Shown: positions 1 to 64,000 of the stretch, in pieces | Layout of the letters: each line of letters opens with the position of its first letter | Numbering within the stretch: the stretch's first letter is position 1 | Source of the DNA: Streptomyces griseoluteus | GTDB taxonomy: Bacteria > Actinomycetota > Actinomycetes > Streptomycetales > Streptomycetaceae | NCBI GenBank assembly: GCA_000717735.1 | Contig: JOBE01000022.1 | Location: forward strand, 110,902-174,901 | DNA: 64,000 bases | Direction: 5' to 3' | The notes under the pieces: generated by a model | The model's database searches: none | What the model was told of the DNA's origin: nothing | Seen by the model: the letters and a program-made list of their open reading frames with translations, nothing else | Program-made: the position numbers and the translations under genes

Positions 1-128
1 ATCTCGCCGGGACGGTGCGGGCCGGTCTCGAGCAGCCACAGCAGGGCCGTCTTCCATTTGCCCTCGATGACGACCATCGCGGCGTTCACTCCGCAGACGT
101 TCGTGTCCTGGACCCGGGCGCGATTCAT
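1..128 (-). CDS. HxlR-family winged-helix transcriptional regulator (partial, N-terminus only)
   Basis: Reading the minus strand from the ATG at 128 gives 42 residues beginning MNRARVQDTNVCGVNAAMVV and continuing IEGKWKTALLWLLETGPHRPGE before the window edge. The pattern of a cysteine near residue 12 followed by 'GKWKT.LLW.L..GP.RFGE' is the hallmark start of HxlR/DUF24 winged-helix regulators. Several members of that family (such as HypR, QorR and YodB) sense electrophiles or oxidants through an N-terminal cysteine. The gene diverges from the imine-reductase-like gene at 216 with only 87 bp between starts, so the oxidoreductase is the probable target (inference). The C-terminal part lies outside the window. 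Confidence 0.85.
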   Translation of the reverse strand, partial: MNRARVQDTNVCGVNAAMVVIEGKWKTALLWLLETGPHRPGE

Positions 129-215
129 CCGCGTCCCTCTCCTTCCTCCGGCACTTCTCGCCTTCACCTCTTACCTTCACTTCTTACCTTCACCATGTCA
201 CAAGGGAGTTCACCC

Positions 216-1130
216 ATGCCTTCTTCCGCCATGCCCTCTTCCGGCACGCCCTCCGCCGGGCAGCACGCGGTCACGGTTCTCGGACTCGGGCCGATGGGAC
301 GGGCCTTGACCTCCGCCTTCCTGGCGGCGGGCGTACGGACCACCGTGTGGAACCGGACGCCCGGCCGGGACGGCGAGCTGATCGCCGCCGGTGCCGTCTC
401 GGCCGCGAGCCCCGAAGAGGCGGTCGCCGCGAGCCCGTTGACCGTGGTCTGCCTGGTCAACTACGACGCCGCCGACTCCGTCCTGCGGCAGGAGGCCGTG
501 ACGGACGCGCTCAAGGGGCGGAGCGTCGTGAACCTGAGCGCCGACGCCCCCGAGCGGGCCAGGGACACCGGGCGCTGGGCCGACGAGCACGGGATCGGCT
601 ATCTCGACGGCGCCATCATGACCCCGACCCCGACCATCGGGACGCCGGCGGGGGTGTTCCTGCACAGCGGCCCCGAGGCGCTCTACCGCGAACACCGGCC
701 CGTACTCGACGCCCTGGGCGGCACCCACACCCACCTCGGGGAGGAGGTCAGCCGGGCGGCGGCGTACGACATCGCGCTGCTCGACATCTTCTGGACGTCG
801 ATGACGGGATACGTCCACGCCCTCGCGGTGGCGCGTGCCGAGGGCATCTCCCCGACCGAGCTCGCCCCCTTCGCCCAGGGCATCGGCGCGATCCTGCCGC
901 CGCTGTTCCAGGAGCTGGCCGAGGAGGTGGAGAACGGCACGTACTCCGGCGAGGGGAACCCGCTCACCTCCGCGGTGTCGACGATGGCGCACATCGTGCA
1001 CGCGTCCGAGGCGCACGGCATCGACGCGGGCGTGATGCGCGCCGCCGAGGGTCTGGCCCGCCGGACGGTGGCCCTGGGCCACGGTGCGGAGGGCTTCACC
1101 CGGATCGCCGAGGTCCTCGGACGCCGCTGA
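216..1130 (+). CDS. NADPH-dependent imine reductase-like oxidoreductase (beta-hydroxyacid dehydrogenase superfamily)
   Basis: The 304-residue product has an N-terminal Rossmann fold with the dinucleotide loop GLGPMGRA at residues 23-30 and a WNRTPGR segment at 45-51, which reads NADPH in imine reductases. The C-terminal helical half contains AYDIALLD around residue 185, where the Asp matches the catalytic-acid position of D-type imine reductases. These enzymes reduce cyclic imines or iminium ions in the cytoplasm; the natural substrate cannot be told from sequence. The start at 216 is chosen because GGGAG lies 7 nt upstream; an in-frame ATG at 195 is an alternative. A HxlR regulator is transcribed divergently. 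Related 6-phosphogluconate/hydroxyisobutyrate dehydrogenases are the main alternative, but length and the C-terminal motif favour an imine reductase. Confidence 0.85.
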   Translation: MPSSAMPSSGTPSAGQHAVTVLGLGPMGRALTSAFLAAGVRTTVWNRTPGRDGELIAAGAVSAASPEEAVAASPLTVVCLVNYDAADSVLRQEAVTDALKGRSVVNLSADAPERARDTGRWADEHGIGYLDGAIMTPTPTIGTPAGVFLHSGPEALYREHRPVLDALGGTHTHLGEEVSRAAAYDIALLDIFWTSMTGYVHALAVARAEGISPTELAPFAQGIGAILPPLFQELAEEVENGTYSGEGNPLTSAVSTMAHIVHASEAHGIDAGVMRAAEGLARRTVALGHGAEGFTRIAEVLGRR

Positions 1131-1145
1131 TCCGGCGCACGGTTC

Positions 1146-1307
1146 AGACCGACCGGCACATGGGGGGGGTGGAAGAAGGAACGGCGCCGGGTGGGTGCAG
1201 CCGCAAGGCGGAGGATCGAGGCATGGCGGAGCCATGGTGATGGACGACAACGCCGCAGATGTGCGTGCCCAGCCCCGCGACGCCGCCCCCCATGTGCCGG
1301 TCGGTCT
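1146..1307. repeat. 162-bp MITE-like element with 22-bp perfect terminal inverted repeats
   Basis: Positions 1146-1167 (AGACCGACCGGCACATGGGG and two more G) are exactly the reverse complement of 1286-1307. The 118-bp interior is GC-rich and has no convincing ORF. The element fills nearly the whole gap between the imine-reductase stop (1130) and the NOS stop (1309), and its right end runs into the first base of the NOS stop triplet. No clear target-site duplication is visible. It could be a MITE or a streptomycete intergenic palindromic element; acting as a convergent terminator is also possible. Confidence 0.7.
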
Positions 1308-2503
1308 CAGGTGCGCGCCAGGAAGGCCGGCCGGAGCGAGGGGTCCACCGGGTCGTAGTACCGGTGGAAGACCGGGGTGGCGGCGCCGGACACCGGGGGG
1401 ACGATCCAGCTCCAGTCGGCGGGCGTCGCCCTGCCGTGCCGGCTCTCCTGGGCGATGTGCCGGAGGAACCGCTGCGACTCGGTGTGGTGGTCGGCCATCG
1501 TCACCCCGGCCTCCTGGAAGGAGTGCAGCACCGCCAGGTTGAGTTCGACGAGCGCCCGGTCGCGCCACAGGGTCCGCTCGGTGGACCGGTCGAGTCCGAG
1601 CCGGTCGGCCACGACCGGGAGGAGGTCGTACCGGTCGGCGTCGGCGAGGTTGCGGGCGCCTATCTCGGTGCCCATGTACCAGCCGTTGAACGGCGCCGCC
1701 GGATACCGCACGCCGCCGATCTCCAGCGTCATGTCGCTGATCGCGGGCACGGCGTACCACCGCAGGCCGAGCTCCGCGAACCACGCGTGGTCGGGGTGGC
1801 TGAGCGGCACCTCGTGCACGGAGCCGTCCGGCAGCTCGTACCACGCGGGCCGCTCGCCGGGGCGCTCCCGCACCATCAACGGCAGTACCTGGAAGGGCTC
1901 TTCCTCCCGCTTCCAGCCCAGGTCGCGGGCCTGCTCGGTCAGGGACGCGCTGCGCGGGTCGCCGCACGGGCCGCCGTCGTCGCCGCGGTGTCCGGCGTAG
2001 CGCACCAGCTGGTCGTTGACGATCCGGGGCGCGGGGCGGCCCGGCCGGTCGGGCGCGAAGACGGAGATCACCGGGCGGATCCTGCCTCCGTTGCCCGCCA
2101 GGCGCAGGTGCTCGAAGCACTCGGCGGCGATGTCGTCGGCGGTGGCGAGGTGCCGCAGGTCGCGCACGACGAGGCTGCGCCAGTAGAGCCTGCCGATGCA
2201 GCGGGCCGCGTTGCGCCAGGCGACGCGGGCGCCGAAGGCGAGTTCGGCCGGGGAGTGCTCGTAGGTTCCGGTCCTGTCGATCTCGGCGAGCACCTGGCGG
2301 ACCCGGATGTCCACGTCTCCGGCGCCGGGTTGCTCGTCGTGGAACTGGCGGACGAACCGTTCGGCCTGCTGCCGGTCGGCGAGGGGCGGCGGCGCGACCG
2401 GGGGCGCGGGGTCGGGGGCGATGCGGGCGGGGTCCCCGGACGTGTAGGGGCAGACGCCCGTGCTGGGGACGGGCTTCCGGCGGCGGCTCAGGCTGAAGAT
2501 CAA
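1307..2503 (-). CDS. nos: Bacterial nitric oxide synthase oxygenase
   Basis: This heme- and tetrahydrofolate/biopterin-dependent oxygenase makes NO and citrulline from L-arginine, drawing electrons from cellular reductases because bacterial NOS usually has no fused reductase. The heme-ligand motif WRNAARCIGR puts the proximal Cys near residue 102. FNGWYMGTEIGARN holds the conserved Glu (about residue 280) that binds the arginine guanidinium. Length (398 aa) fits stand-alone bacterial NOS. A TTG start at 2503 is preferred because GGGAGG sits 6 nt upstream; an in-frame ATG at 2524 has no comparable ribosome site. The gene is divergent from the GNAT/aminotransferase gene at 2716, and the two probably share the 2504-2715 promoter region. 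Streptomyces NOS is known from thaxtomin nitration and NO signalling, but no nitrating P450 is seen here. Confidence 0.95.
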   Translation of the reverse strand: MIFSLSRRRKPVPSTGVCPYTSGDPARIAPDPAPPVAPPPLADRQQAERFVRQFHDEQPGAGDVDIRVRQVLAEIDRTGTYEHSPAELAFGARVAWRNAARCIGRLYWRSLVVRDLRHLATADDIAAECFEHLRLAGNGGRIRPVISVFAPDRPGRPAPRIVNDQLVRYAGHRGDDGGPCGDPRSASLTEQARDLGWKREEEPFQVLPLMVRERPGERPAWYELPDGSVHEVPLSHPDHAWFAELGLRWYAVPAISDMTLEIGGVRYPAAPFNGWYMGTEIGARNLADADRYDLLPVVADRLGLDRSTERTLWRDRALVELNLAVLHSFQEAGVTMADHHTESQRFLRHIAQESRHGRATPADWSWIVPPVSGAATPVFHRYYDPVDPSLRPAFLART

Positions 2504-2632
2504 TGTGTTCCTCCCGGCGTCCATGACTACCGTATGAACACGTGCGGGAGCGGAGAGTACGTGAATCTCCGCATCCGGCGGCGCCGACGCTGGTACGGTG
2601 CCCCGCCCGCCCTCAACTGCCCTGATCATCGG

Positions 2633-2650
2633 CTGAGTACGCGTACTCAG
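2633..2650. promoter_or_regulatory. 18-bp perfect palindrome, candidate operator between nos and the GNAT/aminotransferase gene
   Basis: CTGAGTACGCGTACTCAG is a perfect palindrome lying 65 bp before the ATG at 2716 and about 130 bp before the nos start. Its length and position suit a dimeric (for example TetR-type) repressor site acting on both divergent promoters. No regulator gene is adjacent, so the binding protein is unknown. Confidence 0.6.
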
Positions 2651-2715
2651 GTGCCGTCGGCTTGACTCATCCATGCTGGGGCGCGACTGCCGGACCGTCT
2701 CAGGGGGACACACGC

Positions 2716-4479
2716 ATGGACCACGCCCTACAGCTGCGCACTGCCACGCCCCGGGATCTCGACTGGATCCACGAACTGCGCCACCGGGTGTACGCGGAGG
2801 AGCTCGGCCAGCATCCGGTGGATCCGTCGGGGCGGCTGAGCGACGGGCTCGACGGCGACAACGTCTATCTCGTGGCCGCGCGCGGCGAGACGCGGATCGG
2901 CTTCGTCAGCCTCACCCCGCCGTGGGTCGGCCGCTACTCCCTCGACAAGTACCTGACGCGCGACGAACTGCCGGTCCTGTCCGAGGACGCGCCGTTCGAG
3001 ATCCGCGTGCTGACCGTCGAGGAGCGCTGGCGGTCCACCGCGGCGGCGCCGCTCCTCATGTACGCGGCGCTGCGCTGGGTCGCGGCGCGGGGCGGCCGCC
3101 GGGTGGTGGCGATGGGACGCACGGAGCTGCTCGACATGTACCTCGCCGCCGGGCTGCGGCCGGTGGGGCGCACGGTCCGCTCGGGCGCCGTCTCGTTCGA
3201 GGTCCTCAGCGGTTCCGTGGCCGAGCTGACGAGGACGGTCGCGGAGCGCCACGGCCGGACCCTGGAGCGGCTGCGGACGGGCCTCGACTGGCAGCTCGAC
3301 GTACCGTTCGCGCCGCGCGCGGACGGCTGTGAGCACGGCGGCGCCTTCTTCTCGGCGATCGGCACGGACTTCCGGACGCTGACCCGCCGTCACGAGGTGG
3401 TCGCGGCGGACGTCCTGGACGCCTGGTTCCCGCCGTCCCCTGCGGTCCGCGCGGTCCTGTCGGAGGATCCGGGGTGGGCGGCCCGCACGTCGCCGCCGAC
3501 GGGCGCGGAGGGGCTGCTCGCGGAGATCGCCGGGGCCCGGGGGCTGCCGGTGGAGTCGCTGGTCGTCGGGGCGGGCTCGTCCGACCTGATCTTCCGGGCG
3601 TTCGGCCGGTGGCTGACGCCGGGGAGCCGGGTGCTCCTGCTCGATCCGGGCTACGGGGAGTACGCCCATGTCACCGAGCGGGTGATCGGCTGCCGGGTCG
3701 ACCGGCTCCCACTGCGCAGGGAGGACGGCTGGCTGGTCGATCCGGCCCGGCTCGCCGCCGCGACCGGCGACGGACGGTACGACCTCGTGGTGGTCGTCAA
3801 CCCGAACAACCCGACCGGCCGCCACGCCCCGGCCGACGCGCTGCGCGCGGTGATCGAGGCCTCGCCCGCGCGGACCCGGTGGTGGATCGACGAGGCGTAC
3901 CTGGGCTACGTCGATCCGGCGGACTCGCTCGCCGGGCTCGCCTCGGCCGACGGCCGGGTCGTGGTCTGCACCTCGCTGTCGAAGATGTACGCGCTGTCGG
4001 GGATGCGGGCGGCGTACCTGGTGGCCGATCCCGGGACGGCGGGGGAGCTGCGCCGCTGGACGCCGCCGTGGCCCGTGAGCCTGCCGGCCCAGCTGGCCGC
4101 CGTGACGGCGCTGCGCGACCCCGCGTACTACGCGGAACGCTGGGCCCGCACCCATGTGCTGCGGCGGGAACTGGCCGCCGGGCTCGCGGAGTCGGACGGG
4201 TTCTCCTCGGTCGACGAGGGGGTGGCGAACTTCCTCACGGTGACCCTGCCGCCGGACGGGCCGAGCGCGGCCCGGCTGGTGCGCGAGTGCCGGCGGCACG
4301 ACGTGTTCCTGCGTGACCTGTCGCCGATGTCCCCGGCGTACGAGGGGCGGACCGTCCGGATCGCCGTCCGCGACACGGCGGAGAACGCGCGGATCGTGGC
4401 TGCGTGCCGGAGCGCCCTGGACGTGCTGCGCGCACCGGCCGCGGTGGTGTCGGGCGCGCCGGGGCGGGCCTCCCGGTGA
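2716..4479 (+). CDS. Fused GNAT-type acyltransferase / class I-II PLP aminotransferase
   Basis: The 587-residue protein joins two catalytic domains. Residues about 5-180 form a GNAT/acyl-homoserine-synthase-like fold: 'LRHRVYAEELG' and a later 'EIRVLTVEERWRS...PLLMYAAL' resemble N-acyl amino acid synthases more than ordinary acetyltransferases. Residues about 215-575 are a fold-type I aminotransferase close to histidinol-phosphate/tyrosine aminotransferases, with NPNNPTG (362-368), DEAYLGY (392-398) and the PLP lysine in SLSKMYALSG (K423). The ATG at 2716 follows GGGGG with good spacing. The stop overlaps the GTG of the next gene, so the two products are probably made together. A role in making an acylated amino compound that enters lipid is inference from domains and neighbours; the substrate is unknown. 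Confidence 0.85.
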   Translation: MDHALQLRTATPRDLDWIHELRHRVYAEELGQHPVDPSGRLSDGLDGDNVYLVAARGETRIGFVSLTPPWVGRYSLDKYLTRDELPVLSEDAPFEIRVLTVEERWRSTAAAPLLMYAALRWVAARGGRRVVAMGRTELLDMYLAAGLRPVGRTVRSGAVSFEVLSGSVAELTRTVAERHGRTLERLRTGLDWQLDVPFAPRADGCEHGGAFFSAIGTDFRTLTRRHEVVAADVLDAWFPPSPAVRAVLSEDPGWAARTSPPTGAEGLLAEIAGARGLPVESLVVGAGSSDLIFRAFGRWLTPGSRVLLLDPGYGEYAHVTERVIGCRVDRLPLRREDGWLVDPARLAAATGDGRYDLVVVVNPNNPTGRHAPADALRAVIEASPARTRWWIDEAYLGYVDPADSLAGLASADGRVVVCTSLSKMYALSGMRAAYLVADPGTAGELRRWTPPWPVSLPAQLAAVTALRDPAYYAERWARTHVLRRELAAGLAESDGFSSVDEGVANFLTVTLPPDGPSAARLVRECRRHDVFLRDLSPMSPAYEGRTVRIAVRDTAENARIVAACRSALDVLRAPAAVVSGAPGRASR

Positions 4480-5279
4480 CGACGGTCGCCGGTCTCGTCC
4501 CGTACCTCGGCGGGGCACTGGCGGTCGGGGGCGTCGCGGTGGCGGCGACCCGGCGCCGTGAGCTGATGGTCCGCTGGTGCGTGTGGGCGCTCGGAGTGCC
4601 CCTGGTGACCGCCGCGTTCTGGCTCGGGCCGCCGGGGATCGCGGTGCTCGCGTCCCTCGTCGGAGTGATCGCGGTGGCGGAGTACGCCGGGCTGCTCCGG
4701 CTGGGCCCGCTGGACCGGGCGGTCCTCGGCGCGGCGGTCGTCGGGCTCGTCCTGGCGGCCTGGCTGGCCCCCGGGGAGGTGCTCAGGGTGGCGGCGGCCG
4801 GAGCGCTTGTGATCGCCGGGGTGCCGCTGCTCTCGGGCGACGCGGAGCACGGGCTCCGCCGCCTGGGGGCGGGCCTGCTGGGGCTCGTGTGGCTGGGCGC
4901 CCTGGCCGGTCTCGTACCGTTGGGCGCCCTCGGCCTCGTCCTGTTCGTGGCCGTGTCGATCGCCGACATCGTCGCGTACGCGGCGGGCCGCCGTCTCGGC
5001 GGCCCGCGGCTCTCACCGCTGTCGCCCGCCAAGCGGTGGAGCGGCACGCTGGCCGGGGCCGCCGCCGGCCTCCTCACGCTGGCCGTACTGTCCTCCCTGA
5101 CCTGGCAGACGGCGGTGGCCGTGGCGGTCGGCGGCCCGCTCGGGGACCTGCTGGAGTCGATGGTCAAGCGGGGCGCCCGCGCGAAGGACGCCGGCAACTG
5201 GCTGGCCGGCTCCGGGGGCCTCCTCGACCGGATCGACTCCCTCCTCGTCGCCCTGGCGGTGCTGTTGGTGCTGGGGTGA
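4476..5279 (+). CDS. CdsA-type phosphatidate cytidylyltransferase (integral membrane)
   Basis: The 267-residue product is a multi-pass membrane protein of the CTP-transferase-1 family, which turns phosphatidic acid plus CTP into CDP-diacylglycerol. The C-terminal family signature is readable: LSPAKRWSG, then GDLLESMVKR, then KDAG and LLDRIDSLL, ending at the membrane. About seven hydrophobic segments cover the rest. The GTG start overlaps the preceding stop (GTGA), showing translational coupling to the GNAT/aminotransferase gene. Streptomycetes carry a housekeeping cdsA elsewhere (near rpsB-tsf-frr), so this is likely a second, pathway-specific copy (inference). The N-terminal part is shorter than that of housekeeping CdsA. 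Confidence 0.85.
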   Translation: MTTVAGLVPYLGGALAVGGVAVAATRRRELMVRWCVWALGVPLVTAAFWLGPPGIAVLASLVGVIAVAEYAGLLRLGPLDRAVLGAAVVGLVLAAWLAPGEVLRVAAAGALVIAGVPLLSGDAEHGLRRLGAGLLGLVWLGALAGLVPLGALGLVLFVAVSIADIVAYAAGRRLGGPRLSPLSPAKRWSGTLAGAAAGLLTLAVLSSLTWQTAVAVAVGGPLGDLLESMVKRGARAKDAGNWLAGSGGLLDRIDSLLVALAVLLVLG

Positions 5280-5334
5280 GCCACGGGGGCGGGAGGTCTT
5301 GACCGGGGAGGGACCCCAGCGGCTACAGTCGATA

Positions 5335-5353
5335 AAACTTGCGCCGCTAGTTT
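5335..5353. promoter_or_regulatory. 19-bp near-perfect palindrome upstream of thiolase, candidate operator
   Basis: AAACTTGCGCCGCTAGTTT has one mismatched pair (T5340/T5348) around a central C. It lies 59 bp before the thiolase ATG and looks like a TetR-type operator. It is followed 2 bp later by a second inverted repeat. Confidence 0.55.
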
Positions 5354-5355
5354 CA

Positions 5356-5378
5356 GGAGAACCGTCCTCAGGTTCTCC
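5356..5378. promoter_or_regulatory. Inverted repeat GGAGAACC-n7-GGTTCTCC upstream of thiolase
   Basis: Two perfect 8-bp arms (5356-5363 and 5371-5378) are separated by 7 nt, ending 33 bp before the ATG at 5412. It can be a second protein-binding site or a leader hairpin close to the ribosome site. The adjacent 19-bp palindrome makes a regulated promoter likely. Confidence 0.5.
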
Positions 5379-5411
5379 GAACCCGCCCCGACCGCACCCG
5401 GAGCCGTCCCC

Positions 5412-6599
<1,188 letters not shown>

Positions 6600-6606
6600 C
6601 CTCCCT

Positions 6607-6625
6607 CCGCCGGGTGGGCCGGCGG
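6607..6625. terminator. Candidate bidirectional terminator between thiolase and mce operon
   Basis: CCGCCGG-gtggg-CCGGCGG forms a 7-bp all-GC stem within the 27-bp gap between convergent stops. No T tract follows, which is usual in streptomycetes. Confidence 0.5.
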
Positions 6626-6626
6626 C

Positions 6627-7373
6627 TCAGCGGCCGAAGGTGTCGATGTTCTCGACGAGCCAGCGCCCGTCGCGGTGCACGACGTCCACGGCGAACATCG
6701 CGCCCGCGTACACACCCTGGTCCTGCGCCTGCTTCTGCGGCGGCTTCTGGGCCTTCGGCTGCCGCTCACCGGTCCCCGCCGTGCTCACACTGCTCTGGTC
6801 GGCGTAGACGAGCACCCGGGCGCGGTCACCGTCGATCCGCTCGACCGCGCTGTCGGTGACCGTCGTGGTGATCACCGTCTTCTGCCGCGCCGCCTGGGCG
6901 AGCACCCCGTCGAGCAGCGTCCGGTGCTGTGCGACGGCCTTGCCGGTGAGGAGGGTCTTCCCGGCCTGCTCGAAGGGGCCCGTGTCGGCGTGGTCGTACG
7001 AGAAGAGCGCGGCGACGGCCGCGGCGGTCTGTCCCTTGATCTCGCTGGTGCGGGCGAGGTCGGTGAGGGCCGTGTTGCCGCGCGCGGGGTCGGCGCGGAG
7101 CTCTCCCGCCCTGCTGTGCGCCCAGCCCGCGAAGCCGCCGAGCAGGAGCGTCAGGACGCACAGGACCGCGAGGGTGAGCGGGGGGACGCGGCGCCGGGGC
7201 CGTACCGCCGCTTCCTCGGCGACCGTCTCCCGCTTCGGCTCCGTCGCCGTCTCCCGTACGGCCGTCATCACCGCCGGCCGCTGCCGGGACCGTGCGGCGG
7301 CGGGCTCGGCCGGCGGACCGGCGAGGGCCTGGCGGCGGCGCTCGCGGTTGAGGTGGTGGCGGGGCGTCGGCAT
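6627..7373 (-). CDS. Mce-associated membrane protein (Mam), last gene of the mce operon
   Basis: A 248-residue protein with a long basic, Ala/Pro-rich cytoplasmic N-terminus, one membrane helix (about residues 64-83, LTLAVLCVLTLLLGGFAGW) and an extracytoplasmic domain that starts with the Mam pattern 'AR..ALTDLART' and 'ALFSYDHADT'. The fold of this domain is NTF2/VirB8-like in the family. Mam proteins accompany mce operons and are thought to stabilise the Mce transporter. A Gln/Pro/Lys-rich insert at about 205-220 is unusual. The gene lies 55 nt after the previous Mam gene, with AAAGGA before the ATG. Confidence 0.8.
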   Translation of the reverse strand: MPTPRHHLNRERRRQALAGPPAEPAAARSRQRPAVMTAVRETATEPKRETVAEEAAVRPRRRVPPLTLAVLCVLTLLLGGFAGWAHSRAGELRADPARGNTALTDLARTSEIKGQTAAAVAALFSYDHADTGPFEQAGKTLLTGKAVAQHRTLLDGVLAQAARQKTVITTTVTDSAVERIDGDRARVLVYADQSSVSTAGTGERQPKAQKPPQKQAQDQGVYAGAMFAVDVVHRDGRWLVENIDTFGR

Positions 7374-7428
7374 CGTGCGTGTCCTTTCGGGTGCGGGCGG
7401 CGGCTCCGGTCGTACGACAGGCCCTGGG

Positions 7429-7971
7429 TCAACCGGCCGCCGTGCCGCCCACGGGGGCCTGGCCGAGACCGCTGAGCTTCCACCGGCCGTCGGAGCGGGT
7501 CAGTTCGCCCAGCATGCGGCTGTCCTTCTCCGTGCTCTTGCTGTCGGGCGTCGTGACGGTGATGCGCAGGGCGACGAGGACCCGGGCCCGCCCCGCCCGG
7601 TCGTCGAGTTCCGTGACGGCGCCGGACAGCACCCGTGCCGTGGTCACCGTCTTCGCGGTCTTCACCTGGCCCGTGAACTCCTGGCGGCCGTCGACGAGTT
7701 GCTTGTGCAGGTCGCCGGTCGTGGAGGACTCCCAGAGGTCGAGCCCCTGCTCGACGCGCCGGTGGTCGAGCGTGTTGAGGTTCTGTACGGCCTGCTCCCC
7801 CGCGGCGAGCGCCCGGTCGCGCTGCACGGCGTACGCGGCGGAGTCGTCGTGCGCCGCGGCGTACCATTCCCGGCCGGTCCAGGCCGCGAAGCCCCCGGCG
7901 ACGAGGGTGAGCACGAGTGCCCCCGCCAGGGCGGGCCTGCTGCCCGCCGGGGTGCGGACCGCGCGTGTCAT
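7429..7971 (-). CDS. Mce-associated membrane protein (Mam)
   Basis: The 180-residue product has one N-terminal membrane anchor (PALAGALVLTLVAGGFAAWTG, about residues 13-33) and an outside domain containing 'NLNTLDHRRVEQGLDLW' and 'LLGELTRSDGRWKLSGLG'-type segments shared with the neighbouring Mam genes. It probably forms part of the periplasm-facing scaffold of the Mce importer. The ATG at 7971 is preferred because GGGAG stands 6 nt upstream; an in-frame ATG at 7995 would nearly touch the upstream stop. A 26-nt gap separates it from the previous Mam gene. Confidence 0.75.
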   Translation of the reverse strand: MTRAVRTPAGSRPALAGALVLTLVAGGFAAWTGREWYAAAHDDSAAYAVQRDRALAAGEQAVQNLNTLDHRRVEQGLDLWESSTTGDLHKQLVDGRQEFTGQVKTAKTVTTARVLSGAVTELDDRAGRARVLVALRITVTTPDSKSTEKDSRMLGELTRSDGRWKLSGLGQAPVGGTAAG

Positions 7972-7997
7972 GGGGTGCTCCCGTCTCCCGCTCATCG

Positions 7998-8594
7998 TCA
8001 GCGGGCCTTGATGTCGACGATCAGCCACCGGTCTCCGCGGAACTCCGCGGTGACGGTGAGCTGGGCGGCGGCGGTCGTGGCGGCGGCCTTGTCCCGTCGC
8101 GAGGTCTGGTCGAGGAACACGAGGAGCCGCGCCCTGTTCCCGTCGAGTTCGATCACTCCGGTGCGGACGGCCTGGGTGGTGAGGGTGAGGCGCTGTTCGA
8201 CCAGGCTCGCGCGGACCTGGGCGAACAGCTCGGTGTACTGGCGGGCGGCGCGTCCGGCCAGCACGGTGCGGGCGGAGCGTTCGGCGGCGTCGGCGCCCGC
8301 GGGCGCGTACGAGAAGACCCGGGCGAGGCCCTCGCCGACGTCGCCGCTGACGCGGGTGGTGGCCGCGGGGTCGGTGAGCGCGTGGTTGCGGGCGGAGGGG
8401 GTCGACCTGAGCTGGTCGGCGAAGTGGAAGAACGCGCTCCCGGCGAGCAGCAGCAAGGCGACGGCCGCGGGGAGGACGGCCTTGCGCCGGCGGGCGGGGG
8501 AACGCAGGCCGCCCACCGGCGCAACGCCCTCCTCGCCGTCCGCGTCGGCTTCGGCGTCCACGTCGTCGGCCGGCTCGCTCAGCAGTCGTGTCAC
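7998..8594 (-). CDS. Mce-associated membrane protein (Mam)
   Basis: From the GTG at 8594 the product is 198 residues: an acidic N-terminal tail (DDVDAEADADGEEG), a membrane helix near residues 38-58 (AVLPAAVALLLLAGSAFFHF) and an extracytoplasmic domain with 'RNHALTDPAATTRV' and 'LVFLDQTSR' matching the other Mam proteins here. The start is fixed by the GTGA overlap with the preceding gene's stop at 8591. It is probably an accessory subunit of the Mce lipid importer. Confidence 0.8.
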   Translation of the reverse strand: MTRLLSEPADDVDAEADADGEEGVAPVGGLRSPARRRKAVLPAAVALLLLAGSAFFHFADQLRSTPSARNHALTDPAATTRVSGDVGEGLARVFSYAPAGADAAERSARTVLAGRAARQYTELFAQVRASLVEQRLTLTTQAVRTGVIELDGNRARLLVFLDQTSRRDKAAATTAAAQLTVTAEFRGDRWLIVDIKAR

Positions 8595-9106
8595 TCGTCC
8601 TCGCCCCCCTCGGCTCCGGTCACGGGCACCGCGCTCAGCGCCGCGACCCGCCACGTGTCCTCGCCGGTGCGCGTCAGGACGGCCTCCAGGCGCTTGCGGT
8701 CGGTGGTCGGGCCGCCGGCCCCGCGCGGGGTGACGTCGACGCGGACGGTCGCGATGAGCTTCGCCGTACCGGCTCGCGTGTCCAGCGCGGTGAGGGCGGC
8801 CTCGGTGACCGTGGCGCGCGCCGAGGCGCCCACCGCGGCCTCGGTGCGGCCCAGTTCGGTGCGGAGCGGTCCGGTCGAGGCGTCGCGCCAGGCCCGGATG
8901 CCCGCTTCGGCGCGCTCGCGGGTCGAGGCGTCGAGCGTGTTCAGGACGGTGAGGCGGTGGCGGCCCTCGGCGAGGGCGGTGTCCCGTTCGCGGCCGAAGG
9001 CGAGTTCCTCGTCGGTGCGGGCCTGGGCGTAGGTCCAGGCGCCGGACCCGCAGAAGCCCAGGGCGACGACGAGGGCGCCGGCGCCGAGGATCCTGGCCCG
9101 CCTCAT
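8591..9106 (-). CDS. Mce-associated membrane protein (Mam)
   Basis: A 171-residue single-pass protein: an N-terminal helix (ILGAGALVVALGFCGSGAW) then an outside domain with 'HRLTVLNTLDASTRERAEAGIRAW', the same pattern as in the 7429-7971 product, so these two Mams are close paralogues. The ATG at 9106 overlaps the stop of mceF (ATGA). It is the first of four Mam genes that end the operon, more than the one or two most mce loci carry. Confidence 0.8.
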   Translation of the reverse strand: MRRARILGAGALVVALGFCGSGAWTYAQARTDEELAFGRERDTALAEGRHRLTVLNTLDASTRERAEAGIRAWRDASTGPLRTELGRTEAAVGASARATVTEAALTALDTRAGTAKLIATVRVDVTPRGAGGPTTDRKRLEAVLTRTGEDTWRVAALSAVPVTGAEGGEDE

Positions 9107-10413
9107 CGCGTGCTCCCGGTGATCGGGGTGGGCCCGGTGGTCGGGGCGCTCCCGGTGCCCAGGCCGAGGAGACCGGCCATGTCCTTCGGCCCGTCGGTGT
9201 GGCCGGGCAGCGCGAGCGCGCCGGGCAGGGTCGTCCGCGCGCCCGGTTTGGGGTGTGTGCTGCCCGAGGGCAGAGCGCCGGGCCTGGCCGGTTCGGGCAC
9301 CCCTCCGGCCTTCGGAGCCTGGGCCGAGCCGCGTACGTTGACCCCGGTGGCGGCGGAACTCGTGCAGGAGGCGCCGGTGTTGAGGGCGGGTGCCGTTCCC
9401 AGGTCGAGCCCGTTGCGGTAGCGCGTACCGCCGTATCCGGACGTGCAGGGCAGCGGCTTGAAGAAGGTGACGGCGAGACCGATCCTCAGGCGTCCTCCGT
9501 CGACGGCGGTGGCTCCGGCGGCGACGGCCGCCGGGAGCTTCACGAGCAGTTCCTCGGTGCCGCGTTGCCGGGTGACGGCGATCTCCGAGGTGGTGAGGAG
9601 GTTGGCGAGGACGACGCTGAGGCTCGGGTCGAGGTCGCGCAGGAGGCCGCTGACCTGGCCGGCCGCGTCGGGCGTGACGGCGAGGAGGCGGCGCAGGTCG
9701 GCGTCGGAGCCCTTCAGGGTGGCGGCGAGGTCGCGCGCGCCGGTGGCGAAGTCCCGGATGGCGCGGCTCTCTTCGGCCTGGGTGCGCAGGACGACCTCCC
9801 CGTCGTCGATGAGCCGGGTGGTGGCGGGCAGCGCGTCGTCGGCGGCCTGGACGAATCTGCTGCCGTTGTCGAGGAGGGCCTGGAGGTCGTCGCCGTGTCC
9901 CTCGAAGGCCTTGCCGAGTTCGTCGACGACCGTGCGCAGGGATTCCAGCGGTACGGAGCGGGTGAGGTCGTTCATGCTCGCGAGGACGTCGGTGACGGGC
10001 GCCGGTACCTGGGTGTCGGACTGCTCGACGCGGGCGCCGTCGGTGAGGAAGGGGCCGTCGTCGCTCTCGGGGCGCAGGTCGATGTACTGCTCGCCGACGG
10101 CGGAGAGTCCGGCGACGACGGCCCGCGCGTCGGCGGGGATCCGGGGGGCGGACTTCTTGATGCGCAGTTCGGCGACGACTCCGTCGGCGGTGAGGCCGAT
10201 GTCTCCGACGCGTCCCACGGAGACGCCCCGGTACGTGACGTCGGAGTGGGTGAACAGGCCTCCGGTACGGGCGAGATGGACCCGCACGGTGTAGTGGTCG
10301 GCGACTCCGGCGTAGCGGCCGAGGTCGGCGTAGCGGATGCCGACGAAGCCGAGGACGAGCACGGCGATGACGAGGAAGGCCAGGTTCTTCAGCCGTACGG
10401 TTCGGGTGATCAC
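9103..10413 (-). CDS. mceF: Mce family lipid-transport protein, sixth position (MceF)
   Basis: The 436-residue protein starts with a membrane anchor (NLAFLVIAVLVLGFVGI, residues 9-25), followed by an MlaD/Mce domain at about 35-115 (VTYRGVSVGRVGDI is the domain core) and a long helical region that builds the lipid-conducting tunnel in the Mce hexamer. The C-terminal about 90 residues are Pro/Gly/Thr-rich and probably disordered. The GTG start overlaps the mceE stop (GTGA). As sixth of six Mce genes in order it corresponds to MceF. A substrate such as a sterol or fatty acid cannot be read from sequence. Confidence 0.88.
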   Translation of the reverse strand: MITRTVRLKNLAFLVIAVLVLGFVGIRYADLGRYAGVADHYTVRVHLARTGGLFTHSDVTYRGVSVGRVGDIGLTADGVVAELRIKKSAPRIPADARAVVAGLSAVGEQYIDLRPESDDGPFLTDGARVEQSDTQVPAPVTDVLASMNDLTRSVPLESLRTVVDELGKAFEGHGDDLQALLDNGSRFVQAADDALPATTRLIDDGEVVLRTQAEESRAIRDFATGARDLAATLKGSDADLRRLLAVTPDAAGQVSGLLRDLDPSLSVVLANLLTTSEIAVTRQRGTEELLVKLPAAVAAGATAVDGGRLRIGLAVTFFKPLPCTSGYGGTRYRNGLDLGTAPALNTGASCTSSAATGVNVRGSAQAPKAGGVPEPARPGALPSGSTHPKPGARTTLPGALALPGHTDGPKDMAGLLGLGTGSAPTTGPTPITGSTR

Positions 10414-11627
10414 CGGTTCTCGCCTCCGTCCTTGGGTGGGGTGGCGGACTCCGGCGGGATGCCCGTACGGACCGGAGGCAGCGGGAGGGCCGTCTCCGGG
10501 CTCCGGGCGGTGCCGCCCGTCTCCCCTGGCTCACCGGAGGCCGGGGGCGAAGGGGAGGCGGTGGGCTCGGCCTGCGGGATCAGGGGCGGGATCACCTCGG
10601 TGCCGGGGGCGGCGGCGAGGTGCAGATAGGTGTTGAGGTAGTCGCCCTTGACGCCCCGCATGACCTCGTCGGTGAAGGGATACGTCAGGAGGACCTGGAG
10701 CGATGCGGGCAGGTCGGCACCGGCGTCCGCGAGTGCCTTCAGGGTGGGCGCGAGGGCCTTGAGGTCGGCGACCATGTCCTTCTTGCTCGCGTCGATGGTG
10801 GTGACGGCGACGCCGGACAGCGTGTCCAGGGCGCGCAGCATGGTCAGCAGGGACCCTCGCTGGTTCTCCAGGGTCTTCAGTCCTGGCGAGAGGCCGGTGA
10901 GGACCGTGTCGACGTCCTTCTGGCGGCCGGCGAGGGTGGCGGAGAGCCGGTTGACGCCGTCGAGGGCGCGGGTGATGTCGCCGCGGTGCGCGTCCAGGGT
11001 CGTCACCAGGGTGTTCACGCGCTTCAGCATCGAGCGGACCTCGGGTTCGCGGCCGCCGAGCGCCGCGTCGAGTTCGCGGGTGATGGTCTTGAGCTGGTTG
11101 ACGCCGCCGCCGTTGAGCAGCAGGGACAGCGCACCGAACACCTCCTCGACCTCGGTGTTGCGGCTGGTCCGGGCCAGCGGGATGACGCTGCCGTCGGCGA
11201 GCCGTCCACCGCCGTCCTTCCGGGGGGCGACGAGCTGGATGTACTTCTCGCCGAGGAGGCTCGACTGTTCCAGGCGGGCGCTCGCGTCCGCGGGCAGCCG
11301 GACGTCGCCGTTGATGGCGAGGGTGACGCGGGCGGACCAGGTGCCGGTCGCGAGCTCGATGGCGGTGACACGGCCGACGGCGACGTCGTTGACCTTGACC
11401 GCGGACTGCGGGACGAGGCTGAGTACGTCGTCGAGTTCGGCGGTGACCGTGTAGGGGTGGGCGCCGAGGTCGGCGCCGCCGGGCAGGGGCAGGTCCTCGA
11501 TGCCGTCGAAGCGGAACGGGTTCGCGGGGACGGCGCCGAGGAGGAGGGCGAGTCCCACGCCGAGGGCGACCAGTCCGGCCGCGCCGGTGGCGGCGGCCTT
11601 GGCGGAGGGCGGGGTGCCGCGTCTCAT
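10410..11627 (-). CDS. mceE: Mce family protein, fifth position (MceE/LprK-like) lacking the lipobox cysteine
   Basis: The 405-residue product aligns by pattern with MceE/LprK: after the anchor comes '[22 protein letters not shown]', then the MlaD core '[13 protein letters not shown]' and a helical tunnel domain. MceE homologues are usually lipoproteins with a Cys just before this 'PLPGG' segment. Here the corresponding stretch reads [15 protein letters not shown] with no Cys, so attachment must be through the hydrophobic helix (about residues 18-34). The C-terminal about 70 residues are Pro/Ser-rich. The ATG overlaps the mceD stop (ATGA). Confidence 0.87.
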
Positions 11628-12652
11628 CGCTTCTCCTCTCCGGTGCTCGTGGAGGAGGCGCCGGACACCGGAAGCGGGAGGAGGGGGCCGCCCATGCTGA
11701 TCTCGTTGAGGTTGGCGCGGCCGTCGATGGTGCGGGTGTCCGGGTCGTACGCGTTGACGAGGTTGCCGGCGGCGAGCGGGGCGACGTCGAGGGCCTCGGC
11801 GAGGGAGGCGCGCTGGTCGACGAGGGTCCGGGTGAGGGGCACGAGCCGGTCGACGTTCTTCTTCAGTTCGCCGCGGTTGTCCTTGATGAAGGTCTTGACC
11901 TGGGCGAGGGCCTTGCCGAGTTCCTTGAGGGCGGCGGCGAGGTCGTCCTTGTTCTCGGCGAAGTAGCCGACGACGTCGTCCAGGCGTTCCTGCGCGGTGC
12001 GGACGGCGCCGTCCTTCCTCTTGAGCATGGTGGTGAAGGTCTGGAGCTGGCCGAGGGTGGTGAAGAGGTCCTCGCTGCTGCCGTCGAGGGTCTTGGCGGC
12101 CTTGCCGAACTGTTCGATGGAGGTGCCGATCGCCGCGCCGTTGCCCTTGAGGTTCTCGGCGCCGGTGTCGAGGAGTTCGGACAGGGCCCCCGTGGAGTTG
12201 GCGCCGTCGGGGCCGAGGGCACGGCTCAGTTCGGTGAGGGAGGCGTAGAGCTGGTCGATCTCGACGGGGACGCGGTTGCGGTCGGCGGGCAGGTCGGCGC
12301 CGTCGGTGAGGGCGGGGCCCGTGCTGTAGGCGGGGGTGAGCTGGACGTAGCGGTCGGCGACGATGCTGGGGGCGACGACGAGGGCCCGCGCGTCGGCGGG
12401 GACGCGTACGCCCTCGTCGAGGCGGAGTTCGACGCGTACCCGAGTGCCCTGGGGCTGTACGGACTTCACCTCTCCGACCCGTACGCCGAGGACGCGCAGG
12501 TCGGATCCCGCGTAGATGCCGACGGCCCGGTCGAACCAGGCGGTGACGCGGATGCCGTCGGTGTCGAGGAACCGTACGGCGACGAGGCCGCAGGCCGCGA
12601 GCACCGCGAGGGCGAGTCCCGCGACGAGGGGTTTTCTGGCCTTGGTCATCAT
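11624..12652 (-). CDS. mceD: Mce family protein, fourth position (MceD)
   Basis: A 342-residue Mce protein. An N-terminal helix ([21 protein letters not shown]) is followed by the MlaD domain ([15 protein letters not shown] core, about residues 50-63) and a long amphipathic helical region rich in Leu heptads. The helix contains LAAC at 18-21, which fits a lipobox, but hydrophobic residues continue past the Cys, so it may simply be a membrane anchor. The start overlaps the mceC stop. Length is shorter than mycobacterial MceD because the C-terminal Pro-rich tail is small. Confidence 0.87.
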
Positions 12653-13695
12653 TCACCGCTCCCCGTGGCCGCCGCCTGCTGTTTCGGCGGCCGGCATCCG
12701 GACGTGGGCTGCGAGGCTTCGGGCAGGTAGGTGCGGGGCACGACGCCGCACAGGTAGCTGTCGAACCAGCGGCCGTTGCCGAGGGTGTTGCCGACGAGCC
12801 GGTAGTACGGGCCGATGAGCGCGAGGGTCTTGTCGAGCTGGCCGCTGTTCTTCTCCAGGACGCCGGTGACGCGGCTGAGGGCCTTGAGGGTCGGGCCGAG
12901 CTGCCGGTCGTTGTCGCCGACGAGGCCGCTGAGTTCGGTGCCCAGGCTCCGGCTTCCCTTGAGGAGGGCACGGATGGCGTCGCGGCGCTTCTTCAGCTCC
13001 CCGAGCAGCGAGCCGCCGTCCTCGATGAGGGTCTCGAAGCTGGACTTCTTGGTCTCCAGGGTCTTGGTGAACTTCTTGCTGTTCCGCAGGAGCCGGTCGA
13101 GTTCGGTGTCCCGCTTGGAGACGGACTTCGACAGTTCGGAGAGGCCGGTGGCGGCGTTGCGGACGTGCGGCGGCGAGTTCTTGAAGGTGTCGGAGATCGT
13201 CCGGAAGCTCTCCGCGAGCTTCTCGGTGTCGAGGTCGTCGACGGTGCCGCTGAGGTCCTGGAAGGCCTGCGTCACGTCGTACGGGGAGGTGGTGCGGGTC
13301 TGCGGGATGCGGGTTCCCGGGTCCTGCGGTGCGGAGCCCAGGGGGTCGAGTGCCAGGTACTTCTCGCCGAGGAGGGTCTTGATGGCGATGGCGGCGGTCG
13401 ACCGGTCGCCGATCCAGGCGTCGCCGACCTCGAAGGTCACCTTGACCTTGGGGCCGTCGAGGGAGACCTCGGTGACCTTGCCGACCTTGACCCCGGCGAT
13501 GCGCACCTCGTCGCCCGCGTCGAGCCCCGCGGACTCGGAGAAGTCGGCGCTGTAGGAGGTGCCGCCGCCGACGAGGGGCAGCCGTTCCACGTTGTAGGCG
13601 AGGGCGGTGATCAGGCCGAGGAGCAGGAGGCCGACGACGGCGACGGCGACGGGGCTGCGTTCCTTGACCGGCTTGAACCGGCGGCGGGCGGTCAT
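12649..13695 (-). CDS. mceC: Mce family protein, third position (MceC)
   Basis: The 348-residue product has an anchor at about residues 16-34 ([19 protein letters not shown]), an MlaD domain with [16 protein letters not shown], then a helical tunnel segment ('[19 protein letters not shown]') and a C-terminal '[14 protein letters not shown]' motif with the paired Cys pattern typical of actinobacterial MceC. The ATG at 13695 overlaps the mceB stop (ATGA), which decides the start over longer in-frame extensions. It works as one chain of the hetero-hexameric lipid channel. Confidence 0.88.
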
Positions 13696-14747
13696 CCGCG
13701 GCACCTCGGTTCGGTCACGGCGATGCCGGTCGGCGGCTTCGAGCCGTCGGACGTTCCCACGCCGCTCACGCGCGCCTCGCAGAGGTAGAGGTTGAACCAC
13801 GATCCGTACGAGGACAGCCGGGCCAGGGCGGTCATCTTGGCGGGGGTGTTGGCGAGGAACCTCTCGATGGCGGGGGTGTGGTCGCCGAGGGTGCCCGAGA
13901 GCCGGCCCAGTTCACGGATGTCCTTCTTGAGGGGGGCGCGGCCTTCCTGGAAGAGGCCGGCGGTCGTCGTGGTGAGGTCGCCGATGGCCTGGACCGCCTC
14001 GCCGAGGGGTTTGCGGTCGGTGTTGAAGCCGGTGACGAGTTTCTGAAGAGTGACGACGAGGTCGCCGAAGGCGGCCTCGCGGCTGTTGAGGGTGGTCAGG
14101 ACGGTGTTGAGGTGGGTCACGACCTTGCCGATGACCTCGTCCTTGGCGGCCACGGTCTTCGTGAGGGAGCCGATGTGCCGCATGAGGCTGTCGACGGTTC
14201 CGCTCTCGCCCTGGAGGACCTGCACGAGCGATCCGGCGAGGTCGTTGACGTCGCCGGGCGAGAGTCCCTCGAAGAGGGGCTTGAACCCGTTGAACAGCAG
14301 GGTCAGGTCGAGGGCGGGGGTGGTGCGGTCGAGCGGGATGGTCTCCCCCGCGCCGAGGGTGCCGGTGAGGTCCCCGCTGCCGCGGCCGAGGGAGACGTAG
14401 CGCTGTCCGACCATGTTGAGGTACTTGACTGCGGCGGTGGCGGACCGGGGCAGGGTGCGGTCCTCGTGGACCGAGAAGGTGACCTGGGCGGTGCGGCGTT
14501 CGACGACGCGCACGTCGGTCACCTCGCCCACCTTCACTCCCGCGATGCGCACCGAGTCGCCCTTGACGAGTCCGGTGACGTCGGTGAACAGCGCCTTGTA
14601 CGTGCGGGTGGCGGCGCCGACGCCGGTGTCGGCGATGCTGAGGCCGAGCACGGTGGTGGCCAGGGCCGTGACGAGGACGAACGCGAGGGACTTCAGTACG
14701 GTCCCGGTGAGGCCGCGTCGCCGCGTGTGGGCGGGTCGGGTCGTCAT
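13692..14747 (-). CDS. mceB: Mce family protein, second position (MceB)
   Basis: A 351-residue protein with an N-terminal anchor (LKSLAFVLVTALATTVLGL), an MlaD core ([16 protein letters not shown]), a helical domain and the C-terminal 'GSWFNLYLCEAR' motif that parallels the one in MceC; both end with a second Cys (PRC), so a disulfide in the extracytoplasmic domain is plausible. The start overlaps the mceA stop by 4 nt. It is part of the Mce hexamer that carries lipid across the cell envelope. Confidence 0.88.
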   Translation of the reverse strand: MTTRPAHTRRRGLTGTVLKSLAFVLVTALATTVLGLSIADTGVGAATRTYKALFTDVTGLVKGDSVRIAGVKVGEVTDVRVVERRTAQVTFSVHEDRTLPRSATAAVKYLNMVGQRYVSLGRGSGDLTGTLGAGETIPLDRTTPALDLTLLFNGFKPLFEGLSPGDVNDLAGSLVQVLQGESGTVDSLMRHIGSLTKTVAAKDEVIGKVVTHLNTVLTTLNSREAAFGDLVVTLQKLVTGFNTDRKPLGEAVQAIGDLTTTTAGLFQEGRAPLKKDIRELGRLSGTLGDHTPAIERFLANTPAKMTALARLSSYGSWFNLYLCEARVSGVGTSDGSKPPTGIAVTEPRCRG

Positions 14748-15997
14748 CGCAGGGTCACCTCCGCGCCGCGGAACGCGGGTCCGGCCAGCAGGCTGCTCCA
14801 GTCCGGCAGGTCGCCGGGCCGCTTCTTCGCCGCGGGGGCGAGGAGTTCGTTGACGAGGTCGTTCTCCTGAGGGGAGTTGGCGGGTCCGAGGTCCTGCTCG
14901 GCGGCTGCGGACGCCCGTGCGGCGGGTGCGGCGGGCGCGCCGAGGTAGGGCACGGGGTGGCAGCGCGGGCCGCCGCCTGAGCCGTACGAGGGCCGGTCAC
15001 GGCCGGGGACGTAGGCGCCGCGCGAGGGCACGGTGGTCACGTCGACGTGCAGTCCCGGCCGGCCGGTGCCCTTGCCGAGCGCCTTGTCCATGGCGGGCAC
15101 GAACTGGGCCAGGGTGCGCAGGGTGCAGGGGAAGGAGGGCGAGTACTCGGCGAGCAGTTCCAAGGTGGGCCTGCTGGTGGCGCTGAGGCGGATGATGTTG
15201 TCCTTGTTCTGCCGCAGGAAGGCGGTCAGGTCCTGGGCCGTGCGGGTGGCGGCGCCGAGGGTGCCCGCGAGGGCGGCCTCCTTCTCGGCGAGGGTGCCGC
15301 TGGTGGTGGTGAAGTCGGTGAGGGCGGTGACGATGTCGGGGGCCGCGTCCGCGTAGAGGTGGCTGACCTTCACGAGTTGTTTCAGGTCGCGGGTGAGGGC
15401 GGGCAGCTGGGGGTTGAACTTCCGCAGGTGCGCGTCCAGTCGGGCGAGGGTCTCGCCGAGCTTGTCGCCGCGTCCTTCGAGGGCCTGGGAGACGGCCGAC
15501 AGGGTCGCCGACAGTTTCTGCGGCTGGACGGCGGTGAGCAGGGGCAGGACGTTGTCGAGGACCTGCTGCAGTTCGACGGCGTTGCTCGACCGGTCCTCGG
15601 GGATGACGGCTCCGGGGTCCAGGGACCCCGACGAGGGGTCCTCGGGCGGTACGAGGGCGACGAACCGTTCGCCGAAGAGCGTCGTGGGCAGCATCTGCGC
15701 GCGGACGTCGGACGGGACGTGACGCAGGGTCCCGGGCCGCATGGCGAGGGTGAGGCGCGCTCCGCCGTCGCGGGCGTCGATGGCCCGGACCTCGCCGATG
15801 ACGACGCCGCGCAGTTTCACCTCGGCGCCGAGGTGCATCTCGTTGCCGATGCTGCCGGTCTCGACGACGACCGGGTCGGAATCGGTGAAGCGCTTGTCGT
15901 AGACGGCGACCGCCAGCCAGGCGAGCAGGGCGGGTACGAGCAGGAACACGACGCCTGCGAACCGGCGGCGCAGGGTCTCGGCCGTGGAATCGCTCAT
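14744..15997 (-). CDS. mceA: Mce family protein, first position (MceA)
   Basis: The 417-residue product has an N-terminal anchor (FAGVVFLLVPALLAWLAVAVY), an MlaD domain (AEVKLRGVVIGEVRAI), a helical region with 'QQVLDNVLPLLTAVQPQKLSATLSAVSQAL' type heptads and a Pro/Ala-rich tail. It follows the two yrbE permease genes directly (1-nt gap from yrbEB stop to the ATG), the standard place for mceA. 'FPCTLRTLAQFVP' near residue 290 is a family trait of MceA in streptomycetes. Confidence 0.88.
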   Translation of the reverse strand: MSDSTAETLRRRFAGVVFLLVPALLAWLAVAVYDKRFTDSDPVVVETGSIGNEMHLGAEVKLRGVVIGEVRAIDARDGGARLTLAMRPGTLRHVPSDVRAQMLPTTLFGERFVALVPPEDPSSGSLDPGAVIPEDRSSNAVELQQVLDNVLPLLTAVQPQKLSATLSAVSQALEGRGDKLGETLARLDAHLRKFNPQLPALTRDLKQLVKVSHLYADAAPDIVTALTDFTTTSGTLAEKEAALAGTLGAATRTAQDLTAFLRQNKDNIIRLSATSRPTLELLAEYSPSFPCTLRTLAQFVPAMDKALGKGTGRPGLHVDVTTVPSRGAYVPGRDRPSYGSGGGPRCHPVPYLGAPAAPAARASAAAEQDLGPANSPQENDLVNELLAPAAKKRPGDLPDWSSLLAGPAFRGAEVTLR

Positions 15998-15998
15998 C

Positions 15999-16805
15999 TC
16001 ACCCCGCCACCTTCACGGTCGTGGTCGCGCCCCAGAGGGCCAGCGACAGGAAGAAGTCGGTGACGCTGATCAGCACGATGGCGTTGCGCACGGAACGGCC
16101 GACCGCGATGCCGACGCCGGCGGGGCCGCCGGAGGCGCGGAAGCCGTAGTAGCAGTGGGCGATGATCACCATCACGCTGAAGATCAGCACTTTGAGCATC
16201 GAGAGGAGGACGTCGGTCGGCGAGAGGAAGAGGTTGAAGTAGTGGTCGTACGTGCCCCGGGACTGGCCGTTGAACAGGACCGTCACGTAGCGGGAGGCCA
16301 GGTAGGAGGAGAGCAGGCCGATCGCGTACAGCGGGACGATCGCGACGACGCCCGCGATGATGCGGGTGGTGACCAGGTACGGCATGGAGCGGATGCCCAT
16401 GCCTTCGAGGGCGTCGACCTCCTCGTTGATGCGCATCGCGCCGAGCTGGGCGGTGAATCCGGCGCCGACGGTCGCGGAGAGGGCGAGTCCGGCGACGAGC
16501 GGGGCGATCTCCCGCGTGTTGAAGTAGGCGGACACGAATCCGGTGAACGCGGCGGTGCCGATCTGTTCGAGGGCCGCGTGCCCCTGGAGGCCGACGACGG
16601 TTCCGGTGAACAGCGTCATCGCGATCATGACGCCGATGGTGCCGCCGATGACGCCGAGGCCGCCGGAGCCGAAGGCGACCTCGGCGAGCAGCCGTTGCAC
16701 CTCCTTGAGGTAGCGGCGCAGCGTGCGGGGGATCCAGAGCAGGGCTCTGACGTAGAACAGGAGCTGGTCGCCGGAACGGTCGAGCCAGACGAACGGGGAG
16801 GCCAT
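15999..16805 (-). CDS. yrbEB: MlaE/YrbE-family ABC permease, second copy (YrbEB)
   Basis: A 268-residue integral membrane permease with five to six helices and the MlaE-family loop 'ALGMRINEEVDALEGMGI'-like coupling segment (here QLGAMRINEEVDALEGMGIR) that docks to the ATPase. Together with YrbEA it forms the transmembrane core on which the Mce hexamer sits. Three bases separate it from the yrbEA stop. The order mceG-yrbEA-yrbEB-mceABCDEF is that of the single mce cluster of streptomycetes, in which the ATPase is encoded in the operon rather than elsewhere as in mycobacteria. Confidence 0.92.
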   Translation of the reverse strand: MASPFVWLDRSGDQLLFYVRALLWIPRTLRRYLKEVQRLLAEVAFGSGGLGVIGGTIGVMIAMTLFTGTVVGLQGHAALEQIGTAAFTGFVSAYFNTREIAPLVAGLALSATVGAGFTAQLGAMRINEEVDALEGMGIRSMPYLVTTRIIAGVVAIVPLYAIGLLSSYLASRYVTVLFNGQSRGTYDHYFNLFLSPTDVLLSMLKVLIFSVMVIIAHCYYGFRASGGPAGVGIAVGRSVRNAIVLISVTDFFLSLALWGATTTVKVAG

Positions 16806-16808
16806 GGG

Positions 16809-17573
16809 TCAGCCTCCCTTCGGCGGGACGATCTGCAGGTAGATGCCCGTCAGCACCATGTTCACGAAGAACAGCAGCATGAAGGTGATGACGACGGACT
16901 GGTTGACGGCGTCGCCGACCCCCTTGGGGCCGCCGCGGGGGTTGAGGCCCCGGTAGGCGGCGACGATGCCCGCGATGAACCCGAAGATCAGGGCCTTGAG
17001 TTCGCTGATGTAGAGGTCGGGCAGCTGGGCGAGGGCGGAGAAGCTGGAGAGGTAGGCACCGGGGGTGCCGCCCTGGAGGACGATGTTGAAGAAGTAGCCG
17101 CCGAGGGTGCCGACGACGGAGACCATCCCGTTGAGGAGCACGGCGACCGCCATGGTGGCGAGGACGCGGGGGACGACGAGTCGCTGGACGGGCGAGACGC
17201 CCATGACCTCCATCGCGTCGAGTTCCTCCCGGATCTTGCGGGAGCCGAGGTCGGCGCAGATGGCGGAGCCGCCCGCGCCGGCGATCAGGAGGGCGACGAT
17301 GAGCGGGCTCGCCTGCTGGATGACGGCGAGGACGCTGGCGCCGCCGGTGAACGACTGGGCGCCCAGCTGCTGGGTGAGCGAGCCGACCTGGAGGGCGATG
17401 ACGGCGCCGAACGGGATGGAGACGAGCGCGGCCGGCAGGATGGTGACGCTCGCGACGAACCAGAACTGCTCGATGAACTCCCGGAACTGGAACGGTCGCC
17501 GGAAGACGGCCCGGCTCACCTCGGCGGCGAGGGCGAAGAGGCGGCCGGTCTGCCGCAGCGCCCCGGTGATCAC
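16809..17573 (-). CDS. yrbEA: MlaE/YrbE-family ABC permease, first copy (YrbEA)
   Basis: From the GTG at 17573, which overlaps the mceG stop (GTGA), the product is 254 residues with an amphipathic N-terminus and five to six membrane helices. The conserved 'ICADLGSRKIREELDAMEVMGV' loop is the coupling helix for the MceG ATPase, and 'NPRGGPKGVGDAVNQSVV' is the C-terminal family motif. It acts as half of the permease dimer of the Mce importer. Confidence 0.92.
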   Translation of the reverse strand: MITGALRQTGRLFALAAEVSRAVFRRPFQFREFIEQFWFVASVTILPAALVSIPFGAVIALQVGSLTQQLGAQSFTGGASVLAVIQQASPLIVALLIAGAGGSAICADLGSRKIREELDAMEVMGVSPVQRLVVPRVLATMAVAVLLNGMVSVVGTLGGYFFNIVLQGGTPGAYLSSFSALAQLPDLYISELKALIFGFIAGIVAAYRGLNPRGGPKGVGDAVNQSVVITFMLLFFVNMVLTGIYLQIVPPKGG

Positions 17574-18583
17574 GAGCCGCTCCCGGGACGTGGCACGGAC
17601 AGGGTGGGTGCCGCGGCGGCGCGCGCGTAGGTGTCGCGGATGGCGGCGCGGGCGGCGGGCGGCAGGCTGTCCAGCATGCCGAGGACCCGCTCCCGCCGTC
17701 GGGCGACGGCCGCGCGGGGCGGCAGGCCGGGCGAGGGTTCCAGCTGCGGGACGATGACGGGGGGCCCGGCTGTCCGGTGGTTGGCGGGGTCGACCAGCTC
17801 GGCGGCGAGCAGGGCGGCGTCCTTCTCCTCGGACATGCCGATGGGGCCTTCGCGGCGGCCTGCGAGGAACTGGGTCACGACCGGTTCGTCGCTGGTGAGG
17901 AGCACTTCGCGCGGGCCGAAGGTGACGAGGTTGCGCCGGAAGAACATGCCCATGTTGTCGGGGACGGTGGCGGCGATGTCCAGGTTGTGGGTGACGATCA
18001 GCATCGTCGCGTCGATCCGGGCGTTGAGGTCGATGAGCAGCTGGGACAGGTAGGCGGTGCGGACGGGGTCGAGCCCGGAGTCGGGTTCGTCGCACAGCAC
18101 GATCTGCGGGTCGAGCACGAGCGCGCGGGCGAGGCCGGCGCGTTTGCGCATGCCGCCGCTGATCTCGCCCGGCAGCTTCCCCTCCGCGCCGAGCAGGCCG
18201 ACGAGGTCGATCCGCTCCATCACGATGCGCCGGATCTCCGACTCCCGCTTGCGGGTGTGTTCGCGCAGCGGGAAGGCGATGTTGTCGAAGAGGGTCATGG
18301 AGCCGAAGAGCGCGCCGTCCTGGAACATGAGGCCGAAGAGTTTCCGGGTCTCGTAGATGTCGCGTTCCGCACCGCCGACCATGTCGACGCCGTTGATGAG
18401 GACGCGGCCCTGCTGGGGCTTCAGCAGCCCGATGAGCGATTTCAGGAAGACCGTCTTCCCGGTTCCGGAAGGGCCGAGCATGACGCTCACCTCTCCGGCC
18501 GGCAGGGTCAGTGTCACGTCCTGCCAGATGTTCTGCTTGCCAAAGGACATGGTCAGACCCTCAACGACTACTTCGATTCCCAT
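17570..18583 (-). CDS. mceG: Mce transporter ATPase (MceG/Mkl, MlaF family)
   Basis: A 337-residue ABC ATPase that powers the Mce importer. Walker A GPSGTGKT (37-44), Q-loop MFQDGALFGS, signature ISGGMRKRAGLARAL (the 'GGM' form typical of MlaF/Mkl), Walker B IVLCDEPDSGLDP and the switch His in VTHNLD are all intact. The last about 90 residues extend beyond the ATPase domain, as in actinobacterial MceG, where the extension contacts the partner subunit. GGAGG precedes the ATG. It is the first gene of an operon running at least to 6627; two tandem TGTC-n8-GACA repeats about 110-160 bp upstream are candidate operators. Confidence 0.93.
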   Translation of the reverse strand: MGIEVVVEGLTMSFGKQNIWQDVTLTLPAGEVSVMLGPSGTGKTVFLKSLIGLLKPQQGRVLINGVDMVGGAERDIYETRKLFGLMFQDGALFGSMTLFDNIAFPLREHTRKRESEIRRIVMERIDLVGLLGAEGKLPGEISGGMRKRAGLARALVLDPQIVLCDEPDSGLDPVRTAYLSQLLIDLNARIDATMLIVTHNLDIAATVPDNMGMFFRRNLVTFGPREVLLTSDEPVVTQFLAGRREGPIGMSEEKDAALLAAELVDPANHRTAGPPVIVPQLEPSPGLPPRAAVARRRERVLGMLDSLPPAARAAIRDTYARAAAAPTLSVPRPGSGS

Positions 18584-19861
<1,278 letters not shown>

Positions 19862-19870
19862 GGCGGGGAA

Positions 19871-19913
19871 CCCGCGTCCGCCCGGCCGGCGACCCCGGCC
19901 GGGCGGGCGCGGG
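19871..19913. terminator. Strong GC hairpin after the exported-protein gene
   Basis: A 19-bp stem (19871-19889 with 19895-19913, one G-T wobble) with a 5-nt loop starts 9 nt after the TAA. It is a likely intrinsic terminator or a processing signal between this gene and the next. Confidence 0.7.
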
Positions 19914-19982
19914 CCTGTCCGTGTCCCCTTCGCCCGCGGCCCTCCCCCGCCGGCGCACGAACGACCCGAGCGGAGCAAGCAG

Positions 19983-21614
19983 ATGAGAGGCCCCGGGCCC
20001 AGCCCCCGACCGTCCCGTGTCCGCGCGCGCGGCGCGACGATAGCCGCGTTCGTGGCGCTCGCCCCCCTGCTCCCGGCGGCGGCCGTCGCGGTGGGGACGC
20101 TGAAGGTCGACACCGCGCTGCCCTACGTCTGCACCCTGCCCTCGGGACCGCGGACCGCGACGGTACGGATCACGGCGGACTTCCCCGAGCGGGCGGCCGC
20201 GGGCGAGGAGATCCGGCCCACCGACGTCATCACGACGGTGGAGCTCCCCGCGGCGGCCGTGGCCGACCTCACCGTGCTCGAAGCGGCCACCGTACGGGCC
20301 GAGACCCGGCTCACGGTCGGCGTGGCCCAGAACGGGCAGCAGGCGGAGGCCGCTTGGCGCGGCACGTCACCGACCCTCGACGTACCCGCCGAAGGGCCCC
20401 TCACGCTCACGACGACCGGCGACGTCCCGATCCTGACGACGGGCGGCCCCGGCGATCTGTCCCTCACGGCCGGGAGCCTGGGCGTCGATCTCGCCCCGAG
20501 CACGGCGGACGGCGCGGCCACCGTCCCCGCGTCCCTCTCCGTCACCTGCGTCCCCGCCGAGGAGGCGGAGGGCCGGCGGGTGCTCGCCACGCTCCCGGTG
20601 GGCCCCGGCCCCACCACCGGCGAACCGAGCGCGTCCCCCACACCTTCGACCGCCCCCTCCTCTGCCCTCCCCTCGTCCCCGCCCTCCTCACTCCCCTCTC
20701 CGCCACCGTCCCGCCCGACGGGGCGGGAGCCCGCGAGCGGGACGAGCGGGGCTTCGCGGAGCCCGGCGGCCGGGCGTACGGCGGACAGCGGCCCGCAGGC
20801 GGCGGACGACGCCGCGCCCGGCACCGAGGCCGCGCGGCCGCCCGCCCCGACCTGCCGCAACGACGAGCCGACGTCGAAGTCCCTCACCGCCTACATCACC
20901 GGCTACTCCAACGTGCGGAAGCTGAACGGCGCCAACGTCATCCCGGTGTCCTGCACGCTGATCGAGCAGGGAGATCCCGAGATCGTCTTCCTGCCGGACG
21001 GCATCCACCTGTTCCAGAAGTCGGACGCCGAACTGTCGTACGAGGGACGCAGGCAGACCCCGCCCTTCGAGGCGACCTTCCTGACGTTCGGCTTCGCGCC
21101 CACCACGGCGACCCTCGTCCTGGAACAGGTGGGACCCATGTCCGTCGAGTCGGACATCCTCCTCGTCTTCCCCGACAACATCGCCGAGACCTACATCCGC
21201 GCCCCCCTCGTCCTGCGCGTCCTCGACGTCCGGGTCAACGGCACCCGGCTGGACGTCGGCCCCTCCTGCCGCACGGCGAAGCCGCTCAGCTCCCCCGAGC
21301 CCGACCCCGCCAAGTACCCCGGGGACCACCTGGTGCTCCTGGGCAAGGGGCAGCTCCTCAACGGCACCGACGCCAGCGGCTACGTCCTCACCAGCGGCGG
21401 CCCGCTCACAGGCGAGGTGACCATCCCCGCCTTCGAGAACTGCGGCACCGGAGGCGAGGACCTCGACCGGCTCCTCACCGCGTCCATCTCAGGCCCCGGC
21501 AACTACGTCAAACAGATCCAGGGCCAGACCTGCGCCGTGGGCGTCGAGGTGCCCACCGAGGGCCAGTGCACCGAGGACCGCCAGCCGTACGTCGTCCCCA
21601 AGCCCGCCCGCTGA
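19983..21614 (+). CDS. Exported two-domain protein, DUF6801-like N-terminal domain
   Basis: The 543-residue product begins with a basic signal peptide (GATIAAFVALAPLLPAAAVAV). An N-terminal beta domain (about residues 35-205, 'YVCTLPSGPRTATVRITADFP') resembles the actinobacterial DUF6801 secreted domain (recognised by pattern, moderate certainty). A low-complexity Ser/Pro linker follows at about 215-275. The C-terminal domain (about 285-540) has eight or so Cys and 'LTAYITGYSNVRKLNGA', 'PAFENCGTGGEDLD'. No LPXTG or membrane tail is seen, so it is probably released or held non-covalently. The ATG at 19983 has GGAG about 7 nt upstream. It is grouped with exported proteins on either side. Confidence 0.85.
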   Translation: MRGPGPSPRPSRVRARGATIAAFVALAPLLPAAAVAVGTLKVDTALPYVCTLPSGPRTATVRITADFPERAAAGEEIRPTDVITTVELPAAAVADLTVLEAATVRAETRLTVGVAQNGQQAEAAWRGTSPTLDVPAEGPLTLTTTGDVPILTTGGPGDLSLTAGSLGVDLAPSTADGAATVPASLSVTCVPAEEAEGRRVLATLPVGPGPTTGEPSASPTPSTAPSSALPSSPPSSLPSPPPSRPTGREPASGTSGASRSPAAGRTADSGPQAADDAAPGTEAARPPAPTCRNDEPTSKSLTAYITGYSNVRKLNGANVIPVSCTLIEQGDPEIVFLPDGIHLFQKSDAELSYEGRRQTPPFEATFLTFGFAPTTATLVLEQVGPMSVESDILLVFPDNIAETYIRAPLVLRVLDVRVNGTRLDVGPSCRTAKPLSSPEPDPAKYPGDHLVLLGKGQLLNGTDASGYVLTSGGPLTGEVTIPAFENCGTGGEDLDRLLTASISGPGNYVKQIQGQTCAVGVEVPTEGQCTEDRQPYVVPKPAR

Positions 21615-21669
21615 ACCCACGCACGAATCACCCCCTCTTCTCCGCTCCCCCTCAACGGAAGGCTTCGCC

Positions 21670-22614
21670 ATGCCCCTCGTCTCCGCCCGCACGCGCCTGG
21701 CCACCCTGTCGGCGCTGACCGCGCTCGGCGCCTTCGCCTCCATGGGCACGGCGACCGCGGCCGTCCCCGAACTGAACGGCAGCTGGGCGCCGTTCACCCG
21801 CTGTCCCGTCGACGCCCCGGCCATGCTCGCCGCCGACGGCCTCGACAAGGCGCCGCAGTGCGTCTCCTCGGCCTCCGCCAGCGGCTCCATCAAGCTGGGC
21901 AACACGACCGTGGTCACCGGGAGGACCAACCTGCAGATCGGCGTCGTCCAGAACGCCGACGGCACCAGCACGGTCGTGGCCCCCGCCGCAGGCTCGCTCA
22001 TCGCCGATTCCGCCACCGTCCCCGGCGGCCTTCTCGGCCTGATGTGCCCGAGCGACATCCCGTTCATCACCGACATCTGCCGGCAGCTGTCCGACGCCAG
22101 GCTCAACAAGATCACCGCCACCGTGGAGTCGGTCGGCACCCCGTCGAACTTCGACCAGATCGCGGGCGTCCTCACCGACATGCCGATCGTGAACATCCCG
22201 GTCCGCATCCACCTGCAGAACCCCTTCCTCGGCAGCAACTGCTACATCGGGACCAGGTCCAACCCCATCGTGCTGCGCCCGAGCAACCTCACGGCACCCT
22301 CCTTCGCCGTCGACCGCTCCAACGGCGACGGCTCGCCGAACGAGGAAGGCGACATGAGCCGCCTCAACCTCCTCGGCTCCACCCAGGTCGACACGACCTT
22401 CGCCGTCCCCGGCGCCAGCGGCTGCGGCCTCGGACTGCTCGGCCTGATCGACGGCGCGGTCAACCTCAAGACGGGACTGCCCTCCGCCGCCGGCAAGAAC
22501 CGCCTCACCCTCGACAACACCCAGACCTACCTGACCGGCCTCTACGCACCGGGCGTCGTCGCCCCCGACGCCGGAAGGGTGATGGCCCGGAACTGGCACT
22601 CCGCCGTCAACTAA
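21670..22614 (+). CDS. Exported protein of unknown function
   Basis: A 314-residue protein with a signal peptide (ATLSALTALGAFASMGTATA, cut near residue 30). The mature part has at least six Cys and long Ser/Thr/Asn-rich beta-type stretches, for example 'GSNCYIGTRSNPIVLRPS'. No transmembrane helix or sorting signal follows. The gene lies 55 bp after the DUF6801-like gene in the same direction and is probably co-transcribed. Conserved exported proteins of this kind occur next to actinobacterial lipid loci, but no function is assigned. Confidence 0.85.
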   Translation: MPLVSARTRLATLSALTALGAFASMGTATAAVPELNGSWAPFTRCPVDAPAMLAADGLDKAPQCVSSASASGSIKLGNTTVVTGRTNLQIGVVQNADGTSTVVAPAAGSLIADSATVPGGLLGLMCPSDIPFITDICRQLSDARLNKITATVESVGTPSNFDQIAGVLTDMPIVNIPVRIHLQNPFLGSNCYIGTRSNPIVLRPSNLTAPSFAVDRSNGDGSPNEEGDMSRLNLLGSTQVDTTFAVPGASGCGLGLLGLIDGAVNLKTGLPSAAGKNRLTLDNTQTYLTGLYAPGVVAPDAGRVMARNWHSAVN

Positions 22615-22830
22615 CGGCCAGTCAGGGGCGATTCCCGGCCTACTCTCCGGCCCACGCCGTTCCGGCACGCCAACTCTTGTGCAAGTTGTGTACAGCACAC
22701 AGCAGTTGACCTAGCTTCAGCAGTCCACGTCGGTACGCGCCTGACGGCCACGCCGGCGCCCACCACGCCAGGTCCGGGTGCCGCACCGCCACTCCCCCAC
22801 CGGTCGCGCAGGAGAGCAAGGGATCGGCTC

Positions 22831-24042
22831 ATGCCCGCAGTCACACAGTCGCCGGAGACCGGTGAACCGCTCGACCCGCTCCCCCGGGAGTTCGCCGAGT
22901 TGATGAGGCCCGAGATCCCGGGCCTCATCAAGGAGATCGGCGTGGAGATCCAGCGGGCCTACCCGGTGTACGCCCACCTCTTCAACGGGCCGCACTCGGA
23001 CGCGATCCGCCAGGGCGTGGAACAGGCCCTGGCGGCCTTCGTGGAACGGGTCGCCGCCCCCGGGGCGCAGTCGGCCCTCCGGGACGAACTGATCCGCAAG
23101 TTCGGCCGCGTGGAGGCCTACGAGGGCCGCGATCTCGACACCCTGCAGGGCGCCTACCGGCTCGGCGCGCGGATCGCCCTGCGCCGCGCCAAGAGCATCG
23201 GGCGCACGTACAACCTCTCCCCCACCCTGATCCTGGCCTTCGCGGACGCCCTCTTCGCCTACGTCGAGGAGCTGGAGGCGCTGTCCCGCGAGGGATACGT
23301 CATGGTCCAGACCCGCACCGTCGCCGACGTGGCGGCGCTGCGAAGACAGCTGCTCCACCTCGTCCTCGCGGGCCCGCCGCTGCCGCGCACGACCATCGCC
23401 GAACTGTGCAAGGAGGCGTCCTGGCAGCTTCCCGCCGAATGCACCCTGGTCGCCCTGCGTCCCCCCGTGGCGGATCTCGTCCAGGCCGGTCTCGACCGGG
23501 ACGTCCTGGCCGACCTCGGCCTCCCCCAGCCGCACCTGCTCATCCCGGGCCCGCTGACCCCCGAGCGCCTCGCGATGCTCGGCTCCGCCCTGGCCGGCAC
23601 TCCCGCCGTCGTCGGCCTGACCGTGCCGCCGGGACAGGCCGCGCACTCCGTCCGCTGGGCACGGCGGGTCCTCGAACTCATCGACGACGGCATCGTGCCG
23701 GACGCGCCCCTCGTGCGCTGCGAGGACCATCTGACAACGTTATGGTTACTGGCCGACCCGGCCCTCACGGCGCAACTCGCCACCCGCGAACTGGCCCCGC
23801 TCGACGGCCTTTCGGGCACCCGGCGCGACCGGCTGATCGAGACCCTGCGCGTCCACGTCTCCACCCGGGCCCCCGCCGAACAGGTCGGCGAGATGCTGGG
23901 CGTCCACGCCCAGACGGTCCGCTACCGGCTGCGGAACCTGGACAACCACTTCGGCGACCGGCTCCTCGACCCGGACCGCCGTTTCGCCCTGGAAGCGGCC
24001 CTGCGCTCGCTCCACCTCCAGGGCGCGAGGCGCACCGACTGA
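22831..24042 (+). CDS. PucR-type transcriptional regulator with two TTA codons
   Basis: The 403-residue protein ends in a PucR C-terminal helix-turn-helix (about 345-395, 'EQVGEMLGVHAQTVRYRLRNLDNHFGD'). The rest is an all-alpha sensor region ('EFAELMRPEIPGLIKEIGVEIQ') seen in streptomycete PucR proteins and a degenerate GGDEF-like middle. Codons 304 and 306 (23740-23742 and 23746-23748) are both TTA, which in Streptomyces need the bldA leucyl-tRNA, so full-length protein should appear only late in development. It is codirectional with the three exported-protein genes and may regulate them or the mce operon (inference). GGAGAG about 12 nt upstream supports the ATG. Confidence 0.87.
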   Translation: MPAVTQSPETGEPLDPLPREFAELMRPEIPGLIKEIGVEIQRAYPVYAHLFNGPHSDAIRQGVEQALAAFVERVAAPGAQSALRDELIRKFGRVEAYEGRDLDTLQGAYRLGARIALRRAKSIGRTYNLSPTLILAFADALFAYVEELEALSREGYVMVQTRTVADVAALRRQLLHLVLAGPPLPRTTIAELCKEASWQLPAECTLVALRPPVADLVQAGLDRDVLADLGLPQPHLLIPGPLTPERLAMLGSALAGTPAVVGLTVPPGQAAHSVRWARRVLELIDDGIVPDAPLVRCEDHLTTLWLLADPALTAQLATRELAPLDGLSGTRRDRLIETLRVHVSTRAPAEQVGEMLGVHAQTVRYRLRNLDNHFGDRLLDPDRRFALEAALRSLHLQGARRTD

Positions 24043-24046
24043 ACCG

Positions 24047-24064
24047 CCCGGACGCAGGTCCGGG
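24047..24064. terminator. Small hairpin between convergent pucR-type and deaminase genes
   Basis: CCCGGAC-GCAG-GTCCGGG is a 7-bp stem right after the regulator stop and before the deaminase stop. It is a short but plausible bidirectional terminator. Confidence 0.45.
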
Positions 24065-24086
24065 GTGCCCTCCGGCGCGGCCGCGG

Positions 24087-24515
24087 TCAGCGGTAGTACC
24101 CCTCGACCACGGCCCGCACCTCTTCGAGCAGCGTGGGGCCCTCCTGCGGCACGGGCGGGCGGCCGCTGCCCGGCCTGATGTCCAGGAGCTGTTCGCCGGA
24201 CAGGGCGAACACGACCCGCCGCAGCCCCGCCCGCTGGATGACCGCCTCGCACATCCCGCACGGTTCGCATCTGGTGTACATCGTGGTGCCCGCCGCCGTC
24301 TCCTCGTCCAGTTCGCGCGCCGCCCACCTCGCCAGCTTCAGCTCGGGGTGCGCGGTGACGTCGTCGTCGGTGAGAGTCGTGTTGTGCTCCTCGGCCAGGA
24401 CCGTTCCGTCCGGTCCCACGAGCAGGGACCCGAACGGCGGGTCACCGCCCGCGCGGGCCTTGGCCGCGAGCCCGATGGCCCGTCGAAGGAAAGCGTGGTC
24501 GTCGGATGTGGTCAT
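24087..24515 (-). CDS. CMP/dCMP deaminase-family zinc deaminase (nucleobase/nucleoside)
   Basis: The 142-residue protein has the cytidine/guanine/tRNA-adenosine deaminase fold. The zinc site reads HPELKL (the usual H[AC]E in variant form HPE, with the Glu as proton shuttle) and CEPCGMC supplies the two Cys ligands. 'PPFGSLLVGPDGTVLAEEHNT' is the N-terminal strand pair typical of guanine deaminase and small nucleoside deaminases rather than TadA. It probably deaminates a free base or nucleoside in the cytoplasm. It converges with the PucR-type gene; the downstream neighbour is a decayed gene. Confidence 0.85.
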   Translation of the reverse strand: MTTSDDHAFLRRAIGLAAKARAGGDPPFGSLLVGPDGTVLAEEHNTTLTDDDVTAHPELKLARWAARELDEETAAGTTMYTRCEPCGMCEAVIQRAGLRRVVFALSGEQLLDIRPGSGRPPVPQEGPTLLEEVRAVVEGYYR

Positions 24516-24576
24516 GACTGCTCCGTTCCGGTGCGGGGTCGCGTGCGGGGCCAGGGGGTGTCTCTTGGATCAGGCC

Positions 24577-25115
24577 CTAGGGGAGGTGCGCGGCCACCGT
24601 GGCGAGGGCCTGCCAGGCCGCCTCCGGGTGGCGCGTCTCCTCGGGGTCTCCGTGATAGGTGTCCAGGACGACGGACTCGGCGCCGAGCAGCCGGAGTCGG
24701 TCGAGATCGTCCAGGATCTGGTCGAGGGTGCCCTCGCCGGCGAGCCGGTCCGGTCCTTCGACCGGCGCCGCGGTGATCCTGAGCACGATCCGGGGAGCCA
24801 GGGCGGGGACGGGGAGCCCGTCCTCGTCCGCGTACTCCTTCAGCCTGCCCACGGCCTCGCCCAGCCACGGCAGGGTCGGGCGCAGCGGATGCCACGCGTC
24901 CCCGAGCCGTACGGCCCGGCGCAGTCCCGCGTCGCTGTTGCCGCCGACGCACACCGGGACCCTGCGGTGCCCGTAGGAGGCGGTGTCCGCCCAGGGCCGC
25001 CCGCATGTCCCGCAGGTGGTCGTCGGTGAGCCGGCCGCGCCGTGCGAACGGGATGCCGAGGGCGGCGTCGGAAGCACGACCACCAACCTCGTCCTCAGCC
25101 GCCCCCTCCCGCTCC
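24577..25115 (-). pseudogene. Remnant of an LLM-class F420-dependent oxidoreductase
   Basis: The C-terminal half of a luciferase-like monooxygenase is readable ('VPVCVGGNSDAGLRRAVRLGDAWHP' and 'SVVLDTYHGDPEE'), but the N-terminal TIM-barrel half is absent. In addition the segment 'LGIPFARRGRLTDDHLRDMRA' (about 24998-25060) is in a different frame from the rest, so a frameshift lies near 25000. The fragment has no plausible start or ribosome site. It sits beside another damaged gene (SGNH hydrolase). Confidence 0.75.
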
Positions 25116-25176
25116 GCGGCCCGCGAGTCCCCCGGTCGCGTCCTCCGGAATGATCACTCCGCCGGGGGCGGTGTCG

Positions 25177-26024
25177 TCACCAGCGCATCGGCTGGCCGGC
25201 GACGAACGAGGTCAGCCGGTCGGCGATGAGGCGGTCGTCGTGGGCCGAGTGGTGCCAGTGGCAGCCGGAGAAGTCCAGCCCCGAGCCGTCGAGGTACCAG
25301 TAGCGGACCTTGCTGTCGCCGGCGTCGGCACGGGCCTTGACGACCTGCTGGACGTGGTCGGCGAACTGGCCGTGGCCGACGGCCACGAAGGTCGTCCCGG
25401 CGCCGTAGCGCGCCCGCAGCTTCCGGAGGAATTCGCCGTAGGCGGTGCGGTAGGCGGCCGCGAGGCTGTCGGGTGTCCACGGTTCGCCGGGGTTGACGGC
25501 GGTGGAGAAGTCGTTGGTGCCGAGGTTGACCACCACGAGCTGGGGCCGCCAGGTGCCCGGGTTCTGCCAGACGTCGCCGGGCGTGTTCAGCAGGGCGCGG
25601 TCGTAGAAGGTCCGGTACGTGACGTCCGGCGAGCCTCCGTTGTAGTTGCGGACCATGCCGAGGCCCGAGATGGCGTTCAGCTGGTAGTCGGCGTTCAGCT
25701 TCCGGGCGGCGAGGGCGCCGTAGCTCACGTCGGCGTTGGTGGACCGCCTGATCTCGTCCCAGGTGCAGTCGCGGGACGTGGAGAGGTTGCCGTAGCCCAC
25801 CGTGTTGGAGTCCCCGATGAACTCGATCTGGCGGTGGCGTGCCCCCGGCTTGCCCAGACGCCCGTCGCCGACGGCGTTCCCGGCCCCACGGGGGCCGCCT
25901 GCGCCGTCCCGGCGGTGCCCACGCCGGTCAGTGACGCCACGACCAGGGCGGTGACCGCGAGGAGTGCTTCCGTGCGACTGCGGCGTTGCCGCCGCGCCGT
26001 GAACGGCACGTACATGGCCTTCAT
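25177..26024 (-). pseudogene. SGNH/GDSL esterase (CE2-like carbohydrate esterase), frameshifted and internally shortened
   Basis: The catalytic part is well conserved: GDSNTVGYG (block I Ser), NLGTNDFS (block III) and GCHWHHSAHDD (block V His). The N-terminus with a signal peptide (ALLAVTALVVASLTGVGTAGT, cut near AQA) starts at an ATG at 26024 with GAGGAG 6 nt upstream, but it lies in another frame that must switch at about 25830-25870. CE2-type esterases normally have a beta-sandwich domain between signal and catalytic parts; it is missing here. So either a deletion inactivated the gene or the assembly has an error. An IclR-type motif (26054-26071) lies just upstream, linking it to the sugar regulon. 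Confidence 0.7.
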
Positions 26025-26053
26025 CCCCATCTCCTCTGCGAGCGCTCCACATG

Positions 26054-26071
26054 TTGTCGACATATCGAACA
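26054..26071. promoter_or_regulatory. IclR-regulon motif, site B (SGNH/iclR divergent promoter)
   Basis: The minus strand reads TGTTCGATATGTCGACAA, matching the consensus TGTTCGAnATnTCGnACA seen at three other sites in this locus. It is 30 bp upstream of the SGNH start and 204 bp upstream of the iclR start. Confidence 0.65.
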
Positions 26072-26240
26072 ATTACCGGTATTTCGACGATTCGGGGCGG
26101 ACACTATTGATGTGCATCACCGCCGTCAACGGGGGGGCCGACCGGCAGAGGAGCCGAAATCACCACGCTGCTAAGGGAGTTGGCCGACGCCCTGACAAGG
26201 GGCGGGTCTGTCAGTAGCCTGTGTTCGTCATTCCGATCGG

Positions 26241-26258
26241 ATGTTGATATTTCGAACA
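26241..26258. promoter_or_regulatory. IclR-regulon motif, site A (iclR promoter, autoregulation)
   Basis: The minus strand reads TGTTCGAAATATCAACAT, only 16 bp before the iclR ATG. A weaker copy (TGTTCGTCATTCCGATCG, 26222-26239) is adjacent. The location over the ribosome site suggests negative autoregulation. Confidence 0.65.
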
Positions 26259-26274
26259 CAAGGGAAGGGCGGTC

Positions 26275-27048
26275 ATGGGACGCCTCGTACCTGCCGTGAC
26301 CCGGGCCCTGGACATCATGGAGCTCTTCCTCGACGGGGACGGAACGCTGTCGACCCCCGAGATCGTGCGCCGGCTCCAGTTGCCGCGCACCACCGTGCAC
26401 GAACTGGTCGCCACGCTGACCGCCCGCTCGTACCTGGTGCCGGTCCCGGAGCAGCCAGGACGCTACCGGCTCGGTGTGCGCCCGTACCAGCTGGGCAGCC
26501 GGTACGCCGAGCAGCTCGATCTCGCCGCCGTGGGACAGCAGGTCGCCCGCACGGTCGCCGAGACCTGCGACGAGACCGTGCACGTGGCGATCCTGGAGGA
26601 CACGAGCGTCATCTACATCGCCAAGGTGGACTCCACCCACGCCGTGCGCATGGTCTCCGCCGCCGGCCGCCGGCTGCCCGCGCACTGCACCTCCGTCGGC
26701 AAGATGCTGCTCGCCTCGCTCCCCGAGGAGGAGCTGGCGGCCCGCGTCCCCGACGACGCCGAGCTGGTCGCGATGACCCCGCACAGCGTCACGGACCCGG
26801 CCACCCTGCGCGCCGCCCTCGCCGACGTGCGGCGCCGCGGCATCGCCCTGGAGAGCCGCGAGTCCAACCCCGACGTCAGCTGCGTGGCCGCCCCCGTGCG
26901 CGACCGCACCGGACGGGTGGTCGCCGCCCTCTCGATCTCGGTGCCCATGATCCGCTGGAGCGAGGCCCGCCGCGTCGAGCTGGAAGGGCTGGCCCTCAAG
27001 GGGGCCGCGGAGCTGTCCGAGCGGCTCGGCCACCGGGGTGCGCCGTGA
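26275..27048 (+). CDS. IclR-family transcriptional regulator of the sugar-acid locus
   Basis: A 257-residue IclR regulator: winged helix at about residues 5-65 ('TPEIVRRLQLPRTTVHELVATL') and a GAF-like effector domain at about 80-250 with 'LPAHCTSVGKMLLA' and 'DVSCVAAPVRDRTGRVVAALSIS', which form the ligand pocket. Its stop overlaps the GTG of the SMP-30 gene (GTGA), so regulator and lactonase are co-translated. Four copies of one 18-bp motif are placed before its own start, the SGNH gene, the U32/ABC operon and the dehydratase, so it most likely represses the whole locus and responds to a sugar acid or lactone (inference). Confidence 0.93.
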   Translation: MGRLVPAVTRALDIMELFLDGDGTLSTPEIVRRLQLPRTTVHELVATLTARSYLVPVPEQPGRYRLGVRPYQLGSRYAEQLDLAAVGQQVARTVAETCDETVHVAILEDTSVIYIAKVDSTHAVRMVSAAGRRLPAHCTSVGKMLLASLPEEELAARVPDDAELVAMTPHSVTDPATLRAALADVRRRGIALESRESNPDVSCVAAPVRDRTGRVVAALSISVPMIRWSEARRVELEGLALKGAAELSERLGHRGAP

Positions 27049-27893
27049 TCGAGATCGCGGTCCGCGCTCACGCGGAGCTGGGCGAGGGCCCGACCTGGGA
27101 TCCGGCCGCCGGGCGGCTGGTGTGGGTCGACGTCCTGGGCTCCCGGGTGCACACGTACGACCCGGCCTCCGGGCGCCGCACGGTCCTCGCGACCGAGCAG
27201 CACGTGGGCGCGGCCAAGCCGCGCGCGAACGGCGGCCTGGTGGTCAACCTCCGCGACGGCGTGGGCGCCTACGGACCGGACGGGGACTTCTCCTGGCTGC
27301 ACCGCGACCCGGTGCCCGGCCGCCGGGGCAACGACGCCGCCGTCGCCCCCGACGGGTCACTGTGGGCGGGCACGATGCGCTACGACGAGGCGCCCGGCGG
27401 CGGCACGCTGTCCCGGGTGGCGCCCGACGGCACGGTCCGTACGGTCATCGACGACGTCACCGTCAGCAACGGCACCGGCTGGAGCCCCGACGGGCGGCGG
27501 ATGTACTACATCGACTCGCCGACCCGGCGCGTCGACGTACTGGACGTCGGCCCGGAGAGCGGGGAGCCGGTCGGTCGCCGCCGCCCGCTGGTCGCGCTCG
27601 ACGAGAAGTCGGGTTTCCCCGACGGGCTCGCCGTCGACGCCGACGGCTGCGTGTGGGTGGCGCTGTGGGACGGCGGGGCGGTACGCCGCTACACACCGTC
27701 CGGGGCGCTCGACCGGGTCCTGACGCTGCCCGTGCGCCGGCCCACGGCCTGCGCCTTCGGCGGGCGGGACCTCACCGACCTGTACGTGACGACGGCCCGC
27801 ACCGGCCTGGACCGCCCGCACCCGCTGTCCGGCTCGCTGCTCGTCGTGCCGGGGCTGGGCCAGGGTCTCCCCCAACCCGCCTTCGCGGGCTGA
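27045..27893 (+). CDS. SMP-30/gluconolactonase-family sugar lactonase
   Basis: The 282-residue six-bladed beta-propeller has the metal-binding residues of the family: Glu in LGEGPTWDP (about 16), Asn in RRGNDAAV, Asn in TVSNGTGWSPD and Asp in FPDGLAVDADG. It opens aldonolactones to aldonic acids in the cytoplasm, using a divalent metal. It overlaps iclR by 4 nt. In this locus it would act between a sugar dehydrogenase (not present in the window) and the enolase-family dehydratase at 33058. A strong bidirectional hairpin ends the transcript. Confidence 0.9.
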   Translation: MIEIAVRAHAELGEGPTWDPAAGRLVWVDVLGSRVHTYDPASGRRTVLATEQHVGAAKPRANGGLVVNLRDGVGAYGPDGDFSWLHRDPVPGRRGNDAAVAPDGSLWAGTMRYDEAPGGGTLSRVAPDGTVRTVIDDVTVSNGTGWSPDGRRMYYIDSPTRRVDVLDVGPESGEPVGRRRPLVALDEKSGFPDGLAVDADGCVWVALWDGGAVRRYTPSGALDRVLTLPVRRPTACAFGGRDLTDLYVTTARTGLDRPHPLSGSLLVVPGLGQGLPQPAFAG

Positions 27894-27902
27894 GGACATG
27901 AC

Positions 27903-27936
27903 GTGCGGGGCGGCCCACCGCTGGGCCGCCCCGCAC
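27903..27936. terminator. Bidirectional terminator between lactonase and mmsB
   Basis: A perfect 15-bp GC-rich stem (27903-27917 with 27922-27936) and 4-nt loop sit in the 58-bp gap between convergent stops. Confidence 0.85.
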
Positions 27937-27951
27937 CGTCTCCCGGCACCG

Positions 27952-29172
27952 CTACGCGCCGACCCGCCGCTTGTTCCACACGTCGAAGCCGACCGCGGCC
28001 AGCAGCACCAGGCCCTTGATGACCTGCTGGAAGTCGCTGCCGATGCCCACCAGGTTCATGCCGTTGTTCAGCACGCCGAGCACCAGGCCGCCGATGATGG
28101 CGCCGAGCACCGTGCCGACACCGCCGCTCATCGAGGCGCCTCCGATGAACGCGGCGGCGATGGCCTCCAGTTCGAAGTTGAGGCCGGCCTTCGGCGAGGC
28201 CGCGTTGAAGCGGGCCGCGAAGACCAGTCCGGCGAGCGCCGCCAGCATGCCCATGTTGAGGAACACCAGGAAGGTGACCTTCTTGTCCCGTACGCCGGAC
28301 AGCTTCGCCGCCGGCAGGTTGCCCCCGATGGCGTACACGTGGCGGCCTATGACCGCGTTGCGCATCAGGAAGCCGAAGCCGACGAGCAGCGCCGCCAGGA
28401 TCAGCAGCACCACCGGCGCGCCCTTGTAGCTGGCCAGCAGCATCGTGAAGATCAGGATCGAGGCGGTCAGCGCGGCCAGCTTCACCGCGAACAGCCCGGC
28501 CGGCGGCACGTCGAGGGCGTACTCGCTCTGCCGGCGCCGGTTGCGGACCTCCTGGCGGATCACGACCCCGATCAGCAGGAAGCCGAGGAGCAGGGTCAGG
28601 TTGTGGTAGTTCGTGGTCGGGCCGACCTCGGGCAGGAAGCCGTTGGCGAGCTGCTGGAGGTCCTCGGGGAACGGGCCGAGGGTCTGCCCCTTGAGGAAGA
28701 CCTCGGTCAGGCCCCGGAAGACCAGCATCCCGGCGAGCGTGACGATGAACGACGGCATGCCCGCGTAGGCGATCAGATACCCCTGCGCGGCCCCGGCGAC
28801 CGCGCCGATGGCCAGGCAGAGGAGCACCGCGACCGGCCACGGCAGGTCGTACTGGACCATGAACACGGCCGCCACGCCGCCGACGAACGCGGTGATCGAG
28901 CCGACCGACAGGTCGATGTGCCCGGCCACGATGACGATCATCATGCCGATCGCGAGGATCAGGATGTAGCTGTTCTGCAGCACCAGGTTGGACACGTTGC
29001 GCGGCAGCAGCAGGTCGCCGCCGGTCCACACCGCGAACAGGGCCACGATGACGCCGAGGGCGATCAGCATGCCGTACTGGCGCATGTTGCGGCGCATGCC
29101 GTCGAGCAGCGGCGCGACCGCGCCCCCTGGCGGCCTGGCCACCGGCTTCTCGGTCGTGACGTCAGCGCTCAT
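27952..29172 (-). CDS. mmsB: Monosaccharide ABC transporter permease (MmsB/GguB/XylH type)
   Basis: The 406-residue permease has about ten membrane helices and the family motifs '[31 protein letters not shown]' at about 42-75 and '[22 protein letters not shown]...[10 protein letters not shown]' near the end. It forms the membrane channel for the MmsA/ChvE-like partner proteins encoded upstream. Its ATG lies inside the mmsA end (11-nt overlap), so synthesis is coupled. Length over 400 residues fits the multiple-monosaccharide group (ChvE-GguAB) rather than the shorter RbsC. Likely cargo is a hexose or pentose such as galactose, arabinose, xylose or fucose. Confidence 0.92.
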
Positions 29173-30724
29173 GGTCGTTCTCCCTCGCGTCTTCCCTGGT
29201 CATATGGCGCATCAGCACGTCCTGTGTCGCCTCCGAGCGGAGCACCTCACCCGAGAGCCGGCCGGCGGCCATGGTGTAGATCCGGTCGCACATGCCCAGG
29301 AGTTCGGGCAGTTCGGAGGAGATGACGATCACCGCCTTGCCCTCGGCGGCCAGCCGGTCGATCACCGTGTAGATCTCGTACTTGGCACCGACGTCGATGC
29401 CCCGGGTCGGCTCGTCCAGGATCAGCACGTCGGGACCCGCGAAGATCCACTTGCTGAGGACGACCTTCTGCTGGTTGCCGCCGGACAGCCGGCCCACCGG
29501 CTCGAAGACGGTGGGCGCCTTGATGTTCATGGAGGTGCGGAACCCCTCGGCGACCCGGCGCTCCTCGTGGGCGTCGACCACACCGCGCCGGGCGACCCTG
29601 CCCAGCGCGCTGAGCGAGATGTTCCGTCCGATGGTGTCGATGAGGTTGAGCCCGTAGTGCTTGCGGTCCTCGGTGACGTACGCGATGCCGTGCGCGACCG
29701 CCTCCGGGACGCTGCGGGTACGGATCGCCTCGCCGTCCTTGAGGACCGTGCCGCCCCCGTACCGCCCGTACGAGCGGCCGAAGACGCTCATCGCGAGTTC
29801 GGTGCGGCCCGCGCCCATGAGGCCCGCGATGCCGACGATCTCGCCGCGCCGGACCGACAGCGACACCCCGTCGACGACCTTGCGCTGCCGGTCGATCGGG
29901 TGGAACACGGTCCAGTCGCGGATCTCCAGGGCCGGGGCGGTGCCCGGCTCGCCCCCGTACGGGGTGCGGTCCGGGAAGCGGTGGTCGAGGTCCCGGCCGA
30001 TCATGCCGCTGATGATCCGGTCCTCGGTGGTGGCCGGGTCGGCCACGTCGAGGGTCTCGATGGTCCGGCCGTCACGCAGGATCGTCACCGCGTCGGCGAC
30101 CCGGCGGATCTCGCCCAGCTTGTGCGAGATGATGATCGAGGTGATGCCCTGCTCCTTCAACTCCAGTATCAGATCGATGAGTTGGGCGCTGTCCTCGTCG
30201 TTGAGCGCGGCGGTCGGCTCGTCCAGGACGAGCAGCTTCACCTCCTTCGACAGCGCCTTGGCGATCTCCACGAGCTGCTGCTTGCCGACGCCGATGTCCG
30301 CGACGCGGGTCTGCGGGTGCTCGTCGAGGCCGACCCGGCGCATCAGCCGGGTCGCCTCCCTCAGCGTCTCGTTCCAGCTGACGACGCCGCGCGTCGCCCG
30401 CTCGTTGCCGAGGAAGATGTTCTCGGCGATGGACAGGTACGGCACGAGGGCCAGCTCCTGATGGATGATCACGATGCCGCGCCGCTCGCTCGCCCGGATG
30501 TCCCGGAAGCGGCAGGGGTCGCCCTCGAAGAGGATCTCCCCCTCGTAGCCGCCGTGCGGGTGGACACCGGAGAGGACCTTCATCAGCGTCGACTTGCCTG
30601 CGCCGTTCTCCCCGCAGAGGGCGTGGACCTCGCCCCGGCGGACGGTCAGTGTGACGTCCGCCAGCGCCCGGACTCCGGGGAAGGTCTTTCCGATCGAACG
30701 CATCTCCAGGACGGGTCCTGTCAT
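29162..30724 (-). CDS. mmsA: Monosaccharide ABC transporter ATPase (MmsA/GguA type, two ATPase domains)
   Basis: A 520-residue tandem ATPase. The first domain has GENGAGKST (Walker A), the ribose-type signature '[13 protein letters not shown]' and [11 protein letters not shown]. The second has the degenerate '[10 protein letters not shown]' and signature [14 protein letters not shown] with [17 protein letters not shown], as in all sugar importers of the RbsA/XylG class. '[11 protein letters not shown]' is typical of the Mms/Ggu group. It powers the permease that follows and lies 16 nt downstream of the binding-protein gene. Part of an operon from 32866 to 27952. Confidence 0.95.
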
Positions 30725-30740
30725 GGTCGCCCCCTCCCGG

Positions 30741-31859
30741 CTACTTCAGGTCGGCGGCGTTGTAGTAGCCGCCGCCGACGAGGATCTGCTCGTAGTTCGT
30801 CTTGTCCACGCTCACCGGCTGGAGCAGGTAGGCGGGGACGACCTTGGCACCGTTGTCGTACGCCTTCTCGTCGTTGACCTCCGGCTTCTTGTCGTGCAGC
30901 ACCGCGTCGACCATGTTCGCGGCGACCTTGGCGAGCTCCCGGGTGTCCTTGTAGACGGTCTGGGTCTGCTCGCCCGCGATGATCGACTTCACCGAGGCCA
31001 GTTCGGCGTCCTGTCCGGTGACCACCGGCAGCGGCTTGGTCTTGGAGCCGTAGTCGTCGGACTTGAGGGCGGACAGGATGCCGATGGAGATGCCGTCGTA
31101 CGGCGAGAGCACCGCGTCCACCCGGCCGGTCTTGTACGAGGAGGTGAGGATGTCGTCCATCCGCTTCTGCGCGGTGCCTCCGTCCCAGCGCAGGGTGGTG
31201 ACCTGGTTGAGCGCCGTCTGACCGGAGGCGACGACCAGCTGCTTCTTCTCGATGTACGGCTTCAGCACGCTCATCGCGCCGTTGAAGAAGTACTTGGTGT
31301 TGTTGTCGTCGTTGGAGCCGGCGAACAGCTCGACGTTGAAGGGGCCCTTCTTCGAGCCGTCCTTCAGACCGAGCTTCTCGACCATGTACGTGGCCTGCAG
31401 CTCGCCGACCTTCGTGTTGTCGAAGGAGGCGTAGTAGTCCACGTTCTTCGAGCCGAGGATCAGCCGGTCGTAGGCGATGACGGGGATGTCCGCGTCGGCG
31501 GCCTGCTGGAGGACGTTGTTCAGGGACTTGTTGTCGATCGCGGCGACGATGAGGGCCTTCACGCCCTGCGTGATCAGGTTCTCGATCTGGGCGACCTGCT
31601 GGTCGGGGTCGTCCTCGCCGAAGACCAGCTGGGCCTTGTACCCCTTCGCCTCCAGGTTCTTGACGACGTTCTTGCCGTCGGCGATCCACCGCTCGGAGGA
31701 CTTCGTCGGCATGGCGATGCCGATGGTGGCGCCGTCGGCGCCACTGCTGCCGGAATCCCCCTTGCCGCCGCCCTCGGCGTTCTGGCCGCAGGCGGACAGC
31801 GTCAGGGCGAGACAGGCGGCTGCGGTCAGGGAGGTCAGTGCGGCTCTGCGGTTGCGCAT
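30741..31859 (-). CDS. Sugar-binding lipoprotein of the ABC importer (ChvE/XylF-like)
   Basis: The 372-residue precursor has a lipoprotein signal ending LTLSACG (Cys about residue 24) and two periplasmic-binding-protein lobes beginning '[17 protein letters not shown]'. The C-terminal '[28 protein letters not shown]' is characteristic of ChvE-type multiple-sugar receptors. It captures the sugar outside the membrane and delivers it to MmsB. The gene starts 5 nt after the U32-like gene and precedes mmsA, so the order is U32-like, receptor, ATPase, permease. Confidence 0.93.
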
Positions 31860-31864
31860 GGTGA

Positions 31865-32866
31865 TCAGTCCTCGTTCTTCTCGTCGTCGAGAGCGGGCGA
31901 TTCCGTGGCGGAGAAACGGTTCAGGGGCCCCGGCAGCCGGGTGCCGAGCGGCGCCATCGCGCCGTCCGCGCCGTGCCGGGCGAGCAGGTCCAGGGCGAGG
32001 CGGCCCCGCCGCACCCGCTCCCGGGCCGAGTCCAGGGCGAGGGTCCGGAGATGGGCGCCGTACGGATAGATCCCGGGCGCCCTGGACAGGCCGAACTTCA
32101 GGTAGAGCGGTGCGCCGCGCCGGATCAGCTCGGCGACCTCGTACATCCGGACGTAGCCGCCGAGGTCGTCGGGGGCCTCGATGTACATGTCCATGGGGGC
32201 GGCGGAGACCCGCCGGATACCGGTGAGGTGATCCAGCGTCAGGTCGCTCGGCACGTTGACCGAGTCGGCGCCGAGCCGCTCGTACACCGCGTACGAGGCG
32301 GGGTTGACCGGGCCGATCAGCGCGGACACCTTGAGCGTGGTGTCGGCCGGGAGGAGCCCCATGAGACGCGCCCGGTGCAGTGTCCACAGCACGCCCTCGT
32401 CGGCGACGAGCAGGCACTTCACGCCCAGCTCGGTCGCGCGTACGGCGTCCTCGACGCATCCGGCGACGGCGTCGTGGCCGCGCGCCCGCAGTCCGGCGCC
32501 CCGCGAGTCGGTGCGCACGGAGGCCCCGGTGTCCCAGGTGCCGCGCGGGCCGGTGAACAGACAGAGTTCGACGGCCCGTTCGGTGGCGGCGGCGACCATC
32601 TCGGCGATCTCGGCGTCGGTCAGCATCCACACGCCGCTGCCCTGGCTGATCCGGTGCACCGGCACGTCGAGCCGGTCGGCCTCCTCCAGGATCACGGCCA
32701 GCGCCTCGGGTCCCTCGCAGGAGGGGACCTCGGTGCGCCACCGGCCGCCGCCGGGGAAGGTGTGCGGTGAGGCGTCTTCGGGGGAAGGGGCGGGCGCGCC
32801 CAGGCCGAGCGCGGCGAGCGCCTGCTCGGCGGGCCGGCGGGCGGTCGGGGCGGATACATCGGTCAC
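31865..32866 (-). CDS. Peptidase-U32-like TIM-barrel protein of unknown function, first gene of the sugar import operon
   Basis: From the GTG at 32866 (AAGGA upstream) the product is 333 residues and soluble. Patterns such as '[13 protein letters not shown]', '[17 protein letters not shown]', '[37 protein letters not shown]' and '[10 protein letters not shown]' resemble the barrel of the U32 peptidase/collagenase-like family, which includes RNA hydroxylation factors and ubiquinone hydroxylases, but the Cys cluster of those proteins is not present. In this operon a role in processing the imported sugar or sugar acid (isomerase, aldolase or epimerase) fits better than proteolysis; this is inference. 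An IclR-type motif (32880-32897) lies 14 bp before the start. Confidence 0.75.
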
Positions 32867-32879
32867 GGACTGTCCTTCA

Positions 32880-32897
32880 TGTTCGAGATATCGGACG
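32880..32897. promoter_or_regulatory. IclR-regulon motif, site C (U32-like/ABC operon)
   Basis: TGTTCGAGATATCGGACG on the plus strand lies 14 bp upstream of the GTG at 32866, overlapping the leader region of the import operon. It matches the locus consensus at all fixed positions except the last base. Confidence 0.7.
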
Positions 32898-33009
32898 TGG
32901 TTCGGTGGTGTGGGTACGGCGCGATCAGCGCCGGGGTGGTGGAGGGCCGGGCGGTGAGCGGCGAGTCGCCGGAGCTGGGGCCGGAACATGGGTCGGGGTC
33001 GGGGCGGCA

Positions 33010-33024
33010 GCCGCCTACGGCGGC
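33010..33024. terminator. Short hairpin after the dehydratase gene
   Basis: GCCGCC-TAC-GGCGGC lies 34 bp beyond the dehydratase stop on the minus strand. It is small, but may separate the dehydratase transcript from the import operon, which has its own operator. Confidence 0.35.
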
Positions 33025-33057
33025 GGCGTCACCATGGCGCGCGGTTCGCCCGCTCGC

Positions 33058-34221
33058 TCACCCGGTCTCCCGGGGCCGGCGGCGCTCCCAGCCCTCGGAC
33101 CACAGGTCGAACCGGGCCTGCTGCTGCGGGAATTCGGCCGCCGCGTCCACGTCCAGCTCGACGCCGAGGCCGGGTGCGTCGGAGAGGTGGAAGCAGCCCG
33201 TCTCCGGGTCCACCCGGGGGGCGCCCTTGACCACCTTCTTGATCTCGGCGTCCGCGAAGTCGTTGAAGTGCTCCAGGATCTTGAAGTTGGGCGTGGTGAA
33301 GCCCACCTGGAGGGAGGCGGCGGTGAGGACCGGGCCACCGACGTTGTGCGGGGCGACCGTCATGTAGTGGGTCTCGGCGGTGGCGGCCAGCTTGCGGGTC
33401 TCCCAGATGCCGCCGATGTGGCCGACGTCCGGCTGGAGGACGTCCGCGGCCTGGTTCTCGAACAGTTCGCGGAACTCGATCCGGTCGTGGATCCGCTCGC
33501 CGGTGGCGATCGGCATGTCCACCTTGTCGGCGACCTTCTTCAGGGCCTTGAGGTTCTCCGGGGGCACCGGCTCCTCCAGCCAGGCCGGCCGGAACGGCGC
33601 GAGGTCATGGGCCAGTCGCACCGCGGTGGCCGGGGAGAAGCGGCCGTGCATCTCCACCATCAGCTCGGCGTCGGGCCCGATGGCGTCCCGTACGGCCTCG
33701 ACGAGGGAGATCGCGTACCGGCTCCGCTCGTGGTCGAGCTCGAAGTGACCGTTGCCGAAGGGGTCGATCTTCAGGGCCCGGTAGCCGCGCTCGACCACGC
33801 CACGGGCGGCCTTGTGGTAGGCCTCCGGGGTGCGTTCGGTGGTGTACCAGCCGTTGGCGTACGCCTTCACCCGGTCGGTCACCTTCCCGCCCAGCAGCTG
33901 CCAGACGGGCACGCCGAGCGCCTTGCCCTTGATGTCCCAGCAGGCCATCTCGACGACCGCTATGCCGGACATCACTATCTCCCCGGCCCGGCCGAAGCCC
34001 CCGTACTTCATGCGCCGCACGAGGTCCTCGGTCGCGAACGGGTCCGAGCCGCGGACGTGGTTGACCTCGGCCTCGCGCAGATAGCCGAGGAGCGCGTCGG
34101 TGTGGCCCAGCATCCGGGTCTCGCCGACCCCGGTGATCCCCTCGTCGGTGTGGACCTGGACGTAGGTCAGGTTGCGCCACGGCGTCCCGACGACGTGCGT
34201 GCTGATTCCCGTGATCCGCAA
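33058..34221 (-). CDS. Enolase-superfamily sugar-acid dehydratase (mandelate racemase/DgoD-like)
   Basis: The 387-residue protein has the capping domain ('RNLTYVQVHTDEGITGVGE') and the barrel with 'LKIDPFG', the metal ligands in VEMHGRF (Glu, with the following His), WLEEP and ATGERI, and the base in APHNVGGP. The HGR arrangement follows D-galactonate/related aldonate dehydratases, which remove water to give a 2-keto-3-deoxy acid. Exact substrate is open (galactonate, arabinonate and fuconate are candidates). The start is a TTG at 34221, with AGGAGGT 8 nt upstream. Site D of the IclR motif lies 18 bp upstream. Confidence 0.88.
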   Translation of the reverse strand: MRITGISTHVVGTPWRNLTYVQVHTDEGITGVGETRMLGHTDALLGYLREAEVNHVRGSDPFATEDLVRRMKYGGFGRAGEIVMSGIAVVEMACWDIKGKALGVPVWQLLGGKVTDRVKAYANGWYTTERTPEAYHKAARGVVERGYRALKIDPFGNGHFELDHERSRYAISLVEAVRDAIGPDAELMVEMHGRFSPATAVRLAHDLAPFRPAWLEEPVPPENLKALKKVADKVDMPIATGERIHDRIEFRELFENQAADVLQPDVGHIGGIWETRKLAATAETHYMTVAPHNVGGPVLTAASLQVGFTTPNFKILEHFNDFADAEIKKVVKGAPRVDPETGCFHLSDAPGLGVELDVDAAAEFPQQQARFDLWSEGWERRRPRETG

Positions 34222-34238
34222 GGCCGTTGACCTCCTAC

Positions 34239-34256
34239 TGTTCGAGATTTCGTACT
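34239..34256. promoter_or_regulatory. IclR-regulon motif, site D (dehydratase promoter)
   Basis: TGTTCGAGATTTCGTACT lies 18 bp upstream of the TTG start at 34221. A further half-site GTTCGAAAC follows at about 34260. Confidence 0.7.
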
Positions 34257-34414
34257 GCGTTCGAAACTCTGGCGGTGACAGTAGGGAGGCCGCACGCGGG
34301 CGTCAAGAGGTCGGACAGGACAGGGAACCCGGGCGGTCGGACCACCGGGACGCGAAGGGCGAAATACGCCGGAAACCCCGCCCAGGCGGCTCCGAGGAGC
34401 GCCCGGCGACGGGG

Positions 34415-35254
34415 TCAGGTCGGTGGGGTACGGGCTCGGCCGAGCGGGTCGGCCGTGTCGCGCAGGGTGGCCAGGGCCGGGGCGTACATCCGGGCCTTGA
34501 TGGTGCCGAGGATGTCGCCGGCCTTGTTCACCTGCGCCTGGGCGATCTCGATCGCGGTGGAGCGCACGGCGTCCTCGGCGACCGCCCGGTCGACGATGCC
34601 GGCGGCCTCGGCGGCGGAGCCGCCGTAGCGGCGGGCGGTGAGCATGGCCTCGTGGGCGCCCTGCGGGGTCAGCCGGGACTGGATGAGCGCGGCCATGCCG
34701 GGAGTGAAGGGGATGTTGATGTCCGCCTCGGGCAGGCACCAGTAGCCGCGGTCGGCGCGCGTCACGCGGAAGTCGTGGGCCAGCGAGAGCATGGCGCCGG
34801 CGGCGAAGGCGTGCCCCTGCAGCGCGGCGACCGTGACGACCGGCAGCGAGAGCATCCGCGCGAACAGTCCGTGGACGGAGACGACGTAGTCCTGGTGCTG
34901 GTCGGTGTGGGCGAACAGCCAGTCCAGGTCGAGTCCGTTGGAGTAGAACTTCCCGGTGGCGGCGGTGACCAGGGCGCGGGGGCCCTCCGCCTTCTCCACC
35001 TCGTCGAGTGCGGCGCCGACGGCGGTGACCCAGTCGGGGTGGAAGCGGTTCTCGCCGTCTCCGAGGTCGAGGACGAAGACGTTGTCGTGGCGGTCGAGCG
35101 AGGGCGACCCTGGAGGAGGCGTTCGCCCTGGTGGTCGGCAATCTCCCGGAGGAGTTCGGGCCGGTGGTGCTCGGAGGCGCGGACCGGGTCTGACGGGCCC
35201 CGTGTCGGTGCCCTCCGGGTACGGCGCCGTCCCGGTGGTGAGCGACGTGCCCAC
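34415..35254 (-). CDS. Enoyl-CoA hydratase/isomerase (crotonase) family protein with disrupted 5' end
   Basis: The crotonase fold is intact from 'SLDRHDNVFVLDLGDGENRFHPDW' (about 35100) to the stop: oxyanion-hole loops 'ATGKFYSNGLDLDW' and 'ALQGHAFAAGAMLSLAHDFRV' are present. Homologues start a few residues before SLDRHDN, yet here no ATG, GTG or TTG is in frame near that point; the only in-frame start is a GTG at 35254 without a ribosome site, and the intervening residues look non-coding. The opposite strand at 35101-35193 carries the end of another gene, so a recombination joined two gene pieces at the very start codon. The gene is probably silent unless it is read from an upstream leader. 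Confidence 0.7.
   Translation of the reverse strand: MGTSLTTGTAPYPEGTDTGPVRPGPRLRAPPARTPPGDCRPPGRTPPPGSPSLDRHDNVFVLDLGDGENRFHPDWVTAVGAALDEVEKAEGPRALVTAATGKFYSNGLDLDWLFAHTDQHQDYVVSVHGLFARMLSLPVVTVAALQGHAFAAGAMLSLAHDFRVTRADRGYWCLPEADINIPFTPGMAALIQSRLTPQGAHEAMLTARRYGGSAAEAAGIVDRAVAEDAVRSTAIEIAQAQVNKAGDILGTIKARMYAPALATLRDTADPLGRARTPPT
35101..35193 (+). pseudogene. C-terminal remnant of an unidentified plus-strand gene
   Basis: Thirty codons read RATLEEAFALVVGNLPEEFG then PVVLGGADRV and a TGA, with the strong GC3 bias of real coding sequence and no upstream continuation. It faces and abuts the crotonase 5' end. I do not recognise the family. Confidence 0.45.
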
Positions 35255-35287
35255 CGGATCGGACCGCGAGGGCCGGGCGACCCGTAC

Positions 35288-35854
35288 TCACGTCACAGGA
35301 GCGATGTCCGCCCACAGAGCGACGGCACCGGGCGAGAGCGGTGTGGCCGCTCGGTCCGGCGTGGTGTCGTGCTCGTCCCACCACACGCCCTGGCCCGCGG
35401 CCAGAGGGCGTCCTTCCGCGCCCGTCCGCCAGTGGCCGCGCAGGACGTAGAACACCGCGGCGTGGCCGCTGGGCAGCACGGCAGGCCCGGCGATCCGGTC
35501 CACCCGGGCCGCCCGACGGCCGCGCCGCGTCATGATGTTGAGGACCCGGCAGGCCCCGCCGCGCAGTTCTGCGGTCAGCTCCAGGTCACCGGAGAACGCG
35601 AGAGGCTCCTCCGCTCGCGCCGTCCGGTCGAACGCCCCCGGAGCCGTCAGCCGCACTCCGTCTCCCGACACGAGCGTGAACGTCCGGTCGACACCGGGAA
35701 AGGCCGAGAACGGCCCGTGCCGGTCGATGTCGGCCACACTCGCACGCCACTGGAACTCCTCGGCGTCCACCGGCCACGAGACGATCTCCCTCGTGGCGCC
35801 TCCGCCGTTGCGCCACCGGCCCGCCGGCAGGGTCTCGACGTCGAAGTGGTGCAT
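35288..35854 (-). CDS. HutD/Ves-family cupin-like protein
   Basis: The 188-residue product begins 'HHFDVETLPAGRWRNGGGATREIVSWP', the typical N-terminus of the HutD (Ves) family, and continues with 'WRASVADIDRHGPFSAFPGVDRTFTLVSG'. The bicupin fold is known; HutD proteins are thought to modulate histidine utilisation or the formimidoyl-glutamate pool, without a proven catalytic activity. No hut genes lie nearby. The ATG at 35854 has AGGAG 5 nt upstream, which excludes the long upstream extension. Confidence 0.85.
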   Translation of the reverse strand: MHHFDVETLPAGRWRNGGGATREIVSWPVDAEEFQWRASVADIDRHGPFSAFPGVDRTFTLVSGDGVRLTAPGAFDRTARAEEPLAFSGDLELTAELRGGACRVLNIMTRRGRRAARVDRIAGPAVLPSGHAAVFYVLRGHWRTGAEGRPLAAGQGVWWDEHDTTPDRAATPLSPGAVALWADIAPVT

Positions 35855-35961
35855 GCGGGCTCCTGGGCTGCGTGTGGTACGGGCGCGGATCACCCCGGGC
35901 GGACAACGATAAGGGGCCGTTCTCCCACGCCCCCGCGGCGGAGGGCTCCCGGAGGGGACTG

Positions 35962-36005
35962 CCGGCACATCGGCGTGGACGGATACGTCCACGCCGATGT
36001 GCCGG
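35962..36005. terminator. Very strong hairpin terminator downstream of pntB
   Basis: A perfect 20-bp stem (35962-35981 with 35986-36005) closed by a GATA tetraloop lies 22 bp after the pntB stop and before the HutD gene. It would end pntAB transcription. Confidence 0.85.
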
Positions 36006-36026
36006 GGTCCTCCCCTGCCGTGCGTC

Positions 36027-37445
36027 TCAGAGGGTGCCGACGATCTCCTCGACCCGGGTCTTCGCGTCTCCGAAGAGCATCGCGGTGTTCTCCTTGAAGA
36101 ACAGCGGGTTCTGCACGCCGGCGTACCCGGAGGCCATCGAGCGCTTGAAGACGATGACCTTGCCGGCCTCCCAGACGGTGAGCACCGGCATGCCCGCGAG
36201 CGGGCTGCTCGGGTCCTCCGCTCCGGCCGGGTTGACCGTGTCGTTGGCGCCGATCACGAGGACGACGTCGGTCTTGGCGAAGTCCTCGTTGATCTCGTCC
36301 ATTTCGAGCACGATGTCGTACGGCACCTTCGCCTCGGCGAGGAGCACGTTCATGTGGCCGGGCAGGCGGCCGGCGACGGGGTGGATGCCGAACCGTACGT
36401 CGACGCCCTTCGCGCGCAGCTTCGAGGTGAGCTCCGCGACCGGGTACTGCGCCTGGGCGACGGCCATGCCGTACCCAGGCGTGATGATCACGGACCGGGC
36501 CGAGCCCAGAAGCTCGGCGGCGCCCTGAGCGGTGGTCTCCTGGTGCTCGCCGTAGTCGACCTCCGAGCCCGAAGGCGCCTCGATGCCGAAGCCGCCGGCG
36601 ATCACGGAGAAGAACGAGCGGTTCATTGCCTTGCACATGATGTAGGACAGGTAGGCACCCGAGGATCCGACGAGCGCACCGGTGATGATCAGCAGGTCGT
36701 TGCCGAGCAGGAAGCCGGAGGCCGCGGCCGCCCAGCCGGAGTAGCTGTTGAGCATCGAGACGACGACCGGCATGTCGCCGCCGCCGATCGAGGCCACCAG
36801 GTGCCAGCCGAGGGCCAGCGCCAGGACCGTCACGGTGACCATCAGCCACAGCTCGGGCGTGATCACGAACCACACCGTCAGGGCGAGGAACAGGACGAGC
36901 GAGCCGAGGTTCAGGGCGTTCTTGCCCGGCAGCACCAGCGGCTTGGAGTCGATCTTCGCGGCGAGCTTCAGGTACGCCACGACGGAGCCGGTGAAGGTCA
37001 CCGCGCCGATGAACAGGCCGATGAACACCTCGGCGTGGTGGATGCCCAGCGTGCCGAGCGCGCCCAGGACTTCGGCCTCGTGGCCGTCCGGGTCGTACTC
37101 GACGTTCAGGAAGCCGTTCCAGCTGACCAGCACGGCCGCCAGACCGACGAAGGAGTGCAGCAACGCGATCAGCTCGGGCATACCGGTCATCTCGACGCCG
37201 CGGGCGCGCCGGAGGCCGATCAGCGCGCCGATCAGCATCGCGACGGCCATCAGGCCGAGGCCCGCGGTGCTGATGTCGCCGTCCAGCGCGAGCACGATCG
37301 TCGCGACGAGCGCGACGCCCATGCCGAGCATGCCGAAGGCGTTGCCGAGCCGTGCCGATTCGTGCTTGGAAAGTCCTGCCAGCGCGAGGATGAACAGCAG
37401 CGCGGCAACAAGGTAGGCCGCCTGTGCGGCGAGGGTCGCAGACAT
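36027..37445 (-). CDS. pntB: NAD(P) transhydrogenase beta subunit
   Basis: The 472-residue membrane protein carries about nine helices and a C-terminal NADP(H)-binding domain III ('[21 protein letters not shown]', '[23 protein letters not shown]', '[15 protein letters not shown]'). It works with PntA to pass hydride between NAD(H) and NADP(H) while moving protons, usually to make NADPH. It starts 1 nt after the pntA stop, so the two are an operon, ended by a 20-bp-stem hairpin. Confidence 0.96.
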
Positions 37446-37446
37446 G

Positions 37447-38973
37447 TCAGCTCCGGTTGAACATGGCGAGCATGCGACGCGTCACCGCGAAGCCGCCGAA
37501 GACGTTGATACTGGCCAGAAGGATCGCCACGGACGACAGCACCGTGACCGTCGTGCTCGTGTGGCCGATCTGCAGGAGCGCGCCGACGACGATGATCCCG
37601 GAGATCGCGTTCGTCACGGACATCAGCGGCGTGTGCAGCGCGTGGTGCACGTGCCCGATCACGTAGTAACCGATCACGATCGCAAGGACGAAGACCGTCA
37701 CACGGGGCAAGAGCGCCGCCGGGGCGAACCCCACGGCGAGGAACAGCGCCAGCGCGCCCAGGGCGACGCCGCCGAACTTCTGCTTCGGCGTCATCGGCGC
37801 CTTCTTCGGCGCCGGCTGCGCCGAGGCGGCGGCGGGCGCGGGGGCCGGGGCCGCCGATACCTGCACCGGCGGGGGCGGCCACGCCGACTCGCCCTCGCGT
37901 ACGACGGTGATCGAGCGCTGCACCGGGTCGTCCCAGTCGAGGACCAGGAGGCCGTCCTTGCCGGGCGTCATCAGCTTCAGCAGGTTGACCAGGTTCGTGC
38001 CGTACAGCTGCGAGGCCTGGGCCGACAGCCGGCCCGCCAGATCCGTGTATCCGATGATCGTCACGCCGTTGTCCGTGACGGCCTTCTCGCCCTTCACGGT
38101 GCCCTCGACGTTACCGCCGTTGGCGGCCGCCATGTCGACGATCACCGACCCCGGCTTCATGCTCGCCACCATCTCCGCGGTGATCAGCGTCGGCGCGGGA
38201 CGGCCCGGGATCAGCGCGGTGGTGATGACGATGTCGACCTCGCGGCACTGCGCGGCGTAGAGCTCGGCCTCGCGCGCCTTGTAGTCGTCGCCCATCTCCT
38301 TGGCGTAGCCGGTCTTCGAGACCTCCACCTCGGGGGACGCGATCGACAGGTACTCGCCGCCCAGCGACCGGACCTGGTCGGCCACCTCCGGACGCGGGTC
38401 GGTCGCCCGTACGATCGCACCGAGCGAACCGGACGCGCCGATCGCCGCGAGACCCGCCACGCCCGCACCCGCGACGAGCACCTTCGCCGGCGGAACCTTG
38501 CCCGCCGCGGTCACCTGGCCGGTGAAGAAGCGCCCGAACTCGTGCGCGGCCTCGATGACGGCCCGGTAGCCGGCGATGTTCGCCATCGACGACAGCACGT
38601 CCATCGACTGCGCCCGGCTGATGCGCGGCACGGCGTCCATCGACAGCGCCGTGAAGGGACGCCGGCCCAGCTCCTCGACCATCGCCGGGTCGAAGGCCGG
38701 CGAGAACAGGGCGATCACCGTCGCCTCCGGCCGCACTCGGTCCAACTGCGCCGGACTCGGGGCGTTGACGCCCAGCACCACGTCCGCGCCCGCCGCGTCG
38801 CCGACGGTCGCGCCGGCGGCCTCGTAGGCACTGTCGGTGAATCCGGCCGCGACCCCCGCGCCCGGGTCGACGACCACGTCGTACCCCAGTTTGCGGATCT
38901 GCTGGATCGTGGCAGGCGTGGCCGCAACCCGACTCTCACCTGCCCGCCCTTCCTTGAGGACTCCGACAATCAC
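37447..38973 (-). CDS. pntA: NAD(P) transhydrogenase alpha subunit
   Basis: The 508-residue subunit has domain I for NAD(H) binding ('[18 protein letters not shown]' Rossmann loop near residue 165, 'ATDPRPEV'), an Ala/Pro-rich linker at about 375-405 and three to four membrane helices forming part of the proton channel ('[21 protein letters not shown]'). Fusion of both alpha parts in one chain is the E. coli type rather than the split PntAA/PntAB form. The GTG at 38973 is preceded by GGAG. It opens the pntAB operon. Confidence 0.95.
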
Positions 38974-39197
38974 GGGTGTTCTCCGTTCGCTGTTCAGGCC
39001 GTCACCGGCACGTTCTCGACACGATCAGAAGTGCACCCGCAATGACCCGGAGCACGACGCTCAGCTTGGCCGTCGAGAGCTCCCCTTGAACAGCTCTCAC
39101 AAGTGAGGCACACGCAACACTCAACGGAACACGAACCCCATGCATCACATGGCATCGTGCATCTGTCACCTACTCCTGGGCCGCCGTGGAGGACCGC

Positions 39198-40313
39198 ATG
39201 ACCCGCACCACACCCCCACGACCCGTCGACGTCGAAGCCGTTTTCCCCGCCCTCTCCGCCCATCGGCGTACGGCCACGCGCCTGCATCCCCGCCGTGGCG
39301 TGGCGAAGGCCGACGAGAGCTCGCTGGCGGGACCGCTGTGGTGGCCGGCCGACGAGCCGTGGCCGGTGTGCACCGCGGTGCACCCCAAGGCCAAGGGTCA
39401 TCGGCTGAACGACGTGCGGCTCGAGCGGCGCATCCTCGCGGAGGCGAGGGGACGCGAGCTCTCCGACGAGGAGCGGCGGATCCTCGGCGCCGTCACACCG
39501 GGACGACACGCCCCGGACCTCCGGGACGAGGATCCTCTCCCGCTGCTGGCCGTCGCCCAGCTGTACACGCGGGACATCCCCGACCTCGTCGGCCCGGAAG
39601 GCCACGACCTGCTCCAAGTGTTCTGGTGCCCCTTCGAGGTCCACGGCCCCGACCGCACCATCGAGGTCGTGCTGAGGTGGCGGCGCTCTCGGGAAGTCGG
39701 CGACGTCCTGACGCACCGGCCCGAGCCTCCGGTGGCGGGCCGCCGGGAATGCGTACCCACCCCGTGCGTCCTGCACCCCGAGCAGGTCGTCGAGCACGAG
39801 TACCTGGGCCTGCTGAGCGAAGAACTCCAGGAGGCCATCGCCGACTGGGAGGAGGGCCTGCTGGACGAGGAGGAGGACGAGGAGGACGCGTCCGACTCCT
39901 CCGAGCCGCAGAGCTACGACACCTATGAGGAGTACGAGGCCGCGATGGCCCGGGCGCGGACGGAGGAGGAGTACGAGGTCGACTACATGGGCGACCTTTC
40001 CCTCGCCCCGGGATGGAAGGTGGGCGGCTTCGCCTCCTGGCACCTCACCGATCCCGCACGGGTCGACTGCGCGGTCTGCCGCACACCGATGCCTCCCCTG
40101 CTCACGGTCGACAAGGGGGAGTGCGACGGCGGTTCGAGAAGCTGGCTTCCGCTCGAGGACCGCGATTCGACCGACGCCCCGGACGTGATCGATCCGGACG
40201 CGATCGACCCGATCGTGATCGACCCGGTCGGCGTCTACCTCGGCCGCGGCTCGATGCGCGTGCACACCTGTCCCGCCGACCCGGAACACCCGCACCGGCT
40301 CAGCTTCCAGTAG
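39198..40313 (+). CDS. DUF1963/YwqG-like protein of unknown function
   Basis: The 371-residue soluble protein contains 'GPLWWPADEPWPVC' near the N-terminus and 'PGWKVGGFASWHLTDPARVDCAVCRTPMPPLL' late, the pattern of DUF1963/YwqG-like proteins, with a CxxC pair that may bind metal. A strongly acidic Glu/Asp run (about residues 215-245) splits the domain, and 'VIDPDAIDPIVIDP' is an odd IDP-repeat. Function is unknown; relatives often occur near SMI1/KNR4 immunity-type proteins. GGAGG 5 nt upstream fixes the ATG at 39198 rather than the GTG at 39186. Confidence 0.75.
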   Translation: MTRTTPPRPVDVEAVFPALSAHRRTATRLHPRRGVAKADESSLAGPLWWPADEPWPVCTAVHPKAKGHRLNDVRLERRILAEARGRELSDEERRILGAVTPGRHAPDLRDEDPLPLLAVAQLYTRDIPDLVGPEGHDLLQVFWCPFEVHGPDRTIEVVLRWRRSREVGDVLTHRPEPPVAGRRECVPTPCVLHPEQVVEHEYLGLLSEELQEAIADWEEGLLDEEEDEEDASDSSEPQSYDTYEEYEAAMARARTEEEYEVDYMGDLSLAPGWKVGGFASWHLTDPARVDCAVCRTPMPPLLTVDKGECDGGSRSWLPLEDRDSTDAPDVIDPDAIDPIVIDPVGVYLGRGSMRVHTCPADPEHPHRLSFQ

Positions 40314-40359
40314 GCGCCAAGGCGGTGCCCTCCTCCCGCAGCACCCGCTCGGGCTGTCG

Positions 40360-40965
40360 CTACCGCTTCACGCGGCCGCGGACCGCGAGGAGCGTGAGGC
40401 CGATCAGGGCGGGTTCGAGGATGCGAGAGGTCATCTCGACATAGGTTCCGGCGGTGGTCAGGTCCTGGCCGGAGGACCGGAAGACGACGGAGTTGATGAC
40501 CACCCTCAGGGACTTCTCGAACCGTTCGTCCGAAAGGCGCCGACCGTACGGGCCTTCCGGGTTGACGGGATCCGCCTTGTCCGTGGTCAGGGTGAAACCG
40601 GTGCCGGTGACCTGACCGGTGCTCCGCGGTGCGGGGTCGTCCTTCGGAACGCCCCACACCATCATCGCCAGCACGGTCGCGGTCATCGCCAGCAGCAGCC
40701 AGCCGAGGGCGCGTGTCGCCCGCAAGCCGTACCCGGAGGCCGCCCAGTAGAGGAGGAGTGCCCGTTCCCCCCAGGGCGATTCGCGGTCGTGGCGCCGCAT
40801 CTCCATCTCGCCGTAGTAGAAGTCGGCGGCTCCCGGCTCGTTCTTCCCGTCCTCGAGTGCCTTGCGCAGCTGGCGGTAGGTAGACCGGTGCCAAGGCCGC
40901 GGGTTCTCGTATGTCCGTGTCCCCGGGTGCCGGCGTCCAGCCCTGCGTGTGCTGCCTGGCGGCAC
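40360..40965 (-). pseudogene. C-terminal fragment of a pentapeptide-repeat membrane protein
   Basis: The readable part starts with 'TYRQLRKALEDGKNEPGAADFYYGEMEMRRHD' and continues through a membrane helix (ALGWLLLAMTATVLAMMVWG) and a second one at the end. Streptomycete proteins with this tail carry a long pentapeptide-repeat domain before it; here that domain is absent and the frame runs into unrelated basic residues. The open frame to 40965 has no ribosome site. Probably a truncated gene. Confidence 0.6.
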
Positions 40966-41203
40966 GCTCGCTCCCGCGTCGGCCGGACCGGGAAGGGCGG
41001 GTCCCCAAGAACGATCAAGGGGAGGTAACCGATTCGGGAAACCCGGCCCGTCTCGAGCGCCGGGCCGGTAGCCGGCATGCCCCCTCGGGTGGGCCTACGG
41101 CGACGGGGGCCATGGCCGGCACGCACTCCAGCGTGCGTACAACGTCACCTTCGGATGGGGCGACGGGTTCTGAGTGCCACGCCGAAGGAGTGCGAGCCCT
41201 GCG

Positions 41204-41809
41204 TCAGGGCCGGAGTCCGATGCGGTTGAGGGCGATCACGCTGAGGTCGGTGATGGCCTGCCGGTCCCCCTGACGCCAGGCGTCGGCCCATCCTCCTGGC
41301 GGGGCCGGGAGTTCGGCGAGCGCGCCCGGAGGGCCGGTGAGGGCACGCAGGGCGAGCAGGTCCGTGCCTCCGGGAGCCTCCGCGAGGCGGCGCAGGGTGC
41401 TGCTGCGCCGGATCCAGAGCAGACGCGGCGGGAGCCACAGCAGCAGGACGAAGAGCACCGGGATGACGATGAGGGCCGTCGTGATCACGTTGGCGACCTG
41501 GCTGACGGATTCCTGGAAGGACACTCCCGCGTCGGCGAAGCCGGAGCCGGCACTGGCCGCGGACTGGAGCGGCTGCTTCAGGATGTCGCCGATGAGCGGC
41601 ACGTCCGATGCCGCGTCTCCGGCGTTGCCGAGTTCTTCGGCGAGGTCGTTGCCGGCACTTTCCACCTTGCGCCCCGGTTCCGCCAGCAGCATGATCGTCT
41701 CGCGGACGGCGAAGGCCGCCCAGACGGCGGTGGCGATCAGGGCTACGGCGATCAGGTCGACAAGCACCTGACGGTTTCGGCGTGCGGGTGTCTGGGCGTA
41801 GAAGCGCAA
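41204..41809 (-). CDS. Two-helix membrane protein, conserved in streptomycetes
   Basis: The 201-residue protein has a short cytoplasmic start ('RFYAQTPARRNRQ'), membrane helices at about 16-40 and 108-128 and an external amphipathic loop with 'DVPLIGDILKQPL' between them. The C-terminal cytoplasmic part ends 'WRQGDRQAITDLSVIALNRIGLRP'. No enzymatic motif is visible. The start is a TTG at 41809, with GGAG 7 nt upstream. Confidence 0.75.
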   Translation of the reverse strand: MRFYAQTPARRNRQVLVDLIAVALIATAVWAAFAVRETIMLLAEPGRKVESAGNDLAEELGNAGDAASDVPLIGDILKQPLQSAASAGSGFADAGVSFQESVSQVANVITTALIVIPVLFVLLLWLPPRLLWIRRSSTLRRLAEAPGGTDLLALRALTGPPGALAELPAPPGGWADAWRQGDRQAITDLSVIALNRIGLRP

Positions 41810-42223
41810 TCAAGGGCTCCTGTTCGAGTCCGGGCGTCGAGGAGGTCCGGCCGCGACTCCACTGTCCCACCGTGCCTGATGGGTACACCTGTAGGACACG
41901 AGGCGCGTCGGGAGTTCTGCGTCGATGTCCCCTCTGCCTTCCGGCCGTGGTCCACGGGGTGCCCCTACGTCTTCGGGCAAGGAAAACGGGGGGAGCGATC
42001 AGAGGGGGCCATCCCGGCGGACGCGAGGAGCAGTGCGTCTGCACCTCGGCCGAGGCGCTCCTCACCTCCTCCGGACGACGACGCGCACCGTGGGTGCGCA
42101 GTCGTCCGTCCTGGTGGGTGGCTGACGGGGCGTCCGATCGAGCGGAGAACCGGGCCCGGCAGGCGTGGATCGACTTCCTCCGCCCCGCCAGCCCATACGC
42201 TCGCTGACGATCAAGGAGGTCGG
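41810..42223. other. Intergenic region without a recognised gene
   Basis: These 414 bp separate the divergent membrane-protein and lipoprotein genes. Open frames exist but have weak codon bias and no ribosome sites. AAGGAGGT at 42213-42220 is the only clear signal and serves the lipoprotein. Confidence 0.5.
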
Positions 42224-42568
42224 ATGCGGTTCCGGATCGTCCGTGGCGTACGCGCCGCGGTGCTCGCATTGCTGATGCTGCTGGGTATGGCGGGGTTTGC
42301 CGCCTGCGATCCCGATAAACCGGACCCCGCCCCCACGACCGCGCCGACCGAGGACACGGACGATCCTTCGACGGAGGAGACGCGGGATCCGACGAACACG
42401 TCGCCCGGGGGCTATGTCCCTCCCCCGCCTCCCCCGCCGACGGAGACCGCCGACGAAACGACCGAGCCGCCCTTCGACCCGACCCAGCCGCCCGGCTCGC
42501 CGACGCCCGAGGAGAGCTCACCGGAGAACCCCGAGCTTCCCTCGGAGCCGGCTCCCGGGGCCACGTGA
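42224..42568 (+). CDS. Pro/Thr/Glu-rich lipoprotein
   Basis: A 114-residue precursor with a lipoprotein signal (VLALLMLLGMAGFAAC, Cys about 28) followed by an almost entirely low-complexity chain of Pro, Thr, Glu, Asp and Ser, including a PPPPPPP run. It is probably a disordered, surface-exposed spacer anchored by lipid. An optimal AAGGAGGT lies just before the ATG. Its stop overlaps the GTG of the membrane protein that follows (GTGA), so the two are made together. Confidence 0.75.
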   Translation: MRFRIVRGVRAAVLALLMLLGMAGFAACDPDKPDPAPTTAPTEDTDDPSTEETRDPTNTSPGGYVPPPPPPPTETADETTEPPFDPTQPPGSPTPEESSPENPELPSEPAPGAT

Positions 42569-43446
42569 GCGAGCCTTTCGCGCACGGGACGGAGCAGCAC
42601 CCGCCCAGCGCCGGGAAACCGCTGCGTCAGGCCGGGGGCGATCGCTACGGGCCGTCCGCCCTCGTCAAGATCGTCGTCGCTCAGGGGACGTTCATCGCCG
42701 CGCTGATGTTCTACATCGGCGCGATCTACACCAGCACGTACTACGACTACTTCAATCTCCACTGGGGTTCGATGAACCTGGGGTTCAGCCAGGTCGCCCT
42801 GGAGAGCCTGAATCTGCTGAACCTGGACATCATGGTGGCGGCCGGGTGCGCGTTCCTGCTGGTCTGTGTCCCGTGGAGCCGCCGACCCCGTCGTGTGACG
42901 CGGATCGAGGCTGCCGCGGCGCGCTGGTACCCGCTCTTCGTGGTCGCGGGGATCGTGCTGCTCGCGCTGTGGCACGAGATCCAGCCGTACGGCTGGGTCG
43001 GACCCCTGACCATCGCGGTCGGGCTTCTTCTGAGCCAGTGCCGGGATGCCGAGGGGCGGCGTCCGCAAGGGTTCCGCCGCCAGGCCGTGCCGGTCTTCGC
43101 CGCCGGCGTCTTCCTCTTCTGGACGGTGACCAACGTGGCCTGGCAGCAGGGCAGGCAGGACGCTCAGGCGCACGCTGTGGCCGTCACCAGCTGGACGGGA
43201 GTCCTCGTTCTCAGCACCAAACCACTGAGCCTGCCGACGGATTCCGTGCGAGAGGAGAAGCTCTCGCACGACCGCCTGCACCCTTACCGGTACTCAGATC
43301 TGCGGCTGCTCACGGAACACGACGGCCGCTACTTCGTGGTGCCGCGTGACTGGGACGCGCAGGTGGACGAGATCTACGTCATTCGGGAGAGCGAGGCCAT
43401 CTGGATCGCGCTGACCCCCGGCACGCGGCCCCGGCTGATGGACTGA
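42565..43446 (+). CDS. Multi-pass membrane protein of unknown function
   Basis: The 293-residue protein has five probable helices (about residues 35-55, 88-106, 121-140, 147-163 and 174-193) and a C-terminal cytoplasmic or external domain of about 90 residues ('SDLRLLTEHDGRYFVVPRDWDAQVDEIYVIRESEAIWI'). Pfam-level family is not recognised. The GTG start overlaps the preceding lipoprotein stop, suggesting a lipoprotein/membrane-protein complex. Confidence 0.75.
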   Translation: MSEPFAHGTEQHPPSAGKPLRQAGGDRYGPSALVKIVVAQGTFIAALMFYIGAIYTSTYYDYFNLHWGSMNLGFSQVALESLNLLNLDIMVAAGCAFLLVCVPWSRRPRRVTRIEAAAARWYPLFVVAGIVLLALWHEIQPYGWVGPLTIAVGLLLSQCRDAEGRRPQGFRRQAVPVFAAGVFLFWTVTNVAWQQGRQDAQAHAVAVTSWTGVLVLSTKPLSLPTDSVREEKLSHDRLHPYRYSDLRLLTEHDGRYFVVPRDWDAQVDEIYVIRESEAIWIALTPGTRPRLMD

Positions 43447-43568
43447 AGGAGCCGGGGTGGCCGCTGATCAGCCGGCGGCGGGTACGTCACCCTCGCCACG
43501 GTCATGCCACGCACCCGCCCGGCCATGCCCCGCGCATGGCTTGCCCGGACGGGCTCGACGATGAAGTG

Positions 43569-43859
43569 TCAGCCCTCGTCAAAGCCGTGGAAGGTCCCTG
43601 ATCCGTCAGCGGCGTCGGCGTATTCCGCAAAGTCCATGTTGGCGATGGTGAGGTTGGCCGAGATGTCAGGGAACCACCGGGCCGGGACCCTGAACGTCCG
43701 CCCGGGTTCGCCTGAGAGGTCCACGGCCAGGAGCGGGTGATCCGGGTCATTCATCGTGGTTGCGTCTGCCAGAAACACGTCGCCGATCTGGTCACCTTCG
43801 TCCGCAGCAGCCTCTTCATCCACCAATGCCCGGACCTCCATGCTGGCCACCAAGGACAT
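43569..43859 (-). pseudogene. C-terminal fragment of a DUF6924-like protein
   Basis: About 90 residues match the end of the streptomycete DUF6924 pattern: 'DVFLADATTMNDPDHPLLAVDLSGEPGRTFRVPARWFP' and 'ANLTIANMDFAEYADAADGSGTFHGF'. The usual N-terminal 'RTDF.DDAAW' part is missing, and the frame meets a gene on the opposite strand at about 43845. Candidate starts at 43859 and 43841 lack good ribosome sites, so I regard it as truncated. Confidence 0.6.
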
Positions 43860-43866
43860 GGACTTC

Positions 43867-44423
43867 ATGAAGCCCACCATCACGTTCAATCTGCGCGCGC
43901 AGACGGTGATCGTGACCGGCGGACCGGTCCCCCAACTCCCCGGAAGACATCCGACGCCGAGGCTCCGGCGATCGGCTACGGAGAGGCCACCGGCGGCTGC
44001 TTCGGCGAGATCGCCGGGCAGTGGCACGGCGCCGAGGCCGGCATGGCGACGGCGGAGTTCCCCAGCAGCGACAAGGCGGAGATCCGCGTCGCCGATGCCG
44101 CGGTCAAAGCCATCACCGCCACATGGAACGCCAACACCACTGAGACGAACGCAGAGCCCATCGGCACGGGCGACGGCATCAGCCTCGGGTTCGACCCTGT
44201 CGAGAACTCCGCGTATGTATGGACCGACGACCCTGACGGGCGTTTCACCAGCCGCGCCTCCCGGTCCAAGCTCGCAGGCACTGTGGAGGAAGCCGTCTGC
44301 CGCAAACTCATGGAAGAGTCCAACAACAACAGGATCTGGAACCACACTCGCTGGGCCGTCGCCGTCTACGACACGTACACCAACGGCCGCCAATTCATCG
44401 GCTCAGGCACCTGCACATCCTGA
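43867..44423 (+). pseudogene. Small hypothetical gene with a frameshift
   Basis: An ATG at 43867 begins 'KPTITFNLRAQTVIVTGGPVPQLPG', and a second frame then continues 'KTSDAEAPAIGYGEATGGCFGEIAGQWHGAEAG' to a good C-terminus ('NHTRWAVAVYDTYTNGRQFIGSGTCTS'). The two parts join smoothly if one base is gained or lost at about 43935-43945. Both halves look coding, so this is one about 185-residue gene broken by a frameshift or a sequencing error. No signal peptide or known domain is recognised. Confidence 0.55.
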
Positions 44424-44546
44424 GCCCAACGGCCACGGCGTTCTCTCTCGACGCAGCGAGCGCGGCTCCGGTGACGGGCTCGGGAACCGTTCCCCCGGAT
44501 CCTGCGTGAAACCTTGATGGTTCAGTCGGCTGGTGGAGGGGATCTG

Positions 44547-45116
44547 ATGAGAACGCGGGCGATGGTGAGCGCGGCAGTATCGGCCTGCGTGGTGCTGGCG
44601 GCGTGTGCGTGCGGTCCGGAGAAGGCGAAGGAGGACGCGGCCGCGAAGCCTTCGCAGCAGCAGCCCGCGTCCACGACGGCGAAAGGGCCGTCGGCCTCGC
44701 CGTCGGTGTCCGCCGGCACCGAGAAGCCGTCGGCCGCCCCTACCGGCAAGCAGCCCGCGCCCATGACGAAAGAGCGCGCGATCCAACGGTACGAGCAGTA
44801 CCTCCACGGCCTTGGGCGTGAGGACATCGACACGGTCTGCGAGGTGGCCGGGCCGGGCGCGAAGAAGGCACAGGACCAGGGATTCGGTCCGTGCACGTCG
44901 ACGTACGTCATCGTGTTCCAGATGATCTCACCCGCGCAGAAGAAGGCCCTGCAAACCGCGACGGTCGATCCGCAGCGCGTCGTCGTGCGTACCCTCGACA
45001 AGATCGAGATGCCGCTCGAAGCGGTCAGGTCCTCCGCCACCTTCACCGAGAGCGACCTCGGCAGCTACACCCTGGAGTACCTCAAGGACGACTATTACAT
45101 CACCGACGGTCAGTGA
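44547..45116 (+). CDS. Small lipoprotein with Ser/Pro linker and C-terminal NTF2-like domain
   Basis: The 189-residue precursor has a lipoprotein signal (AVSACVVLAACACG, with the lipobox LAAC), a disordered Ala/Ser/Pro/Lys-rich linker to about residue 75 and a folded C-terminal domain ('RAIQRYEQYLHGLGREDIDTVCEVAGPGAKKAQ'), similar in layout to mycobacterial/streptomycete Rv0361-like lipoproteins with a cystatin/NTF2-type fold (inference). Function unknown. GGAGGGG about 5 nt before the ATG at 44547 decides the start. Confidence 0.8.
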   Translation: MRTRAMVSAAVSACVVLAACACGPEKAKEDAAAKPSQQQPASTTAKGPSASPSVSAGTEKPSAAPTGKQPAPMTKERAIQRYEQYLHGLGREDIDTVCEVAGPGAKKAQDQGFGPCTSTYVIVFQMISPAQKKALQTATVDPQRVVVRTLDKIEMPLEAVRSSATFTESDLGSYTLEYLKDDYYITDGQ

Positions 45117-45256
45117 CCTGCCGTACGCGACCGTCTGGGCAGTTTCGTTCGGATCATCGTGCCGACCGTCTGAAAGTGCCTGCGATGAACCGCTCCTGCG
45201 CGGCCTGCATACACCAGACCCCGCTCTCTGATCCGGCCTGATCAAAACGAAAGACT

Positions 45257-45676
45257 CTAGTGCCAGCCGCCACAGATCGGGCCGCCGTCGGCATCCCGCT
45301 TGCACGCACGGTAAGCGTGACTTGTGCCGACCATGAGGGAGTATGCGGGGCGCGAGGGTTTTGCGTTCACGTCGTACAACGCTCCTCCGCGGATCTGGAT
45401 CCACCCCCTCCAGTCGTGATTGCCCTTCTCGATGATGACCCAGGCGGCACTGCAGCGCGCGGAGGTACGCAGTTGTACGGCCGGCCCGCCGCCACCGCGG
45501 ATCGGGTTTCCCACGTTCTTGGCGTCTTGGTCGCATCCGGTCGTGTGGGGGTTCTTCCCGTCACAGGCGTAGCCTCGGCAGCTCGCCGCGGCATCCGCCG
45601 CGGGAACCGTGACGCCGCTGCCGATGAATGCGAGCGTGGCTACAGCCGCGATCGTCCAGCGCCGGGTGATGCCCAT
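45257..45676 (-). CDS. DUF2690-family secreted protein
   Basis: The 139-residue precursor has a signal peptide (IAAVATLAFIGSGVTVPAADA, cut near residue 32) and the DUF2690 pattern in the mature part: 'CRGYACDGKNPHTTGCDQDAKNV' followed by 'VQLRTSARCSAAWVII' and a final 'GPICGGW'. Six Cys suggest disulfides. Such domains occur in actinobacteria as secreted proteins or at the end of membrane-bound regulators; no activity is known. The ATG at 45676 has GAGG 5 nt upstream. Confidence 0.85.
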   Translation of the reverse strand: MGITRRWTIAAVATLAFIGSGVTVPAADAAASCRGYACDGKNPHTTGCDQDAKNVGNPIRGGGGPAVQLRTSARCSAAWVIIEKGNHDWRGWIQIRGGALYDVNAKPSRPAYSLMVGTSHAYRACKRDADGGPICGGWH

Positions 45677-45908
45677 GGACACCTCGTCTCTCTCGGCCTG
45701 CCGGGCAGGCGAAAAGCAATTGGATGTCCTTATTAGTCAAGTTCTGGCCGCCTGTGCCAGATGTGTCCCTGAGGTTCACCGGAAAGAGTCGGCTCCGGCG
45801 CGAGGGTGACTTCGACGGCCTTTACCGGCGTCTGAACCAGGCCGCCGAAGAGACCGAGCCGGAACTTCTCCGCATGGAGTCGGCCGGCCCCTGGCGCGCC
45901 GGGCGTGC

Positions 45909-46262
45909 TCAAAGAGCGTCAAGGTCGGCGAGGTGTTCCCGGGCTTCGGCGAGGCGGCCGGGGCCGGCTGCCGTGCCGAGGGACACGCACCGGGTGAAGA
46001 CGTCCCGGGCCTCGTCGCGGTGCCCGGCGGCCAGCAGGACATCGCCGAGGCGGGACAGGGCGCGGCTTTCCAAGCCCTTGTTGCCGCCGTCGCGCACGAG
46101 GCCCACGGCGACGCGCAGGTGGGCGGCGGCCTCAGGCCAGTTCTCGAGGTGGGAGTGAGACCGGCCGGTGAACATCTCCAGGTTCGTGCGGGCGAAAGCG
46201 GCGATGTGCGGTTCGATGCGATCGCCGGCCTGGTCGAGGAAGGCGAGTGCGCGCACCTGCAC
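45909..46262 (-). pseudogene. C-terminal TPR fragment of a regulator
   Basis: About 115 residues form tetratricopeptide-like helices ('HLRVAVGLVRDGGNKGLESRALSRLGDVLLAAGHRDEARDVF') and end 'EAREHLADLDAL', as in the C-termini of XRE- or AfsR/SARP-type TPR regulators. The DNA-binding part and earlier repeats are missing; the frame begins right beside the stop of the alpha/beta hydrolase gene. It looks like the surviving end of a larger gene. Confidence 0.6.
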
Positions 46263-46271
46263 GCCGGTCGG

Positions 46272-46985
46272 TCAGCTCGCCGCCCGCACCGCGTCCCTGA
46301 TCAGGTCGGCGACCCGGGTGGGCTCGGAGAGGACGACGGCGTGGGAGGCGTCCGGAAGTTCGACGACGACGGCGCCGGCCCGTACGGCGCCGAAGCGCTG
46401 GACCTCGGGGCTGATCGTGCGGTCCGCCCCGGCCACCAGGGCCCAGGACGGTTTCGTCCGCCACGCCGCCGCGGACGCGGTCTCGGTGAAGGCGGCCTTG
46501 GCGAGCGGACGTTGGGACGCTGCCAGAACGCCGGCGACATCCTCGGGCACGTCCGCCGCGAAGACGGAGGGAAAGGCCGCCTCCTCGATGGTGACCTCGA
46601 CTGCCGAGTCACCGTCGAGGAGCGGGTACGTCCACTCCTTCAGGTGGCCCGTCAGCGGGGACTCGGGGAAGCTCCCTTGGAGCCGGCCGAGGCTCTCGCC
46701 CTCGTCGGGCACGTACGCGGCCACGTATACGAGCCCCACGACGTTCTCCGCGGCGCCGGCCACGGTGATCAGCGCACCGCCGTACGCGTGGCCGACGAGG
46801 ACGGCCGGGCCGTCGACCTGGGCCAGGACGGAGGCCAGGTAGGCGGCGTCCGGTGTCAGGCCTCGCAGGGGATTCGCCGGAGCGATCACCGGGATGCCGC
46901 TGCTCCGCAGTTCCGAGATGACGCCTATCCAGCCTGTCGCGTCGGCGAAGGCGCCGTGCACGAGGACGACGGTGGGGTTGGTCAT
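46272..46985 (-). CDS. Alpha/beta-hydrolase-fold protein lacking the nucleophile serine
   Basis: The 237-residue protein has the oxyanion motif 'LVHGAFADATGW' and the late His in 'DASHAVVLSEP', but the nucleophile elbow reads VGHAYGG, with Ala67 where Ser is expected. The fold is complete, so classical esterase chemistry is unlikely; it may bind a ligand or use another mechanism. Some actinobacterial relatives share the Ala variant (from memory, not checked). The gene lies between a TPR fragment and the AraC regulator gene. A decayed relative is visible at 62211-62380. Confidence 0.8.
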   Translation of the reverse strand: MTNPTVVLVHGAFADATGWIGVISELRSSGIPVIAPANPLRGLTPDAAYLASVLAQVDGPAVLVGHAYGGALITVAGAAENVVGLVYVAAYVPDEGESLGRLQGSFPESPLTGHLKEWTYPLLDGDSAVEVTIEEAAFPSVFAADVPEDVAGVLAASQRPLAKAAFTETASAAAWRTKPSWALVAGADRTISPEVQRFGAVRAGAVVVELPDASHAVVLSEPTRVADLIRDAVRAAS

Positions 46986-47156
46986 GCGAGTTCTCTTCTC
47001 GGCGTCGGGCCACGTGCGGGGACGTCGTGACGACGGTCAGGGCGCGGCCCGGAGTTCGGCAAGAGGTCCGTGCGACCGTCACCCACGGTAGAGCTCAGGA
47101 GGTGGCTCCTCTTGTACGTGCGCGCATCCGCGCTGTCATGGCAGCGCATACGCGTC

Positions 47157-48065
47157 TCAGCGCCTTCGGTCGTCCTGGGCGCCGTCGGTCGTCGTCACGA
47201 AGGCCGATGTCGCCAGGGCCTGCCATTCGCTGGGGCTCATGCCGTAGGCCCCGCGGAACGTACGGCTGAAGTGCGAGGGGCTGCTGAAGCCCCAGCGGTG
47301 CGCCACGGCGGCCATGGTGATCCTCCGGCTGGAGCGGCCCAGTTCGAGCCGGCAGAACTCGAGCCTGCGCCGCCGCACCCATTGGCTCACCGTGCTGCCG
47401 TCGTTCTGGAAGAGCTTGTGCAGGTAGCGGACGGAGATGTGGTGGGCGCGTGCGATCGACTCCGGGGAGAGGTCCGGGTCCATCAGATGTTCCTCGATGT
47501 AGCCGTGGATACGGGACAGCATCTCGTTGCCGGCCCCGGACGCTTCGTCGGCCTCGTCCGTCGTGTCCGCTTCGAGGAGTTCCATGACCAGGACGGAGAG
47601 GAGGTGTACGGCAGTCCGGGCGCGCCGGTCCCCGATGGTGGACCGCCGGAACTCCGCCTTGGCGGCGAGCGCGGTCAGGAAGTCGGACGCCAGCGCCCCG
47701 ATCCCCTCCCCGCCGCGCACGGGTACGCCGAGCACCTGGTTCAGTTCCGGCTCCGTGACGCCCAGATAGCAGCGGGGCACCCGGAAGAAGATCATCTGGC
47801 AGTCCTCGCCGAACCGCAGCAGGTGTTGTCGGGCCGGGTCGCAGAAGACGAGGTCGTTCGGCTCCAGCAGCGTCTTGGCACGCTCGTGGACGACGGTGAC
47901 GGTGCCACGGACATGGACGCCTAGGTAGATGTGGTTCCGGTCGTTCGTCTCCGGCATCTCGGAGAGCATCTGGACCAGCCACCCCGAGCGGGAGGAGGCC
48001 GAGGTCGGATCGGGCGCTTGCCGGGGCACCCGTTCGGGCACACGGGGCATCAGCGTGAGGGGCAT
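47157..48065 (-). CDS. AraC-family transcriptional regulator
   Basis: The 302-residue protein has a cupin-type sensor half similar to AraC-binding-domain-2 ('LLEPNDLVFCDPARQHLLRFGEDCQMIFFRVPR') and a C-terminal pair of helix-turn-helix motifs (about 205-290: 'SPESIARAHHISVRYLHKLFQNDGSTVSQWVRRRRLE' and 'VAHRWGFSSPSHFSRTFRGAYGMSPSEW'). It is flanked by two alpha/beta hydrolase genes on the same strand and may control them (inference). The ATG at 48065 has AGGA 6 nt upstream. Confidence 0.92.
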   Translation of the reverse strand: MPLTLMPRVPERVPRQAPDPTSASSRSGWLVQMLSEMPETNDRNHIYLGVHVRGTVTVVHERAKTLLEPNDLVFCDPARQHLLRFGEDCQMIFFRVPRCYLGVTEPELNQVLGVPVRGGEGIGALASDFLTALAAKAEFRRSTIGDRRARTAVHLLSVLVMELLEADTTDEADEASGAGNEMLSRIHGYIEEHLMDPDLSPESIARAHHISVRYLHKLFQNDGSTVSQWVRRRRLEFCRLELGRSSRRITMAAVAHRWGFSSPSHFSRTFRGAYGMSPSEWQALATSAFVTTTDGAQDDRRR

Positions 48066-48105
48066 GGGGAGTCCTACCGTAGGTGCGTGCGGGCGGAGGG
48101 CGGAT

Positions 48106-48957
48106 TCACACCTCGTTCGTCGGCTCCTCGGCCAGGAACTTCTCCACCACGGCATTGAAGGCCGGCGGGTTCTCCAGGAACGGGAAGTGCGAACTCGCCA
48201 CGTCGGAGGCGAAGACGTGCAGGCGTGCGCCGGGAATCCGCTCGGCGACGAAGCGCTGCGAATCGGGGTGCACATGGCTTCCCTCGCAGCCGATCACCAG
48301 GGTCGGTACATCGATCCGGGGAAGCACGTCGCGCCAGTCCTGCGCGCAGTGGTCGAACAGCAGCGGTACGCCCGCGTAGGCGGGTGTCGACCGGATCTCC
48401 TCGTGGACGAAGGCGAGCACCTCGGGGTCGGGCTCGCCGGAGAACATGCCGCGCACGAAGTCGGCGCGGACCGTGTCGCCCTCCGGCCCCGAGAGGGCCG
48501 CACCCAGGTACAACAGCCCCGACACGTCGAAGATGGCGCCGGAGTCACGCTGTTCCCGCTCGGTCATCCAGGGCACGGCGGCGACCGCCGCGGGCTGGTC
48601 GACGGCGACGAGGCGCCGGATCCGTCCGGTCCCGCACTGGTCGATGAAGCTCCACCACACCGAGACACCCATGGACCAGCCCAGTGCGTCGAAACGGTCA
48701 AGACCGAGATGGTCGACGAGTTCGAGCACATCGCGGGAGAGCCGGGCGATGCGGTAGCCGTGGCGCGGCTTGCCGGACTTCCCATGGCCGCGGAGGTCGA
48801 CGGTGACGACGCGGCGGCCGGGCGCCAGCCCCTCGATCTGGTGGCGGAACATCGCCTGGGTCTGCCCCCAGCCGTGCAGCATCACCAGCGGGACGCCCGG
48901 GCCGCCGGTGTCCTGGTACGCGAGCCGTGCGCCGTCCGTCGTGATCAGTTCCTTCAT
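48106..48957 (-). CDS. Alpha/beta hydrolase (esterase/epoxide hydrolase-like)
   Basis: The 283-residue enzyme has 'LVMLHGWGQTQAMFRHQ' (oxyanion), nucleophile GWSMGVS, a likely acid in the 'PTLVIGCEGSHVHP' region and the His in 'SSHFPFLENPP'. It resembles non-heme chloroperoxidase/3-oxoadipate enol-lactonase-type hydrolases, with substrate unknown. The ATG at 48957 follows GGGGAGAGG. It is the gene directly upstream of araC on the same strand, 40 bp apart. Confidence 0.88.
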   Translation of the reverse strand: MKELITTDGARLAYQDTGGPGVPLVMLHGWGQTQAMFRHQIEGLAPGRRVVTVDLRGHGKSGKPRHGYRIARLSRDVLELVDHLGLDRFDALGWSMGVSVWWSFIDQCGTGRIRRLVAVDQPAAVAAVPWMTEREQRDSGAIFDVSGLLYLGAALSGPEGDTVRADFVRGMFSGEPDPEVLAFVHEEIRSTPAYAGVPLLFDHCAQDWRDVLPRIDVPTLVIGCEGSHVHPDSQRFVAERIPGARLHVFASDVASSHFPFLENPPAFNAVVEKFLAEEPTNEV

Positions 48958-49095
48958 GACCTCTCCCCTGGTCAGAGGCGGGACATCGGTCCCGCCCGTC
49001 TCGGACATCATCGAATGGGGCCCGCCGCCCGCACCACCGCGAGCTGTAGGAATCGGGCCGTGGATCCTCCTCGCTTTGTCGAAGCGGGTCCGTGG

Positions 49096-50343
49096 TCAGA
49101 CGGCCCCGTCGGCGCCCGGGGCGAGGAGTTCCTCGATCCTGAGGCCGAGGTGCAGAGTGAGCCGGTGGGCGCCGTCGTCGAGGTCGAGTCCGGTGATCTC
49201 CTGGATCTGGCGCAGGCGGTAGTAGAGCGAGGTGCGGTGGATTCCCAGCGTGTCCGCGGTCCGGGGAACCGATCCCGCGTGTTCGAGGAAGCAGCGCAGG
49301 GTGTCCCGCAGGCGGTCGCCGCCATGAGAGCCGCTCAGGGTGCGGAGCGGCTTCGGGACCAAAGACGCGTTCAGGGCGTGCTCGGGGAGCTGGAGCAGCA
49401 CCGCGAGCTCCCCGAGCAGCTCCCAGTCACCGGTGCTCTTCAGGGTGGGCAGTCGGCGCGCCGCGCGTGCCGCCACGAGCGCCTGCTCGTACGACGTCCA
49501 TGCGTCGTCCAGGCCGGGGTGCCGGCCTCCGACGCCGATCACGGGATCCGCCGACGGGCCCAGGAAGGTGCGGAGTTCGTCCAGGATGCGAGCGGACTGT
49601 GCGGTGACCTCGTCCTGGCCGGGTGGGCGGTCGCGCAGCTGGAGCAGTGTCGCCCGCTCCTTGCCGATCGCGATGAGGCCCTGGGCCGAACGCGTCCGCC
49701 GGAATCCCTCAAGGGCTCCCCACAGGGCCGCCTCGGACTGCCGCCCGAGCTCGGTCGCGCAGCTCAGCTGGACGATGGTGACCAGGACGTGCTCGGCGGC
49801 TCCGAGCAGTCCCCGTTCCTTGCCTCGCCGCCGTGCGGTGGTACGGGCGGCGACGTCGGTGCCGACGAGTTCGAGGACGAGGTCCCGCTCGTCGGCCTTC
49901 CGGGTGTCGCCGGCGATGTGCTCTCCGTGCATCTGGGCGGCCATGGCGTCCGCGGCCCGGGCGATGGCACGGGTCTCGTGCTCCGCGAGCGTCTTCTCGG
50001 GCACGACCACGAGGAGCAGTCCGAGGAGATGCCCGCGCTCGCGCAGGGGCACGACGTAACGGGGCAGCAGTCCGAGATCGTCACGGCCATCGATGAACCC
50101 GGCTCGGGACCACTGGGTCACGCCCTGGGCGAGGACGTACCGGATGGTCGCGTTGTCGGCGCGGCCCTGCAACAGGGTGCCGATGCGGACCGGGTCCTCG
50201 TCGCCGAAGTGGCGGCTCGTGCAGACCATGCGGACCAGCGGGTCGTCGACGGCGACGGACCGGCCGAGCCGCTCCGCGAGCTCGTCGACGAGCGCCTGGA
50301 GCTCGGGGCTGCCGGGGCGGGCTCGCTGGAGCCTTACGGTCAT
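49096..50343 (-). CDS. PucR/CdaR-type transcriptional regulator
   Basis: The 415-residue protein shows the PucR C-terminal helix-turn-helix at about 355-405 ('SVPRTADTLGIHRTSLYYRLRQIQEITGLDL') and a central GGDEF-like sensor segment. The N-terminal about 170 residues look like a GAF-type ligand domain ('LLGLLLVVVPEKTLAEHETRAIARAADAMAA'). No TTA codon is seen, unlike the other PucR gene at 22831. It lies between a hydrolase gene and a large LAL regulator and is codirectional with both. Confidence 0.9.
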   Translation of the reverse strand: MTVRLQRARPGSPELQALVDELAERLGRSVAVDDPLVRMVCTSRHFGDEDPVRIGTLLQGRADNATIRYVLAQGVTQWSRAGFIDGRDDLGLLPRYVVPLRERGHLLGLLLVVVPEKTLAEHETRAIARAADAMAAQMHGEHIAGDTRKADERDLVLELVGTDVAARTTARRRGKERGLLGAAEHVLVTIVQLSCATELGRQSEAALWGALEGFRRTRSAQGLIAIGKERATLLQLRDRPPGQDEVTAQSARILDELRTFLGPSADPVIGVGGRHPGLDDAWTSYEQALVAARAARRLPTLKSTGDWELLGELAVLLQLPEHALNASLVPKPLRTLSGSHGGDRLRDTLRCFLEHAGSVPRTADTLGIHRTSLYYRLRQIQEITGLDLDDGAHRLTLHLGLRIEELLAPGADGAV

Positions 50344-50480
50344 GCGCTGTTCCTCTCTCGATCAACGGTTCCCCGCGGACCTCTCCATTCCGCGACTCTT
50401 GATCATTCTGAGGAAGCGACGACGTCGGCACATCACACGAATCGTCCATTGTCATGACGCCCACAGGGGATACGAAGCGA

Positions 50481-53354
50481 CTACTCTCCGCTGTCGCGAT
50501 GCTTCGCCAGCCGGGTCAGCTCCGCGCGCGAGGAGATGTCCAGCTTGGTGAAGGCCCGCCGCAGGTGCGAACCCACCGTGTGCGGCGAGAGGGAGAGGTG
50601 CCCGGCCACCTGTCGGTTGGTCAGCCCACGGGCCACGAGCCGTACCACCCGTATCTCCGCGAACGTCAGCTCGGGCCACGCACCGGAGAGTCCGGCCGTC
50701 GAAGGCCGGCGACGGACACCGGCTGCCCGCAGGCGCCGGCGGACGCGTGCGACGTCCCGTTCGGCGCCCGCTCGCGCGTAGAGCGCGAGGGCCGTGTCGA
50801 AGTACGGCACCGCTTCGGACCTGCGGGTGGCCGCCAGCTTGCGTCCGGCGTCCTCCAGTGCCGACGCCCGGGCCAACGGCCGAGGGCAGTCCTCGTACAG
50901 CCGGACGGCACGTACGAGCGGGGCGAGGTCGTTGCCGAGGAGCCCGCGGGCGTGCGCGGCGGTGGCGGCGAGGAACGTGAGGTCGGGGTTGAGCGCGGCC
51001 AGTCGCTCGGCCAGGGCCACTGCCTGCGCGGCCCGTGCGTGCGCGCCGCCACGCAGCGCCAGGCGGACGAGGACCGGGGCGTCGGCCGGGTCGACCAGGC
51101 CCGCGTAGGCCGGCCGGTCAGCGGCGGGCGACGTCATCACCTCGTCGAGTTCGGCCATGGCACGGTCGGGCCGGCCTTCGAAGTCGGCCATCAGTGCCAG
51201 CATCCAGGAGCCGAAGTGCCGGACGACGGGGGCGCCGTCGCTCCGCATGCGCCGCGCCTCCGCCGCGTACGCCCGTGCGGTCTGCCGGTCGTCGGTGTGG
51301 AGGGCGACGCGCATCATCACGTACCGGAGCGTGACGTCGGCGAGGTTGCCCGGGCCGAGATCGTCGGTCGTCGCGGACGCGGCCTCGGCGTCGGCCCGGG
51401 CGTCCGTGAGCCGTCCGGCCTCCAGAAGGATGCGGGAGCGGGTCATGAGCCACATACGGGTGGCCGCCGTCCGGCCCTGCTCCCTGGTGATCCGGATGCC
51501 TTCCTCCGCGGCGGCGAGCGCCTCCGCGGAACGCCCGGTGGTGTTCGACAGGAGGGCGTGCCACAAGGCCTCCGGAACCCACAGCGAGGTGCTGACGCCC
51601 AGGGCGTCGGCCAGCGCGGCGGACCGCTCGGCCTGCCGGAACGCCTCTGTCAGGTCCATGCGGTGGAAACTCACGGCCGAGCGGACCGTCGTCAACGTGG
51701 CCTCGGCGGAGCGGTCCCCCGCTGCCGCCGCTGTCTCCCACGCCTCCGCGGCGACCTGCTCGGCCGCCGAGTGCTCGCCCGACATCGACAGGCCGACGGC
51801 GAGCATGGCGAGCAGTCGCCCCCTGACGTCCTCGGGGATCCCCGGCAGTGCCGACCCGGCGCGGGCCTGCCGGACCGCCTCGGAGAAGTCGAACGGTACG
51901 GCGAGGCGTGCCAGGGCAAGACGTATGCGCGCCTCGTCCTCAGGTCCGAGACCGCCGGTCGCCAGGGCGGAGGCTCCCAGCTCACGCGCCTGGGCGGCCC
52001 GGCCCGTCTGCCAGAGCAGCGGGATCGTCTCGGCGATGACCCGCGGCCGCTCCGGAGCGTCCGCCGTGGTGAGTTCGAGGGCCTTGAGGCTCCGTTCCGC
52101 AGCGGGTCCGGGAGCGGTGGCCGCGAGTTCCGCCGCGGCGGTGCGCAGCCGGTCGGCCTCCGCCACGTCTCCCGGGCCCGCTCGCCCGGCCTCCGCCGCA
52201 TCTGCCGGTGCTCTCCCGGCCGACGGCCCGGGACTCGCGACGGGGAAGGCGACGCTCCCCGGTGACCGCTCGGCGGCTTGGCCACGCAGGGCGTGACGCA
52301 GAGGCAGGGGGAGGCCGGCTTCCACCGCCTCGCGGATCAGTTCGTGGCGGAAGGCGAGACGATCCCCGCTTTCGGTGAGCAGATCGGCGTCGAGGGATTC
52401 CCGTACGGCTGTGATGAGCGCCCCCGAGGACCTGTCGAGCAGTTCGGCCAGCAGGGCGATCGTGATCGGACCGCCCACGGCGGCCACCGTCCGCACCAGC
52501 TCCCGTGCCTCGTCGGACAGTTGGTCGAGGCGGCGCACGACAGAGGGGAGTTCCCGTGGGGCGGGGGGTCCGGCCGTCAGCCCGGCCGTACCGTTCCCGA
52601 TCGTCACGGCCTTTCGCAGCGAGCCGAGCAGCTCGACCAGCAGCTGCGGGACCCCTTCGGCGCGACGGACGACGCGGAGGACGTCCGGGTCGGGAGCGGC
52701 GCCGAGGACGTCCGCGGTGATCCGTGTGACCGCCTGGTCGTCCAGCGCTCCCAGCGCCAGCTCGTGTGCGCCTGCCTGCCGGATCCTGTCCAGGGTCGTG
52801 CGCAGTCCCGACGGCACGCTGCCGCCGCGCACGGCGACCAGCCACAGGATGGCGTGCGACGAGAGTCCGGCCGCGAGGGTGTTGAAGGTGAGAAGGGTCA
52901 GGTCGTCGCACCACTGGAGGTCGTCGAGGACGACGAGCAGGGGGCCGTTTCGAGCCGTCTCCCTCAGGCGGTCCCCCAGTTCCTGGAGCAGCCAGAAGCG
53001 CCGGCCGGGTGTCGTGGCGAGGTCCCTGAGGCGGACGGCGCCCGACAGCGGTTCCTCGCCGGAGAGCAGACCGTCGAGGAGCGGGCCGAGCGGCGCGAAC
53101 CGTTCGTCGGGGTCCGCCGCTCCCTTGAACACCTTCGTCCCGCGCCGCCCCGCGGCTGCCGCGGCCTCGGCGAGGATCCTGGACCTGCCGATGCCGACGG
53201 GGCCTTCGACACGGATGATCCCGCCTTCGCCCCGGTCGAGCGCGTCGAGCCGCTCCTCGATGAACGCCAGTTCGGCGTCCCTGCCGCGGAGGGGCGTCCG
53301 TACACCCTCGAGATCCTCGGGCACGGTCCTTGTCGTCACTCGGTTCACGCTCAT
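50481..53354 (-). CDS. LAL-type LuxR regulator (large ATP-binding) with altered P-loop
   Basis: The 957-residue protein has an N-terminal AAA-like ATPase ('PLRGRDAELAFIEERL', Walker A region GPVGIGRSR at 51-59, Walker B 'LLVVLDDLQWCDD'), a long helical TPR-like middle and a C-terminal LuxR/NarL helix-turn-helix ('LTFAEIRVVRLVARGLTNRQVAGHLSLSPHTVGSHLRRAFTKL', about 890-945). The Walker A lysine is Arg57, so ATP hydrolysis may be weak or absent. LAL regulators are usually pathway activators. It is followed on the other side by the flavin/haloperoxidase genes, divided by 60 bp. Confidence 0.92.
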   Translation of the reverse strand: MSVNRVTTRTVPEDLEGVRTPLRGRDAELAFIEERLDALDRGEGGIIRVEGPVGIGRSRILAEAAAAAGRRGTKVFKGAADPDERFAPLGPLLDGLLSGEEPLSGAVRLRDLATTPGRRFWLLQELGDRLRETARNGPLLVVLDDLQWCDDLTLLTFNTLAAGLSSHAILWLVAVRGGSVPSGLRTTLDRIRQAGAHELALGALDDQAVTRITADVLGAAPDPDVLRVVRRAEGVPQLLVELLGSLRKAVTIGNGTAGLTAGPPAPRELPSVVRRLDQLSDEARELVRTVAAVGGPITIALLAELLDRSSGALITAVRESLDADLLTESGDRLAFRHELIREAVEAGLPLPLRHALRGQAAERSPGSVAFPVASPGPSAGRAPADAAEAGRAGPGDVAEADRLRTAAAELAATAPGPAAERSLKALELTTADAPERPRVIAETIPLLWQTGRAAQARELGASALATGGLGPEDEARIRLALARLAVPFDFSEAVRQARAGSALPGIPEDVRGRLLAMLAVGLSMSGEHSAAEQVAAEAWETAAAAGDRSAEATLTTVRSAVSFHRMDLTEAFRQAERSAALADALGVSTSLWVPEALWHALLSNTTGRSAEALAAAEEGIRITREQGRTAATRMWLMTRSRILLEAGRLTDARADAEAASATTDDLGPGNLADVTLRYVMMRVALHTDDRQTARAYAAEARRMRSDGAPVVRHFGSWMLALMADFEGRPDRAMAELDEVMTSPAADRPAYAGLVDPADAPVLVRLALRGGAHARAAQAVALAERLAALNPDLTFLAATAAHARGLLGNDLAPLVRAVRLYEDCPRPLARASALEDAGRKLAATRRSEAVPYFDTALALYARAGAERDVARVRRRLRAAGVRRRPSTAGLSGAWPELTFAEIRVVRLVARGLTNRQVAGHLSLSPHTVGSHLRRAFTKLDISSRAELTRLAKHRDSGE

Positions 53355-53414
53355 ACGGCGGAACAGTATGAACCATGTGAACCACCCCGCCGCCGCCCGG
53401 CCCAGGGGCCCGTC

Positions 53415-54029
53415 TCAGTCGAAGCGCAGGTCGGCGAGTTGCCGTTCGAGGACGGTGACGTCGTCCTCGGGCTCTTCACCGACCGGGCGCGCCGCCATGA
53501 GGGTGGCGAGCTCGACGCCCGCCCGGCGGACGCGGCCGGGCAGGCCGTCGGTGTACTCGTCTCCCCCCGAGCCCCAGTCCTCGGAGGCCGCGAACACGGC
53601 GGTGGGGACGACGACGGCGCGGAGATAGGCGAAGAGCGGGCGTGCGGCGTGCTCAAGGACCAGGGAGTGGCGGGCGGTACCGCCCGTCGCCGCGGTCAGG
53701 ACCGGCTTCCCGGAGAGGGCGTCCGGATCGATCACGTCGAAGAAGGACTTGAAGAGACCGCTGTAGGAAGCCGCGAACACGGGAGTCACCACGATCAGGC
53801 CGTCGGCCGCCGTCACCGCGTCGATCGCGGCGTTCAGTCGCGGCGGGGGAAAGCCGGCCACGAGGTGGTTGGCGATGTCGCCGGCCAGTTCCCGCAGCTC
53901 CACGACCTCGGTCGACGGCGCGTGCCCCCGGGCGGTGAGTTCGTCGCGGGCCGCTTCGGCCAGCCGGTCCGCGAGCAGGCGGGTGGAGGAGGGTGTGCTC
54001 AGCCCCGCGGAGACGACGGTCAGCTTCAT
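53415..54029 (-). CDS. FMN reductase (NADPH-dependent, CE1759 family)
   Basis: A 204-residue flavodoxin-like protein: 'VVSAGLSTPSSTRLLADRLAEA' is the FMN-phosphate loop and 'GLIVVTPVFAASYSGLFKSFFD' the flavin ring motif of NADPH-dependent FMN reductases. It probably supplies reduced FMN to the LLM monooxygenase gene that precedes it; the ATG at 54029 overlaps that gene's stop (ATGA). This pair of families (CE1758/CE1759) is regularly found together. Confidence 0.9.
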   Translation of the reverse strand: MKLTVVSAGLSTPSSTRLLADRLAEAARDELTARGHAPSTEVVELRELAGDIANHLVAGFPPPRLNAAIDAVTAADGLIVVTPVFAASYSGLFKSFFDVIDPDALSGKPVLTAATGGTARHSLVLEHAARPLFAYLRAVVVPTAVFAASEDWGSGGDEYTDGLPGRVRRAGVELATLMAARPVGEEPEDDVTVLERQLADLRFD

Positions 54030-55111
54030 GCGGCGGACACCTCCCGGACGGCTCGGAGGGACGCGTGCGTGGGTGCCTCCGGCACGTCGGCCGGACGCTC
54101 CTCGGCGAATTCCCTCCGCAGGACGGGCACGACCTCTTCGCCGAGGATGTCCAGCTGTTCGAGGACGGTCTTCAGAGGCAGGCCCGCGTGGTCCATCAGG
54201 AACAGCTGGCGCTGGTAGTCGCCGACGCTCTCCCGGAACGACAGGGTCCGCTCGATGACCTGCTGGGGAGAGCCCACCGTCAGCGGGGTCTGCTCGGTGA
54301 AGTCCTCCAGCGACGGGCCGTGGCCGTACACGGGGGCGTTGTCGAAGTAGGGACGGAACTCGCGTACGGCTTCCTGGGAGTTCTTGCGCATGAAGACCTG
54401 TCCGCCCAGGCCGACGATGGCGTCCTCCGGCCGGCCGTGGCCGTGGTGCGCGAACCGGCGCCGGTAGAGCTGCACCATGCGCCTGGTGTGGTCGGCCGGC
54501 CAGAAGATGTTGTTGTGGAAGAAGCCGTCGCCGTAGAAGGCGGCCTGCTCCGCGATCTCGGGGGACCTGATGGATCCGTGCCAGACGAAGGGCGGGACGC
54601 CGTCCAGGGGCCGGGGTGTCGAGGTGAAGGCCTGGAGCGGCGTACGGAACGTGCCCTCCCAGTCCACGACGTCCTCGCGCCACAGCCGGCGCAGCAGCGT
54701 GTAGTTCTCCTTGGCGAGGTTGATGCCCTGGCGGATGTCCTGTCCGAACCACGGGTAGACCGGACCGGTGTTGCCGCGCCCCAGCATGAGGTCGACCCGG
54801 CCGTCGGCCAGGTGCTGGAGCGTCGCGTAGTCCTCGGCGATCTTCACCGGGTCGTTGGTGGTGATCAGCGTCGTGGACGTGGAAAGGATCAGCTTCTCGG
54901 TGCGGGCGGCGATGTAGCCGAGCATGGTCGTCGGCGACGACGGGACGAACGGCGGGTTGTGGTGCTCGCCTGTCGCGAAGACGTCGAGGCCGACTTCCTC
55001 GGCCTTGAGGGCGATGGCGACCATCGCCTTGATGCGCTCGTGTTCCGACGGAGTGCGACCGTCGGTGGGGTCGGGGGTCACGTCCCCGACGGTGAAGATG
55101 CCGAACTGCAT
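54026..55111 (-). CDS. FMN-dependent luciferase-like monooxygenase (CE1758 family)
   Basis: The 361-residue TIM-barrel enzyme begins 'QFGIFTVGDVTPDPTDGRTPSEHERI' and has 'VFATGEHHNPPFVPSSPTTMLGYIAARTEKLILSTSTTLI' and 'LMLGRGNTGPVYPWFG', typical of group C two-component monooxygenases. It oxidises an unknown organic substrate with reduced FMN from the coupled reductase. It lies in an operon with the reductase downstream and the haloperoxidase-type hydrolase 105 bp upstream. Confidence 0.92.
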   Translation of the reverse strand: MQFGIFTVGDVTPDPTDGRTPSEHERIKAMVAIALKAEEVGLDVFATGEHHNPPFVPSSPTTMLGYIAARTEKLILSTSTTLITTNDPVKIAEDYATLQHLADGRVDLMLGRGNTGPVYPWFGQDIRQGINLAKENYTLLRRLWREDVVDWEGTFRTPLQAFTSTPRPLDGVPPFVWHGSIRSPEIAEQAAFYGDGFFHNNIFWPADHTRRMVQLYRRRFAHHGHGRPEDAIVGLGGQVFMRKNSQEAVREFRPYFDNAPVYGHGPSLEDFTEQTPLTVGSPQQVIERTLSFRESVGDYQRQLFLMDHAGLPLKTVLEQLDILGEEVVPVLRREFAEERPADVPEAPTHASLRAVREVSAA

Positions 55112-55216
55112 GGGGTGTCTGCTCTCCTGGGCTCGTCCGGTTCCCGCGCCGGGAACCGGGGGCCGGGGTGACGCCGGGGGGGGTCCGGCGTCACCCAGCG
55201 GGTCAACGGTGCGGCG

Positions 55217-56113
<897 letters not shown>

Positions 56114-56187
56114 TCACGCTAGGACCGGTCCCGCACCTCCTGTTGCCGCACCGCGCACCACACCTTGCACGAGGGCGCAGAGGTCAC

Positions 56188-58956
56188 TCAGCCGCCGGTG
56201 GCTGTTCCGGCGTCGCCCTCCGCAAGAACGATCCGGGCCAGGTGGACCCTCGAGCGCACCGAGAGCTTGCGGAAGATCGACGCCAGATGGGTGTTGACCG
56301 TGTGCGGGGAGACGACGAGGGCCTCCGCGGCCGACCGGTTGGTGTGGCCCGCGGCGATCAGCCGGGCCACCTTGCGTTCCGAGGCCGTGAGCGCGTCCCA
56401 GCCCTGGTCGGGGCGCGGCCGGAGGCCTCCGGTGCGTCGGCCGGAGCGGCTTGGGGCCCGTTCCGGATCGGCCCGCACCCGGTCTGCCTCGGCGTCGGCC
56501 CCCGCCTGGGCGTAGATGTCGTGCGCCCTGGCCAGGGCCGGTGTCGCAGCGGGGTCGCCTGCCGCGAGAAGGGCGCGCCCGAGGTCGGCGGATGCGGCGG
56601 CGAGGTGCAGCGGCCGGGGGCCGGTGAGGAGGACGCGGACCGATCGCTCCAGGAGTCCGTGGTCGGCGTTCACCAGGCCGGCCGTGTGGGCGGCCGTCCC
56701 CTGTGCGGTCGGCACGGAAGGGTTGCGAACGGCGTGCTCCGCCGCCTGGGCCGCGAGGTCCTCGGCCAGGTTCCGGTCCCCGCCGCGCAGGGCGATCCGC
56801 ACGGCCTGGACGACATGGGGGCGCAGCAGCCGCCATCGGAGGAAGGGATGGTCCCGCTGCACGGATCGGACCAGTTCGGCCGCTGCCGCGTGGTCGCCGT
56901 CGGCGTCGGCGAGGGCGGCCTCGAAGTACTGGTGCGTGGCGTGGTTGCCCGTGTTCGGCCGCTCGGCCACGGTCGCCCGCACGACGTCCAGGTGTTCCCG
57001 CGCGGCTTCGCGGTCGCCGCGCAGCAGCGCGAGGAGGCCGCGGTTGACGCGGATGTTGACCAGGTTGCCGGGCACGTGGAGATCCGCTTCGAGCCGCTCG
57101 GCGGTGACGAGGTCGGCGTCCGCGTCGTCGAGCCGGCCGAGCCCCATGTTCAGGGTTCCCTGGGCCCACATCAGCATGGCGGGGCGCAGCGGAGCGTCGC
57201 CCGCCGTCCGGAGCAGTCGCCGTACGGTGTCGAAGTCGTCCATGTGGATCCGGGCGACGGCCTCCTCGGGCAGGAAGGCCGTGTCGAACACGCTCAGCGC
57301 CGTGTGGTGTTCGACGGCGGCGGCGCAGTCGCCCGCGTTGAGGGCGATCTCGCCGAGGCCCCACAGCGCGAGGACACGTGCCTCCCGGTCACCGGACCGC
57401 TCCGCCTCGGCGAGCGCCCGTTCGCCGGTCTCGCGAGCGGCCCCGAGGTCGCGCCCGCGGGACCGGGCGAGGGCCTGCCGGGCGGTGAGCCGGGCGCGGA
57501 TCACCGGGTCGGTGACGGCTGCCAGTGCCGCCGTCGAGCGTCGGGTCAGCTCGTGGACGTCGTCGAGGTGCCACAGCGCGTCGCCGAGTACGCACTGCAG
57601 ACGGGCGAAGACGTCCAGGGGCGGCTGCCGGGCGAGCAGCGTGTCGCCGGTGTCCCGTGCCTGGGTGTACCGGCCCGCGCGGGTCAGCGCGACGATGGCC
57701 CGTTCTCCCACGTCGAACACCATGGGCGCGAGGGGCGGTACGAGCTCCAGGGCGCGTACGGCCAGGTCGGCGGCGAGGTCGGGCATCACGGCGATCACGT
57801 CCGCGGCGGCCGTGCCGAGCAGCCCGATCGCCTCCTGGTCGCCGGGTTCGGCGCTCTTCAGCAGATGCGGGACCGCGTCGGTGGAGCTCCGGCCCGCTGC
57901 GACGAGCCGGCTCGCGGCCTCACGGTGGAGCGCCCGGCGTACGGAGGGGGCGAGATCGGCGTACACCGCCTGACGGAGCAGGTCGTGGCGGAACAGGAGA
58001 CGTTCGCCGTCGTCGTGCAGGAGGGCGGCCGCGATCGCCTCGTCCACTTCGGCACTGAGTCCGGAGGCGGGTCGGCCGCACAGGGCGGCGGCGTCCGCGA
58101 GCGAGAACGCGCGGCCGAGGACCGAGCCGATCCGCAGGAAGTGGAGGGTGTCCGGCCGGAGATCGGCCAGCCGGTCGCGTACACCGAGGACCAGCCGCTC
58201 GGGCGGCTCCGGCGTCTCCGCGCCCGTTGCCGCGATGCCCGTGAGCATCTCTGCCGCGAGGAAGGGGTTGCCTCCCGCCCCGTCGAGGAGTTCCGCGACC
58301 CGCGTCGGCACGTTCCCGCCGAGGACGTCCCGTGCGAGTTCGGCCAGGGCCGTGTCGGACAGCGGCCGGAGGGGGAGGGTCGTCGTCCGCGGCCCCTGCC
58401 CGTACAGCTCCGGGTCGTTCCTGCCCGTGAGCAGCCAGAGGACCGGGGAGCTGAGCAGCCGTGCCGGCATGACGCTCAGGGCGAACCGGCTCAGCGGGTC
58501 GGCCCATTGGACGTCGTCGACCGCGATCAGTACGGGCGTGCCCGCCGAGCGTTCCTCGACCAGCTGGGCCAGTCGTTCGACGAGCCAGATGCGCTGGTCG
58601 TGGTGGCCCGCGAGGTCTGCGAAGTCCGTGCTGGACAGCAGCGGCGGGTCACCGTGCAGAAGGCCGGAGGCCAGCGAGGCGAGCGGTGCCAGCTCGTGCA
58701 GTTCCTCGGCGCGTCCATGGCTGACGACGAACCCGTGAGCCCGCGCGATCGAGACGGTCTCCTGCAGCAGCACGGTCTTCCCGATCCCTGGCTCGCCCAG
58801 GAGCAGCGCGATCGTTCCGCCCTCGCCGTCGCGCACCGCCTCGACCAGGGCACGCAGCCGCTCCAGCTCGGCTTCGCGGCCCCGCAGCCCGGGCCGGCTC
58901 AGCGCCGCGCTCCCGGGCACCGCCATGCCTTCTCGCTGGGGCCGGTCGGTGCTCAT
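56188..58956 (-). CDS. LAL-type LuxR regulator coupled to a sugar ABC importer
   Basis: The 922-residue protein has an intact P-loop GEPGIGKT (54-61), 'LIAVDDVQWADPLSR' as Walker B, TPR-like helices and a C-terminal LuxR helix-turn-helix ('LTASERKVARLIAAGHTNRSAAEALVVSPHTVNTHLASIFRKL'). The ATG at 58956 overlaps the stop of the upstream permease gene (ATGA), so it is translated with the importer rather than with the flavin genes. LAL proteins include MalT, the maltose regulator of enterobacteria, which fits control of a sugar importer (inference). It lies downstream of the importer, an unusual order. Confidence 0.92.
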   Translation of the reverse strand: MSTDRPQREGMAVPGSAALSRPGLRGREAELERLRALVEAVRDGEGGTIALLLGEPGIGKTVLLQETVSIARAHGFVVSHGRAEELHELAPLASLASGLLHGDPPLLSSTDFADLAGHHDQRIWLVERLAQLVEERSAGTPVLIAVDDVQWADPLSRFALSVMPARLLSSPVLWLLTGRNDPELYGQGPRTTTLPLRPLSDTALAELARDVLGGNVPTRVAELLDGAGGNPFLAAEMLTGIAATGAETPEPPERLVLGVRDRLADLRPDTLHFLRIGSVLGRAFSLADAAALCGRPASGLSAEVDEAIAAALLHDDGERLLFRHDLLRQAVYADLAPSVRRALHREAASRLVAAGRSSTDAVPHLLKSAEPGDQEAIGLLGTAAADVIAVMPDLAADLAVRALELVPPLAPMVFDVGERAIVALTRAGRYTQARDTGDTLLARQPPLDVFARLQCVLGDALWHLDDVHELTRRSTAALAAVTDPVIRARLTARQALARSRGRDLGAARETGERALAEAERSGDREARVLALWGLGEIALNAGDCAAAVEHHTALSVFDTAFLPEEAVARIHMDDFDTVRRLLRTAGDAPLRPAMLMWAQGTLNMGLGRLDDADADLVTAERLEADLHVPGNLVNIRVNRGLLALLRGDREAAREHLDVVRATVAERPNTGNHATHQYFEAALADADGDHAAAAELVRSVQRDHPFLRWRLLRPHVVQAVRIALRGGDRNLAEDLAAQAAEHAVRNPSVPTAQGTAAHTAGLVNADHGLLERSVRVLLTGPRPLHLAAASADLGRALLAAGDPAATPALARAHDIYAQAGADAEADRVRADPERAPSRSGRRTGGLRPRPDQGWDALTASERKVARLIAAGHTNRSAAEALVVSPHTVNTHLASIFRKLSVRSRVHLARIVLAEGDAGTATGG

Positions 58957-59840
58957 CCCTTGACCGATCCGGCGAGCAGTCCCCGTGCGAAGTGCCGCCG
59001 GAGGGAGAAGAAGACGAGCAGCGGGACGCACGCCGCCACGAAGGCTCCTGCGGTGAGCCGCTGCCACTCGTTGCCGTACGTCCCGGCCAGGCTCGCCAGT
59101 CGGACCGTCATCGGCGCGGTCTCGGCCGACCCGCCCGACAGCGTCAGTGCCACGAGGAGGTCGTTCCACACCCAGATGAACTGGATGACGGCGAAGGAGA
59201 CCAGGGCCGGGCGGGCCAGGGGCAGCACGATCCGGAGCAGCAGCGTCCCGTGCGACGCGCCGTCGACGCGTGCGGCCTCGATCAGGTCCCGGGGCAGCCC
59301 CGCCAGGAAGTTGTGCAGGAGGAACACCGCGAACGGCAGCGCGAAGACCGTGTGGGCGAACCAGATCTGGCCGAAACGGGCGGGACCGGTGAGGTTCCAC
59401 GCGGGCAGGAACAGCCAGCCCTGGGAGAACAGCTTCAGGAGGGGGACGAGCGCCATCTGGAGCGGCACGACCTGGAGCGCGAAGATGCCGACGACGAGCG
59501 CGTCCCGCCCCCTGAAGTCGATCCACGCCAGGGCGTACGCCGCGAAGAACGCCAGCACGAGCGGGAACAGCACCGAGGGAAGGGTGATGACGACGGAGTT
59601 GACGAAGTACTCCGCGAGCCGCCCCGACCCGTTCCCGCCGCCGGACAGCACCTCGCCGTAGTTGTCGAGCGTGAAGTGCGGCGTACCGAACAGGGTCCAC
59701 CAGCCCGTCGTCTTGATCTCCTCCTCGGGACGGAACGAGGAGAGCAGGAGACCGAGGGTCGGTGTCGTCCAGAGGACCGCGATGACCACGGCGACCGACG
59801 TGAGGGCGCGGGAGGTCAGACGCTCCCTGACGCCGTTCAC
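58953..59840 (-). CDS. Carbohydrate ABC transporter permease (MalG type)
   Basis: The 295-residue protein has six membrane helices and the EAA loop 'LPRDLIEAARVDGASHGTLLLRIVLPLARPALVSFAV' that contacts the ATPase. It starts with a GTG overlapping the previous gene's stop. It pairs with the MalF-type permease upstream. No ATPase gene is in the operon; in Streptomyces such importers are commonly powered by the shared MsiK ATPase encoded elsewhere. Confidence 0.93.
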   Translation of the reverse strand: MNGVRERLTSRALTSVAVVIAVLWTTPTLGLLLSSFRPEEEIKTTGWWTLFGTPHFTLDNYGEVLSGGGNGSGRLAEYFVNSVVITLPSVLFPLVLAFFAAYALAWIDFRGRDALVVGIFALQVVPLQMALVPLLKLFSQGWLFLPAWNLTGPARFGQIWFAHTVFALPFAVFLLHNFLAGLPRDLIEAARVDGASHGTLLLRIVLPLARPALVSFAVIQFIWVWNDLLVALTLSGGSAETAPMTVRLASLAGTYGNEWQRLTAGAFVAACVPLLVFFSLRRHFARGLLAGSVKG

Positions 59841-60802
59841 CCCGCCCTCCGCTGCGCCCGGACCTGGTGAGCGACGAAGGGGGTGACGAGGACGAAGAGG
59901 AGCACGGCGAGAGCCGCGCCGCGGCCCGTCTCGCCGTAGCGGAAGGCCTGGTCGTACATCTCGTGGGCGATGACGCCCGTGTCGAACTGCCCGCCCGTCA
60001 TGGTCTTGACGATGTCGAAGGCCTTGAAGGTGCCGATCGCCTGGGCGAGGACCACGACGAGCAGCGTGGGTCTGATCGACGGCATGGTGATCCGCCGGAA
60101 GATCTGCCGGGGGGACGCGCCGTCGAGTCGGGCCGCCTCGGTCAGCTCTCCGGGAACGGCCCTGATCGCGCCGGCCAGCAGGACGGCCGCGAAGCCCGCC
60201 TGTGCCCACACCATCACCACGATGAGGAACAGGACGTTCCAGGGAGAGTCCACGAGCCATTGCCTCGGTTCGCCGCCGAACGCGACGACGAGCTGGTTGA
60301 GGAGACCGATCTGCCCGGCATCCGCGGGCCGGTAGGCGTAGACGAACTTCCAGACGACACCCGCGCCGACGAAGGAGATCGCCATCGGCATCAGGACGAG
60401 GGACAGCGCGAGCGCTCTGAACCGCGACCGTACGACGGCCGCCGCGTAGAGCAGGCCGACCGAGGTCGCGAGGAGCGGCACGAGCACCACCCACGCCAGG
60501 GTGTTGCGCAGCGCCACCATCGCCCGGGGGTCGGTGACCATCCACACGTAGTTGTCGAAGCCGGCCCACGCCTCTCCCCCGTTCTCCGTGAACGACAGCG
60601 CCAGGGTGCGCAGACCGGGCAGGAGGAGACCCACGGTGAGCAGCAGCAGCGCGGGGGCCAGCAGGAGAAGGGCCGCGGCCCTTCTGCGAACCGGCCCCCG
60701 GTGCAGCGCCAGCACGATCAGGGAGACCACCGCCGCGAAGGCGGCGACGCCCTGGAGCAGGTACAGCAGCTTGGGCTGCTGGGCGACGACGTCGAACGGC
60801 AT
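59837..60802 (-). CDS. Carbohydrate ABC transporter permease (MalF type)
   Basis: The 321-residue protein has about seven to eight helices and the EAA loop 'VPGELTEAARLDGASPRQIFRRITMPSIRPTLLVV'. The N-terminus has extra helices ('LLYLLQGVAAFAAVVSLIVLAL'), which suits the MalF half of the transporter. Its ATG overlaps the binding-protein stop by one base (TGATG). Operon order is receptor, MalF-type, MalG-type, LAL regulator. Confidence 0.93.
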   Translation of the reverse strand: MPFDVVAQQPKLLYLLQGVAAFAAVVSLIVLALHRGPVRRRAAALLLLAPALLLLTVGLLLPGLRTLALSFTENGGEAWAGFDNYVWMVTDPRAMVALRNTLAWVVLVPLLATSVGLLYAAAVVRSRFRALALSLVLMPMAISFVGAGVVWKFVYAYRPADAGQIGLLNQLVVAFGGEPRQWLVDSPWNVLFLIVVMVWAQAGFAAVLLAGAIRAVPGELTEAARLDGASPRQIFRRITMPSIRPTLLVVVLAQAIGTFKAFDIVKTMTGGQFDTGVIAHEMYDQAFRYGETGRGAALAVLLFVLVTPFVAHQVRAQRRAG

Positions 60803-62133
60803 CAGCGGCTCGGCCAGGACCGTTCGATGGAGTCGGCGACCTGCCGGGTGCTCGCTCCGCCGATCCAGTCGACGGATCCCTTCCAGAACGTCCCGGCGCC
60901 GACCGAAGCGGGCATCAGGTCCGAACCGTCGAACCTGAACTGTGTCCTGGGATCCTGGAGCAGCTGGATCGAGAGCCTGTCGACCGGGGTGGCGGCGTTC
61001 GCCAGGTCCACGCCCTTGTTCGCCGAGACGAACGGGCCCTTCTTCATACGCGCGTTCGCGAAGTCCGCGGAGGCCAGATACTCCTGATAGGCCCGTACTT
61101 CGGGACGGTCGGCGAACGCCGCCGTGAACACCCCACCGCCCAGTACGGGGCGGTTGGCCGGGTCGGCTCCCGGCAGGAGGAAGGCGTAGACGTCCTTGTC
61201 CGGTCCGATCTCGGTGCCCTTCGGCCACATGTCGGCATAGAACGAGGCCTGGCGGTGCATCGCGCAGTCGCCGGAGAGAATCGGTGTGCCGGCCTCCTGG
61301 AAGGAGATCGAGGCCATCGAACGGGCCGGACCGAAACCGCCGTTGGCGTAGCGGTCGTTCTTGAGGATGGACCCCACGGTGTCCATGGCCTTGATCACCC
61401 GCGGGTCGTCGAACGGGATCTCGTGGGCGACCCACTGGTCGTAGACGTCCGTACCCTGCTGACGCAGCAGGACGTCCTCGATCCAGTCCGTCACGGGCCA
61501 GCCGGTCGCCTCGGCGGACTCGATGCCCGCGCACCACGGCTTGGCACCCGACGCCGCGACCTTCTCCGTCACGGCCATCAGCTCCGACCACGTGCGGGGA
61601 ACGCTCAGTCCCCTGTCGCGGAAGAACTTCGGCGAGTACCAGACGAACGACTTCACGTTCGCGACCAGCGGCGTGCCGTAGAGGGTGCCGTTCACGGTCG
61701 CGTAGCTGTTCCAGTCCGCCGACCAGCCCTGCTTCGCGAGGGCCACGACCCCGGCGCTCGCGGGCTTGAGCTTTCCCACCCGCGCAAAGCGTTCCAGGAG
61801 CCCGGGCTGAGGGAAGAACGCCACGTCCGGCGCGCTCCCGCCGTCGACCCGGAGCTGGATCTGGGCCTCGAACTCCCCGTCCCCCTCGTACTGGACGTCG
61901 ATTCCCGTGCAGTCCGAGAAGTCCGCCCAGGTCTCTTCGAACAGGTCCGCCTCCCGGTCCCGGTTCTCCGCATAGACGGTGACCTTGGCGCCGGGATGTT
62001 TGCCGTACTTGGCATACGGCCCACAGTCCACAGCGGTGTGCGACTGCGGACCACTGTCCTGTGGAACACCGCAGGCTGCGGCAAGGGCGGCGAGGGCGAT
62101 AACGGCGAGCGTGAGCCTCGCGCCGAACCTCAT
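60802..62133 (-). CDS. Extracellular sugar-binding lipoprotein (family 1 solute-binding protein)
   Basis: The 443-residue precursor has a lipoprotein signal ending LAALAAACG and a family-1 solute-binding fold ('GAKVTVYAENRDREADLFEETWADFSDCTG', 'APDVAFFPQPGLLERFA'). 'YGTPLVANVKSFVWYSPKFF' and 'GDCAMHRQASFYADMWPKG' are typical of alpha-glucoside/oligosaccharide receptors related to AglE. It delivers the sugar to the two permeases encoded downstream. GGAG lies 8-9 nt before the ATG. An inverted repeat (62197-62222) lies about 64-89 bp upstream. Confidence 0.92.
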   Translation of the reverse strand: MRFGARLTLAVIALAALAAACGVPQDSGPQSHTAVDCGPYAKYGKHPGAKVTVYAENRDREADLFEETWADFSDCTGIDVQYEGDGEFEAQIQLRVDGGSAPDVAFFPQPGLLERFARVGKLKPASAGVVALAKQGWSADWNSYATVNGTLYGTPLVANVKSFVWYSPKFFRDRGLSVPRTWSELMAVTEKVAASGAKPWCAGIESAEATGWPVTDWIEDVLLRQQGTDVYDQWVAHEIPFDDPRVIKAMDTVGSILKNDRYANGGFGPARSMASISFQEAGTPILSGDCAMHRQASFYADMWPKGTEIGPDKDVYAFLLPGADPANRPVLGGGVFTAAFADRPEVRAYQEYLASADFANARMKKGPFVSANKGVDLANAATPVDRLSIQLLQDPRTQFRFDGSDLMPASVGAGTFWKGSVDWIGGASTRQVADSIERSWPSR

Positions 62134-62196
62134 GGGTGTATCTCCTCCGATCGCCCGCCGAAGGGGTCTCGGGGGGCGATCAGAAGCTACCAGCGC

Positions 62197-62222
62197 TCGA
62201 ACAAAATCGACTAATCGTTCGA
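62197..62222. promoter_or_regulatory. Inverted repeat TCGAAC-n14-GTTCGA upstream of the sugar importer operon
   Basis: Perfect 6-bp arms at 62197-62202 and 62217-62222 flank an AT-rich 14-bp centre (AAAATCGACTAATC). It begins 64 bp before the binding-protein start and is a plausible operator for a sugar-responsive regulator. Confidence 0.5.
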
Positions 62223-62380
62223 TCCTGACCGATCGGGTCGGTGGGCGGAGGACCGGACCGCGTCCTGGATCAGCTCCGCCACGGCCTTGAGCTGGGCCGG
62301 CGCGCTCGTAGCCGTAGCGCTCCACATCGGGGGCGATCGTGCGGTCGGCGGAGGCGACGAGGCCCCGGGCTCGGGCGGGT
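62211..62380 (-). pseudogene. Decayed alpha/beta hydrolase C-terminus
   Basis: Minus-strand reading gives 'GLVASADRTIAPDVERYGYERAG' then, in another frame, 'AQLKAVAELIQDAVRSSAHRP' to a TAG at 62211-62213. This matches the end of the hydrolase at 46272 ('LVAGADRTISPEVQRFGAVRAG...VADLIRDAVRAAS') with the His segment deleted and a frameshift. The operator repeat overlaps its last codons. Confidence 0.6.
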
Positions 62381-62386
62381 GCGCCG

Positions 62387-62426
62387 GTAGGGCGGTAGGG
62401 CTGTAGGGCTGTAGGGCTGTAGGGCG
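62387..62426. repeat. Five tandem 8-bp repeats (GTAGGGCT/G)
   Basis: GTAGGGCG, three GTAGGGCT units and a final GTAGGGCG follow one another without interruption between the hydrolase and Dps-like remnants. Simple-repeat slippage in non-coding DNA is the likely origin. Confidence 0.8.
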
Positions 62427-62434
62427 ACCTCGCC

Positions 62435-62625
62435 TCAGCGGTCGTACGCCTCCAAATCGGTGGTTCCCTCGTCACCCTCGGCCGAGATCCGGGCGGCGGC
62501 GTCCCGCGCGTCGATCAGGATCCGCTCGTGCGCGTCGAAAAGCCGCGACAGCATGACGGGCACCGGCTCCACACCGTCGGGCGGCCGGGTATCGCGGTCA
62601 GCTCCACGACGTGGCGCGGGTCAAG
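62435..62625 (-). pseudogene. Dps/ferritin-like fragment
   Basis: Codons read 'VMLSRLFDAHERILIDARDAAARISAEGDEGTTDLEAYDR' and stop, resembling the middle-to-late helices of Dps-type DNA-protection proteins. A preceding 'RHVVELTAI' segment is in another frame. The start, iron-site helices and end are missing. Confidence 0.5.
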
Positions 62626-63637
62626 CTACGAGCGACCCGACCGGCTGTGTTGACCTTCGGCGCCCAGGGGTTGGCACGACAGCGCACAACCGGTCAAGGA
62701 CGAGATCCGTCCCCCCGTCGCGCAGCGCGTGCCGGCCACCGGCACCGTCAAGGCAAGTTGGTCCCCAACTGGTCCCCACCGGCCCGGTGCTGTACTGCCA
62801 TTACGGTCGGCAAAGTGGGACGATCCTGGAAGATGGAGAACTGGTCAGCTGCGAACCTATGGAGACGGGTCGGCCAGAAGGGAGTAGGACGTGAGTAGCG
62901 CCGAAGGGCAAGTCGTCAACGTCAGTGACGACTCCTCGTACGGGAACGGCTCTTCACAAACCTTGACCAGCTACCTTTCGGCGCCCGAGAGGCCGGTGCA
63001 CGAATACGGCGGTCTGGGTTGCGGCGTCATCACGCGATGGCATGACCTCATCGGCCGAGAGGACGGACCCCAGTCGGACGGGCTCGGCAGCGCATGCTGC
63101 GGCGGTACGGCATAGCGACGGAATCGACGCCCCAGCAGGCACGACTACGGCCGGCGGCCATCTCCTGCATCGCCGCAGCACATGCCGCGACGATGACCTC
63201 GCCGCCGCCTACCGTGACTGGCTCACCGCGGCCTGACCCGCCGGAAGCGGATTCACTCATAAGTGGTGGGGCACGAAAGGCTCTGGCCAGGAAGGCCCAG
63301 TCCCCGCCCGGCGAGTCATCCGTCCACGCCGCGGAGACCTCAAGGAAATGATCGAGGCTCCGGTTCTGCCGTTCATGCCCCGGTACCTCGCTACTGCGGG
63401 CACCTCCCCACCCTTGACGGTCAATAGGACCGTAATCGGGTGGACGGCCGTCGGCCGCAGCACTCGCCTGACCCAGGAGCACGCCGGCGCCCCCGGCTGG
63501 CCCTCAGACGCGAGATGCACGGTGCTGGAGCGGTCAAGTCGGCCGAGGACATAGTCGCGTTGATCGACTGCGCCCCTCATGACAAAGTGTTCGCACTCGC
63601 ATCCTGTGAACGGGTGTGCATACGGGGGGTTTCAATC
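62626..63637. other. Eroded intergenic DNA before the toxin-like gene
   Basis: About 1 kb has mixed-phase open frames, below-average codon bias and no recognised domain. Features seen are an inverted repeat AGTTGG-tcc-CCAACT at 62757-62771 followed by a direct repeat of GGTCCCCA, and one small ORF with a ribosome site (62891). It looks like degraded or recently joined sequence. Confidence 0.45.
62891..63115 (+). CDS. Small hypothetical ORF
   Basis: A GTG at 62891 with AGGGAG about 7 nt upstream opens a 74-residue frame beginning SSAEGQVVNVSDDSSYGNGS, polar and without a signal or helix pattern I recognise. It may be the N-terminal scrap of a larger broken gene. The evidence is the ribosome site alone, so confidence is low. 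Confidence 0.25.
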   Translation: MSSAEGQVVNVSDDSSYGNGSSQTLTSYLSAPERPVHEYGGLGCGVITRWHDLIGREDGPQSDGLGSACCGGTA

Positions 63638-64000
63638 GTGGCTGTCACGGTGCCGGACTGGGCGGACACGCTTCTGGATCTGGTGGGGGTGAACTGGCCC
63701 AACGTCGACGAGGACGCGTACCGCGACATGGCGGACGCGCTGCGGGAGTTCGCGGACGATCTCGCCGATGACGGCCAGCTCGCCAACAACCACATGGAGC
63801 GTCTGCTGTCGTCGGGGGACGGCGAGGCGATGGACGCGCTCAACGAGCACTGGACCAAGGTCAAGGGCAAGCACCTGAAGGACATGGTGTCCGCGGCCCG
63901 TACGATCGCGGACGCGCTGGACCTCGCGGCGGGCGCGATCGAGGGAATGAAGTGGAAGGCGGTCGCGGAGCTCGGGATCCTGGCCGGCCAGACCGGTCTG
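63638..64000 (+). CDS. CpnT-like/WXG100-related polymorphic toxin N-terminus (partial)
   Basis: From a GTG at 63638 (GGGGGG 8 nt upstream) 121 residues are readable to the window edge. 'VPDWADTLLDLVGVNWPNVDEDAYRDMADALREFADDLADD' is the start of the WXG100-like helical domain found at the N-terminus of CpnT-type toxins, and 'ALNEHWTKVKGKHLKDMVSAARTIADALDLAAGAIE' continues the hairpin with a W-x-K variation. Such proteins are exported by type VII-like systems and carry a toxin domain at the far C-terminus, normally followed by an immunity gene; both lie outside the window. Confidence 0.75.
   Translation, partial: MAVTVPDWADTLLDLVGVNWPNVDEDAYRDMADALREFADDLADDGQLANNHMERLLSSGDGEAMDALNEHWTKVKGKHLKDMVSAARTIADALDLAAGAIEGMKWKAVAELGILAGQTGL

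What the first reader, a model, noticed from the sequence alone, without database searches (positions are those of the whole stretch)
1307..5279. NO synthase divergent from a fused acyltransferase/aminotransferase coupled to a second CdsA
Seen: a full bacterial NOS, an 18-bp palindrome, then a two-domain GNAT/PLP aminotransferase whose stop overlaps the start of a CDP-diacylglycerol-synthase-type gene. Known: NOS makes NO from arginine, CdsA activates phosphatidic acid, and the GNAT half resembles N-acyl amino acid/autoinducer synthases. Inference: the cassette may build an acylated amino compound attached to lipid, with NO as signal or nitrating agent. I know of no characterised pathway with this set.
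Basis: partly seen in the sequence, partly recalled or inferred. Interest (0 to 1): 0.75.

Follow-up and report, generated by a model that had tools for sequence, protein, structure and literature searches.

The report
Mobile two-gene lipid cassette beside NOS
Next to a nitric oxide synthase gene sits an unrelated, compact two-gene cassette that moves between soil bacteria with its own control element and probably builds an unknown acylated membrane lipid or signal.

Summary
The NOS link does not hold: NOS lies near the fusion in 1 of 80 retrieved loci (S. exfoliatus), and across 199 Streptomyces genomes the two are not associated (6 of 19, p = 0.41). What is conserved is a ~2.65-kb cassette running from the palindrome to just past the CdsA stop, up to 94% identical in DNA between species whose flanks are unrelated, and found on chromosomes and plasmids. 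The palindrome travels with Streptomyces copies and fits the MacR consensus as I recall it. The GNAT half models as an autoinducer-synthase/FeeM fold; the PLP half is closest to CobD (threonine-phosphate decarboxylase) and HisC but passes neither family cut-off; the CdsA lacks the signature His in 84 of 84 copies. Best reading: the PLP domain makes an amine, the GNAT domain N-acylates it and the CdsA activates the product with CTP, giving an aminolipid. Substrate and product are inferred.

The parts
1307..2524 (-). bacterial NO synthase (oxygenase domain only); neighbour, not part of the cassette
   Evidence: PF02898 479 bits; Bacillus NOS structures 384 bits; near the fusion in 1 of 80 retrieved loci. 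Start codon inferred from the translation.
2633..2650 (.). 18-bp perfect palindrome CTGAGTACGCGTACTCAG; left edge of the conserved cassette, probable operator of the fusion/CdsA operon
   Evidence: a site scoring 14 or more of 16 (one position free) lies upstream of the fusion in 76 of 91 loci, against 2 of 3885 control windows; unique in the window; DNA similarity between species begins near it
2716..4479 (+). fusion enzyme: residues 1-~190 GNAT (AHL-synthase/FeeM fold), residues ~205-573 fold-type I PLP enzyme nearest CobD/HisC
   Evidence: PLP-site residues invariant in 84 of 84 aligned relatives
4476..5279 (+). divergent CdsA-type CTP transferase, start overlapping the fusion's stop (GTGA)
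   Evidence: PF01148 107.8 bits; GTG start and 267 aa; directly after the fusion in 75 of 80 loci; signature His replaced by Ser/Ala/Thr in 84 of 84 copies
2630..5288 (+). extent of the cassette: the DNA shared with other species whose flanks are unrelated
   Evidence: blastn borders 2621-2632 to 5286-5292 for six species shown; in 249 measured pairs of 25 close sequences the left edge is within 10 bases of the palindrome in 195 and the right edge 2630-2680 bases on in 208; 5 of 299 pairs share flanks

Best explanation
Window 2633-5279 is a self-contained, horizontally moving two-gene cassette under its own operator, and the NOS is a bystander. It most likely makes an N-acylated, CTP-activated aminolipid precursor. 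Step 1 (inferred): the CobD/HisC-like PLP domain makes an amine, most likely an amino-alcohol phosphate by decarboxylating a phospho-amino acid such as O-phospho-threonine or O-phospho-serine. Step 2 (inferred from fold): the fused autoinducer-synthase-type GNAT domain N-acylates that amine from acyl-ACP or acyl-CoA. The order follows because PLP chemistry needs a free amine. Step 3 (inferred from family): the membrane CdsA-like protein transfers CMP from CTP to the phosphate, and a host CDP-alcohol phosphotransferase uses the product. Shown: gene order, overlap, conservation, mobility and operator conservation; folds are shown as models. Not shown: substrates, products, and the regulator's identity.
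Against: The PLP domain passes neither the CobD (184.1 against 290.55) nor the HisC cut-off (152.9 against 276.55). It has the HisC-type Tyr after DEA where CobD has Phe. The N-terminal arm motifs of HisC (NENP, RYP; recalled, seen) are replaced by DAWFPPSP and RTSPPTG. The CobD and HisC structural scores are tied. No third gene was found conserved with the cassette in the loci clustered. CdsA was not found in 5 of 80 loci (one cut by a contig end) nor in Motilibacter. The CdsA signature His is lost, so activity is not assured. I saw no expression or lipid data.
Confidence: 0.35

Rival explanations
1. Same two-gene cassette, but the PLP domain is an aminotransferase (HisC-like). It makes or consumes an amino acid, and the GNAT domain makes an N-acyl amino acid or a signal of the autoinducer kind. 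The CdsA-like protein supplies or remodels lipid only indirectly.
Against: TIGR01140 (CobD) outscores TIGR01141 (HisC) for 5 of 5 fusion proteins tested; the HGG motif is CobD-like; no receptor or regulator gene was seen conserved beside it.
Confidence: 0.3
2. The cassette is a selfish, defence or self-protection element (for example membrane modification against phage or lipid-targeting antibiotics), which would explain its mobility and patchy occurrence.
For: Present in about a tenth of Streptomyces species sampled (19 of 199); sharp borders with unrelated flanks; on 8 PLSDB plasmids; IS5 genes on either side on one.
Against: No PADLOC model matches the proteins at E 0.01; no match on phage records at E 1e-40 and, with an Opitutus relative as query, none confirmed on viral contigs. 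Fusion relatives also occur in other phyla.
Confidence: 0.12
3. One reading: NO from the NOS nitrates or signals to an acylated, lipid-linked product of the fusion and CdsA.
For: Divergent adjacency in the window and in S. exfoliatus.
Against: 1 of 80 loci has NOS nearby; co-occurrence 6 of 19, p = 0.41; the cassette border excludes NOS; the palindrome is conserved in loci without NOS.
Confidence: 0.04
4. The palindrome is not an operator but a recombination or insertion site of the cassette, since it lies at the left border.
For: Left border of DNA similarity within 10 bases of the palindrome in 195 of 249 measured pairs.
Against: No matching sequence at the right border and no terminal repeats seen by eye; an exact site occurs in 174 of 199 genomes, most of them without the cassette; spacing to the start codon is mostly about 64-67 bases in the close clade and about 76-95 in the other.
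Confidence: 0.1

Closest known systems
CobD, L-threonine-O-3-phosphate decarboxylase (1lc5/1lc7); SMUL_1544 (6oux)
   Same: Closest fold and best profile matches of the PLP half; catalytic Lys, Asp, Asn and Arg residues and an N-terminal His-Gly motif are kept
   Different: Below the CobD family cut-off; Tyr instead of Phe after DEA; changed N-terminal arm; fused to an acyltransferase; the host has a separate CobC
HisC, histidinol-phosphate aminotransferase
   Same: Same fold, DEAY motif; many database entries use this name
   Different: Below the HisC cut-off; NENP and RYP motifs absent; extra GNAT domain
FeeM N-acyl amino acid synthase and LuxI-type AHL synthases (2g0b, 5w8c, 6wn0)
   Different: 14-20% identity; below the Pfam FeeM cut-off for this protein; fused to a PLP enzyme; amine substrate unknown
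OlsB/GlsB N-acyltransferases of aminolipid synthesis
   Same: N-acyltransferases that form the amide bond of a lyso-aminolipid (review PMC11631085, passages read)
   Different: The usual partner there is an O-acyltransferase (OlsA), not a PLP domain or a CdsA
CdsA, phosphatidate cytidylyltransferase (4q2g)
   Same: Family PF01148, most of the signature
   Different: The signature His is replaced by Ser/Ala/Thr in 84 of 84 cassette copies and by Phe in 8 of 8 related copies read
MacR regulon of Streptomyces (MacRS two-component system)
   Same: The palindrome fits the MacR consensus as I recall it (TGAGTACnnGTACTCA); a review says the direct targets are membrane proteins and lipoproteins
   Different: The primary paper is not held; binding to this site is untested

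Membership tests
bacterial NO synthase | NOS oxygenase domain above the curated cut-off, without a reductase domain | tested here: met
   479.1 bits against 22.7, no second Pfam domain; Bacillus NOS 384.5 bits
CobD threonine-phosphate decarboxylase | NCBIfam TIGR01140 curated cut-off (290.55 bits) | tested here: not met
   184.1 bits for the window protein; 172-185 for four relatives
CobD threonine-phosphate decarboxylase | N-terminal His-Gly motif and PLP-binding residues | tested here: met
   HGG, N364, D392, K423, R431, R533, R548 in 84 of 84; the host CobC has HGD
CobD threonine-phosphate decarboxylase | Phe after DEA | tested here: not met
   CobD DEAF, fusion DEAY; Tyr395 in 84 of 84
CobD threonine-phosphate decarboxylase | decarboxylation of a phospho-amino acid | not testable with these tools
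   needs enzyme assay
HisC histidinol-phosphate aminotransferase | NCBIfam TIGR01141 curated cut-off (276.55 bits) | tested here: not met
   152.9 bits
FeeM N-acyl amino acid synthase | Pfam FeeM gathering score (27 bits) | tested here: not met
   21.1 bits for the window protein; 29 of 34 aligned relatives match at E 0.01 or better
LuxI/FeeM autoinducer-synthase fold | fold of the domain | tested here: met
CdsA phosphatidate cytidylyltransferase | PF01148 domain | tested here: met
   107.8 bits against 24
CdsA phosphatidate cytidylyltransferase | signature with the His (HGG; pattern recalled, seen in 4q2g and in the host's own CdsA) | tested here: not met
   Ser 70, Ala 13, Thr 1 of 84; HGG in 4q2g and L110
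CdsA phosphatidate cytidylyltransferase | NCBIfam PRK11624 cut-off (385 bits) | tested here: not met
   55.4 bits
MacR regulon | TGAGTACnnGTACTCA operator upstream (consensus recalled) | tested here: inconclusive
   Match in the window and most Streptomyces loci; the consensus could not be checked in the held library
anti-phage defence systems (PADLOC) | match to a known or candidate defence model | tested here: not met
   0 matches for the 3 proteins at E 0.01

The most novel reading that the evidence does not exclude
A horizontally moving 2.65-kb cassette installs an unknown phospholipid-like pathway: an autoinducer-synthase-fold acyltransferase fused to a CobD-type decarboxylase makes an N-acyl amino-alcohol phosphate, and a dedicated His-less CdsA turns it into a CDP-activated lipid, under the host's MacR-type regulator of membrane-protein genes.
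Probability: 0.18. Interest if true: 0.8.

Novelty: new variant of a known kind. Interest (0 to 1): 0.5.

Why it matters
If right, it defines a new way to make amide-linked membrane lipids or lipid signals, encoded by a fusion enzyme whose relatives occur in several bacterial phyla and are mostly named as plain aminotransferases. The cassette's clean borders and portable operator make it easy to test by deletion or transfer. It also corrects a tempting but wrong link to nitric oxide.

Tried and rejected
BldM as owner of the palindrome: its Group I site is TCACcCgnncGgGTGA (passages of PMC4125116), which does not fit. Chance palindrome: rejected. NOS as part of the module: rejected. Known defence system: no PADLOC match. 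Phage carriage: no match in phages, and none confirmed in viral contigs with the Opitutus relative P0246 as query. A third conserved partner gene: none found among gene clusters in the loci; genes shared downstream by about ten loci were taken as synteny of related strains and not followed up. Literature on the gene set: searches listed no paper that from its title and abstract start describes this fusion or operon; only CC0/CC BY/CC BY-SA papers are held. ORFs came from a crude GC-based caller that missed genes, so its counts were replaced by tblastn. Rows dropped: G002 (38% identity, C-terminal part only) from the 20 genomes, leaving 19; G161 (partial match) was kept in the 19. The 101 loci include duplicates, so I quote the 80 loci L022-L101; 4 of these have under 500 bases upstream and 69 have 5000 or more. 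An early Pfam test of the left neighbour used a wrong frame and was repeated.

Full report
What is there. The left neighbour (216-1130) is a reductive-aminase-like NAD(P)-dependent enzyme. NOS follows on the minus strand (1307-2524), then a 191-bp gap holding the palindrome at 2633-2650, the fusion at 2716-4479 and the CdsA-type gene at 4476-5279, with a GTGA start/stop overlap. A thiolase gene begins at 5412.

NOS is a neighbour, not a partner. Of 80 loci kept around fusion relatives (the best 80 of 131), NOS was found within the held flank in one, S. exfoliatus; 69 of the 80 have 5 kb or more upstream. In 199 Streptomyces genomes NOS occurs in 48 and the fusion in 19; both occur in 6, against 4.6 expected (p = 0.41). 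In one genome (G004) the two lie about 33 kb apart on one contig, which I did not follow up.

The real unit is fusion plus CdsA. By tblastn the CdsA follows within 3-138 bases of the aligned fusion end in 75 of those 80 loci. Of the five without, L064 is cut by the contig end, and no match was found in L070, L089, L093 and L101; in L101 a serine recombinase gene (Resolvase 67.7 bits) occupies the place. In eight genomes of other genera of the class it is adjacent in seven; the exception, L170, is Motilibacter by protein match. In the 199-genome set, copies of the CdsA-like protein at 70% identity or more occur in 17 genomes, each also holding the fusion beside it; an eighteenth (G188) holds a decayed copy with a fusion remnant.

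It moves as a discrete cassette. Aligning the first 12 kb of the window to the 80 loci, DNA similarity covers the fusion in all 80 and the CdsA in 75-76, but falls to 1-2 loci on either side. Among 25 sequences of the close clade 299 pairs matched, with median DNA identity 88.5%. In 249 pairs where the palindrome could be placed, the shared block starts within 10 bases of it in 195 and ends 2630-2680 bases later, near the CdsA stop, in 208; 5 of 299 pairs share flanks. The copy in Actinorhabdospora, a Micromonosporaceae member, is 87% identical to the window protein, while two Actinoplanes copies are 64-65%. Eight PLSDB plasmids carry the fusion, all in Streptomyces; PLSDB predicts one conjugative, two mobilizable and five non-mobilizable. 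On one of these the cassette lies between two IS5 transposase genes. I saw no terminal repeats by eye, so how it moves is open.

The palindrome belongs to the Streptomyces form of the cassette. A site scoring at least 14 of 16 (one position free) lies within 400 bases upstream of the fusion in 76 of 91 loci, against 2 of 3885 control windows. Fifteen loci fall below, among them all eight copies of other genera (L163-L170), both Actinoplanes copies and Actinorhabdospora; in five further loci the site is weaker (CAAGTAC...) and 133-234 bases away. Genome-wide, the own genome has one exact site, at this promoter; up to 2 mismatches give 15 strand hits against 3 for the reversed control. Of 199 Streptomyces genomes 174 hold at least one exact site; the reversed control hits in 2. 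Among 38 motif loci read, at least five sites lie by eye just upstream of predicted lipoprotein genes (L109, with 2 mismatches, L122, L123, L126, L141). This fits MacRS, whose direct targets are membrane proteins and lipoproteins according to a passage read in PMC9739842; a passage of PMC10345050 says a consensus was identified. The consensus TGAGTACnnGTACTCA itself is from memory: the primary paper is not held.

The CdsA-like protein. It keeps most of the CdsA signature but has Ser (70), Ala (13) or Thr (1) in place of the signature His in 84 copies. A related group at 47-52% identity passes E 1e-40 in 15 of 199 genomes, one of which (G103) also holds the full cassette. I read eight of these (L237-L244). 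All eight have Phe at that position. Where I tested the neighbours, a CDP-alcohol phosphotransferase (3 of 3: L239, L241, L243) and a PlsC-type acyltransferase (2 of 2: L239, L242) lie beside it. This places the subfamily in phospholipid synthesis.

Mechanism. PLP chemistry needs a free amine, so the PLP step should precede N-acylation. A CobD-type decarboxylase would yield an amino-alcohol phosphate; the GNAT would acylate it; the phosphate could then accept CMP from the CdsA-like enzyme. This would explain why these three activities sit in one operon, but each chemical step is inference. An aminotransferase reading is nearly as likely.

Noticed in passing
L239 5256-7914 (and L237-L244): A CDP-alcohol phosphotransferase, His-less CdsA (Phe) and PlsC-type acyltransferase operon, by eye near proline-use and leucine-synthesis genes in Streptomyces; looks like an uncharacterised phospholipid mini-pathway.
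   Followed up: partly
L101 11574-13538: A serine recombinase gene directly after the fusion in Actinoplanes aureus, where the CdsA would be expected.
   Followed up: partly
L245 7194-8193: Decayed cassette in genome G188: fusion remnant and CdsA in pieces.
   Followed up: no
L206 9763-10710 and 18208-19037: IS5 transposase genes on both sides of the cassette on a linear Streptomyces plasmid.
   Followed up: no
L112-L141: The 16-bp palindrome also lies, by eye and with names recalled, between an accE-like small gene and maf in many Streptomyces genomes and before several lipoprotein genes.
   Followed up: partly
window 9103-10413: An MCE family protein gene on the minus strand, possibly part of an mce operon that continues to about 16800.
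   Followed up: no
genome G141: Two cassette copies in one genome, one fusion copy with an internal TGA.
   Followed up: no
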